A stretch of 64,000 nt of DNA from Paludisphaera borealis (GTDB taxonomy: Bacteria; Planctomycetota; Planctomycetia; Isosphaerales; Isosphaeraceae): the NCBI RefSeq assembly GCF_001956985.1, contig NZ_CP019082.1, positions 3,100,001 through 3,164,000 of the forward strand. Direction: 5' to 3'. The translations under genes were made by a program, and so were the position numbers. The notes beneath the pieces were generated by a model. It was not told the DNA's origin. It worked only from the letters and a program-made list of their open reading frames with translations, and ran no database searches. Below are positions 1-64,000 of this stretch, piece by piece (positions within the stretch are counted from its first letter, which is position 1; each line of letters opens with the position of its first letter).

Positions 1-1
1 C

Positions 2-1984
2 AGATCGACGACGCCTGATCGATCATCCGACCACCACGGCTTTTCCCGGCGGCTGCCGGTCGGAGCCGAGGTTCAGCCCGGGGGCGGCGTCCACTTTCGG
101 GTCTGGGCGCCGTTGCGGCGGCGAGTCGAGGTGATCGTCGAGCCGAAGCAAACCTTCGAGCTGAGCCCGGAAGCCGACGGCTATTTTTCCGGCTTCAGTC
201 GGATCGCGGGCGTCGGCTCGCGGTATCGCTACCGGCTGGACGGCGAGAACCGTTTCCCTGACCCGGCGTCACGGTTCCAACCTGAAGGGCCGCACGGACC
301 GTCGCAGGTCGTCGATCCCTCGTCGTTCGCCTGGACCGACGCGAGCTGGAAAGGACTGACCCTCACGGGCCAGGTGCTCTACGAAATGCACGTCGGCTCG
401 TTCACGCGCGAGGGGACGTGGACCGCCGCGATCGAGCGACTGCCCAGGTTGCGCGAGCTGGGCGTCACGACGATCGAACTCATGCCGGTGGCCGAGTTCG
501 CCGGAGCGTTCGGCTGGGGGTACGACGGGGTCGACCTGTTCGCCCCCTACCATTTTTACGGCGAGCCGGACGACGCGCGGCGGTTCGTCGACCGAGCCCA
601 CGCGCTGGGCCTGGGGGTGATCCTCGACGTGGTCTACAACCACTTCGGCCCGGACGGCTGCTATCACAGGGCCTTTTCCGACGATTATCTCCACGTCGAT
701 CGAGCCAGCGGTTGGGGCGACGCCTTGAATTTCGACGGCCCCGGCTCGACGCCGACGCGCGCGTTCTTCATCGCCAACGCCGGCTATTGGATCGACGAAT
801 TCCATTTCGACGGCCTGAGACTCGACGCGACGCAAGCGATCCACGATTCATCGTCCGATCATATCATCACCGCGATTAGCCGGCGGGCTCGCGAGGCGGC
901 CGGCGCGAGGTCGATCCTGATCTTCGCCGAGAACGAGCCGCAGAACGTGCGGCAGATCCGCCCCGAGAGCGTGGGGGGCTTCGGCCTCGACTGCCTCTGG
1001 AACGACGATTTCCATCACGCCTCCCGGGTCGCGCTCACGGGCCGAGCCGAAGCGTACTACGGCGACTACCTCGGCACGCCCCAAGAGCTGATCTCGGCCG
1101 TGAAGTGGGGCTTCTTGTTCCAGGGCCAGACGGTGAAATGGCAGCAGAAGCGGCGGGGCACCCCAACGTTCGGCGTCCCTGCGGCGCACTTCCTGGTCTA
1201 TCTCGAAAACCATGACCAGGTAGCCAACTCGGCGCGAGGGCTACGGCTCATAAACCTCACCAGTCCAGGTCGATACCGGGCGCTCATGGGCCTCTGCCTG
1301 TTGTCGCCGCAGACCCCCCTGCTCTTCCAGGGGCAGGAACTCGGCTCCCGCCGGCCGTTTCTCTACTTCAGCGACCACCACGACGAGCTAGCGAAGGCCG
1401 TCTGCGAGGGGCGTCGCGAGGAGCTTGCGGGGTTCCGGAGCACGACCCATCCCGAGCTTCTCGACTACCTGGCCGATCCGGGCGCCGAGTCGACCTTCTT
1501 GGCGACGAAGCTGGAAGAACCCGCCGATTACCGACGCGTTCCGGAATTCCTGCTCATCCAAGACCTCCTCCAACTACGACGCGACGATCCGATCTTCCGC
1601 GCCCAGAAGTCCGAGTCCATCCAGGGCGCGGTGATAGGTCCCGAAGCGTTCGTGCTGCGATATTTCGGCGACGCGGACGACAGTCGGCTGATCGTGATCA
1701 ACCTCGGCCGCGACCTGTACCCGACCGCCAACACCGAGCCGCTCCTCGCCCCGCCGCCCGGCATGGACTGGTCGGTGCTCTGGTTCAGCGAACATCCCCG
1801 GTACGGCGGTTCGGGCATCCCCCCGCTCGAATCCGGCCAACCCTGGCGCATCGCCGGACACTCGGCCGTCGTCCTGAAGCCGAGCCCCGCCCCCAGCCGC
1901 CCCGACGACCCCGGCATGGGAACCGCGGCGATCGAGGACTACGACATCCACCCGGCGCTTCGTGCGCGTCGTCGAAGCGAATGA
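2..1984 (+). CDS. treZ: malto-oligosyltrehalose trehalohydrolase (TreZ), 5' partial
   Basis: TreZ releases trehalose from maltooligosyl-trehalose in the cytoplasm and is the second step of the TreY/TreZ pathway. The reading frame is open from base 2 and reads RRLPVGAEV...VHFRVWAP, the typical TreZ N-terminal beta-domain start. The TTG at 113 is therefore internal and the true start lies before the window. The GH13 barrel shows the region I motif DVVYNHFGPDG, the nucleophile motif FDGLRLDATQAIHD (about nt 808-849), the acid motif IFAENEP and the LENHDQVAN motif carrying the third catalytic Asp. It converges on the sulfatase gene, with only 18 bases between the stops. The partner genes treY and glgX lie 3' on the opposite strand. 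The family call is secure; only the N-terminus is missing. Confidence 0.93.
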   Translation, partial: RSTTPDRSSDHHGFSRRLPVGAEVQPGGGVHFRVWAPLRRRVEVIVEPKQTFELSPEADGYFSGFSRIAGVGSRYRYRLDGENRFPDPASRFQPEGPHGPSQVVDPSSFAWTDASWKGLTLTGQVLYEMHVGSFTREGTWTAAIERLPRLRELGVTTIELMPVAEFAGAFGWGYDGVDLFAPYHFYGEPDDARRFVDRAHALGLGVILDVVYNHFGPDGCYHRAFSDDYLHVDRASGWGDALNFDGPGSTPTRAFFIANAGYWIDEFHFDGLRLDATQAIHDSSSDHIITAISRRAREAAGARSILIFAENEPQNVRQIRPESVGGFGLDCLWNDDFHHASRVALTGRAEAYYGDYLGTPQELISAVKWGFLFQGQTVKWQQKRRGTPTFGVPAAHFLVYLENHDQVANSARGLRLINLTSPGRYRALMGLCLLSPQTPLLFQGQELGSRRPFLYFSDHHDELAKAVCEGRREELAGFRSTTHPELLDYLADPGAESTFLATKLEEPADYRRVPEFLLIQDLLQLRRDDPIFRAQKSESIQGAVIGPEAFVLRYFGDADDSRLIVINLGRDLYPTANTEPLLAPPPGMDWSVLWFSEHPRYGGSGIPPLESGQPWRIAGHSAVVLKPSPAPSRPDDPGMGTAAIEDYDIHPALRARRRSE

Positions 1985-2002
1985 GACCTCGCGGCGTCGA
2001 TT

Positions 2003-3574
2003 TCACGGCTTCTTGGTCGCCGCGTCGAGCGGCCTGTCGCCGAACGCGGCGCGGGGAGGCTGCGCCGGGACCTTGAGATCACGTCGAAGTCGTTCCAGCT
2101 CCCGCTTCAGCTCCGTCACGACGCCGGAGTTCGCGGGGTCGTCGTAGACGTTGCGCAGCTCGCGCGGATCGTTCTGAAGGTCGAACAGCTCCCAGGCGTC
2201 GAGGTCGGGCGTCGAGAATCTTACCAGCTTGTAGCGGTCGGTGACGACCCCGTGATGGGGGCGCACGTGATGCGGCTCGGGGTACTCGAAATACTCGTAA
2301 TAGAAGCTCTTCCGCCAGTCGGTCGGGGCCTCGCCTCGGAGGATCGGGACAAGGCTTTTCCCCTGGACGTCGGCGGGCGCGGCGACCCCGGCGGCTTCGA
2401 GGAGAGTCGGCGCGAGGTCGATGATCGAGACGAGATGCGCGTCGACGCGGCCCGCCGCGACGACCCCCGGCCAGCGCACCAGGAACGGCGTCTTGAGCGA
2501 TTCCTCGAAGATCCAGCGCTTGTCGAACCACCCGTGTTCGCCCAGGTAGAACCCCTGATCGGAGGCATAGACCACAATCGTGTCGTCGGCCAGGCCCTCG
2601 TCGTCAAGGTATTTCAACATCCGTCCGACGCTCTCGTCGACGCCCTTGACGCACCCCAGATAGTCATGCAGATATCGGTTGTACTTCCATCGAATCAGGT
2701 CGGCGCCCTTGAGGTCGGCCTTGCGAAACGCCTCGTTGCGCGGCTTGTAGTACGCATCCCAAGCTTTGCGCTCGTCGGGCGTGAGCCGCTCGGGGCTATC
2801 GACGAGCTTGAGATCGTCGTCGTTCATCGTCTGGGCGATCGTCATGTCCTGGTCGCGCTCCGCGAGTCCGCGGCCCGAATAGTCGTCGAACAACGTCGGC
2901 GGCTCGGGATAGCGACGGTCGCGGTCATGCCCCAGATGCCGCACGGCGGGCGACCACCGGCGATGCGGCGCCTTGTGCTGACACATCAGCAAGAACGGCT
3001 TCGAGCGGTCGCGGTTCTTCAGCCAGTCAAGCGAGACGTCGGTGATGACGTCGGTGACGTAACCGTCGCGGCGGGCGGTCTTGCCCTGCTCGATCATCGG
3101 CGGATCGTAGTAGATCCCCTGCCCCGGCAGGATGCACCAGTAGTCGAAGCCCGTCGGGTCCGATCCGAGATGCCATTTGCCGACGACGGCCGTCTGGTAT
3201 CCCGCCCCCTTCAGCAGCTTCGGGAACGTCGTCCGGCCGCCGTCGAACCGGCTGTTGGTGTTGTTGTAGAAGCCGTTGATGTGGCTGTACTGGCCAGTGA
3301 GCACCGAGGCCCGGCTCGGCCCGCAGATCGAGTTCGGAACGAGGCAGCGGTCGAACCGTACCCCTTCCTTCGCCAGCCGATCGATGTTCGGCGTGTTCAA
3401 CAGCGCGCGAGGATCGCTGTAAGCGCTTACCGCCTGATACGCATGATCGTCCGAGAAGATGAACAGAATATTGGGGCGTCGTCCGGGCTCGTTCGCAACC
3501 GCCGAGAGTGCGGGCGAAAGCACGGCCAGGGCGAGAATCAACGAGCGGCGGACGCCGGGCGGAATCTGGATCAT
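2003..3574 (-). CDS. exported sulfatase (arylsulfatase A-type, alkaline phosphatase superfamily)
   Basis: This predicted type I sulfatase of 523 aa hydrolyses sulfate esters in the periplasm or outside the cell. A signal peptide covers about residues 1-27 (hydrophobic SLILALAVLSPALSAVA). RPNILFIFSDDHAY follows, with the metal-binding Asp pair at 42-43. Cys84 in ICGPSRASVLTG is the residue converted to formylglycine (C-x-P-S-R signature). The C-terminal part has WELFDLQNDPRELRNVYDDP, typical of the family. The ATG at 3574 has GAGG about 9 bases upstream. The gene lies 66 bases downstream of treY on the same strand and may be co-transcribed with it. The substrate cannot be read from sequence. 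Planctomycetes carry many sulfatases for sulfated polysaccharides, so its place in a trehalose cluster may be incidental. Confidence 0.9.
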   Translation of the reverse strand: MIQIPPGVRRSLILALAVLSPALSAVANEPGRRPNILFIFSDDHAYQAVSAYSDPRALLNTPNIDRLAKEGVRFDRCLVPNSICGPSRASVLTGQYSHINGFYNNTNSRFDGGRTTFPKLLKGAGYQTAVVGKWHLGSDPTGFDYWCILPGQGIYYDPPMIEQGKTARRDGYVTDVITDVSLDWLKNRDRSKPFLLMCQHKAPHRRWSPAVRHLGHDRDRRYPEPPTLFDDYSGRGLAERDQDMTIAQTMNDDDLKLVDSPERLTPDERKAWDAYYKPRNEAFRKADLKGADLIRWKYNRYLHDYLGCVKGVDESVGRMLKYLDDEGLADDTIVVYASDQGFYLGEHGWFDKRWIFEESLKTPFLVRWPGVVAAGRVDAHLVSIIDLAPTLLEAAGVAAPADVQGKSLVPILRGEAPTDWRKSFYYEYFEYPEPHHVRPHHGVVTDRYKLVRFSTPDLDAWELFDLQNDPRELRNVYDDPANSGVVTELKRELERLRRDLKVPAQPPRAAFGDRPLDAATKKP

Positions 3575-3640
3575 CAGCGCGTACCTCGATCTCGGATGGA
3601 CTCGCGGCGACAGGAGTCCGCCGATTATACAAGGGCCGAG

Positions 3641-6600
3641 TCAGGTCTCCACCAGCAACGCGACCGGGAAGTGGGCGAAGACTTCACCGGCGGCCAGCAC
3701 GGTCGTCCCATCGCGGACGGAGCTTGTGACGATCGATCCCGTAAACGCATCCTGATATCGAATTCCCGGTTCGATTCCTGGCAGTTGCAGAGTCGAATCG
3801 CCCCAGACCTCTGGCCCCACGGGGAGGTCGCCGTCGAAGGCGAGGCGGGTGCTCAGCCGAGGCGCGGCGATGATCGCCGACTCCGAGCCGTGGCTGCGAT
3901 GGAACGCGAACAGCGAGGCCTCGCAACGACCGACGGCCGCCAGGGCGCGATATTCACCGATCGCGAACAACTCGGGCGACCGCTTGCGGGCGTGAAGGGC
4001 GCGCCAGTTGACGTAGAGCTTGGCTCGGCCGTCGGCGGGCCCGGCCGAAAGCTCGCGGGCCAGCCCGGCGCGATCGTCGCCCGCGGCGTCGTGGCGGCGG
4101 GAAAGTTCGTCGAGCATCTCGGCCCTTCGGGCGTAGTCGACGGGGCGCCGGTTGTCCGGATCGACGAGGCTGAAGTCCCAGATCTCGGTTCCTTGATACG
4201 TGTCGGGCACGCCGGGCATGGTGAGCTTCAGCAGGGTCTGCGCGAGTCCGTTGATCCGGCCGTGGCGACTGATCATCCGCTGGAACGGGAGGAAGTCCTT
4301 GAAAAACGCGGCGTTCTTCGATCGGTCTAGGATCGCGACGATGAACTTGTCGACGGCCGCGTCGTACTCCTCGTTCGGGTTCTGCCAGCTCGTGTGAACC
4401 TTCGCCTCATGGATCGCCTTGGCCATGTACGCCCGAATGCGGTCGCGGAAGTCGTCGAACGCGGCGGCGTCCATTTCGTCGGTGGGCCAGGCGCCCAGTA
4501 GTGTTTGATAGAGCAGGTACTCCTCGTTGTGCTCGGGGACGCCCGCGTCGTCGACCTGGGCGCGATGGCGGATGTTCAGCTCCGACCACCTCACGAAGGC
4601 GTCGAACCAGGCGTCGGGGATCTCCGAAAGCACGTTGATCCGAGCGCGGACGTCTTCGCTCCGCTTGGTGTCGTGCGTCGACAGGGCGGAGAGCGCGTAC
4701 GGAAAGCGACGAGCCCGCCACGCGTTCCATTTGTGGAGCGAGGCCGGCGATGCGCCAAAGCGGTCGGGTTCGCCCCCGACCTCGTTGAGCGAGGTCAGGC
4801 GATTGTAGATATAAAACGTCGTATCCTCGATCCCCTTGGCCGTGACCGGCGCGGTGACCTGCTGAAACTTGCCGGCGAAATCGACCTGTTCAGGTTCGTT
4901 CTCCGTCAAGACCTCAGGAGTTTCCGACCGGTCGAGCAGCACCCGACGCTGGAATTCGAAGACCGAGCGGCTGATGAGCGGATTGCGCCGGATGGCCGTG
5001 CGGACAGCGCGTCCCACCAGCTCGCGGTCGCGTTCGCCGACATGAGTCCGCGTGATGTAGCTGCGATAGACCGGGAACGCCGCGATCACCTCGCGCAGCG
5101 CGGTCCGCAGCGCGTTGTGAGTGAAATCGCGGGCCCGGCGATCGCGCAGCGCGATCCGTTCAAGATGGTACGCCAGCACGTGAAGCTCGCTGGAGAGCGA
5201 AGCCTCCATGATGAGTTCCTTCTTGGCGTAGACGAGGTCCTTGTAGGTCGTGTCGTCGCCGATCAGCTCGTGGTACTGTCGCGTGAACCGGCTGGCGTTC
5301 GACGTATCGACGAAGAGGCCGTTGATCCGGTTGAGCGCGTCGTAGCCGGACGTTCCGTGCGTCGGCCAGTCTTCGGGGAGCGACTCGTCGAAGCCGAGGA
5401 TCTTCTCGACGACCACATACAACCAAGGGGGCCATCCGGGCCCCGGCGCCGACGCGGCCGTCAGCTCGCGAAGCAGCGGCTCGACCTCGGCCCACGGCGG
5501 ACTCTCGGGGCTCGGGCCCTCTTCGTGTCGGCGCCGGGCGGTAAGCAGGACGAACGTCTCCTGAAGCCGCTGGAGATAGGTGAGCGGGTCGAGCAGACCA
5601 TCGGGATGGTCGATCCGCAGGCCGATCGCGCCGTGGCTCGCCACGATCTCGAGCACGAACTGATGGGTCGCGCGGACGACTTCGTAACGGTCGGCGCGGA
5701 GGGCGACCAGGGCGTTGATGTCGAAGAACCGCCGGTAGTTGATCTCGTCAGAGGCTACACGCCAGTAAGCGAGTCGGTACGGCTGCGCTTCAAGCAGCGC
5801 GTCGAGCGCGTCGAAGCTGCGCGGATCGCCGGGCGCGCCGTTGAGCGTTTCGAGGACCGCCGATACGGCCTCGGCGATCGCCGGCTGCTCGTTCAGGAGG
5901 GCCGAGAGCCGTCGCTTGACGATCTCCTTCTCGCGGTTCCGCTCGGCGACTCGGGCCGGATCAGTCTCATTGTGAGCCGGCAAGTTGCGCGAGGCCGTGA
6001 GGATGCTCTGGAACTCCAGCGCGCCGGGATCGTCGACGCCGAGAGCCGAGGTGATCGGCTCGATCGCGGGCTCGAGAATCGCCTGATAGCTGTGGGGATC
6101 GAGCGGAAACCGATGCTCATGATACTGGATATGGAATGCGCCGGCGTCCTGACCGAGCCGCAGCTCACCCTGTTCGAGAACCTCGCCGTAGAGGCCGCCG
6201 AGGAACGGCAGCAGCACGCGTCCTCGATTCTCGGGACGGGTCGGAGCAGCCCAGTCGATGTCAAACCGCCCGGCGAAGATCGACGCCTGGCCGTTTTCCA
6301 GCACGTCGTTCCACCAGGGATTCTCGTTGCCGAGTATCCCCATGTGGTTGGGCACCACGTCGAGGATCAGGCCGAGGCCGTGCGCGCGCAGGGTCTCCAG
6401 AAGTTCGGCGTGCTCGGCCTCGGTCCCGATCTCGGGATTGAGCTGGCTATGATCGGTGATGTCGTAGCCGTGGGTGCTCCCGGGCGCGGCTTTCAGATAG
6501 GGTGAGGCGTAACATTCGGTGATCCCCAGCTTCGCGAGGTAAGGGACAACGGCCTGCGCGTCGCGGAACTTGAAACCGGCGTGGAACTGGAAGCGATAAG

Positions 6601-6754
6601 TGGCCGTGGGCACGACCCGCCGCCGGCCGATCTCGTCGAGCGCGGCGGTGAGCAATTCCTTGACGTAGCCGACCTGAGCGTCGCGGTTCGCGGACTCGTC
6701 GAGCGTCATGCTCGGCGCGGCCGCCGAGGCGGGGGCGCCTGCTGGCGTTTCCAT
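3641..6754 (-). CDS. treY: malto-oligosyltrehalose synthase (TreY)
   Basis: TreY converts the reducing-end alpha-1,4 bond of maltodextrins to the alpha,alpha-1,1 bond of maltooligosyl-trehalose, the first step of trehalose formation from glycogen. The N-terminal part has TATYRFQFHAGFKF and YASPYLKAAPGSTHGYD, which are TreY-specific, and then VVPNHMGI. The nucleophile region is GLRIDHPDGL, the acid region VVEKILGFDESLPEDW, and STHDTKRSEDVRARI is the TreY signature around the third carboxylate. The C-terminus has MPGVPDTYQGTEIWDFSLVDPDNRRPVD. At 1037 aa it is at the long end for the family because of an N-terminal leader and internal insertions. It lies 75 bases downstream of glgX, so the two are probably one transcription unit. 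The family call is very secure. Confidence 0.96.
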   Translation of the reverse strand: METPAGAPASAAAPSMTLDESANRDAQVGYVKELLTAALDEIGRRRVVPTATYRFQFHAGFKFRDAQAVVPYLAKLGITECYASPYLKAAPGSTHGYDITDHSQLNPEIGTEAEHAELLETLRAHGLGLILDVVPNHMGILGNENPWWNDVLENGQASIFAGRFDIDWAAPTRPENRGRVLLPFLGGLYGEVLEQGELRLGQDAGAFHIQYHEHRFPLDPHSYQAILEPAIEPITSALGVDDPGALEFQSILTASRNLPAHNETDPARVAERNREKEIVKRRLSALLNEQPAIAEAVSAVLETLNGAPGDPRSFDALDALLEAQPYRLAYWRVASDEINYRRFFDINALVALRADRYEVVRATHQFVLEIVASHGAIGLRIDHPDGLLDPLTYLQRLQETFVLLTARRRHEEGPSPESPPWAEVEPLLRELTAASAPGPGWPPWLYVVVEKILGFDESLPEDWPTHGTSGYDALNRINGLFVDTSNASRFTRQYHELIGDDTTYKDLVYAKKELIMEASLSSELHVLAYHLERIALRDRRARDFTHNALRTALREVIAAFPVYRSYITRTHVGERDRELVGRAVRTAIRRNPLISRSVFEFQRRVLLDRSETPEVLTENEPEQVDFAGKFQQVTAPVTAKGIEDTTFYIYNRLTSLNEVGGEPDRFGASPASLHKWNAWRARRFPYALSALSTHDTKRSEDVRARINVLSEIPDAWFDAFVRWSELNIRHRAQVDDAGVPEHNEEYLLYQTLLGAWPTDEMDAAAFDDFRDRIRAYMAKAIHEAKVHTSWQNPNEEYDAAVDKFIVAILDRSKNAAFFKDFLPFQRMISRHGRINGLAQTLLKLTMPGVPDTYQGTEIWDFSLVDPDNRRPVDYARRAEMLDELSRRHDAAGDDRAGLARELSAGPADGRAKLYVNWRALHARKRSPELFAIGEYRALAAVGRCEASLFAFHRSHGSESAIIAAPRLSTRLAFDGDLPVGPEVWGDSTLQLPGIEPGIRYQDAFTGSIVTSSVRDGTTVLAAGEVFAHFPVALLVET

Positions 6755-6829
6755 ATTTTTACTCCCAATTCATTTGGGTCGTCCGGTCGCGGGCGAATCG
6801 AATCGTAGAACGCGCCAGCGCGAAGGCCA

Positions 6830-9061
6830 TCAGACTTCGCGGGACGGCGTCCGCTGCGACGACGGCACCGGCGGCGACGGCTTCCTCGCCTCGCGGCGCA
6901 GCGCCTCGGCTTGCGATCGCGAGACAAGCGGCTGAGTCTCCGTCGTATCTCTCGTCAGGAAAACAACCATCGATCGATCGCGCAGATTGTACACCGCGCC
7001 CCCCTTGCAAGCGACCGTTTCCTGTACGTCGTCGTAAGTGTCGATCGAACGCTCCCAGATTTGATCGGGCTTGGTCTCGGGCAAGGTGAACGGGATGGCT
7101 TCGTGATGGGCGTTGAGTAAGATCAGCGCGGTGTCGTCGACGATCGGCTCGCCGCGCTCGTCGACGTCGTCGATGATGTCGCCGGCCAGTCGCACGCCCA
7201 GGCACTTGACGTAGCCGCGGTTCCAGTCGTCGTCGGTCATCTCGGTTCCCGTCGGCTCCAGGAACGAGATGTCCTTGATGTCAGAGCCTCGAAGGGCCCG
7301 ACCCTGGAAGAACTTGCGACGCTGAAAGACGGGATGTTCACGCCAGAGTTGGGAGAGGGTCTGGGTGAATCCGAGGAAGTCGCGCTGCGCGTCGTTCAGT
7401 TCCCAGTTGAGCCAGGTCAGTTCGTTGTCCTGACAGTAGGTGTTGTTGTTACCGTGCTGAGTGTGGCCGATCTCGTCGCCGGCGAGTAGCATGGGGACGC
7501 CCTGCGAGAGCATCAGCGTGGTCAGGAAGTTCCGCTTCTGGCGGCTGCGAAGGGCCAGAATTCCGGGATCGTCGGTCGGTCCCTCGACGCCGCCGTTCCA
7601 ACTGTCGTTGTTGCCCGCGCCGTCGCGGTTCTCCTCGCCGTTGGCCTCGTTGTGCTTCTCGTTGTAGGAGACGAGGTCCTCGAGCGAGAAGCCGTCGTGG
7701 CAGGTGATGAAATTTATGCTCGCGTACGGCGCGCGGCCGGTCTGCTGATACAGGTCGCTCGACCCCGCCAGCCGGGAGGCGAACTCCGAGACCGTGCCGC
7801 CGTCTCCCTTCCAGAATCGGCGGACGTTGTCGCGGTACTTGCCGTTCCACTCGGTCCATAGAACCGGGAAGTAGCCGACCTGATAGCCGCCGGGCCCCAC
7901 GTCCCAGGGTTCGGCGATCAGCTTGACCTGCGATAGGATCGGGTCTTGATGGATGATGTCGAAGAAGGCGCCCAGGCGATCGACCTCGTACAGCTCGCGG
8001 GCCAGCGTGCTGGCGAGGTCGAACCGAAAGCCGTCGACGTGCATGTCGACCACCCAGTACCGCAGGCTGTCCATGATCAATTGCAGAACCTGCGGATGGC
8101 TCATGTTGAACGTATTGCCGCAGCCGGTGAAATCCATGTAATACCGCGGGTCGGGGGCGAGCCGATAATAGCTCACGTCGTCGATGCCGCGGAACGAGAG
8201 CGTGGGGCCGAGTTGATTGCCCTCGGCCGTGTGGTTGTAGACGACGTCGAGAATCACTTCGATCCCCGCCGCGTGCAGCGACCTCACCATCATCTTGAAG
8301 TCGCGCACCGCCGTCTGCGGATCGGGAGTCGTCGCGTACCTCGGTTCGGGCGCGAAGAAGCCCAGCGTGTTGTATCCCCAGTAATTCACCTGGCCGCGAT
8401 CGATCAGGAATCGATCGTCGATATAATAATGGATGGGCAGCAGCTCGACGGCCGTGACCCCGAGACTGAGCAGATGCTGGATCGCCGCCTCGGAGGCGAT
8501 GCCGGCGTACGTCCCGCGAAGCTTCTCCGGGACCTCCGGCATGAGCTTTGTGAACCCCTTGACGTGCAGTTCGTAGATGAACGTCTTGTGCCAGGGAGTC
8601 AAGGGGGGCCGGTCGTCGCCCCAGGTGAACGAGGTGTCAGCCACGGCGGCCAGAGGTGCGAACGCCGCGCTGTCGCGGTCGTCGAAGCTCAGGTCGGCGT
8701 CGGGACTCTGGAGCTGGTAGCCGAACAGCGAATCGTCCCACTTCACGTCGCGGCCGATCGCCTTGGCGTAGGGATCGAGAAGAATCTTGTGCGGATTGAA
8801 CCGATGTCCGTTCTGCGGCTCATAAGGACCATGCACCCGGTAACCATAGAGCTGGCCGGGGATGATGTCCGGAAAGTAGCTGTGCCAGACCCGGGAAGTC
8901 TGCTCCTGCAACGGAAAGGTCGCCGACTCCTTCACGTCGTCGGGACCGTCGAACAAGCAGAGTTCGACCCGAGTCGCGTTCTCCGCGAACAGACTGAAAT
9001 TCACTCCGGCTCCGTCCCAGGTCGCTCCAAGTGGGAAAGGTCGGCCAGGCCAGACGCGCAT
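6830..9061 (-). CDS. glgX: glycogen debranching enzyme GlgX/TreX (isoamylase type)
   Basis: This GH13 isoamylase-type enzyme hydrolyses alpha-1,6 branches of glycogen and supplies linear maltodextrins to TreY. The chosen ATG at 9061 gives [19 protein letters not shown], the standard start of the family, and a 743-aa protein of normal length. An in-frame upstream extension to 9346 is arginine/serine-rich and does not look like protein. Motifs in order are the CBM48-like N-terminal domain, [14 protein letters not shown], the nucleophile motif [15 protein letters not shown], the acid motif [14 protein letters not shown], and [17 protein letters not shown]. No strong ribosome binding site is seen before this ATG, so the start is the weak point. 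It is the first gene of the apparent glgX-treY-sulfatase unit. Confidence 0.93.
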
Positions 9062-9311
9062 GGAAAATAACCCCGAGGATGGTGTGCCCGCGGAAGTGGT
9101 GGGAGCCCGGGCTCCAGCACCGTTGCTGGTGTCGACTTCCGGGACGCGGCGATGAATCACCAGCAAATCGCGTACCAAGCGCATGGCACGTGGCGGCTTC
9201 GATTCCGATCCCACAGGCGTCGTGGCTATCGACGACTTGACGCGACGCCTGGGAGGGCGGCGAGTGCGAAGCGCCCTGCGTCTTGGCGCGATGCTCGACG
9301 ACCGAGATCGT

Positions 9312-9343
9312 GAAATAAGAACGGGGAGCGGAGGCTCCCCGTT
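9312..9343 (-). terminator. probable intrinsic terminator of the 9407-11968 gene
   Basis: A perfect 10-bp stem (9320-9329 with 9334-9343) with a 4-base loop lies 64 bases after the stop of the minus-strand surface-protein gene. On the minus strand the stem is followed by CTTATTT. Position and shape fit a rho-independent terminator. The rest of 9062-9406, between the glgX start and this gene's stop, shows nothing else recognisable. Confidence 0.6.
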
Positions 9344-9406
9344 CACGAAACCGCAGGCGAAGGCAGGGGAGACGCCCCCCTGCTCGCCAAGTACCGCATG
9401 CGCCGT

Positions 9407-11968
9407 TCAGACGTGGTGGGAGGTTCGCGACCGACTTGTGCGGCTATGGGGAGGAACCATGAACCTCGGCCCGCGCCAGAGCGACGGCTGGGGCGACTTC
9501 GTCGGCTTGGCTTTGGACGGAGACTGGCACCACCACTTGCGGGAGAGTTGGCGGAAACGGAAGGCCGCGGCCGCCGCCACGACCAGGCTGATCGGTACGC
9601 CCAAGGTCGCGCGCTCGACCTGGCCGGAGTGCTCGTCGTCGCCTCGGGCCGCTTCGTCCGGAACGCCATCGCCCCCCCCGGTGCGGGCGAGCACCATCGA
9701 GTCGAGCCAGCTGCCGTTCGCGAGGGCTTCCAGACCGTCCTCGACGCCTCGGAACAGCCAAGGGCTGACGCTCCGCGCGGCTTCCGCCAGGCGATCGGCT
9801 TCGAGCAACGCCAGAGCGTCGGCCTGTACGCCTTGCTCCTCGCCGTCGGTGCGCCGGAGTTCGTCGTCCAAGGTTCCTGGCTCTGTGAGGTTCGACTGCT
9901 TCTCGCTCGTATCCTTCTTTACGAGCAAGCCGTCGGGACTGCGAATCTGACCATCGTCGCCATACGCCGCGGCGGGGAGGATTCCCGCGATCAGGCCCCG
10001 GCTGCTGTCGGCCAAGGCGAGGAGCCCGCCGGAAACGGTCGGACCGACGACCGAGAACGCGTCATTCCGCGCCGAAGGTCGTCCGACCAACGCCGCGCCG
10101 ACCGTCACCGTGAAACTCGACGGCAGCGTGCTGATCGAGACCGGTCCCGCCACGGTGGAGAACGGAGCCGGCCCTCCCGAGCCCATCGGACTGCCGTAGG
10201 CGTCCGGCGTCACCGCTCCACCCATCCGCAAGCTGAGCGCCCCCGCCGACCCCACGGCGTTGCCGATTTGGAACGCCTCGTTCAGGTCGACTTGCAGCTG
10301 CCAGCCGAAAGCCACGGACTCCGGACCGACCGCGCTCAATCTCAGCACGTACACGCCCGGTGCGAGGGGCGTGTTGAAACGACCGTCGGGGTCGGACTCG
10401 ATGACCACCGTACCATCGTCTTTCACCAATTGCGCCCGAAGCGTGCCTATCGAGACGTCCGTTGTGAGCGAGGCGGTGCCGCCGAGGGGAACTATGAACC
10501 GATAGGTGATGTCGCCGCCGCTGGCAAGGACGGCCGTTCCAACCGCGCCGACGACGTTGTCGTGGAGCCTGGTAAGCCCCAACGGGATTCCGCCGCCATC
10601 CCCAGACGTCCCGGCGGGAGGTGCCTGGATCGTCCAGGTCGCCAGTACATCAGCCGGAAGGTCGGCGGCGACGGGCGTCAGGCCGATCAGGTTGGTCAGC
10701 CCACCCTCCCGCGGGACGACCAGGCTGTACTCGCCAGGCGTGAGCGGCTGTGAAAAGTAGAATGTAAGCTTGCCGAATCGGGCATCCGCCACTGGCCCAA
10801 GAAACACCGGGAAGAGCTGCCCCTGCTGATCCCGGACGTAAAGAGAATCTCCCTGCAAGCTATTCGGATCGATAGCGTCGGAGAAGGAGATCGTGAACCC
10901 GGTCGGGCTCGCCGACGTCGAGTCGTCCCGCTGCAATTCGAACCCGGTGACCTCCGTAGACGAAGTGAGCGGATCGGCGACGACTTCAAGATGGAAAGGC
11001 CCGCCGGTCTGAGATCGGGACGAGATGCCGGGTTCACCGGTCCTCGGATCGTAACCCCCGGGTTGCCCACCCAGGTTTCCGACTCCGGAAATCCCGACGT
11101 AGTAAACGCCGGGTTTGAGCGCCGAGAACATGTAGGGATCGCCCACAAGCGTTCCCAGTCCCGTGCCGGAGTCGCTGGCCTTCAGCGCTCGCCCCTGTTG
11201 ATCGAAGAGCGTGATCGCGGCCTGGAGCGTGCTTCCGATCCTCTGGGCGTCGAGTTGCAATCCCAGCCGCCAAAGCGGCTGATTCGTCCCGAGTGTAATC
11301 TTGTAGAGCGTGACGCCAGTGCCCCCTCGTATATCCAAGTACCCCGGGATGGTCTGGATGTTCGACCCTATCGCGCCCAGGTCGACGGCGTCGTCGAGGG
11401 TCGGCGCCTTGCCCATGACCTGAAACTCGGAGAGCGTCTGGTCCTCCATGTAGTTCCACGATCCATCATCGAGAAGTCGCGAGAGCGACCTATCCCCCCC
11501 GGCGAGTACGATCCGATACCGGCCCGGCGCGAGCGGGCTCGCAAACGAGATCGTCGCCGTGTGCGCCGTGGAATCCTGGATGACCACGGAAGGGTTTGAG
11601 GAGTTTTGGATAGGAAAGGTTTCGCCGTTCGAGCCGACCCCAACAAGGAAGACGCTTCCATCGCGCCACCAGGTGTCCACCGACAACGTGGAAAGCCTTG
11701 CATCCTTCATTTCGACGATGATCGTCTGGGGGGCTGAGCTGACCGAGAAGGCCTGGCCGTCGCTGGGAGAAACCGAGATCTTGTCGAGAGGCTGGATCTC
11801 GGCCGCCGTGGAGCTGACGGTCGACGTCTCGGCTGCCGTATTCCCCGATTGCGAGGGAGCGGTCGGTGTGACAACCGATATAGACATGACTTGCCGGCGT
11901 TCGAGCGTCTCGAAGGCAAGGTCGCAACGAACGACTCGAAGGTGCATCGTGATGAAAGAACGACTCAT
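9407..11968 (-). CDS. large exported/surface protein with LEPR-XLL-like N-terminus
   Basis: This 853-aa protein has no known enzymatic domain. The N-terminus FETLERRQVMSISV (about residues 19-32) resembles the planctomycete LEPR-XLL sorting-type motif found at the start of large surface proteins. The body is rich in Ser, Thr, Gly and Asp and in beta-strand-like segments. Two Ig-like stretches are suggestive: SPSDGQAFSVSSAPQTIIVEM...APGRYRIVLAG near residue 70-170, and GFTISFSDAIDPNSLQGDSL...LTPGEYSLVV near 355-420. A hydrophobic segment LGVPISLVVAAAAAF lies near the C-terminus and is followed by basic residues, consistent with a membrane anchor. The ATG at 11968 lacks a clear ribosome binding site, and the next ATG at 11947 is possible. 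It is transcribed after the matrixin gene. Confidence 0.7.
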   Translation of the reverse strand: MSRSFITMHLRVVRCDLAFETLERRQVMSISVVTPTAPSQSGNTAAETSTVSSTAAEIQPLDKISVSPSDGQAFSVSSAPQTIIVEMKDARLSTLSVDTWWRDGSVFLVGVGSNGETFPIQNSSNPSVVIQDSTAHTATISFASPLAPGRYRIVLAGGDRSLSRLLDDGSWNYMEDQTLSEFQVMGKAPTLDDAVDLGAIGSNIQTIPGYLDIRGGTGVTLYKITLGTNQPLWRLGLQLDAQRIGSTLQAAITLFDQQGRALKASDSGTGLGTLVGDPYMFSALKPGVYYVGISGVGNLGGQPGGYDPRTGEPGISSRSQTGGPFHLEVVADPLTSSTEVTGFELQRDDSTSASPTGFTISFSDAIDPNSLQGDSLYVRDQQGQLFPVFLGPVADARFGKLTFYFSQPLTPGEYSLVVPREGGLTNLIGLTPVAADLPADVLATWTIQAPPAGTSGDGGGIPLGLTRLHDNVVGAVGTAVLASGGDITYRFIVPLGGTASLTTDVSIGTLRAQLVKDDGTVVIESDPDGRFNTPLAPGVYVLRLSAVGPESVAFGWQLQVDLNEAFQIGNAVGSAGALSLRMGGAVTPDAYGSPMGSGGPAPFSTVAGPVSISTLPSSFTVTVGAALVGRPSARNDAFSVVGPTVSGGLLALADSSRGLIAGILPAAAYGDDGQIRSPDGLLVKKDTSEKQSNLTEPGTLDDELRRTDGEEQGVQADALALLEADRLAEAARSVSPWLFRGVEDGLEALANGSWLDSMVLARTGGGDGVPDEAARGDDEHSGQVERATLGVPISLVVAAAAAFRFRQLSRKWWCQSPSKAKPTKSPQPSLWRGPRFMVPPHSRTSRSRTSHHV

Positions 11969-12096
11969 GGCGTCACCAACGGCAAAAGGATGAAAAATCC
12001 AAGCGAGTGAGTTTCAGGTCGCCGCTTTCAGGTCGAGGTCTCGGCCTGGCACCGGGCTACAAAATCGAGGCCCCGACGCCAGAGTGCGATCAGTCG

Positions 12097-13581
12097 TCAC
12101 GTTCTCGAGCCGCTCCGGGATCTCATCCTCCCGCTCAACGTTGTCGCAGGGGCGGCCTCGAGATCCCAGTTGATCGTCGCCCGATTGATCGCCCTGATCG
12201 GGTGGAACACCGATTTTCTAGCGACCCGCGCCACGGTGACGAGGACCGCCGGGTACGACGGCACGACCGGCAGCGCCGGGTCGGACGTCGGCCCCACCAT
12301 GAAGCGCATCCAGGCGAAGGGCGGAGGTATCGAGAGTACTGATCCACCTTGCGCGTGTCCGTGGTCCGTTCCATACCCCGGTAGGGTCAGGGCGTCCCCC
12401 CTACCCACGATCCCTCCCAGCACTACCAGCTCTTGCGAGCCAGCCGACGACTTCATCGACGAGAGCCCTCCCCCCACGTCGGCCCGTTGGGCGACGGTCG
12501 AGTAGGGTATAGGAACCGCACCCAGCGCCTGAGATCCGAAATTGACCTGAAGTGCGTAGCTGCCGGTCGTGGTATTGGCAGCGTTCCCGCTGACCTGGAT
12601 GAAGTAACCGCGGCCAGTGACGGCAGGCAAATTCGCCAGCCACGCAGTGCCGCCGAAGCCTTGACTTACGAACTGGCCGAGCATATTCAGCGAGGAGTCG
12701 TACACCGTCAGCTTCGGACTCAGCAGACTCAAGCCCCCGGCTTGGGCGACCACCGTGAGATTTCCCGTGTTCGTGGGCGGAGCGGTCACCCAGAACCACT
12801 CGGTTTGTCCATACGTCGTGAGGTTGAGGTTCGAGAGCGTAAATTGGCCATTGGACCCCATCGACGAGTCGAGGGAGGCGGCCCAGAAGTAGTAGGCGTT
12901 GTTGTTGCTGTTGATGTTGTACGCGTCATACTGACGCGCCCCGTACACCGACTGAATCCCCGAAGTGTCGTCGTTCGTCAGGTTCTGCTTGATCCCGTTA
13001 TAGTAGGCGTACATCACGGCGTTGCTGATTTGCGAATGGTTCATGCCGAGCGCATGGCCGAACTCGTGGATCGCCACGGTTTCGAGGTCGAAGCTCGAAT
13101 TGATCCGCCAAAGCACCGTCGAGTTGATGACGATGTCGCCGGCCGCCGTGCCGCCGTTGATCGGTGGCGGCGAGAAAGCCGCGCCCAACGTGCCGTCGGC
13201 CAGCGGAATCGCGCTGATCCGGATGTCGCCGAACCGCGAATCCCCCTGCTGGTTACCGCTCACCCCGAGCGGCAACCCGTTGTCGCTGACCCACACCAGG
13301 TTGACGTTGGCGACTTGCTGCCAGACCGCGGCGGCCTTCAGGAACTGATTCTGCCAGTCGGACATGTTGGGGATCACGGCGGTCAGCGACTGGAAAAGCG
13401 TGCTCGGCGTGCCGCCGATCGAGGTGCCGTCGGGCACAAGACTGAAGGTGATCCGATTGCCGTAGGTCCAGGCGGCCCCCATCGTGGCATAAAGCAGGAG
13501 CCGACTCTCCAGCCCTTCGAGCTGCGGGCGGGATCTTCGATCTCGGGCCGATGGTTTCCGACCGCGTGACTGCCCTATCAT
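12097..13581 (-). CDS. matrixin-type zinc metalloprotease with LEPR-XLL-like N-terminus
   Basis: This is a predicted secreted zinc endopeptidase (M10/metzincin clan) of 494 aa. The N-terminus is basic and leads into LEGLESRLLLYA (about residues 21-33), a clear LEPR-XLL-like motif. The protease domain (about 35-215) has AVWQQVANVNLVWV, IVINS and the zinc motif HEFGHALGMNH (HExxHxxGxxH), followed by VMYAYYNG, where the Met of the expected Met-turn sits. SIQSVYG-type sequence ends the domain. The C-terminal 270 residues look like beta-sandwich (pre-peptidase/DVUA0089-like) repeats. The ATG at 13581 is preceded by AGGGAG at about 8 bases. The protein lacks an obvious cysteine-switch propeptide, so its activation mode is unknown. 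Confidence 0.85.
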   Translation of the reverse strand: MIGQSRGRKPSARDRRSRPQLEGLESRLLLYATMGAAWTYGNRITFSLVPDGTSIGGTPSTLFQSLTAVIPNMSDWQNQFLKAAAVWQQVANVNLVWVSDNGLPLGVSGNQQGDSRFGDIRISAIPLADGTLGAAFSPPPINGGTAAGDIVINSTVLWRINSSFDLETVAIHEFGHALGMNHSQISNAVMYAYYNGIKQNLTNDDTSGIQSVYGARQYDAYNINSNNNAYYFWAASLDSSMGSNGQFTLSNLNLTTYGQTEWFWVTAPPTNTGNLTVVAQAGGLSLLSPKLTVYDSSLNMLGQFVSQGFGGTAWLANLPAVTGRGYFIQVSGNAANTTTGSYALQVNFGSQALGAVPIPYSTVAQRADVGGGLSSMKSSAGSQELVVLGGIVGRGDALTLPGYGTDHGHAQGGSVLSIPPPFAWMRFMVGPTSDPALPVVPSYPAVLVTVARVARKSVFHPIRAINRATINWDLEAAPATTLSGRMRSRSGSRT

Positions 13582-13759
13582 GGGTTCACTCCCTTAGGTG
13601 CTGGGCCCAGACCGATCGCACACTTCCACCTCTAACGAGCCTTCGGAGTTCTCTGCACGACCGCCCCACCGATGAGCCCCTACGCACCCCTAACCCTCTC
13701 GACCTGGAAGCTTTCAATTGAAACCTAGGTCTTATTGATTGGCTTGCGAGCGGCGATGC

Positions 13760-13794
13760 AAAAAAGCCATGCTCGACTCCACGTTCGGAGTCGA
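13760..13794 (-). terminator. possible intrinsic terminator (minus strand)
   Basis: An 8-bp perfect stem (13773-13780 with 13787-13794) with a 6-base loop is followed on the minus strand, after 7 bases, by six T. It could end transcripts from the repeat-protein gene at 14158-14952, but it sits about 370 bases past that stop. The rest of 13582-14157 shows no convincing gene. The minus-strand open frame 13586-14089 has poor composition and no family resemblance. Confidence 0.35.
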
Positions 13795-14157
13795 CAGTCT
13801 TAGTCTTACTGATGGTGTTGATCGGTGGTGGCGGCGACAAAACGAACGACGGCCTCAGGACGCCATCGTCATGGGCTCTTGAAACAGAAATTGCGATTGG
13901 TAATGGCTGAATCGTCGACTGGCAGGAAGTAGAAACGGAGCGCGAAGCTCCTGAGCAAATTGTAGAACATCGCGCGGGCCGGTGAGAACCCTTTGATGCG
14001 ATTTTTCGACAAAGTCGGAAATGGGCAAAAACGACAACGGCGGCCCCGCTCTGGTTGAGCGACGCCGCCGGCCGTTCTATGCTGGACATAGAATGAAACG
14101 CTCACCGCGAGTCGGTCAAGTCGACCGGTTCGCGGCAAACGTCAATTTGTGCACGCC

Positions 14158-14952
14158 TCAATCAATATTGAGGAGCAGCTTTGATCGGAGCCTGAGGAGC
14201 CGGGGCGTACTGGGGGGCCGGGGCGATCTTGGCCGGAGCCTGAGGGGCCGGGGCGATCTTGGCCGGAGCCTGGGGGGCCGGGGCGATCTTGGCCGGAGCC
14301 TGAGGGGCCGGGGCGATCTTGGCCGGAGCCTGAGGGGCCGGGGCGATCTTGGCCGGAGCCTGAGGGGCCGGGGCGATCTTGGCCGGAGCCTGGGGGGCCG
14401 GGGCGATCTTGGCCGGAGCCTGAGGGGCCGGGGCGATCTTGGCCGGAGCCTGAGGGGCCGGGGCGATCTTGGCCGGAGCCTGAGGGGCCGGGGCGATCTT
14501 GGCCGGAGCCTGGGGGGCCGGGGCGATCTTGGCCGGAGCCTGGGGGGCCGGGGCGATCTTGGCCGGAGCCTGGGGGGCCGGGGCGATCTTGGCCGGAGCC
14601 TGGGGGGCCGGGGCGATCTTGGCCGGAGCCTGAGGGGCCGGGGCGATCTTGGCCGGAGCCTGAGGGGCCGGGGCGATCTTGGCCGGAGCCTGGGGGCCGG
14701 GGCGATCTTGGCCGGAGCCTGGGGGGCCGGGGCGATCTTGGCCGGAGCCTGGGGGGCCGGGGCGATCTTGGCCGGAGCCTGGGGGGCCGGGGCGATCTTG
14801 GCCGGAGCCTGAGGGGCCGGGGCCACAACGTAAGGAGTTATCTTGGACGGCGCCTGGGCGGCAGGAAGGACCTTGCCCGTGGCGACCGGAGTCGATTTGT
14901 GGAACAGTTGGCCCGAGACACTCAGGGCAACAACTAGAACCGCACTGGTCAT
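14158..14952 (-). CDS. exported APAPQAPAKI-repeat protein, apparently frameshifted
   Basis: The N-terminus MTSAVLVVALSVSGQLF looks like a short signal peptide, and the ATG has GAGGA 7 bases upstream. After about 47 residues the protein enters a decapeptide repeat APAPQAPAKI. After four to five repeats one G is missing from a G-run (14692-14696 has five G where the sister units have six). The frame then changes to an Arg/Pro-rich sequence ending at 14158. If the missing base is restored, the same decapeptide continues for some 16 more units and ends cleanly in APAPQAPIKAAPQY with a stop at 14162-14164, giving 263 aa. That C-terminus makes sense and strongly suggests it is the real frame. The function is unknown; a periplasmic or cell-wall spacer is a guess. 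Confidence 0.7.
   Translation of the reverse strand: MTSAVLVVALSVSGQLFHKSTPVATGKVLPAAQAPSKITPYVVAPAPQAPAKIAPAPQAPAKIAPAPQAPAKIAPAPQAPAKIAPAPRLRPRSPRPLRLRPRSPRPLRLRPRSPRPPRLRPRSPRPPRLRPRSPRPPRLRPRSPRPPRLRPRSPRPLRLRPRSPRPLRLRPRSPRPLRLRPRSPRPPRLRPRSPRPLRLRPRSPRPLRLRPRSPRPLRLRPRSPRPPRLRPRSPRPLRLRPRSPRPPSTPRLLRLRSKLLLNID
14212..14818. repeat. 30-bp tandem repeat, about 20 copies
   Basis: About 20 head-to-tail copies of a 30-bp unit beginning GGGGCGATCTTGGCCGGAGC. Units differ almost only at one base (TGAGGGG versus TGGGGGG), which is a synonymous Pro codon change (CCT/CCC) in the repeat-protein frame. One unit lacks a G at 14692-14696. There are no spacers. The unit length is a multiple of three, so copy-number change keeps the frame. 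Confidence 0.95.
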
Positions 14953-15539
14953 CGCGAAGTCCTCTGTGATGAGTGAGGTTGTCGGTCGACGTCTCGATCG
15001 ACTCGGTGAGCTAACATTCCCCTGATGGATTGGTCACGGCCGATGAGTGACAACGTCCGATTGCCAACACCACCGCCCTGTCGTTCTTCACTCCCCTTCC
15101 CCTTTAAAAGGGACGGGTGGTGAATCTTGCCCCCCTTCCGTGTCAGGAGACAAGGCACGAAGGCCCTCGGTACGGTGGCGGAAGCCTCAAGCCGGTCATC
15201 TTGGCCGACTCTAGCTCTCCACCCCAGGGGTGGCCATTGCAGGTTATCGGCATCCACTACCCACTCGTTTACTCAAGTTGGGAAAATCGAGAGCATGCTG
15301 GCTTGAGGAACTCTAGGGGCTTTGACGAGTTTCAAGAGGCTGGGTGTTTACAGATCGCGAATTGGATCGTCCCCCGACGGCTTCGAAGCCGAACCATCAT
15401 GAGGCCGTTAAGGAGCCCACAGCATTTGCGAGGGGGCGGTGGAACCTGGGCCGTCGGACCGACAAGGTGGTCAACTCGGCGGCTCGATCTCACACAAGGA
15501 TTCAGCGTCATCAACACTACACCGGTATTGGGAGGCAGC

Positions 15540-17099
15540 ATGCGTATCGGCATCCGGCTTGGCGGTGCGATGTTCGGAATGATTGTCACCATGATGGGGA
15601 CGATTGCCCGGGCGGACTCCGCTGAGCGAGTCGTGGCCATCCCGCTAGGAGGCTCACTCGAATCGCAGAGCGGCGACCATCATTATGGGGTCTACGTTCC
15701 GACGCGGTTCGGGGGCGAGCTGACGATCAAGGCGACCGAAGGAAAGGTCGAGGAGATCAAAGGTCCCAACGGCGTGGTTCGGACCAACGGGCAAGACGTC
15801 GGCGTCGATCAGCACGGATGGTTCACGTTCCGGATCGTGGGGGCGAAGAAGCCGTTCACGGTGGAGACGAAGTTCATCCAGACGGCGCAGAGCGCGAAAA
15901 AGCCCTGGAACTTCTATTACTGGCCGACGAAGGCCGATGCGCTCCACGAGCCCTGGGCCGGGGGGAACGCTCGGGTCGACACGGTCGAGGTCAAGGGCGA
16001 CGACGTCCTGCTGCACGCTCCGGGGAGCTATATCGAGCCGGGCAAGGACATCATCCTGGCCGGCCCCAACGGCCTACTGGAATCGCTGCCGGCCGCCGGC
16101 GACGACGCCACCTGGTTTCCGAATCTGTACGACGATCTGTACTGGCTGGGGCCCAAGAACACCCTCTTCCAGACCCCTTCCCCGATGCTGAAGTACGACC
16201 AGCTCTTTGGCACGTCGGCTCGCCAGTGGGAGGCGCGCTACAGCCAGAACAACGACATCAGCCGGTGGCCCGGCCACTGCCTCGGCGGCGCCGTGGCGTC
16301 GATCGCCTTCAATGATCCGGTCCCGGCCCCGGGCTCGGGCATGACCAAAGACGAGTTGAAGGCGCTGTACGCCGAGCTGGGCGAGAACCATCTCAACCAC
16401 CGGATCGGCGACTACGCCACCGACATCCCTCCCGGTCCTCCCCGTCCCGGTCCGGACGAGACCGACTGGAAGGTTTCGCGGGTTCACGCGATGCTTGAGA
16501 CGCACATCCGCGGCGAGCGGATCGCGCTTCTGGCCAACATGCGGGCGTTTCCGCCCCGGGGAACCCCGAGCGAGGTCTGGAACCAGGCGATCTACAAGTA
16601 CACCGCCAACGTCAAGGCGATGCCCGGCCGCGGCCCCCGCGCGGTGCTGATCGACATCCAGGTTCACACCAACTCGGGCTCGTCGCTCAACGGCCAGGAC
16701 GACAAGGACCGCGTGGTCCAGTATCAGTACAGCCTGGTCTACGGTCTTGACGGCAAGGTCGACGAGTCCAATCCCGCCGCGGCCGACTGGATCTCCGTCG
16801 GCGGCGAGGCCCTGTACGCGCCGTTGAACGTGCTTCAGGTTCTCGACTCGCAGTGGGCCGGCCACAACCCGTACGTGAACCTCGCCAACGTCCAGTCGCT
16901 CGACCTGGCCAACGGCGGCGGACGCGACGCGCGGTTCGCCGGCAAGCGTCCGGACTTCCTCCCGGTCGCTCAGTACGAGGCTGGACGGGCGCCTCTGGGC
17001 GGCAACACCCCCATGTTCGCGTCCGGCAACGAGCAGCCCGACCCCTCCCAGGGTCCCCGACGCTCCGGCGGGTTCTTCCGGACCATGTTCGGACGCTGA
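15540..17099 (+). CDS. secreted protein, possibly transglutaminase-elicitor-like
   Basis: The ATG at 15540 is chosen because GGGAGG lies just upstream and a signal peptide (GGAMFGMIVTMMGTIARADS) follows directly. The in-frame extension back to 15117 does not look like protein. The product is 519 aa. Around mid-protein, SRWPGHCLGGAVASI places a Cys in a context like the W-x-G-x-C-x-G-x-A-x-A-S motif of transglutaminase elicitors and papain-like folds. Downstream His and Asp/Asn candidates exist (for example VLIDIQVHTNSGSS). The assignment rests on this one motif and is tentative. The C-terminal 60 residues are polar and disordered. It stands alone, with a terminator after it. The upstream region 14953-15539 shows no other gene. 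Confidence 0.6.
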   Translation: MRIGIRLGGAMFGMIVTMMGTIARADSAERVVAIPLGGSLESQSGDHHYGVYVPTRFGGELTIKATEGKVEEIKGPNGVVRTNGQDVGVDQHGWFTFRIVGAKKPFTVETKFIQTAQSAKKPWNFYYWPTKADALHEPWAGGNARVDTVEVKGDDVLLHAPGSYIEPGKDIILAGPNGLLESLPAAGDDATWFPNLYDDLYWLGPKNTLFQTPSPMLKYDQLFGTSARQWEARYSQNNDISRWPGHCLGGAVASIAFNDPVPAPGSGMTKDELKALYAELGENHLNHRIGDYATDIPPGPPRPGPDETDWKVSRVHAMLETHIRGERIALLANMRAFPPRGTPSEVWNQAIYKYTANVKAMPGRGPRAVLIDIQVHTNSGSSLNGQDDKDRVVQYQYSLVYGLDGKVDESNPAAADWISVGGEALYAPLNVLQVLDSQWAGHNPYVNLANVQSLDLANGGGRDARFAGKRPDFLPVAQYEAGRAPLGGNTPMFASGNEQPDPSQGPRRSGGFFRTMFGR

Positions 17100-17180
17100 G
17101 CCTTCGCGACGGATCGCGGCGGCGCCCCCCCCTCCCCTCGGAGTTAGCTGAGTCCGACCTGAATCCCGCGCCTTCCTTTC

Positions 17181-17228
17181 ACCCGGTCGAGTCGTCGGTC
17201 CCATGACCACGGCTCGACCGGGTGTTTT
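17181..17228 (+). terminator. intrinsic terminator after the 15540-17099 gene
   Basis: An 11-bp perfect stem (17181-17191 with 17213-17223) and a 21-base loop are followed by GTTTT on the plus strand, 82 bases after the stop codon. The remainder of 17100-17475 holds no gene I can support. Confidence 0.7.
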
Positions 17229-17475
17229 CGCGCCCGCCTCGACGCCCTAGCGGCCAGCCGCCGCGCCGGAACTCCTTCGAATCCGGCCGTCTCTTCGATT
17301 TCGTTATTTTCGTCACTGCTGTTCAAGTCCCCCGCCGCGTCCGCCGATCTTCCTTACTAGAGAAAGAGCGGGCCGACCAGGCGACGTCCTGAAGAACGGC
17401 TGGAACGCTCCGACCGAGACTCGGATCTTGCTCTCCACGCACAACAGCCAACGATGATTCGCGGGGTCGTCAGCC

Positions 17476-17949
17476 ATGACTCAAACCGAACTCCTTCCCG
17501 AAACCACGACAAGGCGGCCCGAGCGGGACGGACGCCGTTCGGACATGGTGCTGATCCAGGTCCCCGACGTCCGCGTTCACCGCGCCCGGATCGAGCCGGG
17601 CCGAAGCCGCAACCAGCCCCACGGATTCGGCCGGCCCGTCGGAACCCGACGGCCCCGCCGACGTCTCAAGCGCGAGATCCGCGTGGCGGCCTTCGCCGGT
17701 CTGGCCTTCGCTCCGATCATTCTGGCGGCGAGCGTGTGGTGCCTCCACCCGTCGCGACCGCTGGCCGCCGCCGAGGTTGCGACGACCTCCCGGCCGATCG
17801 ACGAGCCCGATTCAACGCCGGCCGCGGTCCTGATCTCGATCGAACCGACCGTGAGCGCGAACGAGTCCGAGACCGAGACGCCGGTGGTCTTCCCCGGTTA
17901 CCTCCTGCCCGACGACCATCGCGAGGAGCCGGTCCATGAAGGAAGTTGA
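17476..17949 (+). CDS. small single-pass membrane protein of the polysaccharide-control cluster
   Basis: This 157-aa protein has a basic cytoplasmic N-terminal part (about residues 1-70, rich in Arg). One hydrophobic segment, VAAFAGLAFAPIILAASVWCL (about 74-94), precedes an acidic, Pro/Thr-rich extracytoplasmic tail. It overlaps the next gene by 14 bases, so the two are translationally coupled. I do not recognise a family. The partners, a CpsD-like and an ExeA-like ATPase, suggest a membrane-anchored accessory of exopolysaccharide or envelope assembly, possibly the membrane partner of the CpsD-like protein. The start lacks a strong ribosome binding site. Confidence 0.6.
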   Translation: MTQTELLPETTTRRPERDGRRSDMVLIQVPDVRVHRARIEPGRSRNQPHGFGRPVGTRRPRRRLKREIRVAAFAGLAFAPIILAASVWCLHPSRPLAAAEVATTSRPIDEPDSTPAAVLISIEPTVSANESETETPVVFPGYLLPDDHREEPVHEGS

Positions 17950-18781
17950 CGAGGCGCTGAGCCGGGCCTACTCCCAGAGAACTCAGGCGAACTCCTCCAC
18001 CGGGGTTCCCCCGTCCCCTCACTGGACGTCGCGAAAGCCCGCCGACTCCGACCGCGCGCCGGCCGACCGGCAGGATTCTTCGGAACGCGGCGGGCGAAGC
18101 CGAGCAACCAAGCCGCTCGGGCTGCCCGCTCCTGGCCTCGGTCACGGCTCGGGGATCGAGATCCAGTGGCCCGACGTCGTCGAGGAACTCGAACGGGCGT
18201 GGGGCGATCGTTTCGAGAGCCTGGCCGACCGGCTTCTCGAAGTCCGCGCCCGGCGGAACCTGAAGGTCATCCTCTTCACGAGCTGCCATCGGGCCGAGGG
18301 TCGGACCACGCTGGTTTTGACGCTCGCCCGGGTGTTGGCGCGTCGGCCGCTCAAGACGCTTCTGGTCGACGCGGATCTCTCGGGGCCGATGCTGGCCCGC
18401 AGCCTGGGCGTCCGGCCGATCGTCGGCCTCGACGACGTGGTGGAAGACGGCCAGGCGCTCAACGAGGCGTTGATCGAGAGCCCCGACGAACGACTCTGGC
18501 TCTTACCGATGCGGTCGGCCGTGTCGCGCCCCCGCGAATTTCTGTCGAGCGCCGCGTGGTCGTGCGCGATGGCCCGGTTGCGCCGCGAGTTCGACCTGGT
18601 GCTGATCGACGGCAGTCCGCTGTTCACCGGGCTGAGCGCGGCGGTTCTGCACAACTCGGTCGACGCCGCGGTTCTGGTTCACAACAGCGCGACGACCGGC
18701 CAGCGCGCGATTCTCCGGGCCCAGGAAGTCCTCGAAGCCGGCGGCGTCCCCCTGCTCGGGCTCGCCGAGACGTTCGTCTGA
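17936..18781 (+). CDS. CpsD/CapB-like (Wzc C-terminal type) P-loop ATPase with altered Walker A
   Basis: The protein has 281 aa with a disordered N-terminus (about 1-75) followed by the BY-kinase/MinD-like fold. KVILFTSCHRAEGRTTLVLTLA is the Walker A region, TLLVDADLSGPMLARSLG the Walker A'-type motif with the DxD, and FDLVLIDGSPLF Walker B. The usual Walker A lysine before the Thr/Ser is Arg here (AEGRTT instead of GEGKST). No C-terminal tyrosine cluster is present; the protein ends GLAETFV. It therefore looks like a regulatory relative of the tyrosine kinase that controls polysaccharide chain length, perhaps with weak or no kinase activity. It overlaps the preceding membrane protein gene and lies 44 bases before the ExeA-like gene. 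Confidence 0.8.
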   Translation: MKEVDEALSRAYSQRTQANSSTGVPPSPHWTSRKPADSDRAPADRQDSSERGGRSRATKPLGLPAPGLGHGSGIEIQWPDVVEELERAWGDRFESLADRLLEVRARRNLKVILFTSCHRAEGRTTLVLTLARVLARRPLKTLLVDADLSGPMLARSLGVRPIVGLDDVVEDGQALNEALIESPDERLWLLPMRSAVSRPREFLSSAAWSCAMARLRREFDLVLIDGSPLFTGLSAAVLHNSVDAAVLVHNSATTGQRAILRAQEVLEAGGVPLLGLAETFV

Positions 18782-18825
18782 CCTGAACGAGCCGCCCCGG
18801 GCCACGAGCGGAAGTTGGAGACTCC

Positions 18826-19629
18826 GTGTACGAAGAGCACTACGGACTGGAGCACCGACCGTTCGGGGAGACCGTCAGCCCGGGGTCGTACGTCGCGCTG
18901 CCGACCCGCGACGCCGCGTCGCGCCGGCTCCGCTACGGCCTCGAACACGGCCTGGGGCCCGCCCTGCTCTACGGACCTTCCGGATCGGGGAAGACGCTGT
19001 TGACGCGCCGGCTCGCGCTCGAGATGGGCGTGCCGACGGTCCATCTGACGTTTCCCGCCATGCCGGCCGTCGATCTCTTGACGTTGCTCGCTGAAGGTCT
19101 CGGCGCGTCGGTCCTCGAAGTCCCGACGATGTCGGCCGTCCTCCGCCGGCTCCGCGAGGCGCTTTCCGATCATGCGTCGCGAGGCGTCCGACCGCTGCTG
19201 ATCGTCGACGAGGCCCAGGCGATCCACGAGCCCGCCGCCTTCGAGGTCCTTCGGCTCCTGCTCAACTTCAACACCCACGGCACGCCCGACCTGTCGCTGC
19301 TGCTGGCCGGGACGACCGAACTGCTCCTCCAGGCCCCCGCCGCCCTTCTCGACCGGTTGACCGCCCGCAGCCTGCTCGCGCCTTTGACCGAGGCCGAATC
19401 GGCGACGTACATCGAGGGCCGGCTGTCGGCCGCCGGCGCGCGCGAGCCGCTGTTCGCGTCTGACGCCCTCGCCGACCTTCACCTCGCCGCCCTCGGCGTC
19501 CCCCGCCGCCTCAACCATCTCGCCGACCTGTCGCTCCTGATCGCTTACGCCGAGAGCCGGCCCCAGGTCGACCCCCGCATCGTCGCGATCGCCGCTCGGG
19601 AGTTCCACTGCGACCCCCTGGCGGCCTGA
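18826..19629 (+). CDS. ExeA/GspA-family AAA ATPase
   Basis: This 267-aa protein starts with GTG at 18826, giving MYEEHYGLEHRPFGETVSP, the typical ExeA start (xYxxxFGLxxxPF), so the start is well supported. Walker A is GPSGSGKTLLTRR, Walker B is PLLIVDEAQAI, and LLLAGTTELLLQ carries sensor 1. Family members drive envelope machines such as secretin assembly (ExeA), MSHA pili (MshM) or PEP-CTERM/exopolysaccharide export. Here the neighbour is a CpsD-like ATPase, so a role in exopolysaccharide secretion is the best inference. There is no peptidoglycan-binding C-terminal domain as in ExeA itself. Confidence 0.87.
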   Translation: MYEEHYGLEHRPFGETVSPGSYVALPTRDAASRRLRYGLEHGLGPALLYGPSGSGKTLLTRRLALEMGVPTVHLTFPAMPAVDLLTLLAEGLGASVLEVPTMSAVLRRLREALSDHASRGVRPLLIVDEAQAIHEPAAFEVLRLLLNFNTHGTPDLSLLLAGTTELLLQAPAALLDRLTARSLLAPLTEAESATYIEGRLSAAGAREPLFASDALADLHLAALGVPRRLNHLADLSLLIAYAESRPQVDPRIVAIAAREFHCDPLAA

Positions 19630-19656
19630 TACGATGCAATCACGAAGAACCCTGAC

Positions 19657-19674
19657 AGCCGGCGACGGCTTTTC
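19657..19674 (+). terminator. weak terminator-like hairpin after the ExeA-like gene
   Basis: A 5-bp stem with a GCGA tetraloop (AGCCG-GCGA-CGGCT) is followed by a short T-rich stretch, 28 bases after the stop. The short stem makes this a tentative call. Confidence 0.3.
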
Positions 19675-19786
19675 GGCTTTCTGGTAAAGTCGGGCTCTCA
19701 CGCGGCACGGACGCTGCGTAATACGTGATAGACACGTCGGGACGCCGTGCGAGGCTCGCCGAGAATACGCGACCAGGAGCGCAGGG

Positions 19787-21727
19787 ATGGATCGAACAAA
19801 TTCCAGGGGACAGAGCGCGCGGATCGTCGGTCGAAGGCTCATCGGCCCGTCGCTCCTGGCCCTCGCCTGGCTCGCCGGACTCGCGACTTTGCGGGCGACG
19901 GCCCAGAACGCCGGGGCCGATCCCGATGGCGGCGTTCAGGTTCTGACGCGTGGGCCGGTGCACGAGGCATTCGCGGTCCCCGTCATGAACGATCCCAAGG
20001 CGGGCCTGGTCATCCCCAAGTCGCCCCCCGCGCCGGTCGAGGAAATGCCCCCTGACGAGAAACCGAGCGGCCCGAACGTGCAGTGGATGTCGGGCTACTG
20101 GAGCTGGGACGACGCCCGCAACGACTTCATCTGGATCAGCGGAATCTGGCGCGAGCCTCCCCCGGGCCGGCAGTGGGTCCCCGGCTACTGGAACCAGGTG
20201 GCGGGCGGATTCCAGTGGATTCCCGGTGCCTGGATTCCCGTCGGTCCTCAGAGAGCGGCGGGCATTCAGGCCGGCTCAGCCCTGGCGCAAGGGCAGGCCG
20301 AGTACCTCCCCGCGCCCCCTGCCAGCCTGGAACTCGGCCCTAACAGTCCGTCTCCCTCGGCCGACGTTTTCTGGAGCCCCGGCTGCTGGTACTGGCAGCA
20401 GACCCGCTACGTCTGGCGGCCCGGCTTCTGGGCAGCCGTTCAACCGACGTGGGTCTGGGTCCCCGCGCACTACGTCTGGACCCCCGGCGGCTGCCTGTTC
20501 GTCGAAGGCTACTGGGACCTTCCGCTGGCCGACCGCGGAATGCTCTTCGCGCCCGTCTATTACGCCCAGCCGGTCTACCTTCAACCGGCCTACGTCTACA
20601 CGCCGACGATCACCATCGCCACGCCGGGCCTGGTCGCGAACCTGTTCGTCCAGCCCAGCTACAACCATTACTGCTTCGGCGACTACTACGACCAGCGGTT
20701 TCTGACCGCCGGAATCTTCCCGTGGTTCTCGCTCACCTACACCTCGGGTCCGCGTCCGCCGGCGTACTACGACCCGTTGTTCACGTTTTACGCCTCGGTC
20801 AACGTGCGCCGGGACCCTGGCTGGGCCGCGCACTGCCGCGAAGACTACAACCTCCGCCGCGACAACATCGCCATGCGGCCTCCGCGCACGTACATCGAGC
20901 AAACGCGGATCGTCCAGAACAACATCAACATCACGAACAACGTCACCGTCATCAATCGAGGCCGACCGGGCGGCACCAACCCGGTGATCGGCCGGCCGAT
21001 CTCGCAGGTCGCCGCGCGGCAGGCCGAGTTCGGGAACGCGCGGATGGAGCGATTGAACGCCGAATCGCGACGGCAATGGCAAGCGCGGTCGCAGCAGATG
21101 TCCGAATTCCGCGCGCAGCGAGCCGGTCTCGAGCGCAAGGAAGGGCCCCCGCCGAACGGCGAGCGGACGGCCCAGGCGCAGCCGCGTCCGCGCCCGTTCA
21201 CGATGCCGAACTCCCCCGTCGCGGCCCCGCTCCACGACCATGCTTCGGCCGGTCAGAATCTCGGCCCGCAGAGGCGTCCCCAGCATCAAGCGTCCACCGC
21301 CGGCCCGGCACAGCCCGCAATTCCCCGCCATCTGGATCAAGCCCAGGCGGCCAGCCCGGCGCGCCCTCCGCACGCGGATCGTCCCGGCCCCGCGCAGCCG
21401 AGAATCGCCCACCAGGACGCCCGCCCCGCCGTCCGAAACGCTCAGCAGCAGCCACCTCACGCATCGTCGCCGAAGCCCGATGCGCCTCGCCACGCCACCC
21501 AGGCGGATGCGGCTGGGCCCAACCTGCACGCACCGCCTCAATACACCCATCGCCAACCGCCGCCCTTGCCTCGTCCCACGGCGGCGGCGGCCGCCGCGCG
21601 GCGCGAGGCACCCCGGGCCGCCCCCGCTCCGCGTCCCGTTCCCGCCGTCCGACCCGCGCCTCCTCGTCCTGGAGAAGCCGCCGCCGCCGCGCGCCGCGAG
21701 CGTCTCCAGAACGAGAAAAAACCGTGA
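19787..21727 (+). CDS. exported WxPGxW/YxWxPG-repeat protein
   Basis: This 646-aa protein has a signal peptide (about residues 14-40: RRLIGPSLLALAWLAGLATLRATAQ). Residues about 95-260 carry many aromatic repeats of the type VQWMSGYWSW, RQWVPGYWNQ, FQWIPGAW, VWRPGFW, VWVPAHYVWTPGG, as in the YXWGXW/BcpO-related repeat family. A Tyr/Pro-rich part (260-370) follows, then an Asn-rich INITNNVTVINRG. The C-terminal 230 residues are low-complexity Pro/Ala/His/Gln. The ATG at 19787 has GGAG about 10 bases upstream. Comparable proteins are common in planctomycetes and of unknown function; a cell-surface or outer-membrane role is inferred only from the signal peptide and composition. Confidence 0.8.
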   Translation: MDRTNSRGQSARIVGRRLIGPSLLALAWLAGLATLRATAQNAGADPDGGVQVLTRGPVHEAFAVPVMNDPKAGLVIPKSPPAPVEEMPPDEKPSGPNVQWMSGYWSWDDARNDFIWISGIWREPPPGRQWVPGYWNQVAGGFQWIPGAWIPVGPQRAAGIQAGSALAQGQAEYLPAPPASLELGPNSPSPSADVFWSPGCWYWQQTRYVWRPGFWAAVQPTWVWVPAHYVWTPGGCLFVEGYWDLPLADRGMLFAPVYYAQPVYLQPAYVYTPTITIATPGLVANLFVQPSYNHYCFGDYYDQRFLTAGIFPWFSLTYTSGPRPPAYYDPLFTFYASVNVRRDPGWAAHCREDYNLRRDNIAMRPPRTYIEQTRIVQNNINITNNVTVINRGRPGGTNPVIGRPISQVAARQAEFGNARMERLNAESRRQWQARSQQMSEFRAQRAGLERKEGPPPNGERTAQAQPRPRPFTMPNSPVAAPLHDHASAGQNLGPQRRPQHQASTAGPAQPAIPRHLDQAQAASPARPPHADRPGPAQPRIAHQDARPAVRNAQQQPPHASSPKPDAPRHATQADAAGPNLHAPPQYTHRQPPPLPRPTAAAAAARREAPRAAPAPRPVPAVRPAPPRPGEAAAAARRERLQNEKKP

Positions 21728-21913
21728 TCATCCCCGACGAACGGTGCCCCACCTGGCCGTGATCGTCCGCCCGTCCTGTTCCCAGCTAGTGCCCATCTGG
21801 ATATCATCAAAGACCTCCGCCCCCCGGTCGACCACGATCCGGTCGGCGGTCATGACGATCGCGATCCAGGGGAGAGGAGTGGACGGGTTCAGGACGCCCC
21901 GTCCTTTGCTGGG

Positions 21914-24556
21914 ATGCCCACGATCGACCCGACGGCTGAATCCGGGAACGCGCTGGGGCTCTTGTCGAGTCCGGTCCGGCGATGGTTCTCATCGGCCTTT
22001 CCAAGCGGGCCGACCCCCGCGCAGGCGGCGGCCTGGCCGCTCATCGCCGAGGGGGAGCACGTCCTCCTCGTCTCGCCGACCGGGACCGGCAAGACGCTCG
22101 CGGGATTCCTGGCGATCGTCGACCGGCTCTTGCGCGATCATGCGGCGGGCGAGCTGAAACCCGGACCGCGATGCGTTTACATCTCACCGCTGCGGAGCCT
22201 CGGCTACGACATCGAGCGCAACCTGGCGATCCCGCTCGCCGGACTTCAGGCGGCGCTGGGCCTGGCCGAAAGCCCCGTGCAGGTGGGAGTTCGGACGGGG
22301 GACACGTCGGCCTACGACCGCCGCAAGCTCCGCGATCATCCGCCGCACATCCTGATCACCACGCCCGAGAGCCTGTCGCTCCTGTTGAGCCAGGCGAGTT
22401 GGCGCGACCGCTGGCGAGGGGTCGAGCACATCATCGTGGACGAGGTTCACGCGCTGGTTCCCACCAAGCGAGGCAGCGACCTGGCCGTCTCACTTGAACG
22501 CCTGGTCGACGCCTCGGCCCACGCCCCCCAGCGCATCGGGCTGTCGGCGACCTGCCGTCCCCCCGACCCCGTGGCCCGGTTCCTGGTCGGGCCGTCGCGA
22601 TCGTGTCGCGTGGTGGAAGTTCCCCGCCCCGCCGATTCGCCGAAGTTGGAGCTGGAAGTCGATTCGCTGCTCCGTCCCGGCGAGGGTCCGCATCGCGGAC
22701 TGACATATCGCCGCTTGCTCAAGCGATTGCGCCGCGCGATCGACGCTCATCGCACGACGGTCGTGTTCGCCAACACCCGGCCGATGACCGAGCGGATCAC
22801 CCACGACCTCCGCCATCAGTCTCCCGGCCGCGACCAGCGCGGCGAGGAACCGTGTTACGACCGCGAAACGGCCATCGCCGCGCACCACTCGGCCCTCGAC
22901 GCCGGCCGACGCCGCGAGGTCGAGGCGATGCTCAAGGCGGGCCAGCTCCGGGCCGTGGTGACGAGCACGAGTCTTGAACTCGGCGTCGACATCGGGACGG
23001 CCGACCTGGCGGTCCAGATCGGGCTGCCCGGCGGCGTCGCCCGCTGCTTGCAGCGGATCGGCCGATCGGGACACCGCGTCGGTGCTGCGCCGCGCGGCGT
23101 GATCGTGGCGGCCACCGCATCGGAAGTCGCCGGCGCGGCCGTCACCGCACGGGCCGGGCGCGCCGGAGCGATCGAGCCCCTCGCGATGATCGAATCGCCG
23201 CTCGACGTCGTCTGCCAGCAGCTGCTCGGGATGGCCTGCGCGGAAGAGACGTTCGTCGAGTCGGCCTTCGCGCTGTTCCGCAAGGCCGGGCCGACGGCGA
23301 ATCTCGACCGTGACGACTTCCAGTCTTGCCTCGACTTCCTGGCCGGCGACCTTGCGAGCCCCGCCGGCGCGTTCGAGCCCGAGCCCGGCGCGAACCCGCG
23401 CTGGACGTCGCCTCGCATCTGGAAGCACGACGGCTGGTTCGGCGTCCGCAGCCGGCGCGTCCAGCGCTGGTTATGGACGAACATCGGCACCATCACATCG
23501 GAGGAGTCCGTATCGGTCGTGGCCGACGGCAAGGCGCTGGGGACGATCGAAGGCCAGTACGCCGAGCGGCTGTCGGCTGGCGACCGCTTCGTGCTCGACG
23601 GCCGGACGCTCGAATTCCGACGGCTCGACGGCCTGATGCTCCACGCCCGCGTCGTCGGCGGCGAGGCCGGGGCGCTCCCCGTCTGGCACAGCGACCGCCA
23701 GGCGCTGTCGTCGGAGCTGGCCGCCGAGCTGGCCGAGTTCCGGGCCGAAGCCTCTCGAAAGTCGGTGGGCGAAGGCCCCGAGGCGGTTCGCGACTGGCTG
23801 GCCGAGGCCCTCGAACTCAAGCCCGGCGTTGCGGCGGTCGTCGCTGAGTTGATCGAGGCCCAGGACCGCTACAGCGAGACGCCCGACGTGAACGCCCTGC
23901 TCGTCGAGGAGTTCCCCTCGGAGCACGAGCCCGGCCTGACCTACGCGTTCCACGCGCCGCTCAACCGCGCCGCGTGCGAGGCCCTGGGCCGGGCGTTCGC
24001 GGCCCGCCTGGGACGCCGGTTCGGCCGCGACCTCGCGCTTCAGGCCGCCGATCTCGGCTGGTCGATCCGATTGCCGGAGGACGCGCGGATCGGTGACGAG
24101 GACCTCGAAGCGTTGACGGCGATGGACGGCCTGGCCGACGACGTGCTCGAAGGGGTCGACCGGGGCGATCTCGCGGCCCGTCGGTTCCGCCACGTCGCGG
24201 CCACGGCGCTGATGGTCTTGCGCAATCCCGAGCGGGGCAAGCGCGTGCGGGTCGGCGGGCTGCTCTGGGTCAGCTCGCGACTCTATCCGCTGGTGAAGGC
24301 CGCCTGCCCGAACCATCCCTTGCTCCGCGAGACGAGGCGCGAGGTGCTCCGCGACATCCTCGACGTCGACGCCGCCGCGCGCTGGCTGGCGACGAAGCCG
24401 ACGCTCCGGCTGCGTCGACTCTCGGCGCCGTCGCCGTTCACCCTGGCCTGGATCGCCCCCGGGGCCGACGAGCCGCTCCACTTCGATACCCCGGCCGACG
24501 CGCTGCGGCGGCTCCACGCGCGAATGACGGCCTCGGCCACGGGAGACACGCCGTGA
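21914..24556 (+). CDS. Lhr-type, ligase-associated DEXH-box helicase
   Basis: This superfamily 2 helicase of 880 aa matches the Lhr-core/ligase-associated DEXH-box group in size. Motifs in order: SPTGTGKTLAGF (motif I), ISPLRSL (Ia), LITTPESLSLLLSQ (Ib), VDEVHALVPTKRG (II, DEVH), GLSATCRPPDPVARFLVG (III), VVFANTRPMTERI (IV), STSLELGVDIG (V) and QRIGRSGHRVG (VI). The C-terminal 400 residues are the winged-helix and Lhr core domains. Such helicases translocate 3'-5' on ssDNA and sit in repair operons with a ligase, a nuclease and PdeM. Here the pdeM-type gene follows with a 4-base GTGA overlap, so translation is coupled. No ligase or exonuclease gene is adjacent. Confidence 0.92.
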   Translation: MPTIDPTAESGNALGLLSSPVRRWFSSAFPSGPTPAQAAAWPLIAEGEHVLLVSPTGTGKTLAGFLAIVDRLLRDHAAGELKPGPRCVYISPLRSLGYDIERNLAIPLAGLQAALGLAESPVQVGVRTGDTSAYDRRKLRDHPPHILITTPESLSLLLSQASWRDRWRGVEHIIVDEVHALVPTKRGSDLAVSLERLVDASAHAPQRIGLSATCRPPDPVARFLVGPSRSCRVVEVPRPADSPKLELEVDSLLRPGEGPHRGLTYRRLLKRLRRAIDAHRTTVVFANTRPMTERITHDLRHQSPGRDQRGEEPCYDRETAIAAHHSALDAGRRREVEAMLKAGQLRAVVTSTSLELGVDIGTADLAVQIGLPGGVARCLQRIGRSGHRVGAAPRGVIVAATASEVAGAAVTARAGRAGAIEPLAMIESPLDVVCQQLLGMACAEETFVESAFALFRKAGPTANLDRDDFQSCLDFLAGDLASPAGAFEPEPGANPRWTSPRIWKHDGWFGVRSRRVQRWLWTNIGTITSEESVSVVADGKALGTIEGQYAERLSAGDRFVLDGRTLEFRRLDGLMLHARVVGGEAGALPVWHSDRQALSSELAAELAEFRAEASRKSVGEGPEAVRDWLAEALELKPGVAAVVAELIEAQDRYSETPDVNALLVEEFPSEHEPGLTYAFHAPLNRAACEALGRAFAARLGRRFGRDLALQAADLGWSIRLPEDARIGDEDLEALTAMDGLADDVLEGVDRGDLAARRFRHVAATALMVLRNPERGKRVRVGGLLWVSSRLYPLVKAACPNHPLLRETRREVLRDILDVDAAARWLATKPTLRLRRLSAPSPFTLAWIAPGADEPLHFDTPADALRRLHARMTASATGDTP

Positions 24557-25308
24557 CCACGAGCGCGTCGCCGTGCCATGCGCACGAAGGCTGGCTGCTC
24601 ACGCCCGAGGCCGCGGCGATCCGGCCGGAGGAGGCGACCGCCGTCGTCGCCGACGTCCATCTCGGCTACGAGTGGGCGCGAGGGAACGCCGGCGACTGTG
24701 TCCCGGCTCATTCGCTGGCCGAGACTGTCGATCGGCTGGGGCGGCTGCTCGCACGGGCTGAAATCAGCAGGCTCGTCGTGGCCGGCGACCTCGTCGAATC
24801 GGCGCGTCCGTGCGCGCGGACGGCGGCCGACGTCTTCCGCCTGAACGACTGGCTGCGCGAGCGCGGGGTGGAACTCGTCGTGGTTCCGGGAAATCACGAC
24901 CGCAGCCTCTTCTGGATGTGCGCGCGGCGGCCGAAGTCGGCCGCGCCCGGGCCGATCGTAGCTCCCGCCGAGCTGACAGTCTCCGGCTGGACGATCTGTC
25001 ACGGCCATCAACCGTCGCGGGGCGACCGCGTCGTCATGGGACATCATCACCCAGCGCTCGTCGTCGACCGCTTCGCCGCGCCGTGTTTCCTGGTCGGCTC
25101 CCGGCTCATGATCCTGCCCGCGTTCTCGCCGAACGCGGCCGGTTTGAACGTCGCGACGGCGAAGGGGGCGAAACCGTGGCTGAGCCACGATCTGACGTGC
25201 GTGGCGAGTGCGGGCGTCGAACTGCTCGATTTCGGCCCGCTCTCGACGCTGGCGGCCCGGATCGGAGGAAGGTCGCCAGCCCCCGCCCCGCGTCCCCGCA
25301 TCGCTTAG
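24553..25308 (+). CDS. pdeM: ligase-associated metallophosphoesterase (PdeM-like)
   Basis: This 251-aa calcineurin-like phosphoesterase starts with GTG inside the helicase stop (GTGA overlap). The metal-ligand motifs are VVADVHLGYEWARG (D-x-H), LVVAGDLVESAR (GD), VVVPGNHDR (GNHD), ICHGHQPS (GH) and VVMGHHHPAL (GHxH). These five blocks, with the short length, match the YkuE/PdeM subgroup called ligase-associated DNA damage response endonuclease. Pairing with the Lhr-type helicase is the standard gene context. The stop overlaps the convergent lipoprotein gene by four bases (TTAG shared). Confidence 0.9.
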   Translation: MTTSASPCHAHEGWLLTPEAAAIRPEEATAVVADVHLGYEWARGNAGDCVPAHSLAETVDRLGRLLARAEISRLVVAGDLVESARPCARTAADVFRLNDWLRERGVELVVVPGNHDRSLFWMCARRPKSAAPGPIVAPAELTVSGWTICHGHQPSRGDRVVMGHHHPALVVDRFAAPCFLVGSRLMILPAFSPNAAGLNVATAKGAKPWLSHDLTCVASAGVELLDFGPLSTLAARIGGRSPAPAPRPRIA

Positions 25309-25523
25309 CGAGGCGGCATCATCGGCGACAGATCGCCGACATGATCCTTTTGTTTTTTGGAGCCCTTGGCGGCAAACGGGTTGGGTCGCTCGGGCCCCGG
25401 CGGCGGCAGGTCCTTCGCGAGAGCCGGATCAATCTCGGTCTTGTGGGGCAGATCGTCAGCACACCCCGAGAAAAGAGCGGGAAGGACGAATACGACCGCG
25501 TAGCACAATTTGGGGATGCGCAT
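25305..25523 (-). CDS. small lipoprotein
   Basis: The ATG at 25523 (GAGG upstream) gives a 72-aa protein beginning MRIPKLCYAVVFVLPALFSGC. LFSGC is a lipobox, so mature processing would begin at Cys21. The remaining 50 residues are polar and Pro-rich with no known domain. It follows the DUF1559 gene by 106 bases on the same strand, the common planctomycete arrangement of a pilin-like DUF1559 gene and a small lipoprotein gene. The function is unknown. Confidence 0.75.
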   Translation of the reverse strand: MRIPKLCYAVVFVLPALFSGCADDLPHKTEIDPALAKDLPPPGPERPNPFAAKGSKKQKDHVGDLSPMMPPR

Positions 25524-25629
25524 CGACGAATCCTCGGATGGGGTCAAAACTGCCGCCCGCCCGAGCGGCGCTCGATCGGGCGAGACGGCGATTCGAATGA
25601 GACATCACGAAGCCGAGTTGGTCCTTCGA

Positions 25630-26742
25630 TCAGAACGCATCGGCGCTGACGACCTCGCCGGAGGCTCGCGTGCCGATGGCCCACCAGGCAGGAAGGCTGA
25701 CCGAATTCTTGATGAACCTGACTGATCCGTCGGCCATGCCCATATTGACGCCGCCGGAGTGGTTGCTGCTCGGGGGCACCGAGGCCGCGGGGCCGCCCCA
25801 GTACGTGTTGTCGGTGGCGCAGGCGATGCTGTTCGGGGCACCGAAGTGCGTGTAGCCGTTGATCGCCGAGTAAGCGGGATACGCCTTGATCCAACTCAAC
25901 CCCGCGATGCTCGAGGTCGCCGTGGTCGTCGCTGGGATGCTATTGCAACCGGCGATGAAGGCGAGGGCCGCCGTCTGGCTCCCCGTATCGTGGCTCGCCG
26001 TCGTGGTGGGGTTGAACATCCCCCGCTTGCCGGAGATCGATCCCGGCGTCATCTGATTCAGCATGCTGGAGCTGACGCCGACGCCGTAAAGCTTCTCGCT
26101 GAAGAGCGCGGTGTTCGAGGTCCCGTCCGTGGCCGACGCGAAACTGACCGGCCCCCCGCGACCGTAGGTGCCGCCCAGCACCGCCTGGACCCCTGCGTCC
26201 GTCGGAATGATCATCCCGGTGAACGTGGCGATCACGCCGGGACCGCCGAGGTTCCCATAGTAGTTCATGGTCGCAAACGTCCCGTCAGGGTGCTGTTGCA
26301 GGCTTTCGGAGGGGCAGAGGAGCGTCGCGACCTGGGCTCTTCCCACCGTCGAATTGGCCCAACCGCCGCCGGCCGTGCAGGCGGCGTCGTAGTCGGCGCC
26401 GCCGGTCGTGAACGCGAAGTTGAACGCGTTGAACAACGGCATCTGCTCCATCCCGGGCATCAGGCCGATCGGCCAGGAGAGCGTCCAGCCGCAGCTCGTG
26501 CCCGAGGCGCTGGGGTACATATCGGCCAAAGGAAAACATTGGTTCTGATCAGCATAATTATGAACCGCCAAGCCCAACTGCTTGAGGTTGTTTACGCACT
26601 GAGACCGGCGGGCGGCCTCGCGCGCGGCCTGCACCGCCGGTAAGAGGAGTGCGATTAAAACGGCGATGATGGCGATCACCACGAGGAGCTCGATCAGCGT
26701 GAAACCTGACCGCGCTCGGCTCAATCGTTGTCCGGAGGGCAT
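25630..26742 (-). CDS. DUF1559 prepilin-like protein with H-X9-DG motif
   Basis: This 370-aa protein has the type IV prepilin leader and helix [37 protein letters not shown], with processing expected at G12/F13 by a prepilin peptidase. The body is the planctomycete DUF1559 domain ([17 protein letters not shown], Gly/Ser-rich beta region). The C-terminus has [18 protein letters not shown], which fits H-X9-DG exactly. This family is hugely expanded in planctomycetes; a pseudopilin or envelope role is inferred from the leader only. It may form a unit with the lipoprotein at 25305-25523. Confidence 0.93.
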
Positions 26743-27440
26743 GCATTGGCTCCGATTAGGAGGAGGGATGGACGGCCGGCGGGGAGAAGGAGGGAGAGCC
26801 GGAAGAATGAGCAGGCCGGCCGCTCGTCTCGGGACGTCTGCCGATAGTCTCGGATCGTCGCCGAAGCAAACGTGCCAGGGCAGACGAAGACATTAAGACT
26901 AAATCGTGAAGATTTCAAGAGGGCCCTCGGTCCGAGAGGAGCAAATCGACCGGATCGTCCACGCGTGGTTGAAGTTGAATTGAAGAGGAACGGCGGCCGA
27001 CGCCCTCCCCACGACTAGCTTTCTCGGGTAGACGCGGACCACCGAAGGGATCGGGTGCAGGCCGGTCCCCTTCAGGTCGACCTCCAGGCCGTGGTCGACG
27101 GCGACCTCGAAGGCCCTGAGGTTCGCGGCCGCAATCCATTGCATCGAGCGGGCTTCCGGATTTATCCTGACAGGGAGCAGCGGCCGGCTCGTTCACGATG
27201 TACAACTCGAATTTCCGCCGGGCCGTTGAGAGCTCTACCTGAGCCGATCGGCGACGGGCGTTGTTCGGTGACGGCTCCTTGCCGCGACCGCCGGGTCGAC
27301 GAATCTCGCCTGCTCGATTTCCGCGTGGGTCGGCTTGCCGATCGTGCACTAGAGTTAGGACACGACTCATCTCGTAAACTGTCAGGTCCAGATGCAAGCG
27401 CACGGGGACGGCGGGAAGCTCGCCCGCTCGGAGCGACCTC
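26743..27440. other. 700-base region without a supported gene
   Basis: No convincing gene is present. A minus-strand open frame at 26899-27144 (81 aa, MQWIAAANLRAFEVAVDHG...) has better amino-acid composition than most chance frames and could be a remnant or a small protein. It has no clear ribosome binding site and no recognisable domain. The A+T-richer stretch just upstream of 26742 probably carries the DUF1559 promoter. Confidence 0.4.
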
Positions 27441-27929
27441 ATGAAAATCAAGACTGGTGGAATCGGACGCTCGTGGAACCTCGCCAGCCGGCTCGCGGCC
27501 GTCGGCGTCGTCGGACTCGTCTCGACGGGTTGTCAATTCAGTGAGGAAGATACGAAGCAGGTCCGTGGGAAGGTCAGCTACCACGGCGAACCGGTTCGAG
27601 GCGGATCCGTCTTCCTCCTTCCGGAATCGGGCATGTCCGGGGCGTGGGGGGCGGGAGTCATCCGCGACGACGGCAGCTTCGTCGTCGAGTCGGCTCGCAG
27701 CGCCGTTCCACTCGCGGCCGGCACTTATGGGGTGACGTTCACCCGAGCCAACGATGGTAAGCCCTCGAACGACGAACGTCTCCCAAACGAGGGGACGACC
27801 CTGAAGAGCTCAGCCGCCGCCGCTCACAAGAACGACATCCCCGAGAAGTACCTCGACTTCGCCCATCCGGTCTTCTCGATCAACCTCGGCGACATGCCGA
27901 TCCAGGTCGAGATCACGCTCCGGGACTGA
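27441..27929 (+). CDS. lipoprotein with carboxypeptidase-regulatory-like (transthyretin-type) domain
   Basis: This 162-aa protein has a lipoprotein signal (RLAAVGVVGLVSTGC, lipobox LVSTGC). Then comes VRGKVSYHGEPVRGGSVFLLPE...DDGSFVVESARSAVPLAAGTYGVTFT, the beta-sandwich pattern of carboxypeptidase-regulatory-like domains. Such short lipoproteins accompany DUF1559 genes throughout planctomycetes, which is the case here, although the DUF1559 gene is on the other strand. It is probably a periplasm- or outer-membrane-anchored structural protein. Confidence 0.8.
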   Translation: MKIKTGGIGRSWNLASRLAAVGVVGLVSTGCQFSEEDTKQVRGKVSYHGEPVRGGSVFLLPESGMSGAWGAGVIRDDGSFVVESARSAVPLAAGTYGVTFTRANDGKPSNDERLPNEGTTLKSSAAAAHKNDIPEKYLDFAHPVFSINLGDMPIQVEITLRD

Positions 27930-27943
27930 TCCCGGGCACGAAC

Positions 27944-27982
27944 GAAAAACGGCGAGCCCTCCGATTCGTCGAGGGGCTCGCC
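27944..27982 (-). terminator. intrinsic terminator of the YTV-repeat gene
   Basis: A 9-bp perfect stem (27951-27959 with 27974-27982) is followed on the minus strand by GTTTTTC. It lies about 30 bases after the minus-strand stop at 28013. The stem also lies just past the plus-strand lipoprotein gene and could slow that transcript as well, though no T-run follows on the plus strand. Confidence 0.75.
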
Positions 27983-28012
27983 GCGATGGTCTGATTATGC
28001 GTTTGCGATCGA

Positions 28013-29590
28013 TCAGTTACAAGTCAGGCAGGTGGGGACGAGCACCGGCACCGTGGTGTAGTGCTGCACAGCCACGGTCCGGGGGACGTACCGGGCCACG
28101 ACCCGATTGGTCGTCACCGGCACTTGCTCGGCCGTGCAGACCGGCACCTGACGGCTGGCGGTCTCGGCGACCATCCGGGTCTGCGTGACCGGGACGTTCT
28201 CGACCCGCTCCTCGGTCGCATAGCTGCACGTCGTGACGGGGATCGTCTCGACGCGCTCTTCCGCCACGTAGCGGCAGGTCTGGACCTCGTAGGGCTCGAC
28301 CCGCTCCTCGTTCACGTAGCTGCACGTGGTGACGGGAATCGTCTCGACGCGCGGCTCGGCGACCATCTCACAGGTCTTGACTTCGTAAGGCTCGACCCGC
28401 TCCTCGTTCACGTAGCTGCACGCCTGAACTTCATAGGGCTCGACCCGTTCTTCCGCCACGTAGCGGCAGGTCTGGACCTCGTAGGGCTCGACCCGTTCTT
28501 CCGCCACGTAGCTGCAGGTCGTGACGGGCGTCGTCTGAACCCGTTCCTCGGTCTCGTAGCGGCACTTCGTCACCGGCACCTGGCGGACCATCGTCTCGCG
28601 GACGTATCGAGTCTCAGAGACGTCGCGCGTCACCGGACGGGAGACGAACACGCGCTGGCTGACGACGCGCGGCGGCGTCTGCACTGCGACGGTCGCCGTC
28701 ACCTTCTTCTTGTGAAGGCAGCCGAGCAGTCCCCGGCGCTCGACCACATTGCCGCAGGCGTCGCATTCCGTCACCGGAACGCGCACCCGACGCTCGACGA
28801 CCGGTCCCGGAACCGACGTGAACTGGCGCTCGAAGTAACCGCACTCGACGGTCTCTTGACGGACCGACGTGACCGGCCGACAGACCGTGTAGGGCTGCTC
28901 GACCATGACGGTCTCGGTGACGGGCTTCATCACCGTGTACCGTCGCTCGTGGTTGACCGTCTGGTACACCGGCTTCATCACCGAATACCGACGCTCGCGA
29001 CGCTCAGTCTGGTACACCGGCTTCATCACCGAATACCGACGCTCGCGACGCTCGGTCTGATACACCGGCTTGGCCACCGTGTAACGGCGTTCCAGTTGCT
29101 GGGTGCGGACCACCGGCTTCATGACGGTGTACCGTCGCTCCTGGTTGACGGTCTGGTACACCGGCTTCGTGACAGTGTACCGTCGTTCCCGGCGCTCGGT
29201 CTGGTACACCGGCTTCATCACCGAGTACTTGCGTTCCTGGTTGACGGTCTCGTAGACCGGCTTCGTCACGGTGTATTTGCGCTGGACGAACGAGGTCTCG
29301 GTCACGGGCCGCATGACGGTGTAGTTTTCCGTCTGGTAGGCCGTGCGATACCGCGTCTCCATCACGGTGACGGGTTCGTTTTCGTAGACGGTTTCATACA
29401 CCGTCTGATAGGACGTCTGCACCTGGGGGGCCAGGGCGACCACGCTCAACTGCGTCGCCACCACCGGCGCGGGGGCGCAGGAATGACAGGCCCCTCCTCC
29501 GTAGGTGGCCCAGGCGGGCGTGCAGAGCCCACCCAGGAGCGCCGCGGCGGCGCCGGCGCCCAGTCGCACGGCTCTCAAGGACTTGAACAT
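28013..29590 (-). CDS. exported YTV-repeat protein
   Basis: The ATG at 29590 has AAGGAG at the right distance and starts a signal peptide (LRAVRLGAGAAAALLGGLCTPAWA). The product is 525 aa. After a Cys-containing stretch come two repeat blocks with a 16-residue period. The first has units such as YTVTKPVYQTVNQERR and YSVMKPVYQTERRERR (about residues 80-235). The second has units such as TCSYVAEERVEPYEVQ (about 355-490). A Cys-x2-Cys knot (CDACGNVVERRGLLGC) lies between them. This is the YTV repeat family described from Rhodopirellula. The regular Cys in the second block suggests inter-chain disulfide cross-linking, as in planctomycete cell-wall proteins; that is inference. Confidence 0.88.
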   Translation of the reverse strand: MFKSLRAVRLGAGAAAALLGGLCTPAWATYGGGACHSCAPAPVVATQLSVVALAPQVQTSYQTVYETVYENEPVTVMETRYRTAYQTENYTVMRPVTETSFVQRKYTVTKPVYETVNQERKYSVMKPVYQTERRERRYTVTKPVYQTVNQERRYTVMKPVVRTQQLERRYTVAKPVYQTERRERRYSVMKPVYQTERRERRYSVMKPVYQTVNHERRYTVMKPVTETVMVEQPYTVCRPVTSVRQETVECGYFERQFTSVPGPVVERRVRVPVTECDACGNVVERRGLLGCLHKKKVTATVAVQTPPRVVSQRVFVSRPVTRDVSETRYVRETMVRQVPVTKCRYETEERVQTTPVTTCSYVAEERVEPYEVQTCRYVAEERVEPYEVQACSYVNEERVEPYEVKTCEMVAEPRVETIPVTTCSYVNEERVEPYEVQTCRYVAEERVETIPVTTCSYATEERVENVPVTQTRMVAETASRQVPVCTAEQVPVTTNRVVARYVPRTVAVQHYTTVPVLVPTCLTCN

Positions 29591-30041
29591 GCGAAACTCC
29601 TTGGCGGTGCCTCGGGTTTCCAGCTCGCCGTCGAGACGCATTCGTCCGACGGCAAGACCCGAGGGAGTGCGCTGTCTCCTCCTTGAGAAAGCCCTCCCAA
29701 AGAAAACTTGATTCGGTTCCTCGAAATTCCCTCAAGGAACCAGACCACAACTGCCGAAACCAGTAAGATCGAGGCCCCAATGAGAGGCTACAAGGTCAGT
29801 ATATCACCCACCCTTTTCCTAACTTGAGAAAATGGTGGGATTTCCCGGGCACCGGGTTCCTTCTGTACCGGTCACATCGAATCAACCGGCGCAGACGAAT
29901 ACTTTCCTCAAGAAAGACTGAGCAAGCCGTGGGCCAAAGCCGACGCCGCCGTCGGCGGCACCGTCCGCAATGCGCGCAAAGCGAGCCGCCGCCGCGGATT
30001 CCATCGATCCGGGCGTTCTCGCCCCCGCGCTCGACGTCCGC
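29591..30041. other. 450-base intergenic region
   Basis: It lies between the start of the YTV gene and the stop of the HEAT gene, both on the minus strand. The A+T-richer part near 29700-29830 probably holds the YTV promoter. I see no gene, RNA or clear hairpin in it. Confidence 0.4.
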
Positions 30042-31067
30042 TCAGGAGGCGGGCGTGGATTGTAATTTTTGCAAGATTTCCTTGGCCTGGCTGCGGACGC
30101 CCGCCAGGCCCGAGCGCGTGAGGGCTTCCAGCTCGGGGTTGAAGCCCTTTGCGAACCCGGTCGCCCCCGCCGAGACCGAGGTGTCGACCGCTTCGAGCGC
30201 CTCGTGCTGGATCGCCTCGATCTTGTTTTCCTTCTCGGTCGACGTCGGCAGATCGATGAGTCGATCGAGGCTGGAGGTCGAGAGCATCTCGCGGAGGGTG
30301 GCGGCGGACGCCTGGTCGCCTCGCCTTCCGAGCGCGACCGCCGCGTTGTAGCGGACGAACCGGTCTTCATCGCCCTGAAGCCGCTCGCGGAGAGCCTCGG
30401 CCGCCGCGTCGCCGCCGAAGAAGCCCAGCGCATACACCGCGACCTGCCGCAGCTCGACGACTTCGTCGGTCGCCGCGCTGGCGAGCGCCTTGACGGCCCG
30501 CGCGTCGTCGAGCTTGCCGTTCAACCGCGCGGCCTGCTTGGCCAGGCTCGCCGCCGCCGCCATCCGGATCGGCGTCTCGTATTTGGGCTCGAGCGCCCGC
30601 GCCAGCACCGCGATCGGGTCGACGGCCTGGCCGCTCGAAGTGGTCGCGTCGAGCGTCTGGAACGCGCCGAGGGTCAGCTCAAGGTACTGGATCAGCTTGG
30701 GGTCGCCCTTCTTGTCGAGTTCGGCACCCAACAGATCGGTCAGCTCGCCGAGCAGCCGGGGGTCGGAGCCCAGCTTGGAATCGTTCTGGATCAGGCTGGC
30801 CAGTTCGTAGGCCGACCGCCAGCTCCCGGAGTTCGACTGGATGTGGCGGACGTACTCCATCGCGTCGCGCTCGCCGCCGGCGAGCTTGCCGAACAGCAGC
30901 CAGACCACGATCACCACCAGCACCACGACCGCCGGGATCACGAACAACTGGACCACGAAGCTCGCCGACGGAACTTCGACTGGAGGCAGGTCGGGAAGCT
31001 TTCCGGGATCGGCGGAGAAATCGGCCTGTTCGTACGAGGGGGCGTCGGGCGGGTTCGATGGGCTCAT
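30042..31067 (-). CDS. membrane-anchored HEAT-repeat protein
   Basis: This 341-aa protein has a proline-rich cytoplasmic N-terminus (1-36), one strong transmembrane helix SFVVQLFVIPAVVVLVVIVVWLLF (about 36-59) and an alpha-helical HEAT-repeat domain (about 120-280). The repeats include IRMAAAASLAKQAARL, VELRQVAVYALGFFGGDAAAEALRERL and RFVRYNAAVALGRRGDQASAATLREML. It is probably a protein-protein interaction scaffold at the membrane; the partner is unknown. No enzymatic motif is seen. The ATG at 31067 has no strong ribosome binding site. Confidence 0.82.
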   Translation of the reverse strand: MSPSNPPDAPSYEQADFSADPGKLPDLPPVEVPSASFVVQLFVIPAVVVLVVIVVWLLFGKLAGGERDAMEYVRHIQSNSGSWRSAYELASLIQNDSKLGSDPRLLGELTDLLGAELDKKGDPKLIQYLELTLGAFQTLDATTSSGQAVDPIAVLARALEPKYETPIRMAAAASLAKQAARLNGKLDDARAVKALASAATDEVVELRQVAVYALGFFGGDAAAEALRERLQGDEDRFVRYNAAVALGRRGDQASAATLREMLSTSSLDRLIDLPTSTEKENKIEAIQHEALEAVDTSVSAGATGFAKGFNPELEALTRSGLAGVRSQAKEILQKLQSTPAS

Positions 31068-31232
31068 GCTGATATTTCGTCACGAGAGGGCGGGCCGGCT
31101 CGCCTCGCGCGAGTCCGGCGGATCGAAAGAGTCGCGAGCGGACCGCGATCCCCACACCTCCGAGTGTAGAGATCCCCCCGGTCTCAGGCAAGCGCCCTGA
31201 CGACCTGACAGGCTTTCCGCAAGTGAGCGCTC

Positions 31233-31457
31233 CCCCATTCCAAACCAGCATGACGCCGTCAGAGCACCCGGTTTCATGAAAATGGGGGGCTTTCGCATGG
31301 CGTCGCGACCAGGCCCGGTAGGGGCGCCCCTTATGGGTGCCCGATCGCCGAGCGTGAGCGGTCGACGTGAAACGAACCGGGCACCCACAAGGGGCACCCC
31401 TACAGCAAACCACAGACCGGAATTTTCAGAGCAACAGCCCGAAGCGCCAGCGAGTGC
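31233..31457. repeat. dispersed planctomycete intergenic repeat with a nested inverted repeat
   Basis: The left part (31233-31290) and right part (about 31405-31457, containing GAAGCGCCAGCGAGTG) match the elements at 40704-40865 and 58597-58735. Between them lies a 26-base imperfect inverted repeat: 31319-31344 pairs with 31378-31403 with two mismatches, starting GTAGGGGCGCCCC. The arrangement looks like one element inserted in another. A chance peptide GTHKGRPY is encoded across the right arm, explaining spurious small proteins annotated from such elements. Confidence 0.75.
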
Positions 31458-31476
31458 ATGGTTTTGCGTTGGCTGA

Positions 31477-32700
31477 TCAAGGAAAGAATCGCACGCCCGG
31501 CACCGCCTGTTGGATCGCGTCCATCCCGTCGTCGGTGACCTTCGTATTGGTCAGGTCCAGCAGTTTGAGCAGCGTGAGGCCCGCCAGCGGACGCAAACCT
31601 GCGTCGGTGATCTCGGCGGCTTGAAGCGATAGCTCCTCAAGGTTGGTCAGGCCCGGCAGGTGGGCCAGCCCGGCGTCGGTGATCGCCGCGCCGTTCAATT
31701 CCAGAACCCGAAGTCGCTTCAGGCCCGCGAGGTGGGCGAGTCCGTCATCCCGGATCGGCGTCCCGGCCAGGTGCAGATCGGTCAACCCGACCAGGTGCTC
31801 GAGCCCGGCGCCGGTGACCTTGTCGCCGGAGAGATACAGCTTCTCCAGGCCCGCCAGCCCCTTGAGGGAGGGCATCCCCGCGTCAGTGACTCTCGTCTTG
31901 TTGAGGTTCAGGGTTTCAAGGTCGCGCAACGCCGCGAGCCGCGCCAGCTCGGCGTCGGAGACCGCCGTGTCGGCGAGATTCAAATCGCGGAGCAACGTCA
32001 ATTGCTCGATGTGGCGCAGCCCCGCATCGCCGACGCGCGTCTTCTGGAGCCAGAGAACCTCCATGAGTCCCAGCCCCTCAAGAGCGGCCAACCCCGCGTC
32101 GCCGACCTTCGTCTCGCCGAGCCGCAGACACCGGAGACCATACACTTCCGATAGGTGGGCCAGCCCGGCGTCGGTGATCGGCGTGCGTTCCAGCCAGAGG
32201 GTCTGGAGGCTGTCCATGCCTTTCAGGTGGGCCAACCCGGCGTCGGTCACGGCGGTGTCGTTGAGGTTCAGCACCCGGAGATACCACAGGCTCCTCACCT
32301 GCGCCAGGCCGGCGTCGGTCACCCGCGAGTGAGGAAGCTCCAGCTCCTCCAGCCGGCGAAGTCGCGCCGCGTGAGCCAGTTCCGCGTTGGTCCCCTCGGG
32401 GCCGAGGTCGGCGTGCAGAACGCTCCCCAGATAGTCGACCCCAATGCGATCCACCACCCAGTTCGGCCACCAGGGCTTGCCCGTCGGCTTCCACTGGCCG
32501 TTCTTCACTTCCCACTCGTAGAGGACCCGGCCCCCCGCCGCCCGGATCGCGGCGACCGCTTCGCGTTGAACCCGGGCGCTGTTAACCACCCGGCCCAGCC
32601 AGCCGCCGATGATCAGGACCAACATCATCAGGCCGGCGACGCTCAGACGCAGGCGACTCCTCCAGTGACGTCCGTCGGACGGCTTCATAACACCTGCCAT
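31477..32700 (-). CDS. membrane-anchored leucine-rich-repeat protein
   Basis: This 407-aa protein has a short basic N-terminus, a transmembrane helix LRLSVAGLMMLVLIIGGWLG (about 17-36) and then about eleven leucine-rich repeats of about 24 residues. These are of the type LRVLNLNDTAVTDAGLAHLKGMDS (about 110-400), close to the RNase-inhibitor/bacterial LRR class with the 'TDAGLAxL' consensus. It is probably an extracytoplasmic binding scaffold. Translation could begin at the second ATG (32688, MKPSDG) instead of 32700. The APC permease gene lies just upstream on the same strand, 13 bases away, so the two may be co-transcribed. Confidence 0.87.
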   Translation of the reverse strand: MAGVMKPSDGRHWRSRLRLSVAGLMMLVLIIGGWLGRVVNSARVQREAVAAIRAAGGRVLYEWEVKNGQWKPTGKPWWPNWVVDRIGVDYLGSVLHADLGPEGTNAELAHAARLRRLEELELPHSRVTDAGLAQVRSLWYLRVLNLNDTAVTDAGLAHLKGMDSLQTLWLERTPITDAGLAHLSEVYGLRCLRLGETKVGDAGLAALEGLGLMEVLWLQKTRVGDAGLRHIEQLTLLRDLNLADTAVSDAELARLAALRDLETLNLNKTRVTDAGMPSLKGLAGLEKLYLSGDKVTGAGLEHLVGLTDLHLAGTPIRDDGLAHLAGLKRLRVLELNGAAITDAGLAHLPGLTNLEELSLQAAEITDAGLRPLAGLTLLKLLDLTNTKVTDDGMDAIQQAVPGVRFFP

Positions 32701-32713
32701 GGCAAGGCCGGGC

Positions 32714-34144
32714 TCAGATCGGCCGGGCTCGCTTGTGGGCCCCGCAGAGATAATAGACCGGGATTCCCGCCAGCATGCTCACGACCGAGATCGTCGAGAC
32801 GTCGGGCTTGCTCTTGAACGCCGCGCCCAGGAGAGACACCGTCAGCACGAGGTAGAGGATCGGCGTAATCGGATAACCGGGCGTTCGGAACGGCCGAGGC
32901 ATGTCGGGGCGCCTGATCCGAAGCACGAAGATCGAGCTCATGGCGAGGATCGAGAACGACGACAGCCCCACGCTCGCGTAGACCAGAATCCACTCGAAGG
33001 ACCCCGTCCAGAGCAGCACCAACGACGCGGCGACCTGGAACAGCGTGGCGACCGCCGGGGTCTCGGCTCGCGACGAGAGCCGGCCGGCGACGGCCGGAAA
33101 CTGGCCCGCCTTGGCCATCGCGTAGATGACCCGGGGACCGATCAACATATACACGCTCAGCGACGAGAGCATCATCAGACCGATGGCGACGCTGAGCGGA
33201 TTCGACCACTGCGCCCCGAACAGTTTCCGCGCCGCGAGTTCGGCGATTGGCGCGACCCGGTCGAAGTCCGGCTTGCCGTCCGTTCCGGCGACGATCGCCT
33301 GGACGTCCGCCGCCGAAAGGGCCAGGCCGTACACGACGTTGATCGCCAGATAAATCAACGTCACCAGGCCGACGCCGATCAGGATCGCCCTCGGCAAGGT
33401 CTTCTGAGGATCGCGGATCTCGCCCGCCAGGTACGAGGCTCCGTTCCATCCCGTGTAGGCGTAATAGATGTAGACCAGCGAGAACATCATCGACGTCGCC
33501 AGACCGCCGTCGATGGGCTTCGGATCTTGCAGGTTGGCGTAGTTCGGCCAGCCGACGGCCAGGCCGCCGACGATCAGCAACCCCAGGACGGCGACCTTCA
33601 AACCCGTGATCCAACCTTGAACGTGCGCCGTCTGACGACGCCCCGAAACGTGCAAGGCGGCGAACGCCAGGATCGCCAGGCTCGCCAGCAGACGCTGGCA
33701 CAACAACGCCTGGCTCCCCTCCATTTGCAAGGGCGCGAGCACGTACTTCGCCGAGCCGAACGCCGCCGCCGCGCTCGGGCCCGAAAACCCCATCAAAAAC
33801 GACGCCCATCCCGTCAAGAACGCCGCCAGCGGGCCGTACGCTTCATAAAGGAAGACGTAATCGCCCCCCGTCCTCGGCATCGCCGCCGACAGCTCCGCTA
33901 ACGTCAACGCCCCGCAGATGGCCGTCACGCCGCCGATCACCCAGAGCACGAGCATGTACTGATTGCTGCCGACCGACGCCACCGTGTAGCCGGACGTCAT
34001 CAAAACCCCGGTGCCGACCATGCTCGCCACGACGACGCATACCGCCATCGGCAAGCCGAATTCGGCCGGCATCGCCTCCTTCTCGCGCGGGACGGATGAA
34101 GGAGAAAAATCGTCATTCCAGGTGGTTTCGTCGTTTTTAGACAT
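32714..34144 (-). CDS. APC-family amino acid permease
   Basis: This 476-aa inner-membrane protein has about 12 predicted helices. It shows the APC signature in helix 1 (VVVASMVGTGVLMTSGY, GxGI/V-type unwound segment), ALTLAELSAAMPRTGGDYVFLYEAYGPLAAFLTGW in helices 2-3, and YAYTGWNGASYLAGEIRDPQKTLPRA in helix 6. It most resembles LAT/basic amino acid antiporters of the APC superfamily; the substrate is not readable. The ATG at 34144 lacks a clear ribosome binding site. It is followed after 13 bases by the LRR gene. Confidence 0.9.
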   Translation of the reverse strand: MSKNDETTWNDDFSPSSVPREKEAMPAEFGLPMAVCVVVASMVGTGVLMTSGYTVASVGSNQYMLVLWVIGGVTAICGALTLAELSAAMPRTGGDYVFLYEAYGPLAAFLTGWASFLMGFSGPSAAAAFGSAKYVLAPLQMEGSQALLCQRLLASLAILAFAALHVSGRRQTAHVQGWITGLKVAVLGLLIVGGLAVGWPNYANLQDPKPIDGGLATSMMFSLVYIYYAYTGWNGASYLAGEIRDPQKTLPRAILIGVGLVTLIYLAINVVYGLALSAADVQAIVAGTDGKPDFDRVAPIAELAARKLFGAQWSNPLSVAIGLMMLSSLSVYMLIGPRVIYAMAKAGQFPAVAGRLSSRAETPAVATLFQVAASLVLLWTGSFEWILVYASVGLSSFSILAMSSIFVLRIRRPDMPRPFRTPGYPITPILYLVLTVSLLGAAFKSKPDVSTISVVSMLAGIPVYYLCGAHKRARPI

Positions 34145-34325
34145 CGGTAGGATGTTGCAAATTTAGATGAGATAGGAAACTTGGGGTAAGTTAGAAGTAG
34201 AGTCCGCAAATATCTAGTGAACACTTGAACCCAGGGAAGAAGCGCCTAGAATAAGAGACGACCAGGGAGGGGTCCGCGGCGTCAAGTACGTTGAAGCCTT
34301 GGCATCCACCAGGGGGATTTTCCCA

Positions 34326-34754
34326 ATGGGCGAACTCCGGGCACCCAAGCGAGTCTCTTCGGGCGTGCGTCGTCGCAGCGTGCAAGGCCGGCTCGCGATC
34401 GCGGTCGAAGATGAAGTCGATTCCGGCGACCTGCTCCAGGCCCAGGCCGGCGGTCGAGACGAGGGCTTCCGACGCCCCGTCAAATCGTCCAATCCAGCGA
34501 AGCGCGCGAGTCGTGGTCGACAGCCGGTCCCCGTCTTCCATCCGCTTGCGTATCGCAGCGTCGTGGCCGGCTGGTCGCTGGAGAATCGCGAGCAGTGGGG
34601 CCGTCGAGCCAACGAGCTTGAGGAGACGGGCCTGGGCTGGCGCGACGCCGAAGCCCAGGCCTTCGTGGAAGTCTGGCATCGCGTCCGTCGGTCCGACGCC
34701 CCGAGCAAAGCCGCGCCGGCTGAGGCCGAGTCGGAACGCGCCGACGAGTCTTGA
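34326..34754 (+). CDS. hypothetical protein, possibly partly degenerate
   Basis: The ATG at 34326 has AGGGGGA 8 bases upstream; the product is 142 aa. The C-terminal part (YRSVVAGWSLENREQWGRRANELEETGLGWRDAEAQAFVEVW) has an ordinary protein composition. It recalls small planctomycete proteins found beside site-specific recombinases, but I cannot name a family. The N-terminal 60 residues look less protein-like, so the gene may be a remnant. It lies between the divergent APC permease gene and the convergent methyltransferase gene. Confidence 0.45.
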   Translation: MGELRAPKRVSSGVRRRSVQGRLAIAVEDEVDSGDLLQAQAGGRDEGFRRPVKSSNPAKRASRGRQPVPVFHPLAYRSVVAGWSLENREQWGRRANELEETGLGWRDAEAQAFVEVWHRVRRSDAPSKAAPAEAESERADES

Positions 34755-34785
34755 TTCCGGGCTGAGGTCCGCCGTCCTCGATCGC

Positions 34786-35595
34786 TCACGACCTGGGACC
34801 GCGATCCGGCCGGCGAGACTTCCCGGGCGCGGGCGTCGTCGGCGGACGGTCGTCCTTGCGGAACCTGGCGAAGAAGTTCTCGGCGAGCTTGACCTTCGGC
34901 TGGCTCGAATCGAGCGTGAAGCCGGCCTGCTCGATCTCGCGGAAAAACTGCTTCTTGTCGGCCCGGACGTGCTTGAGCACGAATTCGGTGCTCTTGCCCT
35001 TCACGCGGTCGAACTCGATCAGGACGAGCGCCCCTCCCGGCCGAAGCGCCTGGCGGATCGAGGCGAGAACCGGCTCCGGGTCTTCCAGGTGGTGGTAGAC
35101 GTCGCAGATGAAAACCAGGTCGACCGTTCCCGGCGCCAGATTGGTCGCGAGTTGGGTTCCCTGGACCGTCGTCACCTGCTTCTGCCCGAGTTTTCGCGAC
35201 TGCTCGGCGATGTGCTTGAGGAACCCGGGCGAGACGTCGACCGCATAGACCCGCCCTTCCGCCCCGACCTTGTCGGCCATCAGTCGCGTGAACAGCCCCG
35301 TCCCCGCCCCCAAGTCGGCGACGGTCATCCCCGGCTTGAGATTCAGGGCCGAGACGATCTCCGCGCGGCGGGCGAACACCTCGCGGTTTTCCGACTCGAA
35401 CCGCTCGATCCACGCTTTGACGTCGGGCTTCTCGAACTGAGCGTTGATCCGCGGATCGACCTTCCCCTTCGGGGTTTCGGCCTGTTTCGTCTGGGAAGGC
35501 GCGGTTTGACTGACCGCCGAGGGGCCGATAAGCGCCAGGGCCAGGCACGCGACCGCGGCGGCCAGCGGCCCGGTGATCGTCCTTTTCCGATTCAT
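34786..35595 (-). CDS. exported class I SAM-dependent methyltransferase
   Basis: The ATG at 35595 is chosen for GGGAGG upstream and for the signal peptide that follows (ITGPLAAAVACLALALIGPSAVSQTA). The product is 269 aa. Motif I is VADLGAGTGLFTRLMA, motif post I is VYAVDVSPGFLKHI, and motif II is VDLVFICDVYHHLEDP, then LRPGGALVLIEF. All are typical of the UbiE/methyltransferase_11 family. A methyltransferase with a signal peptide is unusual, since SAM is cytoplasmic, but similar predicted exported methyltransferases are frequent in planctomycetes. The substrate is unknown. Confidence 0.85.
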   Translation of the reverse strand: MNRKRTITGPLAAAVACLALALIGPSAVSQTAPSQTKQAETPKGKVDPRINAQFEKPDVKAWIERFESENREVFARRAEIVSALNLKPGMTVADLGAGTGLFTRLMADKVGAEGRVYAVDVSPGFLKHIAEQSRKLGQKQVTTVQGTQLATNLAPGTVDLVFICDVYHHLEDPEPVLASIRQALRPGGALVLIEFDRVKGKSTEFVLKHVRADKKQFFREIEQAGFTLDSSQPKVKLAENFFARFRKDDRPPTTPAPGKSRRPDRGPRS

Positions 35596-35752
35596 CCGTG
35601 ATCCTCCCAACCAGGGTCGACCTCGAAAAAAGGCCGGGCCAAACCTCTTTCACTAATAGCATCCTCGCGTTCTGATACAAGGGGGTAGTCTTCGCCCGGG
35701 CTTAGGCCGGCGCGTCTCGCCCCTTTGGACCCGAAAACCGAGGACGCCGATC

Positions 35753-36511
35753 GTGGTCGACGCTGAAACCTCCCCGCCGCCCCCCAAATTTTGCACCTAT
35801 CAGCACGGCGTCGAGCCGATCGAGCCCGAAGAGGGCGAAACCCGGGTCTATCGCGTCGCGCTCGACGCCTGCGAAGCGGGCGACGCCTTCGCCGAAGCGC
35901 CGGAGTGGGCCTGGCTGACGGCCGAGGAACGCGCCCGGGCCGAGCGACTCGTCCGACCGCGCGACGGCCGCCGGTTCGTGCTGTGCCGGGGGGCGTTGCG
36001 GTCGATCATCGGCCGCCTCCTCGACCGCTCGCCCCACGCGGTCGAGTTCCGGGCCGGCCCGGGGGGCAAGCCGATCCTCCCGGCGGGAGAACCGGGGAGC
36101 CCCCCGCCGTTGCACTTCAACGTCAGCCACTCGGGAGAGTTGGCTCTCATCGCCGTCAGCCGGAGCCGCGAGCTGGGCGTGGACGTCGAGAAGACGCGGC
36201 CGATCTCCGAGGCCGCCCGGATCGTCCGGTCGTACTTCACCGAGACCGAGACCGAGCAGTTCCACCAACTCGACGAGGCCGTCCGGCCCGACGCCTTCAT
36301 CCGGGGGTGGACCCGCAAGGAGGCGATTCTGAAGGCCAAGGGGGTCGGCCTTGCCGGCCTGGCCACCGGCTTCGAGACCATGTTCGGCGTCGAGGATCTC
36401 GGCCGCGAATTCGTCCCCTGCGCACCGTCGTCCGTCGTGCTCGGCTGGTCCCTCTGGGAGGCTTCGCCCCGGCCCGGCTACGTGGCGGCGCTGGCTCTCG
36501 AACGGGGCTGA
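35753..36511 (+). CDS. 4'-phosphopantetheinyl transferase (Sfp type)
   Basis: This 252-aa cytoplasmic enzyme, with a GTG start at 35753, transfers phosphopantetheine from CoA to acyl or peptidyl carrier proteins. Motifs: GKPILP and FNVSHSGELALIAV, then LGVDVEKTRPI (magnesium ligands in G-V-D-V-E), then FIRGWTRKEAILKAKGVGLAGL (the W-x-x-K-E-A-x-x-K-A-x-G signature). It is of the larger Sfp/AcpT2 type that serves polyketide or fatty acid synthases. No synthase gene is in the window, so its target is elsewhere. Confidence 0.93.
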   Translation: MVDAETSPPPPKFCTYQHGVEPIEPEEGETRVYRVALDACEAGDAFAEAPEWAWLTAEERARAERLVRPRDGRRFVLCRGALRSIIGRLLDRSPHAVEFRAGPGGKPILPAGEPGSPPPLHFNVSHSGELALIAVSRSRELGVDVEKTRPISEAARIVRSYFTETETEQFHQLDEAVRPDAFIRGWTRKEAILKAKGVGLAGLATGFETMFGVEDLGREFVPCAPSSVVLGWSLWEASPRPGYVAALALERG

Positions 36512-36628
36512 CCTCGGCGGTCGTCGACCTCGGCGCATTGCCTCGGCGGGCCGGCTCATTATAGAATGCATGCGGGGCTGGGATCGAATTCGGCCGGAGT
36601 TTAACGACGGCGGGAGCGACGACCGCGC

Positions 36629-37462
36629 ATGGAACTGTTCGTCCTCGTCGTGATTGTGCTGATCGTCTACGGGGTCATCCGGTTCCTGGCCGTGGTGGGC
36701 GCCTGGTCCACGGGCGCCCGCTACCGGGCGTTCCGCCAGCTTGCCGCCCGGTTCGGCGGCCGTTACGAGAGTCGAGGGCTTTCCGACCCTCCCACAGTGA
36801 GCTTCCCGCACGGCGAGAACTCGGTCCGAGTCGGGCTGGCGCCGACGGTCCCCGGCCAGGCGTCGATCCCGCGCACCCGGGTCGTCGTCCGGTTCCATCG
36901 CGGCATCCCGTTCCGGCTCGAACTCGCCCCCGTGGCGCGCCCGTCGCCGACGCAGCCCCCCAAGGGGACCCGGCGGGTCCGGGTCGGCGACCTCGAATTC
37001 GACGCCGGTTTCGTCGTTCAGGCGAACGACGAGGAAATGGCCCGCGACTTCCTCAACCCCGCCGTCCGCTGGTCGATCGACGCCCTTCAGCGTCTCGTCC
37101 ATCCCGGCGGCCTGCTCGTCTCGATCAGCCCCGAGCGGCTCCTGGTCCAGATCGACCGCAACCTGAGCAACAACCGCGACGCCCTTTTCATGGCAGTGTC
37201 GGAGACCCTGCTCATCCAGGACGGCCTGCTGCAGGGCGTCCGCCGACGGATAACCGAGGGCGTCACGATCGTCGCCGGCGAGCCCGACCCCGACGCCGGC
37301 CCCCCCTCGTGCAAGGTCTGCGGCGAGACGATCGATAACGGCCCCGTCATCGTCTGCTCGACCTGCAACACCCCCCACCATCGCGAATGCTGGGAATTCG
37401 CCGGCGCCTGCTCCATCTACGGATGCGGCAGCAAGTCGGGAAGGCCGAAACACGCCTCTTGA
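36629..37462 (+). CDS. membrane-anchored prokaryotic RING-finger protein
   Basis: This 277-aa protein has an N-terminal transmembrane helix (ELFVLVVIVLIVYGVIRFLAVVGAW, residues 2-26) and a middle domain of unknown fold (about 40-215). A C-terminal zinc module follows: CKVCGETIDNGPVIVCSTCNTP and HHRECWEFAGAC. The spacing C-x2-C-x11-C-x2-C-x4-H-x3-C with later Cys fits the Prok-RING_1 family. In bacteria such RING-like domains are predicted from comparative genomics in ubiquitin-like or membrane-stress systems; activity is unproven. It ends inside the 3' end of the convergent desaturase gene, overlapping it by 46 bases. Confidence 0.78.
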   Translation: MELFVLVVIVLIVYGVIRFLAVVGAWSTGARYRAFRQLAARFGGRYESRGLSDPPTVSFPHGENSVRVGLAPTVPGQASIPRTRVVVRFHRGIPFRLELAPVARPSPTQPPKGTRRVRVGDLEFDAGFVVQANDEEMARDFLNPAVRWSIDALQRLVHPGGLLVSISPERLLVQIDRNLSNNRDALFMAVSETLLIQDGLLQGVRRRITEGVTIVAGEPDPDAGPPSCKVCGETIDNGPVIVCSTCNTPHHRECWEFAGACSIYGCGSKSGRPKHAS

Positions 37463-38973
37463 CCAGGCATGGGCGAGGCTCGCAGCGACCCCCACGACCG
37501 CCCGGTGATCCGCTCGACTACTCGGACGGCCGAGAGGACGACGGCCATCGTTCCCTGCCCTGGAAAAACCGAATCCCCGACGACCCAGAGGCCGGGCCCG
37601 AAGACGTCGGAGCCGACAGCCATGAAATTGCTGTTAGCACGCGACACCGGAGGACCGCCCACTGCGCCGGCCGTCCTTCGCGTGTACCTCTGAAAACTCC
37701 GAGGCGAGGCGAATTCCGCGTGCTGAAGGCTCGCCGGAGCGTCAGGAAGCGCCATCGACAGTGCGGCCAGAAGCCGGCCTTCATATTCGGCCTTCTTTGC
37801 CTCGTAGGCCACTCGGTCGAGTCCCTGCCAGTCGCTGGGGCGCGTGTGCGTGGACATCGTCGCGACCCGAACCTCGCTTGGACCGTACCCCGTGTCACTG
37901 GGGCTAGAAAGTGAAATCAGGACGTTGTTGCCGTCTTGAATTGGACGGCCATAGGCTTGCAGGACCTGATGAAACAGGGGCCCCGCGTCGGAGATTGCGG
38001 CGCGTTTGATCGCGACGTACCCCGTGAACGCGCTCCAAGCCGCCCGCGACCGCCTCTCACGCCCACCGAGCCGGCCTTGTAGCGACCGTCTGAGAAGCCT
38101 GGAAGCGAGGTCGAGCGGAACGTTGAAGATCACCTGCCGAGCCCGCAGCCGCTCGCGACGCCGAGTAGTGACCTCGAAGCCATGCTCCAAGGCGTCGACC
38201 CGATCGACAATGGTTGAGACTCGAAGGTCGCCGCCAAAGGCGGCGAACCGCTGGCCGATCCCTTCGACAAGGCTCCGCATGCCGCCGACGGGCCGCCGCA
38301 TCCCCAGGCGGTACGCCTGGAGGCACGCCGCCGCGTTGGCGAACGGCACCGTCTCGGGACCGGCCTGTGCAGTGTCTTGCAAGAGCATCGCGATCAGCGT
38401 CCGGAATGGAACGTCGTTAGACAGCCCGAGCAGCCGAAGCACGTCGAGGACCGTCAGGATCGACGTCGACGCAGCGAGGACGCCTCGAAACCCGAGAATG
38501 CACGCATCGTGGGCCAGATCGCCCAATGCCCGCACCGGCAGTCTCGGCACTTGCGACGACGCCCGAAACAAAGCACCGCCGACCGCCGCCTGCAACCTCC
38601 AGAAAGCCCGCTGGCGAGCCGCCGAGGAGTTCCCCTCGCCGAAGGCGCGGGTTGTATTCCGTTCGAACACGGCTGCGTCGGCGACGATGTCCAACGTGCG
38701 GTCCGGCAGATGGACTCGATAGCTGGCCGTCGGGACGCTCTCGAATTCGACGCCCAGTAGGTCAAGCATCGCGCGCAGGGGCTCGCCCGCGTCGAGCCCC
38801 ATGAGCGCAGTCGCTCCCGCGTCGAAGGTGTACGGCCCCCGCTGAAAGTACCCGGCGCTGCCTCCCAGCCTGGAGTGCGACTCCAACAAGACCGTCCGCA
38901 ATCCCGCCCTCTGAGCCAGCGAAGCGGCAGCCAAGCCTCCCATCCCGGCCCCGATCACCACGACGTCGAGCAC
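37417..38973 (-). CDS. FAD-dependent phytoene desaturase-like oxidoreductase
   Basis: This 518-aa protein has a GTG start at 38973 with GGGAGG 8 bases upstream. The N-terminus VVVIGAGMGGLAAASLAQRAGLRTVLLESHSRLGGSAGYF is the FAD-binding Rossmann motif plus the GG-doublet typical of the CrtI/CrtD/CrtH amine-oxidase superfamily. The C-terminal FAD motif is GLWVVGDSVFPGQGTMAVVLSAVRVVERI. The family includes carotenoid desaturases and isomerases and retinol saturase; planctomycetes of this group are often pigmented. No other carotenoid gene is nearby, so the exact reaction is open. The 3' end overlaps the RING gene on the other strand. Confidence 0.85.
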   Translation of the reverse strand: MLDVVVIGAGMGGLAAASLAQRAGLRTVLLESHSRLGGSAGYFQRGPYTFDAGATALMGLDAGEPLRAMLDLLGVEFESVPTASYRVHLPDRTLDIVADAAVFERNTTRAFGEGNSSAARQRAFWRLQAAVGGALFRASSQVPRLPVRALGDLAHDACILGFRGVLAASTSILTVLDVLRLLGLSNDVPFRTLIAMLLQDTAQAGPETVPFANAAACLQAYRLGMRRPVGGMRSLVEGIGQRFAAFGGDLRVSTIVDRVDALEHGFEVTTRRRERLRARQVIFNVPLDLASRLLRRSLQGRLGGRERRSRAAWSAFTGYVAIKRAAISDAGPLFHQVLQAYGRPIQDGNNVLISLSSPSDTGYGPSEVRVATMSTHTRPSDWQGLDRVAYEAKKAEYEGRLLAALSMALPDAPASLQHAEFASPRSFQRYTRRTAGAVGGPPVSRANSNFMAVGSDVFGPGLWVVGDSVFPGQGTMAVVLSAVRVVERITGRSWGSLRASPMPGQEACFGLPDLLPHP

Positions 38974-39194
38974 GACACTTACCTCCCTGGCCGATGACGC
39001 GGGCTCGGCTTAGTTGTTCAAGCCGCAGACCGCAGCGGACGACCTGATGATCGTTGTAGTCCGGTCGGCCAGGATCTACGCCTTCGTGAACCGGCGGAAC
39101 CGATTTCCGACCACACGCAGTTGTGATAAATTGAAGTGGATGTCCGATCGGTTGCGGTCGGCTCGATCGCGCGATTCCGCCGGGAGAGGTCTGC

Positions 39195-39503
39195 ATGCCG
39201 AAATTCGTGAAACTTGCCACGTTGGGGGACCTTCCCGTCGGCGGCGCGAAGGAAGTCGAGTTCGATGGCCGGGTGTACGCCTTGTTCAACGTCGAAGGCG
39301 CGATCTCGGCGATCGACGGCATCTGCCCGCACCAGGGGGGGCCGTTGGCCGACGGTCAACTTGAAGGATGCTTCGTCGCTTGCCCCTGGCACGGCTGGGA
39401 ATTCAACGTCCAGACCGGCGCGACCCCGCTCGGCCCCCGCATCAAGGTGGACGTGTTCGAGGTCAAAATCGAGGGCGACGACGTCCTCGTCCTGGTCCCC
39501 TGA
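39195..39503 (+). CDS. Rieske [2Fe-2S] ferredoxin-like protein
   Basis: This 102-aa soluble protein has GGGAGAGG upstream of the ATG. Cluster ligands are in ICPHQGGPLADG (C-x-H) and ACPWHGWEFNV (C-x2-H), the normal Rieske pattern with a Trp between the second Cys and His. Length and sequence match the small NirD/BphF-like ferredoxins that hand electrons to oxygenases or reductases. It is divergent from the desaturase gene (220 bases apart) and could supply electrons to an oxygenase elsewhere; no oxygenase is adjacent. Confidence 0.92.
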   Translation: MPKFVKLATLGDLPVGGAKEVEFDGRVYALFNVEGAISAIDGICPHQGGPLADGQLEGCFVACPWHGWEFNVQTGATPLGPRIKVDVFEVKIEGDDVLVLVP

Positions 39504-39647
39504 CGCCCGTCGATTCGCGGTCGGCGTCCTGTTGGGACTGGTGAATTGCCGACCTCGATGCGTATGGTGGACTATCCTGGGGCCCGTCGGCAGACTCGAC
39601 TCTTCTGAGGGCCGCCGAATTCTTCTCGAACCTCGCGACTCCGGCCG

Positions 39648-40655
39648 GTGATCCACTTTCGCCCGTTTCGCAACTCTGATCCCCCCGCGCTCGTGAAACT
39701 CTGGAACCAAGCGGTCCCCGAGCACTCGTGCGTCCGGCCGTTGCTCGTCCACGAACTGGACGACCACGCGTTCGGGTCGGTGTTCTTCGACCGCGACGGC
39801 CTGATCGTCGCCGAGCGCGACGGCCGGCCCGTCGGCTTCGTCCACGCCGGCTTCGGCCCCGACCAGCCCGTGGGCGAGCATCCGTTCGCGCTGACGCCCG
39901 AGATGGGGGTCGTCGCCATGGTGGCCGCCGAGCCGGGCCCGGACGCGCAGGCGACCGCCGAGAGCCTGATCGTCGAAGCCGAACGCTACCTCCGAAGCCG
40001 GGGCGCCCAGGTGCTTTACGGCGGGGGGCAGTTCCCGCTCAACCCGTTCTACTGGGGTCTGTACGGCGGCAGCGAGGCTTCGGGCGTGCCATCGAGCCAC
40101 ACCCAGTTCTCAAGCGCCCTGAGCGCGCTGGGCTACGAGCCGATCAGCACGACGGTCCACCTGCATTACGACCTCGACCAGGAGGAGAGCCGCGACCCCC
40201 GCGCCCCGCTCCTTCGCCGCCAGGCGGCCGTCGAGTTCGTCGAGGACCCGGTCCCATCGAACTGGTGGGAGAACATCGCCTTGAGTGACTTCCACCTGAC
40301 CCATGTCCGGCTCGAATCGCGGACCGAGGGGGTCGAGATCGCCCGCGCCCACACCTGGGACATGACCTGGTTCGGCCGGGGCGACGGCCACACGCGGATC
40401 GGCGTCTACGGAGTCGAGGTGGCTCCCGCCCATCGCGGCAAGGGCTACGGCCGATTCCTCGTCGCAGAGATCCTCCGCCACGCCCGCGAGGACAGCTTCG
40501 AACGTGCCGAGGTCCAGACCCTCGCCGACAACCAGCCCGCCCTGACCCTCTACCAATCCCTCGGCTTCGAGCCCGTCGAGCAATCCACCGTTTTCCGCCT
40601 CCCCGCCCCCTTCCCCGACCGATCCCGGCCCCACGAACCCCACCGACTCGACTGA
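39648..40655 (+). CDS. tandem GNAT-family N-acetyltransferase
   Basis: This 335-aa protein begins with GTG. An N-terminal degenerate GNAT domain (about 1-145: IHFRPFRNSDPPALVKLWNQAVP...GVVAMVAAEPGPDAQATAESLIVEAERYLRSRG) is followed by a complete one (about 170-325). The second domain has the acetyl-CoA loop VEVAPAHRGKGYGRFLVAEILRHA and VQTLADNQPALTLYQSLGFEPVEQSTVFRL. Double-GNAT proteins include mycothiol synthase and aminoglycoside-type transferases; the substrate is not predictable here. It is separated from the Rieske gene by 144 bases. Confidence 0.85.
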   Translation: MIHFRPFRNSDPPALVKLWNQAVPEHSCVRPLLVHELDDHAFGSVFFDRDGLIVAERDGRPVGFVHAGFGPDQPVGEHPFALTPEMGVVAMVAAEPGPDAQATAESLIVEAERYLRSRGAQVLYGGGQFPLNPFYWGLYGGSEASGVPSSHTQFSSALSALGYEPISTTVHLHYDLDQEESRDPRAPLLRRQAAVEFVEDPVPSNWWENIALSDFHLTHVRLESRTEGVEIARAHTWDMTWFGRGDGHTRIGVYGVEVAPAHRGKGYGRFLVAEILRHAREDSFERAEVQTLADNQPALTLYQSLGFEPVEQSTVFRLPAPFPDRSRPHEPHRLD

Positions 40656-40703
40656 TACCGAATCGCGTGGCTCCGTCAGCTTTCGCGGGCCATCTTCTGG
40701 GGG

Positions 40704-40865
40704 CGGCCGCTACAAACCATCATGACGCCGTTGAGACGTCCGGCCTCAGGATAATGGGGATCGCGGTCGGCTGGGTCCGAATACAAGCTCGAAGCGCCAG
40801 CGAGTGAGTTTCCGATCGGCCGTTGGAATCGATTCACTCGCTGGCGCTTCGAGCTTGTAGCGTCG
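40704..40865. repeat. dispersed intergenic repeat with perfect 26-bp inverted arms
   Basis: The arms at 40782-40807 and 40834-40859 are perfect reverse complements with a 26-base loop; each contains GAAGCGCCAGCGAGTG or its complement. The left flank (40704-40781) matches the flank of the copies at 31233 and 58597. No coding frame or transposase is present, so it is a REP/MITE-like element. It begins the gene-poor stretch 40656-42034. Confidence 0.8.
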
Positions 40866-40943
40866 GGACTTCCGACCGCCAATGGTTGGCGATCCGGGCG
40901 ATTCGGGCGATTCGGTGTGATGTGATCCTGGGAATAAATCAAG

Positions 40944-41267
40944 GTGTCGGGAACCGCAAGTTTCGAGCGCGCACCACGCTCTCAAATGCAGTCCCCGACA
41001 CCTACCCCCACCTTGGGTCTCGCGCGAATGCCGCTGGACGGCATCGGCTCGGATTCGCCTATGGTTCTGGGCCACCACGACCGCGGCCACCCACGCACGA
41101 ATCCGTGCAACAGGACATCACTCTACACGAACACCGGAGTCGTTCAAGTCGCTTCCGCCGAAGTTGATTCTTACCTTCGTTCCGGCGGCTCGACGTTTAC
41201 GAAAGCCAACATGGCCGCCGGAATGCAAATTTGGAGATCGATGATCAACGACGGCGACTCGTCGTAA
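40944..41267 (+). CDS. doubtful small hypothetical protein
   Basis: This is a 107-codon open frame. The last 45 residues (VVQVASAEVDSYLRSGGSTFTKANMAAG and IWRSMINDGD) have a plausible protein composition and lower-G+C codons. The first 60 look random. There is no good ribosome binding site and no known domain. It could be the tail of a decayed gene in a repeat-rich region. Confidence 0.2.
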   Translation: MSGTASFERAPRSQMQSPTPTPTLGLARMPLDGIGSDSPMVLGHHDRGHPRTNPCNRTSLYTNTGVVQVASAEVDSYLRSGGSTFTKANMAAGMQIWRSMINDGDSS

Positions 41268-41361
41268 ACTTATCATGGAGGGGTCTCGGAGCCGCCTCGG
41301 ATCGCTCCCGGTCGTGGTTCGGTCATGCGGTTGCTGGAGACGAACGGTGGCGACGTTTCCG

Positions 41362-41880
41362 CGCAAACGAACCCAATTGCGCGAAGCCGAACAGCCGTCG
41401 GATCGCGTCGGCCGGGGGCCGAGCAGGACGCCTCGCCAACGCGCTTCGAGGAAGCCGAGCCGACTCCGAATCAACCCAATTTCCGCGCGAGCGAAGCCAA
41501 TGTCTCCACCCGCTCCAAACGACTGTTTCCAAAGAGGTTATGACGGACAACCAGGCCCATTTCGGGCGTCGAACGAACCCAATTCGAGCGATGGGTGGCT
41601 GTGGAGGAGCGAAGCGACGCCACAGTGAAGAAGACGGCGGCCCCTGCCTCTGTGGCATTCTGCCACAGGCACCCAATCGCGCGATCGAAGCCAAACCGCA
41701 CGCCGACGCTAAATAGCCTTTCACACAGATGTTACAGCAACAAATTGGCAGCGTTCGGGCGTCGAACGAACCCAATTCCAGCCGGCGGAGCAGAAGCGGC
41801 TTGGAGTCTTCCGAGCGGGTTTGGCGGGGATCGAACCGGGCCGACTTTTGAGACGAACGGACCCAATTTCCCAGGTCGCG
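41362..41880. repeat. degenerate tandem repeat field, about 100-bp period
   Basis: The core CCCAAT(T), usually within GAACGAACCCAATT, recurs six times at about 41373, 41475, 41578, 41673, 41771 and 41863, that is every 92-103 bases. Flanking words GCGTCGAACGAA and GCGAAGCC are shared by some units. Between the cores the sequences have diverged. A short perfect hairpin CTGTGGCA-TTC-TGCCACAG lies at 41652-41670. No gene is supported here. Confidence 0.6.
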
Positions 41881-42034
41881 TTTTCAGGTGGAACGGGGCC
41901 GACGAAGTGGCCTCGGGGCGCGGTTCGGCTTCGTGCGATTTTGCGGGTTCGACCGAAATCGACGGGAAGGACGGGCCGATTTTGAGTACACTGAACAGGT
42001 GGGATGGAACCAGGGAAGCCGGGGAGATCGGTGC

Positions 42035-42361
42035 ATGTCGAAGCGTCCTCTGAATCGTCGGAATCTGCGGGCGGAAGCGGATGCGGTTGCGGCGCGGGGG
42101 ATACCGCTGGGGCCGTCGCGGCCGTCGCGGGCCAAGTCCGACGCCCCGGCGCTCCGTCCCAAACCGGCCGCCTCGCCCCGGATGAAGATCGTCTGGGCGG
42201 TCTGCGACCTGGGAGGCCGGACGGTCGCGACCTTCGAGTACGCCGAGAAAGCCGCGGCCGAGGCCAAGATCGCCGACCTCAAGGCGCGCAACAAGGGGAA
42301 CCATTTCCTGCGGTCGGTCAAGGAACCGATCCCCCACTCGGGCACCTCTTCGCCCGACTGA
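42035..42361 (+). CDS. small conserved hypothetical protein
   Basis: This 108-aa protein has GGGGAG about 8 bases before the ATG. A basic, disordered first half is followed by a compact domain MKIVWAVCDLGGRTVATFEYAEKAAAEAKIADLKARNKGNHFLRSVKEPI. That domain resembles short conserved planctomycete proteins but has no named function that I know. It lies upstream of the acetolactate synthase gene, separated from it by 253 bases. Confidence 0.65.
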   Translation: MSKRPLNRRNLRAEADAVAARGIPLGPSRPSRAKSDAPALRPKPAASPRMKIVWAVCDLGGRTVATFEYAEKAAAEAKIADLKARNKGNHFLRSVKEPIPHSGTSSPD

Positions 42362-42614
42362 AGCAGGTCGACCACCACCCGAGCCGAGGCGCGAACCTCG
42401 GCGGAACGTCAAGGCTCTGAACGTCGCGACGCCCCTCCCCGCCAGTCCCGCTCAACCGGCGCGACCGGCGCCGGGTTGTTGATCCGCGAACGTAACGGGT
42501 TGTCGCCATGACGGTTGCTTTTTAGAATTGGACGGTTCCAGACGTGGCCGCCGCGCCGTGGGCGTCGCGTAACTGGAGACTGGTCGCTCACCGGCGAGGA
42601 AGACGAGGATTACC

Positions 42615-44384
42615 GTGTCCGCCATCGAAAATTGCAAGGTTCAGACTGCTGCAAGGCCCACCACCGGGGCCGACGTCCTGGTTGAATCGCTGGCGAGGCA
42701 CGGGGTCGACGTCGTATTCGCCTATCCGGGCGGGGCGAGCATGCCCATGCACCAGGCGCTCACCCGCTACCGCGACCGCATCCGGACGATCCTGCCGCGC
42801 CATGAGCAAGGCGGCATCTTCGCGGCCGAGGGCTTCGCTCGGGCCAGCGGCCGGCCCGGCGTCGTGATGGCGACGTCCGGCCCGGGGGCGTTGAATCTGG
42901 TGACCGGCCTGGCCGACGCCAAGATGGACTCGATCCCGCTGATCGCCATCACCGGCCAGGTCCCGACGCACGTGATCGGCACCGACGCGTTCCAGGAGAC
43001 GCCGACGGTCGAGGTCTGTCGGGCGATCTGCAAGCACGCCTACCTGGTGCAGAACGCCCGCGACATCGCCCGGATCATGAAGGAGGCGTTCTACCTCGCG
43101 ACCACCGGCAGGCCGGGGCCGGTCCTGATCGACATGCCCAAGGACATCCAGAACACGATCGTCGCGAACCCCGACTACGACGTGGAGATGGACCTGCCCG
43201 GCTACGTCCTGCCCCCGGAGCCGACTCCCGCGAAGATCCGCGAAGTGCTGGCGGCGATCAAGGAGAGTCAGAGGCCGATCATCTATTGCGGCGGCGGCGT
43301 CCTGGCGTCGAACGCCGGCGACGAGCTTCGGGAGTTCGCCTCCAAGGCGGGCATTCCCGTGGCCATGACCGTCCACGGCCTGGGCTCGATGCCGAGCGAC
43401 CATTACCTGTCGCTCGACATGCTCGGCATGCACGGCACCGTCTACGCCAACCTGGCCGTCAGCCAGGCCGACCTGCTGCTGGCCTTCGGCGTCCGGTTCG
43501 ACGACCGCGTGACCGGCAAGCTCAGCGAGTTCGCCAAACACGGCAAGATCGTCCATGTCGACATCGACGCCTCGGAGATCAACAAGAACAAGCTCGCCCA
43601 CATCCCGGTGCACTCCGACGTCAAGTCGTTCCTCAAGGCGATCAACCCGCAGGTCGTCAGCGGCGACTACGGGGCGTGGCGGCATCAGATCGACGAGTGG
43701 CGCGCCAGCGACCCGATGACCTATGACCAGCGCGACGACGTGATTCTGCCTCAATACGTCCTCGACGAGTTCTCCAAGCTGACCAAGGGCGAGTTCATCA
43801 TGTCGACGGGGGTCGGCCAGCACCAGATGTGGGCCGCCCAGTGGACGAAGTTCAATCGTCTGCGGTCGTGGATCACCTCGGGGGGGCTGGGCTCGATGGG
43901 CTACGGCCTGCCCGCGGCCATGGGCGCCCAGGCGGCGTTCCCCGACGCGCTCGTCGTCGACATCGACGGCGACGGCAGCTTCTTGATGAACATCCAGGAG
44001 CTGGCCACGGTCTTCTGCGAGGACCTGCCCGTCAAGGTGATCGTCCTCAACAACCAGCACCTGGGGATGGTCGTCCAGTGGGAGGACCGATTCCACCAGG
44101 GCAACCGGGCCCACACCTACCTGGGACCGATCCACCATCCCGAGGCCATCGGCCAGGGGGCCGGCGAGCAGCCCGACGAACTTTATCCCGACTTCATCCA
44201 GATCGCCAAGGGGTTCGGGGTCAAGGCTCGCCAGATCCGCCGCAAGGAAGAGGTCGGCGAAGCGCTCCTGGAGATGATCAACCACAAGGGCCCGTACGTC
44301 CTTGACGTCCTGGTCCCGTACCAGGAGCACGTCCTGCCGATGATCCCCTCGGGCGGCACTGTGCGCGATGTCATCAAGACCTGA
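42615..44384 (+). CDS. ilvB: acetolactate synthase, large (catalytic) subunit
   Basis: This 589-aa ThDP enzyme condenses two pyruvates to acetolactate, or pyruvate with 2-oxobutyrate, in valine, leucine and isoleucine synthesis. The GTG start at 42615 has GAGGA upstream. The N-terminal domain has [17 protein letters not shown] and the catalytic Glu in [18 protein letters not shown]. The ThDP/Mg site is [18 protein letters not shown]...[19 protein letters not shown]. This is the biosynthetic (FAD-type) AHAS, not the catabolic form. The small regulatory subunit gene ilvN is not adjacent; the next gene is a CoA transferase. The upstream 42362-42614 shows no obvious leader peptide. Confidence 0.95.
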
Positions 44385-44522
44385 ATCGACGACGACTCCC
44401 AGACCCCTCTCGACGGCGCGGGCCTTTCGCCCGCCGCCTTCGAGGATTCGGTCTTGGTCTCGACAGCGGGCCCTTGAACCTCCCTCGCCGTTCTCCGACC
44501 CGAGAAAGTTTGGGCCGTCTCG

Positions 44523-46046
44523 ATGGGACATGACTTTCCGAAGCTCACCGCCGAGGAAGCGGCCGAGTTGATCCCGAACGGGGCGATGGTGGGGGTCAGC
44601 GGGTTCACGCCGGCGGGGTCGCCCAAGGCCGTCCCCTCGGCCCTGGCGAAGCGGGCCCGGGCGCTCCACGATGCGGGCGAGGAGTTCCAGATCCGGCTGC
44701 TCAGCGGCGCATCGACGGGCGAAGCCTGCGACGACGCCCTGGCCGAGGCCCACGCGGTGAGCTGGCGAGCCCCCTACCTGACTTCGGCCCCGATGCGCAA
44801 GCTGGCGAACACCGGCCGGCTCGACTTCATCGACATGCACCTGTCGCACGTGGCCCAGATGGTCGCCGGCGGTATTCTCGGGCCCATGGACGTCGCAATC
44901 GTCGAGGCCACCGAGATCACCCGCGAGGGCCGGGTCTACCTGACGACCGCGATCGGCAACTCGCCCACCTTCCTCCAGAAGGCCGACCGGGTCATCATCG
45001 AGCTCAACTCGTACCACGCGCCGAGGATTCGCGAGCTGGCCGACGTCGTGGTCCTGCCGGCCCCCCCGAACCGAGCGCCGATCCTGATCAACGACCCACT
45101 CGACCGGATCGGCAAGCAATACGCCGAAGTCGCCCCACGCAAGGTCGTCGGCGTCGTCCACACCCACGAGCCGGACGGAGGCCGCGGCTTCGCCCCCCCC
45201 GACCTCGTCAGCCGGCGGATCGCGAAGCACGTCTCGCGGTTCCTGATCGACGAGATCGCGTCGGGCCGGATTCCTCCCGAGTTTCTGCCGCTGCAAAGCG
45301 GCGTCGGCAACGTCTGCAACGCGGTGCTCGCCGGCCTGGCGGACAGCCCCGGGTTCCCGAAGTTCAAGGTCTACACCGAGGTGCTCCAGGACGCCATGCT
45401 CGACCTGATCGCCGACGGCTCGATCCTCGGCGCCAGCACCTGCTCGCTGACCCTCACCAACGAGAAGCTCCGCTTCCTCTACGATCACTTCGACGACTTC
45501 GCCGACCGGATCGTCCTCCGCCCCCAGGAGATCTCCAACAGCCCCGAAGTCGCGCGGCGGCTGGGGATCGTCGCCATCAACACGGCGATCGAGGTCGACG
45601 TCTACGGCCACGTCAACTCGACGCATTTCTACGGCACGCAGATCATGAACGGACTGGGGGGGAGCGGCGACTTCGAGCGCAACGCCTATCTATCGATCTT
45701 CATGTGCCCATCCGTCGCCAAGGGGGGGCGGGTCTCGACGATCGTGCCGATGTGCTCGCACGTCGACCACAGCGAACACTCGGTGCAGGTCGTGGCGACC
45801 GAACACGGCCTGGCCGACCTTCGGGGCCTCGCGCCGCACGCCCGCGCCCGGCGGATCATCGACCGGTGCGCCCACCCGGCCTACCGCGACTACCTCCGCC
45901 GCTATCTCGAATCGGCCCCGTTGGGCCACCTGCGGCACGACCTGAGACGTTGCTTCGAGCTGCACAACAACTTCCTCGAAGGGGGCGTCATGCTCCCCGA
46001 CCTCGACCTGAAACAGTTCGAGGAGCCTGAGGCGGCGGGCGCCTAG
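44523..46046 (+). CDS. acetyl-CoA hydrolase/transferase family protein (succinyl-CoA:acetate CoA-transferase-like)
   Basis: This 507-aa cytoplasmic enzyme has features of the Cat1/AarC family: PNGAMVGVSGFTPAGSPKAVP at the start, then LQSGVGNVCNAVLAGL, and FKVYTEVLQDAMLDLI with the probable catalytic Glu. DVYGHVNSTHFYGTQIMNGLGGSGDFERNAYLS and VPMCSHVDHSEHSVQVVATEHGLADLRGL follow. It likely moves CoA between succinyl-CoA and acetate, or hydrolyses acetyl-CoA. It follows ilvB by 138 bases on the same strand; a functional link is uncertain. Confidence 0.88.
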   Translation: MGHDFPKLTAEEAAELIPNGAMVGVSGFTPAGSPKAVPSALAKRARALHDAGEEFQIRLLSGASTGEACDDALAEAHAVSWRAPYLTSAPMRKLANTGRLDFIDMHLSHVAQMVAGGILGPMDVAIVEATEITREGRVYLTTAIGNSPTFLQKADRVIIELNSYHAPRIRELADVVVLPAPPNRAPILINDPLDRIGKQYAEVAPRKVVGVVHTHEPDGGRGFAPPDLVSRRIAKHVSRFLIDEIASGRIPPEFLPLQSGVGNVCNAVLAGLADSPGFPKFKVYTEVLQDAMLDLIADGSILGASTCSLTLTNEKLRFLYDHFDDFADRIVLRPQEISNSPEVARRLGIVAINTAIEVDVYGHVNSTHFYGTQIMNGLGGSGDFERNAYLSIFMCPSVAKGGRVSTIVPMCSHVDHSEHSVQVVATEHGLADLRGLAPHARARRIIDRCAHPAYRDYLRRYLESAPLGHLRHDLRRCFELHNNFLEGGVMLPDLDLKQFEEPEAAGA

Positions 46047-46100
46047 ACTCCTCGAAACATCGCCGAAAGCTCATACGTTGTGGGTCAACCGGGCCGAGGC

Positions 46101-47669
46101 TCAGTTGACCCACATCGGCTCGTCGACCAGCAACCCGTACTTCTTCATCTTCTTATATAACGTCGTGCGGTTGATGTCGAGGACGCGGGCCGTCTCCTGA
46201 CGGTTCCAGTTGAGGGCCTGGAGGGCGTGGATGATGATCCGCTTCTCGGGTTCTTCCAGGGCTTCTTTCAGCGGGCGGATGCCCATCTCCAGGTGCGGGC
46301 GCGGAGCGGCGTTTGCTGTCGGGCCTCGGTTGCCGCGGTGGGGGTTGATGATGGGCGTCAGGTGCGCGGCGGTGATCCGGGGGGCGTTGCAGAGGGCGAC
46401 GGCCCGCTGGATCACGCCTTGCAGCTCGCGGACGTTGCCCGGCCAGTCGTGCCGCACGAGAACGTCGAGGGCGTCGCGGCTGAAGCCGATGACGTGGCGG
46501 CCGAACTGCTGGGTGAACCGGGCCCGGAAGTGCTCGGCGAGCAGCTCGACGTCGGCCCCTCGATGCCTTAGCGGGGGGACCATCAGGCAGATCGGGCTGA
46601 TCCGGTGGTAGAGGTCCTGGCGGAACTTGCCTTGTTCCACAAGGCTCGCGAGCGTCTCGCTGGTTGAGAGCACGAGCCGCGCGAGGGCCCGGTTGAAGCC
46701 GCCGGAATGGCCGGCGGCGGCTTCCATGTCGTGGAGCTGAAGCTCGCGGAGGAGCTGGAGCTGAAGCTCCGGGGCAAGGCTCCCCACCTCCTCGATGTAG
46801 AGCGTGCCGCCCGCCGCCTGCGCCAGCTTGGTCGTCCATTCGAGGCTCAGGTTGCGCGGCGCCATCGCGGACGTACCGTGCTCGCCGAGCGACGCAGGAT
46901 CGGCCAATTCGGCGGCGTGCAGGGTCACGAACGGGCGGTCGTTCTGGCCGGAGCCCAGATGCAGGTAGTGAGCCAGCTCGGACTTGCCGGTCCCAGGCTC
47001 TCCCACGAGTAGGACCGTCGAGTTCCCCGTCGACAACGCGCCGGCCAGCACCACGATCTGCTTCAGGCTGGGATCGGTTCCGACCAGGCCGTCACGAGCC
47101 GAGCCGGCGCCGTGCGAAGACGCCCCGGCCTGCGGCGACGGCGGGGGGGACGACGATGACGCGGAGGAAGGCGGGCCGACGACCGTCAAGGGCGGCGCCG
47201 ACGAGGCCGTGGTCGTCGCCTGGGTCATGGGTCGAGGGCCGGCGGCCGGATCGTGGGCCGAATGAGCGACGCCGTTGGTCGACTGCAAGGTCGGCTTGCT
47301 CTCGCACTGTTCAAGCGCCTGGAGGACCGCCGCGCGAAGCTCGGCCGCCGGCACCGGGTACTTCAAAACCGCCATCGCCCCCTGCCGCAACGCCTCCTTG
47401 GCGCGATCGGGATGGAGTCGGGGGAACATCAGCACGACCGGCGCCTCGGAGTGCTTGCGTCGCACGTAGGTTAACAGTTCCAGGCAGTCGCCGTCGCCGG
47501 GGTCGACGCTGGCTAGCACGAGGTTCACCGGGCTGCGCTCCATCTGTCGGACCGCCACCCGGTCGTTAGCGGCTTCTTCGATGTCGTGACCCAGCGACTT
47601 CAACATCGAAGTCAGCAGGGCGAGCCCCGCGGCGTCGGGGCAGACGATGAGGATTCGGAACTTACTCAT
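46101..47669 (-). CDS. NtrC-like regulator with degenerate receiver and no GAFTGA
   Basis: The ATG at 47669 (MSKFRILIV) gives 522 aa; an ATG three codons earlier is equally possible. Residues 1-120 form a receiver-like domain. The usual acidic pair is reduced (ILIVCPD), and the phospho-acceptor position, residue 54 in LVLASVDPGDG, is Ser. After a Ser/Pro linker comes an AAA+ domain (about 195-430) with Walker A GEPGTGKSE, Walker B GGTLYIEEVG and the arginine finger region FRQDLYHRI. The sigma-54 contact loop GAFTGA is not present between them. The C-terminus is a Fis-type HTH (LNWNRQETARVLDINRTTLYKKMKKYGLL). It probably regulates DNA by phosphorylation-independent means, perhaps without sigma-54. 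Confidence 0.85.
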   Translation of the reverse strand: MSKFRILIVCPDAAGLALLTSMLKSLGHDIEEAANDRVAVRQMERSPVNLVLASVDPGDGDCLELLTYVRRKHSEAPVVLMFPRLHPDRAKEALRQGAMAVLKYPVPAAELRAAVLQALEQCESKPTLQSTNGVAHSAHDPAAGPRPMTQATTTASSAPPLTVVGPPSSASSSSPPPSPQAGASSHGAGSARDGLVGTDPSLKQIVVLAGALSTGNSTVLLVGEPGTGKSELAHYLHLGSGQNDRPFVTLHAAELADPASLGEHGTSAMAPRNLSLEWTTKLAQAAGGTLYIEEVGSLAPELQLQLLRELQLHDMEAAAGHSGGFNRALARLVLSTSETLASLVEQGKFRQDLYHRISPICLMVPPLRHRGADVELLAEHFRARFTQQFGRHVIGFSRDALDVLVRHDWPGNVRELQGVIQRAVALCNAPRITAAHLTPIINPHRGNRGPTANAAPRPHLEMGIRPLKEALEEPEKRIIIHALQALNWNRQETARVLDINRTTLYKKMKKYGLLVDEPMWVN

Positions 47670-48221
47670 ATGATTCATTCTCTGGTCAATCGCGCTCGTG
47701 TCGGCACACACGAGGCTGTCTGCGTCCCTGAGGATGGATCGAATCGACGGCGGGCGCTCCCGCCACGTCTTCACCTCACCCTTAACCAGACGAAGCGCAA
47801 CCGACGCAGTTGCCTTGCCAGGTTGCTTCCCTGTGGAAACCCTTCCTCGGCGTGGTTCGTCTTCACCGTCGCAGCGACCTGAAGACTCGCACGTCCCTCT
47901 GAATGAACGTCTATGTCATGGATGCATCATCGTCAAAAAAAATGCCTCATCGACGTCCTTCCAATGCACCATCTCGGCTCGTCCCGCGAGCGCCGATCTT
48001 ACTTACTGTAGGCGACGCCCCTCGCCCTGACGGCGAGTCGCCTCACCCTACTGTCGAGAACCGCGTTGCGAGGACGCCGCTCGCGGATCGGATCGATCCG
48101 CGCCGTCCGCGCGGGGATTCGGGATGCGATTCCCACGGCGATCGCTGGCGGATCGCCGGGAGGACCAGACGCCGCGCCGATCCGTCGACGCCGTCGATTC
48201 AGGAAGTTTCGCCGCGGCGCG
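47670..48221. other. intergenic region, no gene seen
   Basis: It lies between the regulator start and the XerC stop, both on the minus strand. It contains an A-run at about 47935-47942 and no convincing frame. The regulator promoter should be here, but I cannot point to a consensus. Confidence 0.4.
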
Positions 48222-49106
48222 CTACGCTCGTGGATGGGCTTCATGATAGATATCCAAAATTCGCTCCCGCGTGACATGGGTGTAGATCTGGGTCGTGGTG
48301 AGGTTGCGGTGCCCGAGCAGCTCCTGAACGCTCCGGAGATCGGCGCCGCGGTCGAGCAGGTGCGTGGCGAAGCTGTGGCGGAGCGTGTGCGGGCTGGCGT
48401 CGCCGTGAAGCCCCGCCCGGGCGAGATGCTCCTCCAGCAGCCGTCCCACGCTGCGGCTGGTGAGTCGGTCTCCATAGCGGTTGAGGAACAAGGCGCGCAC
48501 CGAGACGTCGCGCGCGACCCGCGACGTCAGGTACCGCCGGATCCAGTAGACGGCCATCGCGCCGATCGGGCTGAGTCGCTCGCGACGCCCCTTGCCCCGA
48601 ACCCGCATCAGCTCTTGCTCGACGTCGAGGTCGCCGACGTCGAGGCCGACGAGTTCGCCGACCCGCAGACCGCCGCCGTACAACGTCTCGAACATCGCCC
48701 GGTCGCGCACTCCCAGGGACGTATCCAGCGGGATGGCGTCGAGCAACTGGACCACGTCCTCGATCCGGAGCAGCTTGGGCAGCCGCTTGGGCTGCTTGGG
48801 ATTGCGGAGCCCGGCCGCCGGATCGGCCTGAACGTCGCCGCTCCGCCTCAGGAATCGAAAATACGACCGAAGGCTCGCCAACCGCCGCGCCACGGTCGAA
48901 GCCGCGTACCCCTGGCCGGTCAGCCAGGCGGAATAACGCCGCAACCGCTGCGCGTCAAGCGCCGCCGGATCCATGGCGTCGCCGAACGTGTCCTTCAGGA
49001 ATCGCTCGAAGACCGCCAGATCGTCTTCGTACGAGCGCAACGTGTGCGCGGACGACTGCCGCTCGACTCGCAAATGATTCAAAAACGACTGAACCGAGGC
49101 ACGCAA
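48222..49106 (-). CDS. xerC: tyrosine recombinase XerC
   Basis: This 294-aa recombinase for chromosome dimer resolution is normal in length for XerC/XerD. The start is a TTG at 49106, supported by a perfect AAGGAGG six bases upstream. The N-terminal SAM-like core-binding domain covers about 1-90 (FLNHLRVERQSSAHTLRSYEDDL). Catalytic residues: Arg in GGGLRVGELVGL, Lys in VRGKGRRERLSPI, H-x-x-R in SPHTLRHSFATHLL, His in LGHRNLTTTQ and the nucleophile Tyr in IYTHV. An accessory integrase is unlikely because the sequence is a standard Xer with no mobile genes around. The region upstream, 49107-49449, is A+T-richer and shows no gene. Confidence 0.93.
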   Translation of the reverse strand: MRASVQSFLNHLRVERQSSAHTLRSYEDDLAVFERFLKDTFGDAMDPAALDAQRLRRYSAWLTGQGYAASTVARRLASLRSYFRFLRRSGDVQADPAAGLRNPKQPKRLPKLLRIEDVVQLLDAIPLDTSLGVRDRAMFETLYGGGLRVGELVGLDVGDLDVEQELMRVRGKGRRERLSPIGAMAVYWIRRYLTSRVARDVSVRALFLNRYGDRLTSRSVGRLLEEHLARAGLHGDASPHTLRHSFATHLLDRGADLRSVQELLGHRNLTTTQIYTHVTRERILDIYHEAHPRA

Positions 49107-49449
49107 ACATCACCTCCTTGAGCGAGGACTGACCGGCTCGCCGCGAGCCCTTCACAAAGCCGTTTCTTAATCCATTCGGTTGGCTCGACCGGAGAGGCAA
49201 GTGGATTATTTAATGCATCGACGATCCATGTTTTGCAACCATTTGTGCATAGTCGCGTTTTACAACATTCTTAATTGGGAAGCTAGTCTTGCTCATCAGA
49301 GCGTCTTATTTTTCGCACCTACGCGCCGTCCTCCAAGCACCCTGGAAATCGTCGGCACTCCTGGCCACCGGCGATGCGGGCCACGGTAAGTATCGACAAA
49401 AATGTCGAGTCGGGCTTCCCTTGGGAGGGAGGCTGCGATACTATGGCAG

Positions 49450-49522
49450 TGCGCCGTGGAGCAGCGGCTAGCTCGCCAGGCTCATAACCTGGAGGTCGTA
49501 GGTTCGATTCCTACCGGCGCAA
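49450..49522 (+). tRNA. tRNA-Met (CAU), copy 1
   Basis: A 73-base cloverleaf: acceptor stem TGCGCCG/CGGCGCA, anticodon stem CCAGG/CCTGG with loop CTCATAA (anticodon CAT at 49483-49485), T-stem GTAGG/CCTAC with loop TTCGATT, discriminator A. CCA is not encoded. The D-arm GTGGAGCAG...TAGCTC resembles initiator tRNA. The weak U1-A72 end pair also suits an initiator, but the stem has A29-G30-G31 rather than GGG. An identical copy lies 572 bases downstream. A conserved ACTATGGCAG precedes both. Confidence 0.93.
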
Positions 49523-49570
49523 TTTTATCCACACCCGTTCAGTCCGCCCGCCTCTTCTTTCATCTCCCTT

Positions 49571-49605
49571 GCGACCCTGGGTCGCCACGACGCGAACTTC
49601 GCGTC
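49571..49605. repeat. double-hairpin cassette, unit 1
   Basis: Two adjacent short palindromes: GCGACC-CTG-GGTCGC (49571-49585) and GACGCGAA-C-TTCGCGTC (49589-49605). It lies 48 bases after the first tRNA. It may act as a terminator or processing signal, or it may be a REP-type repeat. Related units lie at 49648-49682 and 50149-50183. Confidence 0.6.
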
Positions 49606-49647
49606 TCTCCATTTTGCACCCCCCTGCGGTGTTCTCTGATCTCCCTA

Positions 49648-49682
49648 GCGGCCCTCGGTCGCCGCGGCGCGAACTTTGCGTC
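49648..49682. repeat. double-hairpin cassette, unit 2
   Basis: The same layout as unit 1, with several base changes (GCGGCCCTCGGTCGC, then GGCGCGAACTTTGCGTC), so both stems contain mismatches. It lies between the tRNA copies and is not itself preceded by a tRNA. Confidence 0.5.
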
Positions 49683-49760
49683 TCCCTAGTTTCTTCGCTG
49701 AACATGGGTTTCGGGGTGGTGGACGGGAAACGCTCGCTGGGAGTGGGACCGACTCCGGAT

Positions 49761-49824
49761 TGTAGCCGGGGCCTGTGCCCCCGGTACGCTGGGCGTGGGA
49801 CCGGCCTCAGGGTGGCCGGCTACA
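49761..49824. repeat. inverted repeat between the tRNA genes
   Basis: TGTAGCCGG (49761-49769) pairs with CCGGCTACA (49816-49824). An inner hairpin GGGGC-CTGT-GCCCC lies after the left arm. The words GTGGGACCGGCCTCA inside it recur near 58860. It appears to be another family of dispersed intergenic palindromes. Confidence 0.55.
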
Positions 49825-50021
49825 GAATCGCTTGTGGCTGGAGCTTCCATCCCATCACCTCGAAACCCTTTTGAGCCTTCTTTTTTTCCGAGCCCCGCGC
49901 CGTGCTCCGATTCGCCGGAAACCCTGGGGATTTCGGGGTGCCGGCGGCGAGGCCGACGGGAAGTTTCGACAAAATTATCGAGTCGGGCTTCCTTTCGGCG
50001 GAGACTGCGATACTATGGCAG

Positions 50022-50094
50022 TGCGCCGTGGAGCAGCGGCTAGCTCGCCAGGCTCATAACCTGGAGGTCGTAGGTTCGATTCCTACCGGCGCAA
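50022..50094 (+). tRNA. tRNA-Met (CAU), copy 2
   Basis: Identical over all 73 bases to the copy at 49450-49522, with the same anticodon CAT and the same lack of encoded CCA. About 50 bases on each side are also recognisably homologous (upstream GAGTCGGGCTTCC and TACTATGGCAG; downstream CGCAATTTT and CCACAC). The pair therefore arose by segmental duplication with the flanks since diverged. Confidence 0.93.
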
Positions 50095-50148
50095 TTTTCT
50101 CCACACTCGTTCAGTCCTCCCGCCTCTTCCCTGACTTCCTCTGCGACT

Positions 50149-50183
50149 GCGACCTTCGGTCGCCTCGACGCGAAACTCGCGTC
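50149..50183. repeat. double-hairpin cassette, unit 3
   Basis: GCGACC-TTC-GGTCGC followed by GACGCGA-AAC-TCGCGTC, 54 bases after the second tRNA. This is the same position as unit 1 after the first tRNA, so it belongs to the duplicated block. Confidence 0.55.
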
Positions 50184-50369
50184 ACCAACATGTTGAAGCC
50201 CTTGAGTCTTCTCGTTCATCGGCTTCCATCCCTCCTGCTGGTCATGGTGTTTCTCGAAGGCCGGGCCGCCCGTATCTTGAGGCTGGTTGCGACCCCCTGA
50301 AAGCCGTGCTAAAGTCAGTAAGGACGGCGTCGGATCCTATTCCGGCACGCGTCTCCTGGATCCTGGGAC

Positions 50370-50843
50370 ATGATGCGCATGGCTGATTCGTCTTCGCTCG
50401 TCGCCGAGACCGTGACCCATCGTCTCGTCTTGCCTCGCGACGCCAACCACCACGGCACTCTCTATGCCGGCGCGCTCCTGTCGCTCGCCCTCGAGGCCGG
50501 CTACGCCACGGCCTATCAGGCCGCCGGCCTCAATGCCAACCTGGTCCTCAAACGCGTCCTCGACCTTCGATGCTATGAGCCGGTCCCCATCGGCCGCGTC
50601 ATCCGGATCCTCGGCCGCCAGATCCATCGCGGCAGCGCCCAGATCGTGGTCGGACTCTGGGGAGCCCCCCTCGACGGCAACACCTCGCCGTGGATGGACG
50701 GCGTCATGCAATTCGTCCATGTCGATCCTCTCGGCCGCCCGGAACCGTTGACGGAAGAACCCGAAACCGAAGTCGACCCGCTCGATCCCCCCTGGACCCA
50801 ATTGCGCGAGCGGACACGCAAGCTCCTGCACATCCGCCAGTAA
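50370..50843 (+). CDS. hotdog-fold acyl-CoA thioesterase-like protein
   Basis: This protein of 157 aa (154 aa if the ATG at 50379 is used) begins HRLVLPRDANHHGTLYAGALLSLALEAGYATAY. That is the hotdog helix region with the N-x-x-G-x-L-x-A-G-x-L-L signature and a Glu in the catalytic-helix position. IGRVIRILGRQIHRGSAQIVVGLW forms the beta sheet. It probably hydrolyses an acyl-CoA in the cytoplasm; the substrate is unknown. It is followed on the same strand, after 257 bases, by the permease gene. Confidence 0.8.
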   Translation: MMRMADSSSLVAETVTHRLVLPRDANHHGTLYAGALLSLALEAGYATAYQAAGLNANLVLKRVLDLRCYEPVPIGRVIRILGRQIHRGSAQIVVGLWGAPLDGNTSPWMDGVMQFVHVDPLGRPEPLTEEPETEVDPLDPPWTQLRERTRKLLHIRQ

Positions 50844-51100
50844 TCCGGGCCTCGCATACGGCGATACGGATTGCATCGCGAGCCAGCATGCACACTGTCT
50901 TGCTTCGTCCATATCTACGCACCCATTTCTCGAACCGGGACGCGCCTCGGCTGGAATTTCGAGATTTCCTCCGACTCGCCCCCGTGACGCCTCGGCGAAG
51001 CGTCCCCTTGCGATCGGCCCTCTTGCGGAAACGGGGTCCGCGGCGGTTTAATACCCGTATACGACAACTGTCTCAGGCATCTTCCCCGTGGGACGCCGGC

Positions 51101-53002
51101 ATGCCTTTCGGACTGTTCCTCAAGCGTGAGTTGACCGTCTCGACCCGGCGCGGGACGGTGTTTTCCGATCGTCGCGCCGCCGCGAGCATGGCGGCGGAGG
51201 TGATCGGGGGGTGTTTCGCGGTCTGGTATTGGTGGGACTGGGACCGCGAATCGGTCGCTGGGGCCGCTTCGTTCGGGTTCACGATGTTCGGCGCGCTCGT
51301 CCTCGCCGAGTTGACGCTGGTGCTGGCGGTCATCCCCATGACGGCCGCTCCATCGATCGCCCTGGAGCGCGACAAGAAGAGCCTGGATTCGTTGCTGGCG
51401 ACGCGGGTGTCGGCCGCGGACGTCGTCCTGGGCGCGTTGGGCGCGACCCTGCTGCGGTACGGGAACCGCCTCCTCGCCCTGGCGCCGATCGTGGTCTTGA
51501 TCATGTTCCTCGGTGGAATCGACCCGCGTCTGGCGGCGCTCGCGTTCGCGGGCCTCGTCTCGACGGCCATCGTCACGGCGTCGCTCTCGGTGGCGATTTC
51601 GGCCGGCGCCCGCACGTCCCGGCATGCCGTCTCGTACACGGTCTCGCTGGCGATGGCCTGGATGTACCTCCCGCTCCTGGGAGTGATGGCGGTTCCCCGG
51701 CTGTGGCCGGCGGTCGCGCCGTGGATCGTTCCGGTCGCCGTCCGGATGCTCGACGGCAGCCCCGTGGGGGTGGTGATGAGTCTCGCGGGGGTAACTCCGC
51801 GCGGGCCGCTGGTCCCCTCGGTCCTGAAGATGATCGCGATCCATGCGATCGCGTCCGTGGCGCTCGTGGCCTGGGCGATCGTCCGGCTGCGTCCGGCCTC
51901 GCGGACGATTCACGACTTGGAAGGGCGGGAAGCGTTCTTCCGATCGCTGCGAGCCCGGTGGCGGCCCTGGCCGGCGTGCGGCGACGACCCGGTGCTCTGG
52001 CATGAGATGCACTCGGCCCGGGCGTCCGGCGACCCCTCGGACCTGCTCGCCCGGCTGGTGAACGTGGGCTTGATCGGAGCCCTCGCTTACGTCATGTGGC
52101 TGTTCGCCGCGCCGGCGTTCACCGAATTGTTCCAGCGGGGCTACGGCCCGGGACCGGCGGACGCGGCCTTCCCCGAACTGAACCCCTTGGCCCGGATGCT
52201 CGTCGCCAAGGCGTCGAGGTTCCCCATGATCGTCACGCCCGGCCAGGCGCGGCTGGATTTCAACATCGTCTTGAGACAGTCGACGGGGCTCCTCGGCTTT
52301 GTCTACTTGCTGATGCTTGCCGGCACGGCGGCCGAGAGCGTGACGAACGAACGCGATCGCGACACCTGGCTGGGACTGATCACCACGCCGCTGACCGGCT
52401 GGGAGATCCTCCGGGCCAAGATGCTCGGATCGATCTGGAAGACCCGCGTGATGGGGTACGTGATTCTCTCGATCTGGACGCTCGGCCTCCTGACCGGCGC
52501 GGTGCATCCGTTGGGCTTCGCCGCCGTGGTCGTCGCGTCAGGGGCGGCGGGGGGATTTGTGACGGCCCTCGGCGTGTCGATGTCGTTGTGGTCGAAAGAC
52601 CGCGCCCAGGCCTCGGGCCGGGTGATCGGGCCGCTGGTGCTGTCGTTCTGCCTGGGCGCGGTCCCGTTCCTTCTTCCTGGGCCCGTGAGCGGCGTGGCGG
52701 CGGCCGGTTCGCCGCCGTTCCAGCTCTGGTCGGCGCTGTTCTCGTACGACGACGTCCGCGACTTGCTGCACGCGCGCGGCGTGTCGCAGTTCGCCGTGGC
52801 CGGCGTCCGGAGCGCGACGGCCACCTGGCTGATGCTGGCGGCCTGGCTGATCGGCGTGACGGCCCAGGCCGTCGCCGCCGTCCTGCTGACGCGCGCCGCG
52901 GTCCGTGGATTCGACGCCGCCGTCGACCGTCCGGTTCGCAGCCGCGACGTCGTCCGCCAGGTCGAAACGGGGCCCTGTTCCCGACCCGCGATCGCCACGT
53001 AG
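51101..53002 (+). CDS. ABC-2-like transporter permease (double-length)
   Basis: The ATG at 51101 gives 633 aa starting MPFGLFLKRELTVSTRRGTVF, the usual cytoplasmic start of ABC-2 permeases. The in-frame extension back to 50690 overlaps the thioesterase gene and is Arg-rich junk. There are two halves of about six helices each. Each half contains the conserved pattern of export permeases (IALERDKKSLDSLLATRVSAADVVLGAL; TNERDRDTWLGLITTPLTGWEILRAKML), which marks an internal duplication. No ATP-binding partner is adjacent. It is probably an export or gliding-type permease; the cargo is unknown. The ECF sigma gene follows after 127 bases. Confidence 0.82.
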   Translation: MPFGLFLKRELTVSTRRGTVFSDRRAAASMAAEVIGGCFAVWYWWDWDRESVAGAASFGFTMFGALVLAELTLVLAVIPMTAAPSIALERDKKSLDSLLATRVSAADVVLGALGATLLRYGNRLLALAPIVVLIMFLGGIDPRLAALAFAGLVSTAIVTASLSVAISAGARTSRHAVSYTVSLAMAWMYLPLLGVMAVPRLWPAVAPWIVPVAVRMLDGSPVGVVMSLAGVTPRGPLVPSVLKMIAIHAIASVALVAWAIVRLRPASRTIHDLEGREAFFRSLRARWRPWPACGDDPVLWHEMHSARASGDPSDLLARLVNVGLIGALAYVMWLFAAPAFTELFQRGYGPGPADAAFPELNPLARMLVAKASRFPMIVTPGQARLDFNIVLRQSTGLLGFVYLLMLAGTAAESVTNERDRDTWLGLITTPLTGWEILRAKMLGSIWKTRVMGYVILSIWTLGLLTGAVHPLGFAAVVVASGAAGGFVTALGVSMSLWSKDRAQASGRVIGPLVLSFCLGAVPFLLPGPVSGVAAAGSPPFQLWSALFSYDDVRDLLHARGVSQFAVAGVRSATATWLMLAAWLIGVTAQAVAAVLLTRAAVRGFDAAVDRPVRSRDVVRQVETGPCSRPAIAT

Positions 53003-53049
53003 ACTGAACGGGACGGACCTGGTCGCGGGCTTTTCCTTCGGGATTTCGC

Positions 53050-53086
53050 GAAATCGCGTATCCAACGAGGGGAATGGCCGCAGTAC
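53050..53086 (+). promoter_or_regulatory. candidate ECF-type promoter upstream of sigma gene 1
   Basis: GAAATCGCGTATCC and CCGCAGTAC are separated by 14 bases. The same two words with the same 14-base spacer occur before the paralogous sigma gene (55676-55712), although the spacer sequences differ. The block ends 44 bases before the ATG at 53130. Conserved words with a free spacer are what a promoter would leave; autoregulation by the encoded sigma factor is inference. Confidence 0.5.
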
Positions 53087-53129
53087 CTGATGGTCATCCT
53101 TTCGAGGCGGGCGGAGGAGTCGAGCGGCC

Positions 53130-55331
53130 ATGACGCAGGTATCGGGCTCTCGGCAGGGCGATTACCATCAAGCGATCGAGCGGCTGTTCCACGAGGGCAC
53201 GGTCTCCGGGCTCTCCGAGGTTCAGCTTCTGGAGCGGTTCGCCGCGCGGCGCGACGAGGCGGCCTTCGAGGCGCTCGTCGAGCGGCACGGGCCGATGGTT
53301 TTGGGGGTCTGCCGCCGATTCTTGCGCGATCCCAACGACGTCGACGACGCCTTCCAAGCCGTGTTCCTGGTCCTGGTCCGGAGGGCGGGCGACATCCGCC
53401 GAAAGGACCTGCTGGGCAACTGGCTTTACGGCGTCGCCTGCCGCGTGGCGGTCCGGGCGCGTTCCATGGCGGTCCGGCGACCGGCGACGACGATCTCGGA
53501 GACCGACGGCGACCAGATCGCCGTGGACCTCCGTCGCCCGACGAGTCGTGAGGCGGACGAGAGCCGAAGCTGGCTTCACGAGGAAGTCGAGCGGCTCCCC
53601 CGCCGCTACCGACAGCCGGTCGTCGCCTGCTACTTCGAGGGCCGCACCCACGAGGAAGCGGCGACGCTCCTCGGCTGCCCGCTGGGCACGGTCAAGGGCC
53701 GGCTCTCCCGCGCCCGTGACCTGCTCCGCAAGCGGCTGGAGCGTCGCGGCCTGGCGGTCCCGGCCGTCGCCCTGGCGGCGCAGCTCGCTTCGCCCGACCT
53801 CCGCGCGGCGGTCCCCGTTCCGCTCGCATCGGCAACCGTCCGCTCCGGCCTCGCCCTGGCGACTGGTTCGGCCGTGATGACCACCTCGGCGATTTCCCTC
53901 TCCGTCCGCACGCTTACCGAAGGAGTGCTCCACGCCATGGTCGTCACCCACATCAAGGCCGTCGCCCTACCTATGATCGTCGTCGCCGCCGGCGTTCTGG
54001 CGGCCGGCGCGAGCGTCGCCGCCCGTCAGAATGCCGACGGCAAGCCGGTGCCGAAGGCGGCCGTCGCCCAGACGGCACCTGGGGCCGAAAAGCCCACGGA
54101 GAAGGCCACCGAGACGGCCCCGGAGTCAGAGGCGCTCACGGTCGCCGACCGCGACTTTACACATCGGCTCGAAGCGCAGGGCCGCGCTTACAGAGGATTA
54201 CAGGAACGACTCCAATCCGATCTGAGCGGGGTCAGGACCGACGCGGCCAAGGACAAGGCCCGAATCCTCTATCGCGCCCGCGTAGAGGCTATGATCCGGA
54301 ACATCGAGAAGGAAGAGCCTGCCTCGAAGGCCGGTCGCGATCTGAAAACGGCGTTCCTGGGGTTCTTGAACAAGGGGCTTGATACGAAGGTCGCCGAACG
54401 TGACCCGAATCGAGGCTTCGGCGCTCCTCCGGTATTCCCTGGTTTCCAAGAGATTGGCCAGAGCTACATTGTCTCGTTGAATAAGCTGCTCGGGGACCTG
54501 GCGGCTCTGCGAGCTCCCGACGAGCAGGCGATGGCGCGAGACCTCCACCGGGAGAGACTGGCCGCCCTGGCGGAGTCCACCAGCGAGCCGGGATCTCCGC
54601 AGCGGGATCTCTATCGCGCGTATCTCGCCTTCCGCCAGCAGGTCGACGACAACCCGCAAACCTTGCAATTCGTCGCCTCAGAACGGCCTCCAACCGCAAC
54701 GAAGAAGGCGAAGGCCGAGCCTCCGAAATCCGCCGCCCCGGCGAACACACAGCAGGCTGAGCAGGCCCCGGCCCCGAAGGTCGCCCAAGGCGGCGGCTTC
54801 GGGGGGGGCGGCATCGGCGGCCCGACGCCCGAAGAAATCCGCCAGGAGGTCGCCGGCCTGTCCGCCACGCTGGCCAAGTTCGACGAGAACCCGAAGAACA
54901 AGGCCATGCTTGAGGCCCTTGATCAGCCGATCACCCTGCGAACGACCGAAAAATCGACCCTTGGCGACGTGCTCAAGCAAATCAAAAACTCCGCACGCGT
55001 CGCCGACGGCAAGAAGCTCCCCGTCTACGTCGATCCGATTGGAATCGAGGAAGCCGGCGCGAGCCTCTCCTCGCCGGTCGCGATCGACCTGGAAGACGTG
55101 CCGCTCCGGTTCTCGCTCCGGCTCACGCTCAAGCAGCTCGGCCTGGCGTACTGCGTCCGCGACGGCGTGCTCATCATCAGTTCCCTCGAAGGCGTCCAGC
55201 AGGAATTGAAGGAAGCCGAGAGCGAGCTGATGAGCCTGCATCCCGATAAGGTCCTTTACGGACCGAACGGGCGACGATGGTACACCGACGGCATGGGAGT
55301 CATGGGCGGCATGGGCGGCGGAATGCGCTAA
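53130..55331 (+). CDS. ECF sigma factor fused to a transmembrane segment and STN-like domain (copy 1)
   Basis: This 733-aa protein carries sigma region 2 at residues 43-110 ([39 protein letters not shown]) and region 4 at 150-207 ([48 protein letters not shown]). A long Ala/Val-rich linker (208-270) leads to a likely transmembrane helix at 277-297 ([21 protein letters not shown]). A roughly 300-residue low-complexity and helical part and a C-terminal STN-like domain follow (about 595-690: [21 protein letters not shown]...[17 protein letters not shown]). It resembles planctomycete extended ECF factors in which an outer domain may control sigma release. It ends in a Gly/Met-rich tail. Confidence 0.87.
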
Positions 55332-55345
55332 AGGCTGTCCTCGAA

Positions 55346-55456
55346 ATTCACCACGGAGGAGTCGGAGAATACGGAGGGGGAACGACTCAATGGATCGACC
55401 TTCCCGAATCCTTCTGCATTCCTCTCCACTTCCGCTCCGTATCCTCCGTGGTGAAT
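55346..55456. repeat. inverted repeat between the two sigma genes
   Basis: The left arm 55346-55376 (starts ATTCACCACGGAGGA) and right arm 55435-55456 (ends TCCTCCGTGGTGAAT) match over the outer 15 bases and partly inside. The loop is about 58 bases. It looks like a REP-type element. The rest of 55332-55675 has no gene. Confidence 0.6.
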
Positions 55457-55675
55457 ACCTGATTTTCTTCGCCCCCACGTTTCGACTCCACACTTCGAGC
55501 TGGACGTTGTTCGTGAGCAGCCCCTAAGCCCGTGCCTGTCGCCGCCGGCATCCGGATTCCTCGCTCCGTTCCTCCACGCTCGCCGAGGCGGATCTCGGTA
55601 CTGTCCTCGATGCTCGGTCGCTCCGTAAACTGAACGGGACGGCCACGGGCGCGGCCGCTTTTTTGGGAAATTCGA

Positions 55676-55712
55676 GAAATCGCGTATCCCAGGCCGGCGA
55701 CGACCGCAGTAC
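55676..55712 (+). promoter_or_regulatory. candidate ECF-type promoter upstream of sigma gene 2
   Basis: GAAATCGCGTATCC, a 14-base spacer, and CCGCAGTAC, as before sigma gene 1. It ends 42 bases before the ATG at 55754. An upstream ACTGAACGGGACGG is also shared by both (about 53003 and 55629). Confidence 0.5.
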
Positions 55713-55753
55713 AGGGCGGTCATCAACGAGGCGGACGGAGGAGTCGAGTCGCC

Positions 55754-57784
55754 ATGACGCAGGTAGCGGGTTCGCGACAGGGCGATTACCACCAGGCGAT
55801 CGAACGGCTGTTCAACGAAGGCTCGGTCTCCGGGCTCTCCGAAGTTCAGCTCCTGGAGCGGTTCGCCGCGCGCCACGACGAGGCGGCCTTCGCGGCGCTC
55901 GTCGAGCGGCACGGGCCGATGGTCCTGGGGGTCTGCCGCCGGTTCTTGCACGATCCCAACGACGTCGACGACGCGTTCCAGGCGGTGTTCCTCGTGCTCG
56001 TCCGCAAGGCGGGGGGACTTCGTCAGAAGGATTTGCTGGGCAACTGGCTCTATGGCGTCGCCTGCCGCGTGGCGGTCCGGGCGCGCTCGACGGTCGCTCA
56101 ACGGCGGGCGAAAGCCGGGCCGACGGGCGATGCGGAGCGGCTGGCGGTCGATCGTCGTCGGCCGCTGGACGAGGAGCCGTGGGAGACGCTCAGCCGCGAC
56201 GAGGGGCGAAGCTGGCTTCACGAGGAAGTCGAGCGGCTCCCCCGCCGCTACCGACAGCCGGTCGTCGCCTGCTACTTCGAGGGCCGCACCCACGAGGAAG
56301 CGGCGACCCTCCTCAACTGCCCGCTGGGGACGGTCAAGGGTCGGCTCTCCCGCGCCCGCGACCTGCTCCGCAAGCGGCTGGAACGTCGCGGCCTGGCGGT
56401 CCCGGCCGTCGCCCTCACGGCGCAGCTCGCTTCGCCCGACCTCCCTGCGTCGGTCCCCGTCCCTCTCGCTTCGGCAACCGTCCGCTCGGGCCTCGCCCTG
56501 GCGACGGCGGGCACCTCGCTGATGACCACCTCGGCGATTTCCACATCCGTCCGCGCCCTTACCCAAGGAGTGCTCCACGCCATGGTCGTCACCCACGTCA
56601 AGGCCGTCGCCCTACCCATGACCCTCGTCGCCGCCGGCGTCCTCGCCGCCGGCGCGGGCGTCGTCGCCCGTCAAAACCCCGACGGCCAGCCGGAAGCCAA
56701 GCAAGCGGCGCCCGCTCAGCCAGAAGCGGCGAAATCGAAGGCAACAGTCAAACCGAGCGACCCGACGGCCACAGCCTCCCAACCGGCAAGCAAGTTCTCC
56801 GCAACTTTCCAATTCCTCTCGAGTATCGAGGGAATGCACGGGCGCTCGACGGAACTTTTCCATCATGACCTTGCGAACGCCAAGACCGACGCCGACCGGA
56901 TCAGCGCCCACCTAAGACATCGCGTGCGCGTCGCGACACTCATCGACGTGATTTATGGTGAGGAGCATAAGGACGAGGCTTCGCTGAACCTCAAGTCCAT
57001 TTTCGTCAAGCAATTGAGAAAGGATCACGGGCTTTCGGAGGAGGAAGCCCCAATCGAAAAGGAGGCCGCGAAGAAGGCCCTGGCGGAGATGGCGGGCACC
57101 GTGGGGACTGGCGTGGAGAGGCCTTCGGACAAGCCGGAGTCGACCGTCGCGAAAGCAGCCGCGACGATGGCCCCGGCGCCAATGGTGGGCGCCGGCGGAG
57201 GTGGGTTAGGGGTCGGCGACGACGGCGGAGGCGGGTTTGGGGGAGGAGGCGGCGCGACCGACGAGCCGTCGGCCGAGTCATACCGCCTCCAGATCGCCCG
57301 CGTCTCCGCGGCGCTGTCCACGCTCGATAAGAGCCCGATGAACCAGGCCGTGCTCAAGGCGCTCGAAAACCCGATCACGCTGCGGTCGACCGAGAAGACG
57401 ACGCTCGGACAGATGCTCAAGCAGATCAAGGACTCGGTGAAGACCGCCGACGGCAAGAAGATCCCGATCTACGTCGACCCGGTCGCGCTTGAGGAGGAGG
57501 AGAAGACGCTCGAAGTCCCGGTCGTCATCGACCTGGAAGACGTGCCGCTCAAGTTCTCGCTCCGGCTCATGCTCAAACAGCTCGGCCTGGCGTACTGCAT
57601 TCGCGACGGCGTGCTCATCATCAGCTCGCTCGAAGGCGTCCAGCAGGAATTGATGGAAGCCCAGAGCGAACAGATGGGCCTGAACCCCAAAGCGTTCCCG
57701 ATGATGGGCGGCGGCATGGGAGGCATGGGAGGCGGTTCCGGCGGTATGGGAGGAGGCATGGGCGGCGGCCAGGGGATGATGTGA
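55754..57784 (+). CDS. ECF sigma factor fused to a transmembrane segment and STN-like domain (copy 2)
   Basis: This 676-aa paralogue of the preceding sigma gene is near-identical in the first 110 residues ([20 protein letters not shown]...), in region 4 and in the STN-like C-terminal domain (NPITLRSTEKTTLGQMLKQIKD...[17 protein letters not shown]). The transmembrane helix is [21 protein letters not shown]. The middle part (about 320-530) is unrelated in detail, so the two may sense different signals. A Gly-rich loop ([22 protein letters not shown]) precedes the STN domain and a Gly/Met tail ends the protein. Tandem duplication is evident, including upstream regions. It converges on the TPR gene. 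Confidence 0.87.
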   Translation: MTQVAGSRQGDYHQAIERLFNEGSVSGLSEVQLLERFAARHDEAAFAALVERHGPMVLGVCRRFLHDPNDVDDAFQAVFLVLVRKAGGLRQKDLLGNWLYGVACRVAVRARSTVAQRRAKAGPTGDAERLAVDRRRPLDEEPWETLSRDEGRSWLHEEVERLPRRYRQPVVACYFEGRTHEEAATLLNCPLGTVKGRLSRARDLLRKRLERRGLAVPAVALTAQLASPDLPASVPVPLASATVRSGLALATAGTSLMTTSAISTSVRALTQGVLHAMVVTHVKAVALPMTLVAAGVLAAGAGVVARQNPDGQPEAKQAAPAQPEAAKSKATVKPSDPTATASQPASKFSATFQFLSSIEGMHGRSTELFHHDLANAKTDADRISAHLRHRVRVATLIDVIYGEEHKDEASLNLKSIFVKQLRKDHGLSEEEAPIEKEAAKKALAEMAGTVGTGVERPSDKPESTVAKAAATMAPAPMVGAGGGGLGVGDDGGGGFGGGGGATDEPSAESYRLQIARVSAALSTLDKSPMNQAVLKALENPITLRSTEKTTLGQMLKQIKDSVKTADGKKIPIYVDPVALEEEEKTLEVPVVIDLEDVPLKFSLRLMLKQLGLAYCIRDGVLIISSLEGVQQELMEAQSEQMGLNPKAFPMMGGGMGGMGGGSGGMGGGMGGGQGMM

Positions 57785-57799
57785 CCGCCGCCCGATTTT

Positions 57800-58477
57800 T
57801 CAGGCCACGGCGGCATCCGGCGCGCGGACGCCGTCGTGGTAGGTTGCGGCGAGCGGCTGTTTGCGGAGCCGCCGCCGGCGCTCGCCTCGGAACAGTTGGA
57901 GCGTGCGGCGGACGTCGCGGAGGGCCTTCTTGGCGGCCTGGTATTTCGGGTCGAGCCGCAGGGCGGCCTCGAAGCAATCGGCGGCCTCGTCGTGGCGTTC
58001 CAGGGCGCGGAGGACCAGGCCGAGGTTAAGGAACGCCTCGTCGCGACAGCCTTCCTTGCAGAGCGTCGCAGCGCGGTGAGCGGCCTCGGCCTCGTGCAAG
58101 CGGCCCGCCTTCGCGAGCACGCCGCCGAGGTAGATGTGGGCGCTCGCCTCGTCGGGAACGGCGTCGATCGCCTTGCGATACCAGGCCGCCGCCGCCCGGA
58201 AATCGCCGCGCGACTTGTACATGTGGCCCATCTCGGCGAGCGGAATCCAGAGCTTGTCAGGAGGGCAAAGCGCGATCGCCCGGCGCAACGCCTCTTCCCC
58301 TTCCCGGTGCTGGGCCAACTCGACGAGGGCCGAGCCGAGCATCTTCCAGGCGGGGCCGCATTCGGGATTCTCGGCGACGAACTCCCGCGCCCGGGCGACC
58401 GTCAAGGCCGGCAGGTCCGCCTTGTACGCAGCCCGGAGACGATCCCACCGCGCCTGTACCAACGTATTCGGATTCAT
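57800..58477 (-). CDS. tetratricopeptide-repeat protein
   Basis: The ATG at 58477 has AGGAG 9 bases upstream; an in-frame TTG two codons earlier lies too close to it. The product is 225 aa. About four to five TPR units are visible: AWKMLGSALVELAQHREGEEALRRAIAL, PLAEMGHMYKSRGDFRAAAAWYRKAIDAVP, AHIYLGGVLAKAGRLHEAEAAHRAA, AFLNLGLVLRALERHDEAADCFEAALRLDP. There is no signal peptide, so it is cytoplasmic. A basic C-terminal tail follows. It is a protein interaction scaffold with an unknown partner. Confidence 0.88.
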   Translation of the reverse strand: MNPNTLVQARWDRLRAAYKADLPALTVARAREFVAENPECGPAWKMLGSALVELAQHREGEEALRRAIALCPPDKLWIPLAEMGHMYKSRGDFRAAAAWYRKAIDAVPDEASAHIYLGGVLAKAGRLHEAEAAHRAATLCKEGCRDEAFLNLGLVLRALERHDEAADCFEAALRLDPKYQAAKKALRDVRRTLQLFRGERRRRLRKQPLAATYHDGVRAPDAAVA

Positions 58478-58596
58478 CGTCAAAAGCTCCTGGTGCCGTA
58501 ACGTCGTTGCGTATCGTTACCGTCTCTCACATAAAGACGATCCGCACCAGGGCCTTCGAAGTTGCAGGAAAATCAAAAAACCGCAAGGATTTCGCC

Positions 58597-58860
58597 GATA
58601 CAAACCACCATGCGCCGTCGGGACACCCGGCCTCATGAAAATTGGACATCGCGTCGGCCGGCTCCGTGTACAAGCCCGAAGCGCCAGCGAGTGAATTTCC
58701 GGTCGACCGTTCGATCCGATTCACTCGATGGCGCACGTGTTCGGCGCGATTTCCGTGATCCCGGGACGCGGGACCGGATCGGCCTCCGATTTGGAGTGCG
58801 GGAACTTGCTCCCGCGCCTGATACTCATGCGGCGGCAAGCCGCCGCACTCCACATCGGCA
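58597..58860. repeat. dispersed intergenic repeat (third copy) plus nested palindrome
   Basis: 58597-58735 matches the element at 40704-40865: it carries GAAGCGCCAGCGAGTGA at 58678-58694, with the right arm only partly conserved. Next to it TGGAGTGCGG (58792-58801) pairs with CCGCACTCCA (58843-58852). It encloses two hairpins, one GCGGGA/TCCCGC and one GCGGCGGC/GCCGCCGC. The region 58484-58877 holds no gene. Confidence 0.7.
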
Positions 58861-58877
58861 TGGGACCGGCCTCACGG

Positions 58878-60602
58878 TCAATCGTCCGAGTCCATCGGCT
58901 CGTCCAGGTCCATCGGCTCGTCCGACTCTTTCTGATCGGAGCGGCGGGTGGCGGGAAGGTCGATGAGGAACGTGGCGCCCTGGCCCATCTGCGAGGTGAC
59001 CGAGATCGACCCGCCGTGTTCGCGGATGATCTTCTGTGAGACGGGGAGTCCCAGGCCGGTGCCGCGCGAGCCCTTGGTGGAGCAGAAGATCTGGAAGATG
59101 CCGGGGACGTCGGCCTCGTCGATGCCGGGGCCGTTGTCCTTGACCCGAATCCGGACGGTGGGCGCGTCGGCCGTCCACTCGGTGGACACCACGACGCAGG
59201 CGTCGGAGGCGCCTTCGGAGGCGTCGATCGCGTTGGTGACGATGTTCAAGACCGCGCGGTGAACGCCGTCGGGATCGATCAGGATTTTCGGGATCGACGC
59301 GCAGGGAGTCCATTCGAGACGGACGCCCAGCTCGTCGGCGCGGGACTGCATCAACTCGATCACGTCGGCCACGGTCTCGTTCAGGTCGGCGGCCTCAAGG
59401 GCGGGCTCGCGGTCCTTGGAGAACGAGAGCATGTCCATGACGAGGTTGTAGATCTTGGTCTGGTTCTTCTCGACGATCGTCCAGCCCCGTCGGACGATGG
59501 CTTCGTCCTTCTCGTTGAGCCCCAGGTCGATGAGGTAGCTGCCCCCCCGGATGCCCTGGAGGATGTTCTTGATGTGGTGCGAGAGCGTCGCGATCGTCTG
59601 CCCGACCGCCGCGAGCCGCTCGGCATGGATCTTGTCGTTGTAGAACGTGGTGTTCTCGATCGCCAGCCCCGCCTGGTGGCCGATGGCGACCATCAGCGTG
59701 AGCTGATCCTGGGAGAACTTGCCCCGCCGCCCCCCCTTGCCCGACGCGGCGAGGGCGAGGCCGCCGTCGGACTGGATGTCGGCGTAGAGAACGCCGAGCG
59801 TGGTGTGCCGGCCCTGGACCGGAACGCAGATGGCCTCTCGAATCCGATAGTCGACGATTGACTGCGCGGGGCTGAACCGCTTGTCGCCCGGGGCGTCGGT
59901 CGTGATGACCCCCTGCCCTTGTTCGAGCACGTAGTCGATGATCGTCCGCGAGATCGTCATCCTCTCGTCAGAGTCTTCAGGGAGCCGCCAGCGGACCGCC
60001 TTGGGAACGAGGTCGTCGCCCCCTTCCTTGAGCAGGATCGCGCCCCGATCGGCGCCGATCGACTCGAAGACCAGTTCGAGCACCTGGGGAAGCAGCGAGT
60101 CGATGTCGAGGATGTGGCTGACGGCCTGGGTCGCCCGGTACATGACCGACAGGTTCGTCAGCCGGTCGCGGAGCCAGCCGGCCGCGCCGTCGGGCTGCTG
60201 CAAGACCCGCGAACCCTCGTCGGAGGGAATGCTGCGGAGGATCGCCGAACGGTCCTCGGGGCTGCTCTTGCTCAAGAGGTCGACGCGGGCCGTGAGGTCG
60301 CGCTTCGCGCCCAGGGCGCCCTCATTGTAAAGCATCACCGTCTGGCCGAGCTGGAGCCGGTCGCCGGTGTGGAGGGGGGCTTGGTCGACGAGGTGGCCGT
60401 TGACGAACGTGCCGTTCGCCGAACCGAGGTCGACGATCCGGTACAGTTCGTCCTCGAGGCGGATCTCGGCATGCCGGCGCGAGACTTCGGTGTCGTGGAG
60501 CCGGATCGCGTTCGAGTTGTCGCGGCCCAGGGGTACGGGGCTCGTCTTGAACTCGAACCGCTTACCCTGATCGGCCCCTTGAATCACGAACAAGGAGGCC
60601 AC
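58878..60602 (-). CDS. FHA-GAF sensor histidine kinase
   Basis: A GTG at 60602 with GAGGAG upstream gives 574 aa beginning with the FHA domain (VASLFVIQGADQGKRFEF...LGRDNSNAIRLHDTEVSRRHAEI...SANGTFVNG, residues 2-95). A frame extension to 61175 is rejected because it overlaps the MCE gene and lacks protein character. A GAF domain follows (about 150-320: LLPQVLELVFESIGADRGAILL), then a HisKA-type H-box TLSHHIKNILQGIRGG with the phospho-accepting His. The HATPase domain has VLNIVTNAIDAS (N box), DNGPGIDEADVPGIFQIF (G1) and RGTGLGLPVSQKIIREHGG (G2). It is cytoplasmic, with no transmembrane helix, so it would read phosphothreonine-type partners and small ligands. No response regulator is adjacent. 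Confidence 0.9.
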   Translation of the reverse strand: MASLFVIQGADQGKRFEFKTSPVPLGRDNSNAIRLHDTEVSRRHAEIRLEDELYRIVDLGSANGTFVNGHLVDQAPLHTGDRLQLGQTVMLYNEGALGAKRDLTARVDLLSKSSPEDRSAILRSIPSDEGSRVLQQPDGAAGWLRDRLTNLSVMYRATQAVSHILDIDSLLPQVLELVFESIGADRGAILLKEGGDDLVPKAVRWRLPEDSDERMTISRTIIDYVLEQGQGVITTDAPGDKRFSPAQSIVDYRIREAICVPVQGRHTTLGVLYADIQSDGGLALAASGKGGRRGKFSQDQLTLMVAIGHQAGLAIENTTFYNDKIHAERLAAVGQTIATLSHHIKNILQGIRGGSYLIDLGLNEKDEAIVRRGWTIVEKNQTKIYNLVMDMLSFSKDREPALEAADLNETVADVIELMQSRADELGVRLEWTPCASIPKILIDPDGVHRAVLNIVTNAIDASEGASDACVVVSTEWTADAPTVRIRVKDNGPGIDEADVPGIFQIFCSTKGSRGTGLGLPVSQKIIREHGGSISVTSQMGQGATFLIDLPATRRSDQKESDEPMDLDEPMDSDD

Positions 60603-60721
60603 GGGGTTCAATCTCCTCGGCGCGTACGTGGAACATCCCGGAAAGCATCCATCTCCATCTCGACCCAACCTACCCCATGCCGGGGCCGTCGTCAACCGCC
60701 GGCGCGGGTGGGCGGCCCGGC

Positions 60722-61837
60722 TTAAATCTGGGGAGTGAACAGGATGATGTCGACGCGCCGCGAGGGAAGCGGCTCGGAGCCGTCCTCGGCCAGCCGGGGA
60801 GAATGACCGCCGAAGCCGACCGCCGCCACCTTGCGCTTCTTGAACCAGCCGGCCGAATTGATCCCGTGATGATCGACCAGATACTTGCTGACAGCCTCGG
60901 CCTGCTCCTGCGTGAGCGCCTCGGCCATGTCGGCGTCGACCTCGGGGTCGGTGAACGCCGCGATGACCACCTCCGAGCGCGTCTGGCTGGTCTTCTTGAA
61001 CCACCGCGCGACCTCGTCGAGCCGGGTCTTGCCCGTCGGCGTCAGCAACGCCCGGCCGGACTCGAAAAGCTCCTCCGCCCGGAGCGTCCGGCAGATGCGC
61101 TGCGAGCCGGGGTGATAAAGGACGTGATCCCGTTCGAGATAGGCGCGGGCGTCGAAGTACCGCGACAGCGGCCACGTCTGTTTGAGGGCCATGAGGTTGT
61201 CTTCCATCGCCGCCACGGTCTTGTCGCCGCGCTTCGTGAGCGCCACGAGGTTGTCGTAGACCGAGTCGTCGTGGATCAGCCTGCCCAGGCTCCCCTTGCC
61301 GCCGCGAACCTGGCCGGCGATGGCCGCAACCTGTTCAAGCCCCTCTTGCGCCGCCTTGGCCGTCCGGTCGATCTCCCGGAGCGAGGCGCCCGCCTGGTGG
61401 ATCAGGTCGGCAAGGTCGACCGGTGGTTCCGACCGGATCAGCCCCCCCTCGGCGACTGGCGAGGCGTCGGCCTCGCCCGGCTTGAGGTCGACCACGCGCG
61501 CGCCAATCATCCCCTCGGCGATGATCCGGGCCGTCGTATCGGCGCGGACCAGATGATGAAGCCGCTCATCGACGCGAAGTACCAGCTCGACCGGCTCGCC
61601 CGGCTTGCCCGGCGGCACGACGCTCTCAACCACCCCGGCGTCGACCCCCTGATACCGCACCCGGTGCCCGGCCTCGACCCCGCTGACGGTCGGGAACTGG
61701 GCCCGGACGTGGAACGTCGGCTGAACCTGCCACCGCCGGTTCGCCACCTGGAACAGCCCGAACGCCCCGAGCGCCAGCACCAACGCCGCGAAACCGGCGT
61801 TCGCCAGCACCCGCCACCGTCCCATTGCACGCATCAT
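60722..61837 (-). CDS. MCE (MlaD-like) domain fused to OmpA-like C-terminal domain
   Basis: The ATG at 61837 has GGGAGG upstream; the product is 371 aa. The N-terminal transmembrane anchor (VLANAGFAALVLALGAFGLFQVA, about residues 10-32) is followed by the MCE domain (FHVRAQFPTVSGVEAGHRVRYQGVDAGVVESVVPPGKPGEPVELVLRVDERLHHLVRADTTARII). A helical region comes next, then about residues 230-365 with an OmpA/MotB-like pattern (FESGRALLTPTGKTRLDEVARWF...VDHHGI...VAAVGFGGHSP). The MCE domain would bind lipids in the periplasm; the OmpA-like part could bind peptidoglycan. It follows the MlaE gene by 131 bases. The ATPase gene mlaF is not seen. Confidence 0.82.
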   Translation of the reverse strand: MMRAMGRWRVLANAGFAALVLALGAFGLFQVANRRWQVQPTFHVRAQFPTVSGVEAGHRVRYQGVDAGVVESVVPPGKPGEPVELVLRVDERLHHLVRADTTARIIAEGMIGARVVDLKPGEADASPVAEGGLIRSEPPVDLADLIHQAGASLREIDRTAKAAQEGLEQVAAIAGQVRGGKGSLGRLIHDDSVYDNLVALTKRGDKTVAAMEDNLMALKQTWPLSRYFDARAYLERDHVLYHPGSQRICRTLRAEELFESGRALLTPTGKTRLDEVARWFKKTSQTRSEVVIAAFTDPEVDADMAEALTQEQAEAVSKYLVDHHGINSAGWFKKRKVAAVGFGGHSPRLAEDGSEPLPSRRVDIILFTPQI

Positions 61838-61968
61838 CCGAGTTCGCCTCCCGGAACCAGTCCGGTCAGGACGCCCTGGTCGCGACGCCGCCGCACGTTC
61901 ATCCTCATCATTCTCTTCGCCGCAGAATACCGCAAGTTGAGTCGGAGTCGAGAGAAACCGCCGTAGAC

Positions 61969-62754
61969 TCAGAACGCTCCTTCGCTCAGTCTGGCCGTCG
62001 CCCATTGGATGAGAGGGACGAGGACGACGTTGGCGGCGAAGACGGCGAGCACGGCGTAGACGACGCCTCGGGTCGCGGCGCGGCCGACAGCTTCGGCCGA
62101 GCGTTCGGAATGCAGGCCGATCCAGCAGCCGACGACGCCGACGAGCAGGCCGAAGACGGCTGTCTTGAGCGTGGCGGGGATCACGTCGGACAGCCTCAAG
62201 AAGACAAGCGACTGCCGCCAGAACAGTTGCGGTGAGAGCCGGCCAGCGACGCTCTCGGCGGCCAACGCGCCCGCCAGGGCCGAGGCGTCCACCAGGACCG
62301 TGAGCAGCGGGACGGCCAGAGTGCAGGCGACGGCCCGGGGCGCGACAAGACTCGAAACGGGGTCGGCGCCGAGGACTTCGCGGGCGTCGATCTCCTCGTT
62401 CAGGCTCATCGAGCCTAGCTCGGCGGCGAGCCCCGCGCCCATCCGCGCCGCGACTAGCACGCCGGCCATCAGCGGACCGAGTTCGACGACCACCGCGACC
62501 GCCAGGAAGCTCGGCAAGGCCGCCTCGGCACCATTCGCCGCCAGCAGTCGGTGGGTCTGAAACCAGGTCGCCAGGCCGACGCTCATCCCTGCGCCCAGCA
62601 CGATCGGCAGACTCTTCACCGCCACCTGCTCGAACTGCCAGACGATCTCGGTGAACCGGCCGACCAGCGCGGCGGGAATCGCCGTCAGCGTCCGGATCGC
62701 GAACCCTAGGAAGCGGCCGACGTCTTCAAGCCGGCCGGCGATGGTTCCCAGCAT
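61969..62754 (-). CDS. mlaE: MlaE/YrbE-family lipid ABC transporter permease
   Basis: The ATG at 62754 gives 261 aa. An in-frame extension to 63687 is rejected because it runs antisense through the rhomboid gene. The family's helices and signature are visible: FTEIVWQFEQVAVKSLPIVLGAGMSVGLA, VVVELGPLMAGVLVAARMGAGLAAELGSM (the conserved E-L-G-P motif) and VPLLTVLVDASALAGALAA. It forms the membrane part of an MCE system with the MlaD-OmpA protein just downstream, moving lipids between membranes. The typical MlaF and MlaC partners are not in this stretch. Confidence 0.9.
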   Translation of the reverse strand: MLGTIAGRLEDVGRFLGFAIRTLTAIPAALVGRFTEIVWQFEQVAVKSLPIVLGAGMSVGLATWFQTHRLLAANGAEAALPSFLAVAVVVELGPLMAGVLVAARMGAGLAAELGSMSLNEEIDAREVLGADPVSSLVAPRAVACTLAVPLLTVLVDASALAGALAAESVAGRLSPQLFWRQSLVFLRLSDVIPATLKTAVFGLLVGVVGCWIGLHSERSAEAVGRAATRGVVYAVLAVFAANVVLVPLIQWATARLSEGAF

Positions 62755-62868
62755 GTGGAGCGCGCCTTTACGCCGTGTTCCCGGATACTCACAATACAGA
62801 ACAGACTGCTCGAACCCACGTTCTCGTTCAGGATGATCGGCCGAGATCCGGAAAGGCCACCAGCGAAG

Positions 62869-64000
62869 ATGACGGAAATTCTGGCCCCGCGAGAGAATTC
62901 CGAGCCGTGGGACGTGTTCGTCCTGGCGACGTGCGCCCGACTCGGCCCGTTCAGCCAGGTCCACCTGGCGCCGAAGCTGACCAGCGCCTCGCTCGGCGTG
63001 GCGGTCCACGCCAACCTGCCGTTGGAGCCCGGCGAGCTTCTGGTCGCGGCCGTCGACAACGTCCTGGACGGGCTCTCCTGCCCGATCCTCCTGACCACCC
63101 GCCGGGTGTTCTGGTTCTCGGTGACGGACCCGAAGGCAGACGGCGACCGGCGCAAGGCGATCCATTGCGAAGGGATCGACTACCGCCAGATGGGCTCGCC
63201 GATCGAGGCGCGGTCGACGGCCGGCGGCACCGGACTGGTCGTGGCCGATGGTCGGACGATCGCCTTGCCGGACGGCCAGCCCGCGCTGGCGGCGGCCATG
63301 GCGGACGCGATCCAGACCCTCTCCGTCGCGGCCCGGACCGGGGTCGCCCCGTCGATCGAGAAGCTCGACCCCGAACTGGCGAGGCGGATCGCCGGAGTGC
63401 TGCCCAAGGTCGTCGAAGCCAACAGCCGGCTGCGGATCTACGGCGGCGACTTGCAGACGTTCCGGCGCGATTTGATGACCGCGACGCCCAAGGCGTTCGT
63501 CACGCCGACGCTGATCGCCTCGTGCGTGGCCGTCTTCGTGGCGATGGTCGCCAGCGGAATCAGCCCGATGACGCCGACTTCGGGCGAGCTTCTCAAATGG
63601 GGGGCGAACGACGCCGCGCCCGTCGTCCTGGGCCACGAGTACTGGCGGCTGGCGGCGAGCGTGTTCCTGCACGGCGGCTTGCTCCACCTGGCGGTCAATA
63701 TGTGGTGCCTGGCGAACATCGGCCCGCTCGTCGAGCGGCTTTACGGGAACCTTGGCTACGCGGTCGTCTACCTCGCTTCGGGCGTCGGCGGGGCGATCGC
63801 GAGCATGGCGACGCCCCCGAGCCGCGCCAGCGTGGGGGCGTCGGGAGCGATCTTCGGCGTCATCGGGGCGCTCCTGGCTTTCCTCCTGCTTCGGCGACGG
63901 TCGGTCCCCAGCTCGGTGCTCGCTCCTTTGCGTTCGAGCGCCGTGAGCTTCGTCGTCTTCAACACCCTGTTCGGGGCGGTGGTCCCCATGATCGATCAGT
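62869..64000 (+). CDS. rhomboid-family intramembrane serine protease, 3' partial
   Basis: The ATG at 62869 follows GGAAAGG and is open to the window end (377 codons). The first 200 residues form a soluble cytoplasmic region (MTEILAPRENSEPWDVFVLATCARLG...), without a motif I recognise. From about 225 it is a rhomboid: EYWRLAASVFLHGGLLHLAVNMWCLANIGPLVERLYGN (His in the oxyanion region) and ASVGASGAIFGVIGALLAFLL with the catalytic Ser in G-x-S-G. The second catalytic His lies beyond the window. The gene is divergent from mlaE. Confidence 0.88.
   Translation, partial: MTEILAPRENSEPWDVFVLATCARLGPFSQVHLAPKLTSASLGVAVHANLPLEPGELLVAAVDNVLDGLSCPILLTTRRVFWFSVTDPKADGDRRKAIHCEGIDYRQMGSPIEARSTAGGTGLVVADGRTIALPDGQPALAAAMADAIQTLSVAARTGVAPSIEKLDPELARRIAGVLPKVVEANSRLRIYGGDLQTFRRDLMTATPKAFVTPTLIASCVAVFVAMVASGISPMTPTSGELLKWGANDAAPVVLGHEYWRLAASVFLHGGLLHLAVNMWCLANIGPLVERLYGNLGYAVVYLASGVGGAIASMATPPSRASVGASGAIFGVIGALLAFLLLRRRSVPSSVLAPLRSSAVSFVVFNTLFGAVVPMIDQ

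Follow-up and report, generated by a model that had tools for sequence, protein, structure and literature searches.

Two adjacent genes, here termed A and B, lie on the plus strand of a 64,000-nucleotide window of the Paludisphaera borealis genome (NZ_CP019082.1, positions 3,100,001-3,164,000, forward strand), and all coordinates given here are positions in that window, with every feature on the plus strand. Gene A (53130..55331, 733 amino acids) and gene B (55754..57784, 676 amino acids), present as open reading frames where the initial annotation had placed them, each encode an ECF sigma factor followed by a transmembrane helix, helical units (two in A, one in B) and an STN-fold domain, as judged from Pfam matches and, for A, an AF2 model. 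The sigma regions 2 and 4 that had been claimed for both proteins are borne out by Sigma70_r2 and Sigma70_r4 matches above the Pfam cut-offs. In A, region 2 spans about residues 43-116 (53256..53477; Pfam 49-111, with helices in the AF2 model) and region 4 about residues 148-206 (53571..53747; Pfam 148-197 and 154-201); region 4 of B covers about residues 154-212 (56213..56389; Pfam 154-203 and 160-207). A single transmembrane helix had been proposed at residues 277-297, and the best hydrophobic windows are residues 278-296 of A (53961..54017; Kyte-Doolittle 2.24) and 287-305 of B (56612..56668; 1.97). In the AF2 model of A, residues 278-296 are helical, but with pLDDT below 50. The copies had been described as nearly the same outside their middle parts; this holds for sigma region 2 (88% identity), sigma region 4 (98%) and the transmembrane helix (82%), but is too strong for the STN domain (66%).

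The C-terminal domain of A (residues 600-685, 54927..55184) was modelled with a pLDDT of 90 and a pTM of 0.84, and its strands and helices follow the order found in STN. The nearest folds by VIA-align are 4m0h_A (Z 9.2, 1.8 A over 73 residues), EscC (Z 8.8) and XcpQ (Z 8.3), placing a FecR-like anti-sigma C-terminus at the top, tied with the N0 domains of secretins; best Z values of 7-8 are common in VIA-align for models lacking a clear match, and phage baseplate chains also score up to Z 8.1 against the STN model. A Foldseek search with this model returned nothing below E 0.001. In single-sequence Pfam searches neither A nor B matched STN (PF07660; gathering cut-off 28.4 bits) or the FecR family at E<=1, and four homologs from the same genome score 12.9-19.2 bits against PF07660, below that cut-off. 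Among 53 homologous domains, 41 matched PF07660 at E<=1 (best 7.1e-6) and 15 weakly matched FecR_C (best 0.0075). The predicted structure and the PF07660 matches of the homologs agree with the STN-like character originally assigned to this domain, which is thus not of an unrelated fold. In B the domain, placed by alignment to A (65% identity over A residues 565-705), occupies about residues 540-625 (57371..57628). Sigma-STN fusions account for 20 of 52 loci, and nine of the 22 aligned ECF-STN proteins, including A and B, end in a Met/Gly-rich tail (at least three Met and at least five Gly in the last 30 residues).

Between membrane and STN domain, A and B share only 35% identity in the alignment. 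The middle parts do differ, as had been observed, but one helical unit of about 75 residues, varying in copy number and diverged in sequence, accounts for the difference better than two unrelated sensors would. The unit HMM finds this unit twice in A (residues 339-420, 54144..54389, and residues 434-509, 54429..54656), once in B (residues 347-428, 56792..57037) and from zero to at least three times in relatives. The two units of A resemble each other (z 9.2, 0 of 200 shuffles as high), as do unit 1 of A and the middle of B (z 10.2, 0 of 200 shuffles), and unrelated middle domains in the two proteins were rejected on these grounds. When the A units were compared directly with middle parts of homologs from two further genomes (G004 and G005), the similarity was not significant (z 1.6-2.9).

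The two genes belong to a family of 35 related ECF genes examined in the Paludisphaera genome. All 35 match both Sigma70_r2 and Sigma70_r4 at E<=0.01, 32 have a hydrophobic segment and four carry an STN-like domain. When 30 other paralogs were scanned singly, 14 could be assigned a domain following the sigma part (E<=1e-4): CarboxypepD_reg, SBP_bac_10, thioredoxin/redoxin, DHOR, Trypsin_2, HlyD and SLBB/Poly_export. No recognisable extension domain was present in the remaining 16, which counts against the tethered-sensor explanation. Because the extension domains are mostly of extracytoplasmic types, they support a topology in which the sigma part would lie inside the cell and the C-terminus outside; counts of K and R flanking the helix do not settle it (80 versus 80 over 35 paralogs, 46 versus 54 over 22 ECF-STN proteins). 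One sigma-transmembrane chassis has been joined, within a single genome, to many different and mostly extracytoplasmic modules. For A and B themselves, the findings support the earlier interpretation that they are tethered sigma factors in one polypeptide, with a single transmembrane helix and an STN fold.

The tandem looks lineage-specific. Each of five other Paludisphaera genomes has one match at E<=1e-100. A and B are sisters in the sigma trees and not in the STN tree, where the arrangement is weakly supported. Synonymous divergence (pS) in sigma region 4 is 0.10 between A and B versus 0.28-0.59 in the 27 other pairs of the eight sequences, values that reject codon constraint as the cause of the low A/B figure. 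There are signs that gene conversion has acted on the two genes and has kept sigma region 4 alike. Such a history could also describe a redundant duplication, the copies not specialised and heading to loss; both the single match per genome elsewhere and the apparent gene conversion are compatible with this. Both frames are nevertheless open, dN/dS is low in sigma regions 2 and 4 (0.12-0.14), and both copies retain an exact upstream element, so that redundancy appears somewhat unlikely.

This element, which is new in this analysis and is predicted to be promoter-like from its sequence, consists of two boxes, CGTATCC-N16-GCAGTAC, at 53057..53086 for gene A and 55683..55712 for gene B. Exact matches in the 7.65-Mb genome occur at A and B only, and the boxes have been kept upstream of orthologs while the spacer sequence diverged. 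One site in the genome has a single mismatch (C1:835498); a partial-string search of its locus on the plus strand gave no match. The pattern YGTATCS-N16-GCAK is present ahead of 13 of the 17 ECF-STN genes outside the Paludisphaera A/B orthologs and is absent from the other 4 (12 of 16 genes without L080, which was used in defining the pattern), whereas of 5000 random windows taken from those loci 51 contain it. When spacers from 10 to 23 are allowed, the boxes of these test genes appear at 16 only. In six Paludisphaera genomes, nine of the 13 matches to the strict form of this pattern are upstream of ECF-STN genes (a reversed-pattern control gave 3), suggesting that A and B may control their own genes through it; the strict matches with no ECF gene downstream are C1:2568118, C3:24193, G003 C143 and G005 C45. 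A de novo motif search over the 35 paralogs did not recover the element as a common promoter and returned an AT-rich pattern instead, scoring 98.95 against 65.8-82.1 in 10 shuffled sets, but with 60 starts versus 30 for the shuffles.

The -35 boxes of ECF promoters usually have an AAC core. The two-box element has none, which counts against it as an ECF promoter. The element might instead be bound by another regulator, either a different ECF sigma factor or a repressor, as its departure from the classical boxes and the many further ECF genes of the genome would allow. This is an unlikely reading in view of its distribution, since the two ECF-STN sigma clades both have the element, and the STN paralog L073 of the same genome, whose sigma part is placed elsewhere in the tree, lacks it; the spacer fixed at 16 is likewise as expected for a -35/-10 pair.

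Taken with the computed anatomy, fold, family context, element conservation and sister relation of the sigma parts, the best explanation, and a moderately probable one as a whole, is that A and B are tethered ECF sigma factors that combine sensor and sigma factor in one polypeptide and activate themselves. Sigma regions 2 and 4 would lie on the cytoplasmic face, a single helix would span the membrane, and the STN domain would sit beyond it on a helical spacer whose length varies. There the domain may dock on an envelope partner. This might be another protein with an STN/N0 domain, for instance a secretin or an exported STN protein, and the contact would hold or free the sigma part, either through a change of conformation or through a cut within or close to the membrane. 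The freed sigma factor would then transcribe its own gene from CGTATCC-N16-GCAGTAC, creating positive feedback. The near-identical sigma regions 4 and identical boxes of A and B imply that two differently spaced ectodomains would be read into one promoter specificity. With no FecR match in either protein, the model offers no account of how the sigma factor would be kept off, which counts against it. There are two precedents: the IutY sigma/anti-sigma fusion is freed by Prc and RseP (PMC5411451), and PupR, a sigma regulator, carries STN at its C-terminus (PMC7186176).

Alternatively, the sigma factor could remain tethered at all times and act from the membrane, with STN domain and spacer merely anchoring it to an envelope structure, so that the protein conveys position and no signal. 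Secretin N0 domains are assembly modules and are among the nearest folds, and the number of spacer units varies down to zero. The enzyme and redox domains of the paralogs look more like sensors than anchors, however, and a conserved private promoter suggests a regulated output, which makes an anchor rather improbable. Least probable is direct sensing of a small molecule or metal without a protein partner, with the Met/Gly-rich tail binding metal: the tail and the redox domains of paralogs would suit it, but the tail is missing in 13 of the 22 aligned proteins and the PupR STN domain works in a protein complex (PMC7186176).

Under the tethered, self-activating reading, the partner that the initial annotation had allowed for, a TonB receptor, was rejected: TonB_dep_Rec (PF00593) has 0 matches in the genome (99.93% complete), with matches in 3 of 14 control genomes, and TonB-type cell-surface signalling is therefore unlikely. 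A rhomboid protease reported nearby at 62869 was also not found; the frame there encodes MlaE (E 2.4e-58), and a second open reading frame at that place is without a Pfam match. The genome does encode M50 proteases, which are weak support for a release step since they were matched in 14 of 14 control genomes. Among 15 neighbour families listed, there is none shared by the two ECF-STN clades and no obvious receptor; 13 pattern matches in viral contigs included no relative. A bolder proposal, and a doubtful one, is one-protein cell-surface signalling without TonB receptors. The sigma factor would itself be the transmembrane receptor, its STN domain docking on the STN/N0 domains that secretins or other envelope machinery carry, with the number of spacer units setting the reach; each copy would drive a private, self-sustaining promoter, and the tandem would offer two inputs to one output.

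Planctomycetes are rich in ECF genes, most of which have uncharacterised inputs and targets. For this subgroup a testable promoter (YGTATCS-N16-GCAK) and an ectodomain (STN) are now available, making output and input directly assayable, and the layout of A and B is one in which a single protein could sense the envelope and switch on its own gene. No paper in the literature searched combined the terms sigma factor, STN domain and Planctomycet; that literature did not include the principal ECF surveys of planctomycetes, so an earlier description of the layout is possible.

Several known systems share parts of this layout. IutY of Pseudomonas putida (ECF243) likewise places an ECF sigma factor and a periplasmic domain in one membrane polypeptide (PMC5411451, PMC8999054), but works with an anti-sigma part and an outer-membrane receptor. 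Regulators of the PupR/FecR family have a single transmembrane helix and a C-terminal STN subdomain (PMC7186176). They are proteins distinct from their sigma factor, and their juxta-membrane subdomain is all-beta, in contrast to the modelled helical spacer of A. The actinobacterial ECF48/52/53 also fuse sigma to a membrane part, and their activation is expected to occur by proteolysis (PMC8999054); unlike A and B, which lack such a Pfam match, they contain a zinc-finger anti-sigma domain. The suggested likeness to extended planctomycete ECF factors is supported by comparison with ECF57 and its relatives, made by features and not by group model, which share the long C-terminal extension. WD40-like repeats occur in only some ECF57 members, and A and B, which carry a transmembrane helix and STN domain, have no WD40 among their Pfam matches at E<=1. 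ECF57 is described with a Cys pair linking sigma regions 2 and 4 (PMC8999054); C61 (sigma region 2) and C167 (sigma region 4) are nearly invariant over the 35 paralogs and may correspond to that pair.

Genes A (53130-55331, 733 aa) and B (55754-57784, 676 aa) are open reading frames on the same strand, and both products match Sigma70_r2 and Sigma70_r4 above the Pfam cut-off. The top hydrophobic window lies at residues 278-296 in A (2.24) and 287-305 in B (1.97). These frames, sigma matches and hydrophobic windows bear out the initial annotation, which described a tandem ECF pair with a transmembrane helix and an STN-like end. In alignment, A and B are 68% identical across A 1-415 and 65% across A 565-705. 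Met/Gly-rich tails (GGMGGGM) end 9 of 22 aligned ECF-STN proteins (20 sigma-STN fusions, A and B), with A, B and relatives among the nine; the STN proteins of loci L074 and L075 carry them likewise.

The identity of the C-terminal domain emerges from its homologs and its predicted fold. A and B themselves draw no STN match from Pfam; among 53 homologous domains, 41 match STN (best 7.1e-6) and 15 match FecR_C (best 0.0075) at E<=1. Profiles searched against PDB sequences return weak matches, headed by PilQ (E 0.019 from 14 sequences, 0.082 from 53); both lists contain a ferric-pseudobactin receptor domain, and unrelated proteins also appear. The AF2 model of A 558-710 (mean pLDDT 90, pTM 0.84) has the strand and helix order of STN. 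The top Foldseek match for this model is the PilQ N0 domain (E 0.01), and none is at or below 0.001. In VIA-align the Z scores are 9.2 for 4m0h_A, a putative anti-sigma factor of FecR type (1.8 A over 73 residues), 8.8 for EscC, 8.3 for XcpQ and 7.6 for the PupR:PupB complex (chain B); rows within 1 count as tied, phage baseplate chains score up to 8.1 as well, and by the tool's own note a best Z of 7-8 is common. In the P. borealis protein L076 this domain stands ahead of a secretin domain in a neighbouring frame, an order that supports homology with secretin N-domains. In this secretin gene (L076 / L168, G000:C1:6492535-6497159) the apparent frame change falls inside a Gly/Ser-rich repeat, the STN frame ends in Arg-rich sequence and the secretin domain occupies a separate frame of 371 aa; either a sequencing error or a real frameshift would account for this.

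A and B belong to a sample of 35 related sigma genes in the 7.65 Mb P. borealis genome, all of which match sigma2 and sigma4 and 32 of which have a hydrophobic segment (>=1.5) at residues 200-345. Extension domains were looked for singly in 30 of the 33 others (all but L045, L050 and L073); at E<=1e-4 the sigma part is followed by a recognisable domain in 14 and by none in 16. These domains are CarboxypepD_reg (5), SBP_bac_10 (3), thioredoxin/redoxin (3, one jointly with CarboxypepD_reg) and, once each, di-haem oxidoreductase, trypsin, HlyD and SLBB/Poly_export. Most of them are normally extracytoplasmic, which supports a C-out topology. The individual fusions include di-haem oxidoreductase, trypsin-like protease, AhpC/redoxin, HlyD and SLBB/Poly_export (L046, L060, L055, L058, L037), the AhpC/redoxin protein having several hydrophobic segments; the short ECF protein L047 ends in a CVQCH (CxxCH) haem-type motif. 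An STN-like domain occurs in four of the 35 (A, B, L050, L073). Two further ECF paralogs, L061 and L051 (G000:C1:6273074 and 6275428), also stand in tandem; they are sisters in the sigma tree and have no STN match.

A scan with two peptide patterns yielded 52 loci, all with planctomycete titles; sigma-STN fusions are encoded at 20 (one cut at a contig end), and a sigma match is absent from the remaining 32. The ECF sigma factors L106 and L113 have three STN-like copies per ectodomain. Of the 57 rows in a sigma tree, 26 carry STN. The ECF-STN genes fall into two supported clades (13 and 11 rows); L111 is unresolved, L073 stands apart, and the STN label requires two changes.

A and B are sisters in both sigma trees (96/91; 99/90), but the STN tree, which is weakly resolved, does not pair them. 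The five other Paludisphaera genomes, in each of which 27 of 93-126 candidates were scored, have a single match apiece at E<=1e-100 and carry one ECF-STN ORF each in the syntenic position. The simplest reading of the tandem is duplication in the P. borealis lineage, the alternative being loss elsewhere. The A/B pS is 0.10 in sigma4 and 0.21, then 0.18, in the two segments that follow; for sigma2 it is 0.37 and for STN 0.35; in the other 27 pairs of the same eight sequences sigma4 ranges from 0.28 to 0.59, one pair reaching 0.21 in the segment after it. The low sigma4 value and further low windows of the A/B comparison (16-75 and 646-705) suggest possible gene conversion between A and B. Their dN/dS is 0.12 in sigma2, 0.14 in sigma4 and 0.46 in STN.

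The middle parts had been called divergent; they do differ, and unit similarities and HMM counts indicate that the difference is one of unit number plus divergence. The full-length AF2 model of A (mean pLDDT 69, pTM 0.33, transmembrane region <50) places two helical bundles between membrane segment and STN. The halves of the A middle resemble each other (z 9.2), and unit 1 of A resembles the middles of B (z 10.2) and of the relative G001 (z 7.7), with 0/200 shuffles each. Similarity of the A units to the G004 and G005 middles is not significant (z 1.6-2.9); that of G001 to G004 and G005 has z 8.0 and 10.5, whole middles being compared with linkers included. An iterated HMM, with E-values inflated because the counted members sit in the model, finds two units in A and G005, one in B, G001, L082 and L102, three clear ones plus weak partial matches in G004, and none that is clear in G002, G003 and G009.

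The initial interpretation is right in part: the resemblance to the planctomycete extended-ECF layout holds. A and B are a variant of these factors, new unless Jogler 2012, Wiegand 2020 or the 2021 ECF re-classification already has the layout; they do not belong to FecR/IutY cell-surface signalling but may function in a similar way. PMC8999054 names IutY as the only ECF with characterised proteolytic activation and gives ECF57 a Cys pair and, in some members, WD40-like repeats. Prc and RseP cut IutY, according to PMC5411451, and PMC7186176 presents the STN at the extreme C-terminus of PupR as an arrangement new at the time. Of the Tuwongella ECFs in PMC8567305, two were confined to the Triton X-100 fraction, and three turned up once, in the Triton X-100 or SDS fraction.

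Among possible partners, the P. borealis genome contains three secretin matches, nine M50 rows (about six genes) and no TonB receptor match. Clade I ECF-STN genes keep their surroundings: a hotdog-type gene recurs upstream at 6 loci and, likewise at 6, an FHA-GAF-histidine kinase lies downstream, the window having a copy of each, and the order hotdog-ECF-TPR is maintained in Paludisphaera; no obvious receptor is among the recurrent neighbours. Between the hotdog gene and A, the window has an ABC-2 permease ORF (50690-53002), for which the related loci L067-L072 give no match at E<=1e-20. Two tRNA-Met (CAT) genes (49450-49522 and 50022-50094) lie upstream of the hotdog gene, on the same strand and ~500 bases apart. 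Clade II genes (L097-L102, L050) lie near an ORF resembling, by eye, the transcription-repair coupling factor Mfd.

The upstream regions of eight aligned genes keep CGTATCC-N16-GCAGTAC while the spacer sequence has diverged; both boxes are exact in six (one with N15) and altered in G003 and G004. The exact element occurs in P. borealis only at A (53057..53086) and B (55683..55712); once up to two mismatches are allowed, matches do not outnumber those of the reversed control (41 vs 63). Setting aside the A/B orthologs L078 (Paludisphaera soli JC670) and L079 and the cut L108 leaves 17 of the 20 fusions, which include the near-copy pairs L089/L120, L097/L099 and L098/L117. The original boxes score >=11 of 14 in 9 of these, vs 8 of 600 random windows. 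The looser YGTATCS-N16-GCAK, derived from box scores that included the test genes and thus not a blind test, lies upstream of 13 of the 17 (12 of 16 without L080, used in defining the boxes), vs 51 of 5000 windows drawn at random from the same loci. It is absent upstream of L083, L101, L111 and L113, and the spacer is 16, with no other from 10 to 23. The simplest reading is that the element is a putative -35/-10 pair, which the ECF-STN sigma factors themselves would use. Across six Paludisphaera genomes, 9 of 13 matches to the strict YGTATCS-N16-GCAKNAY precede sigma genes (reversed control 3); four of these belong to A/B orthologs and the other five to L050 and its orthologs, in which the STN was checked.
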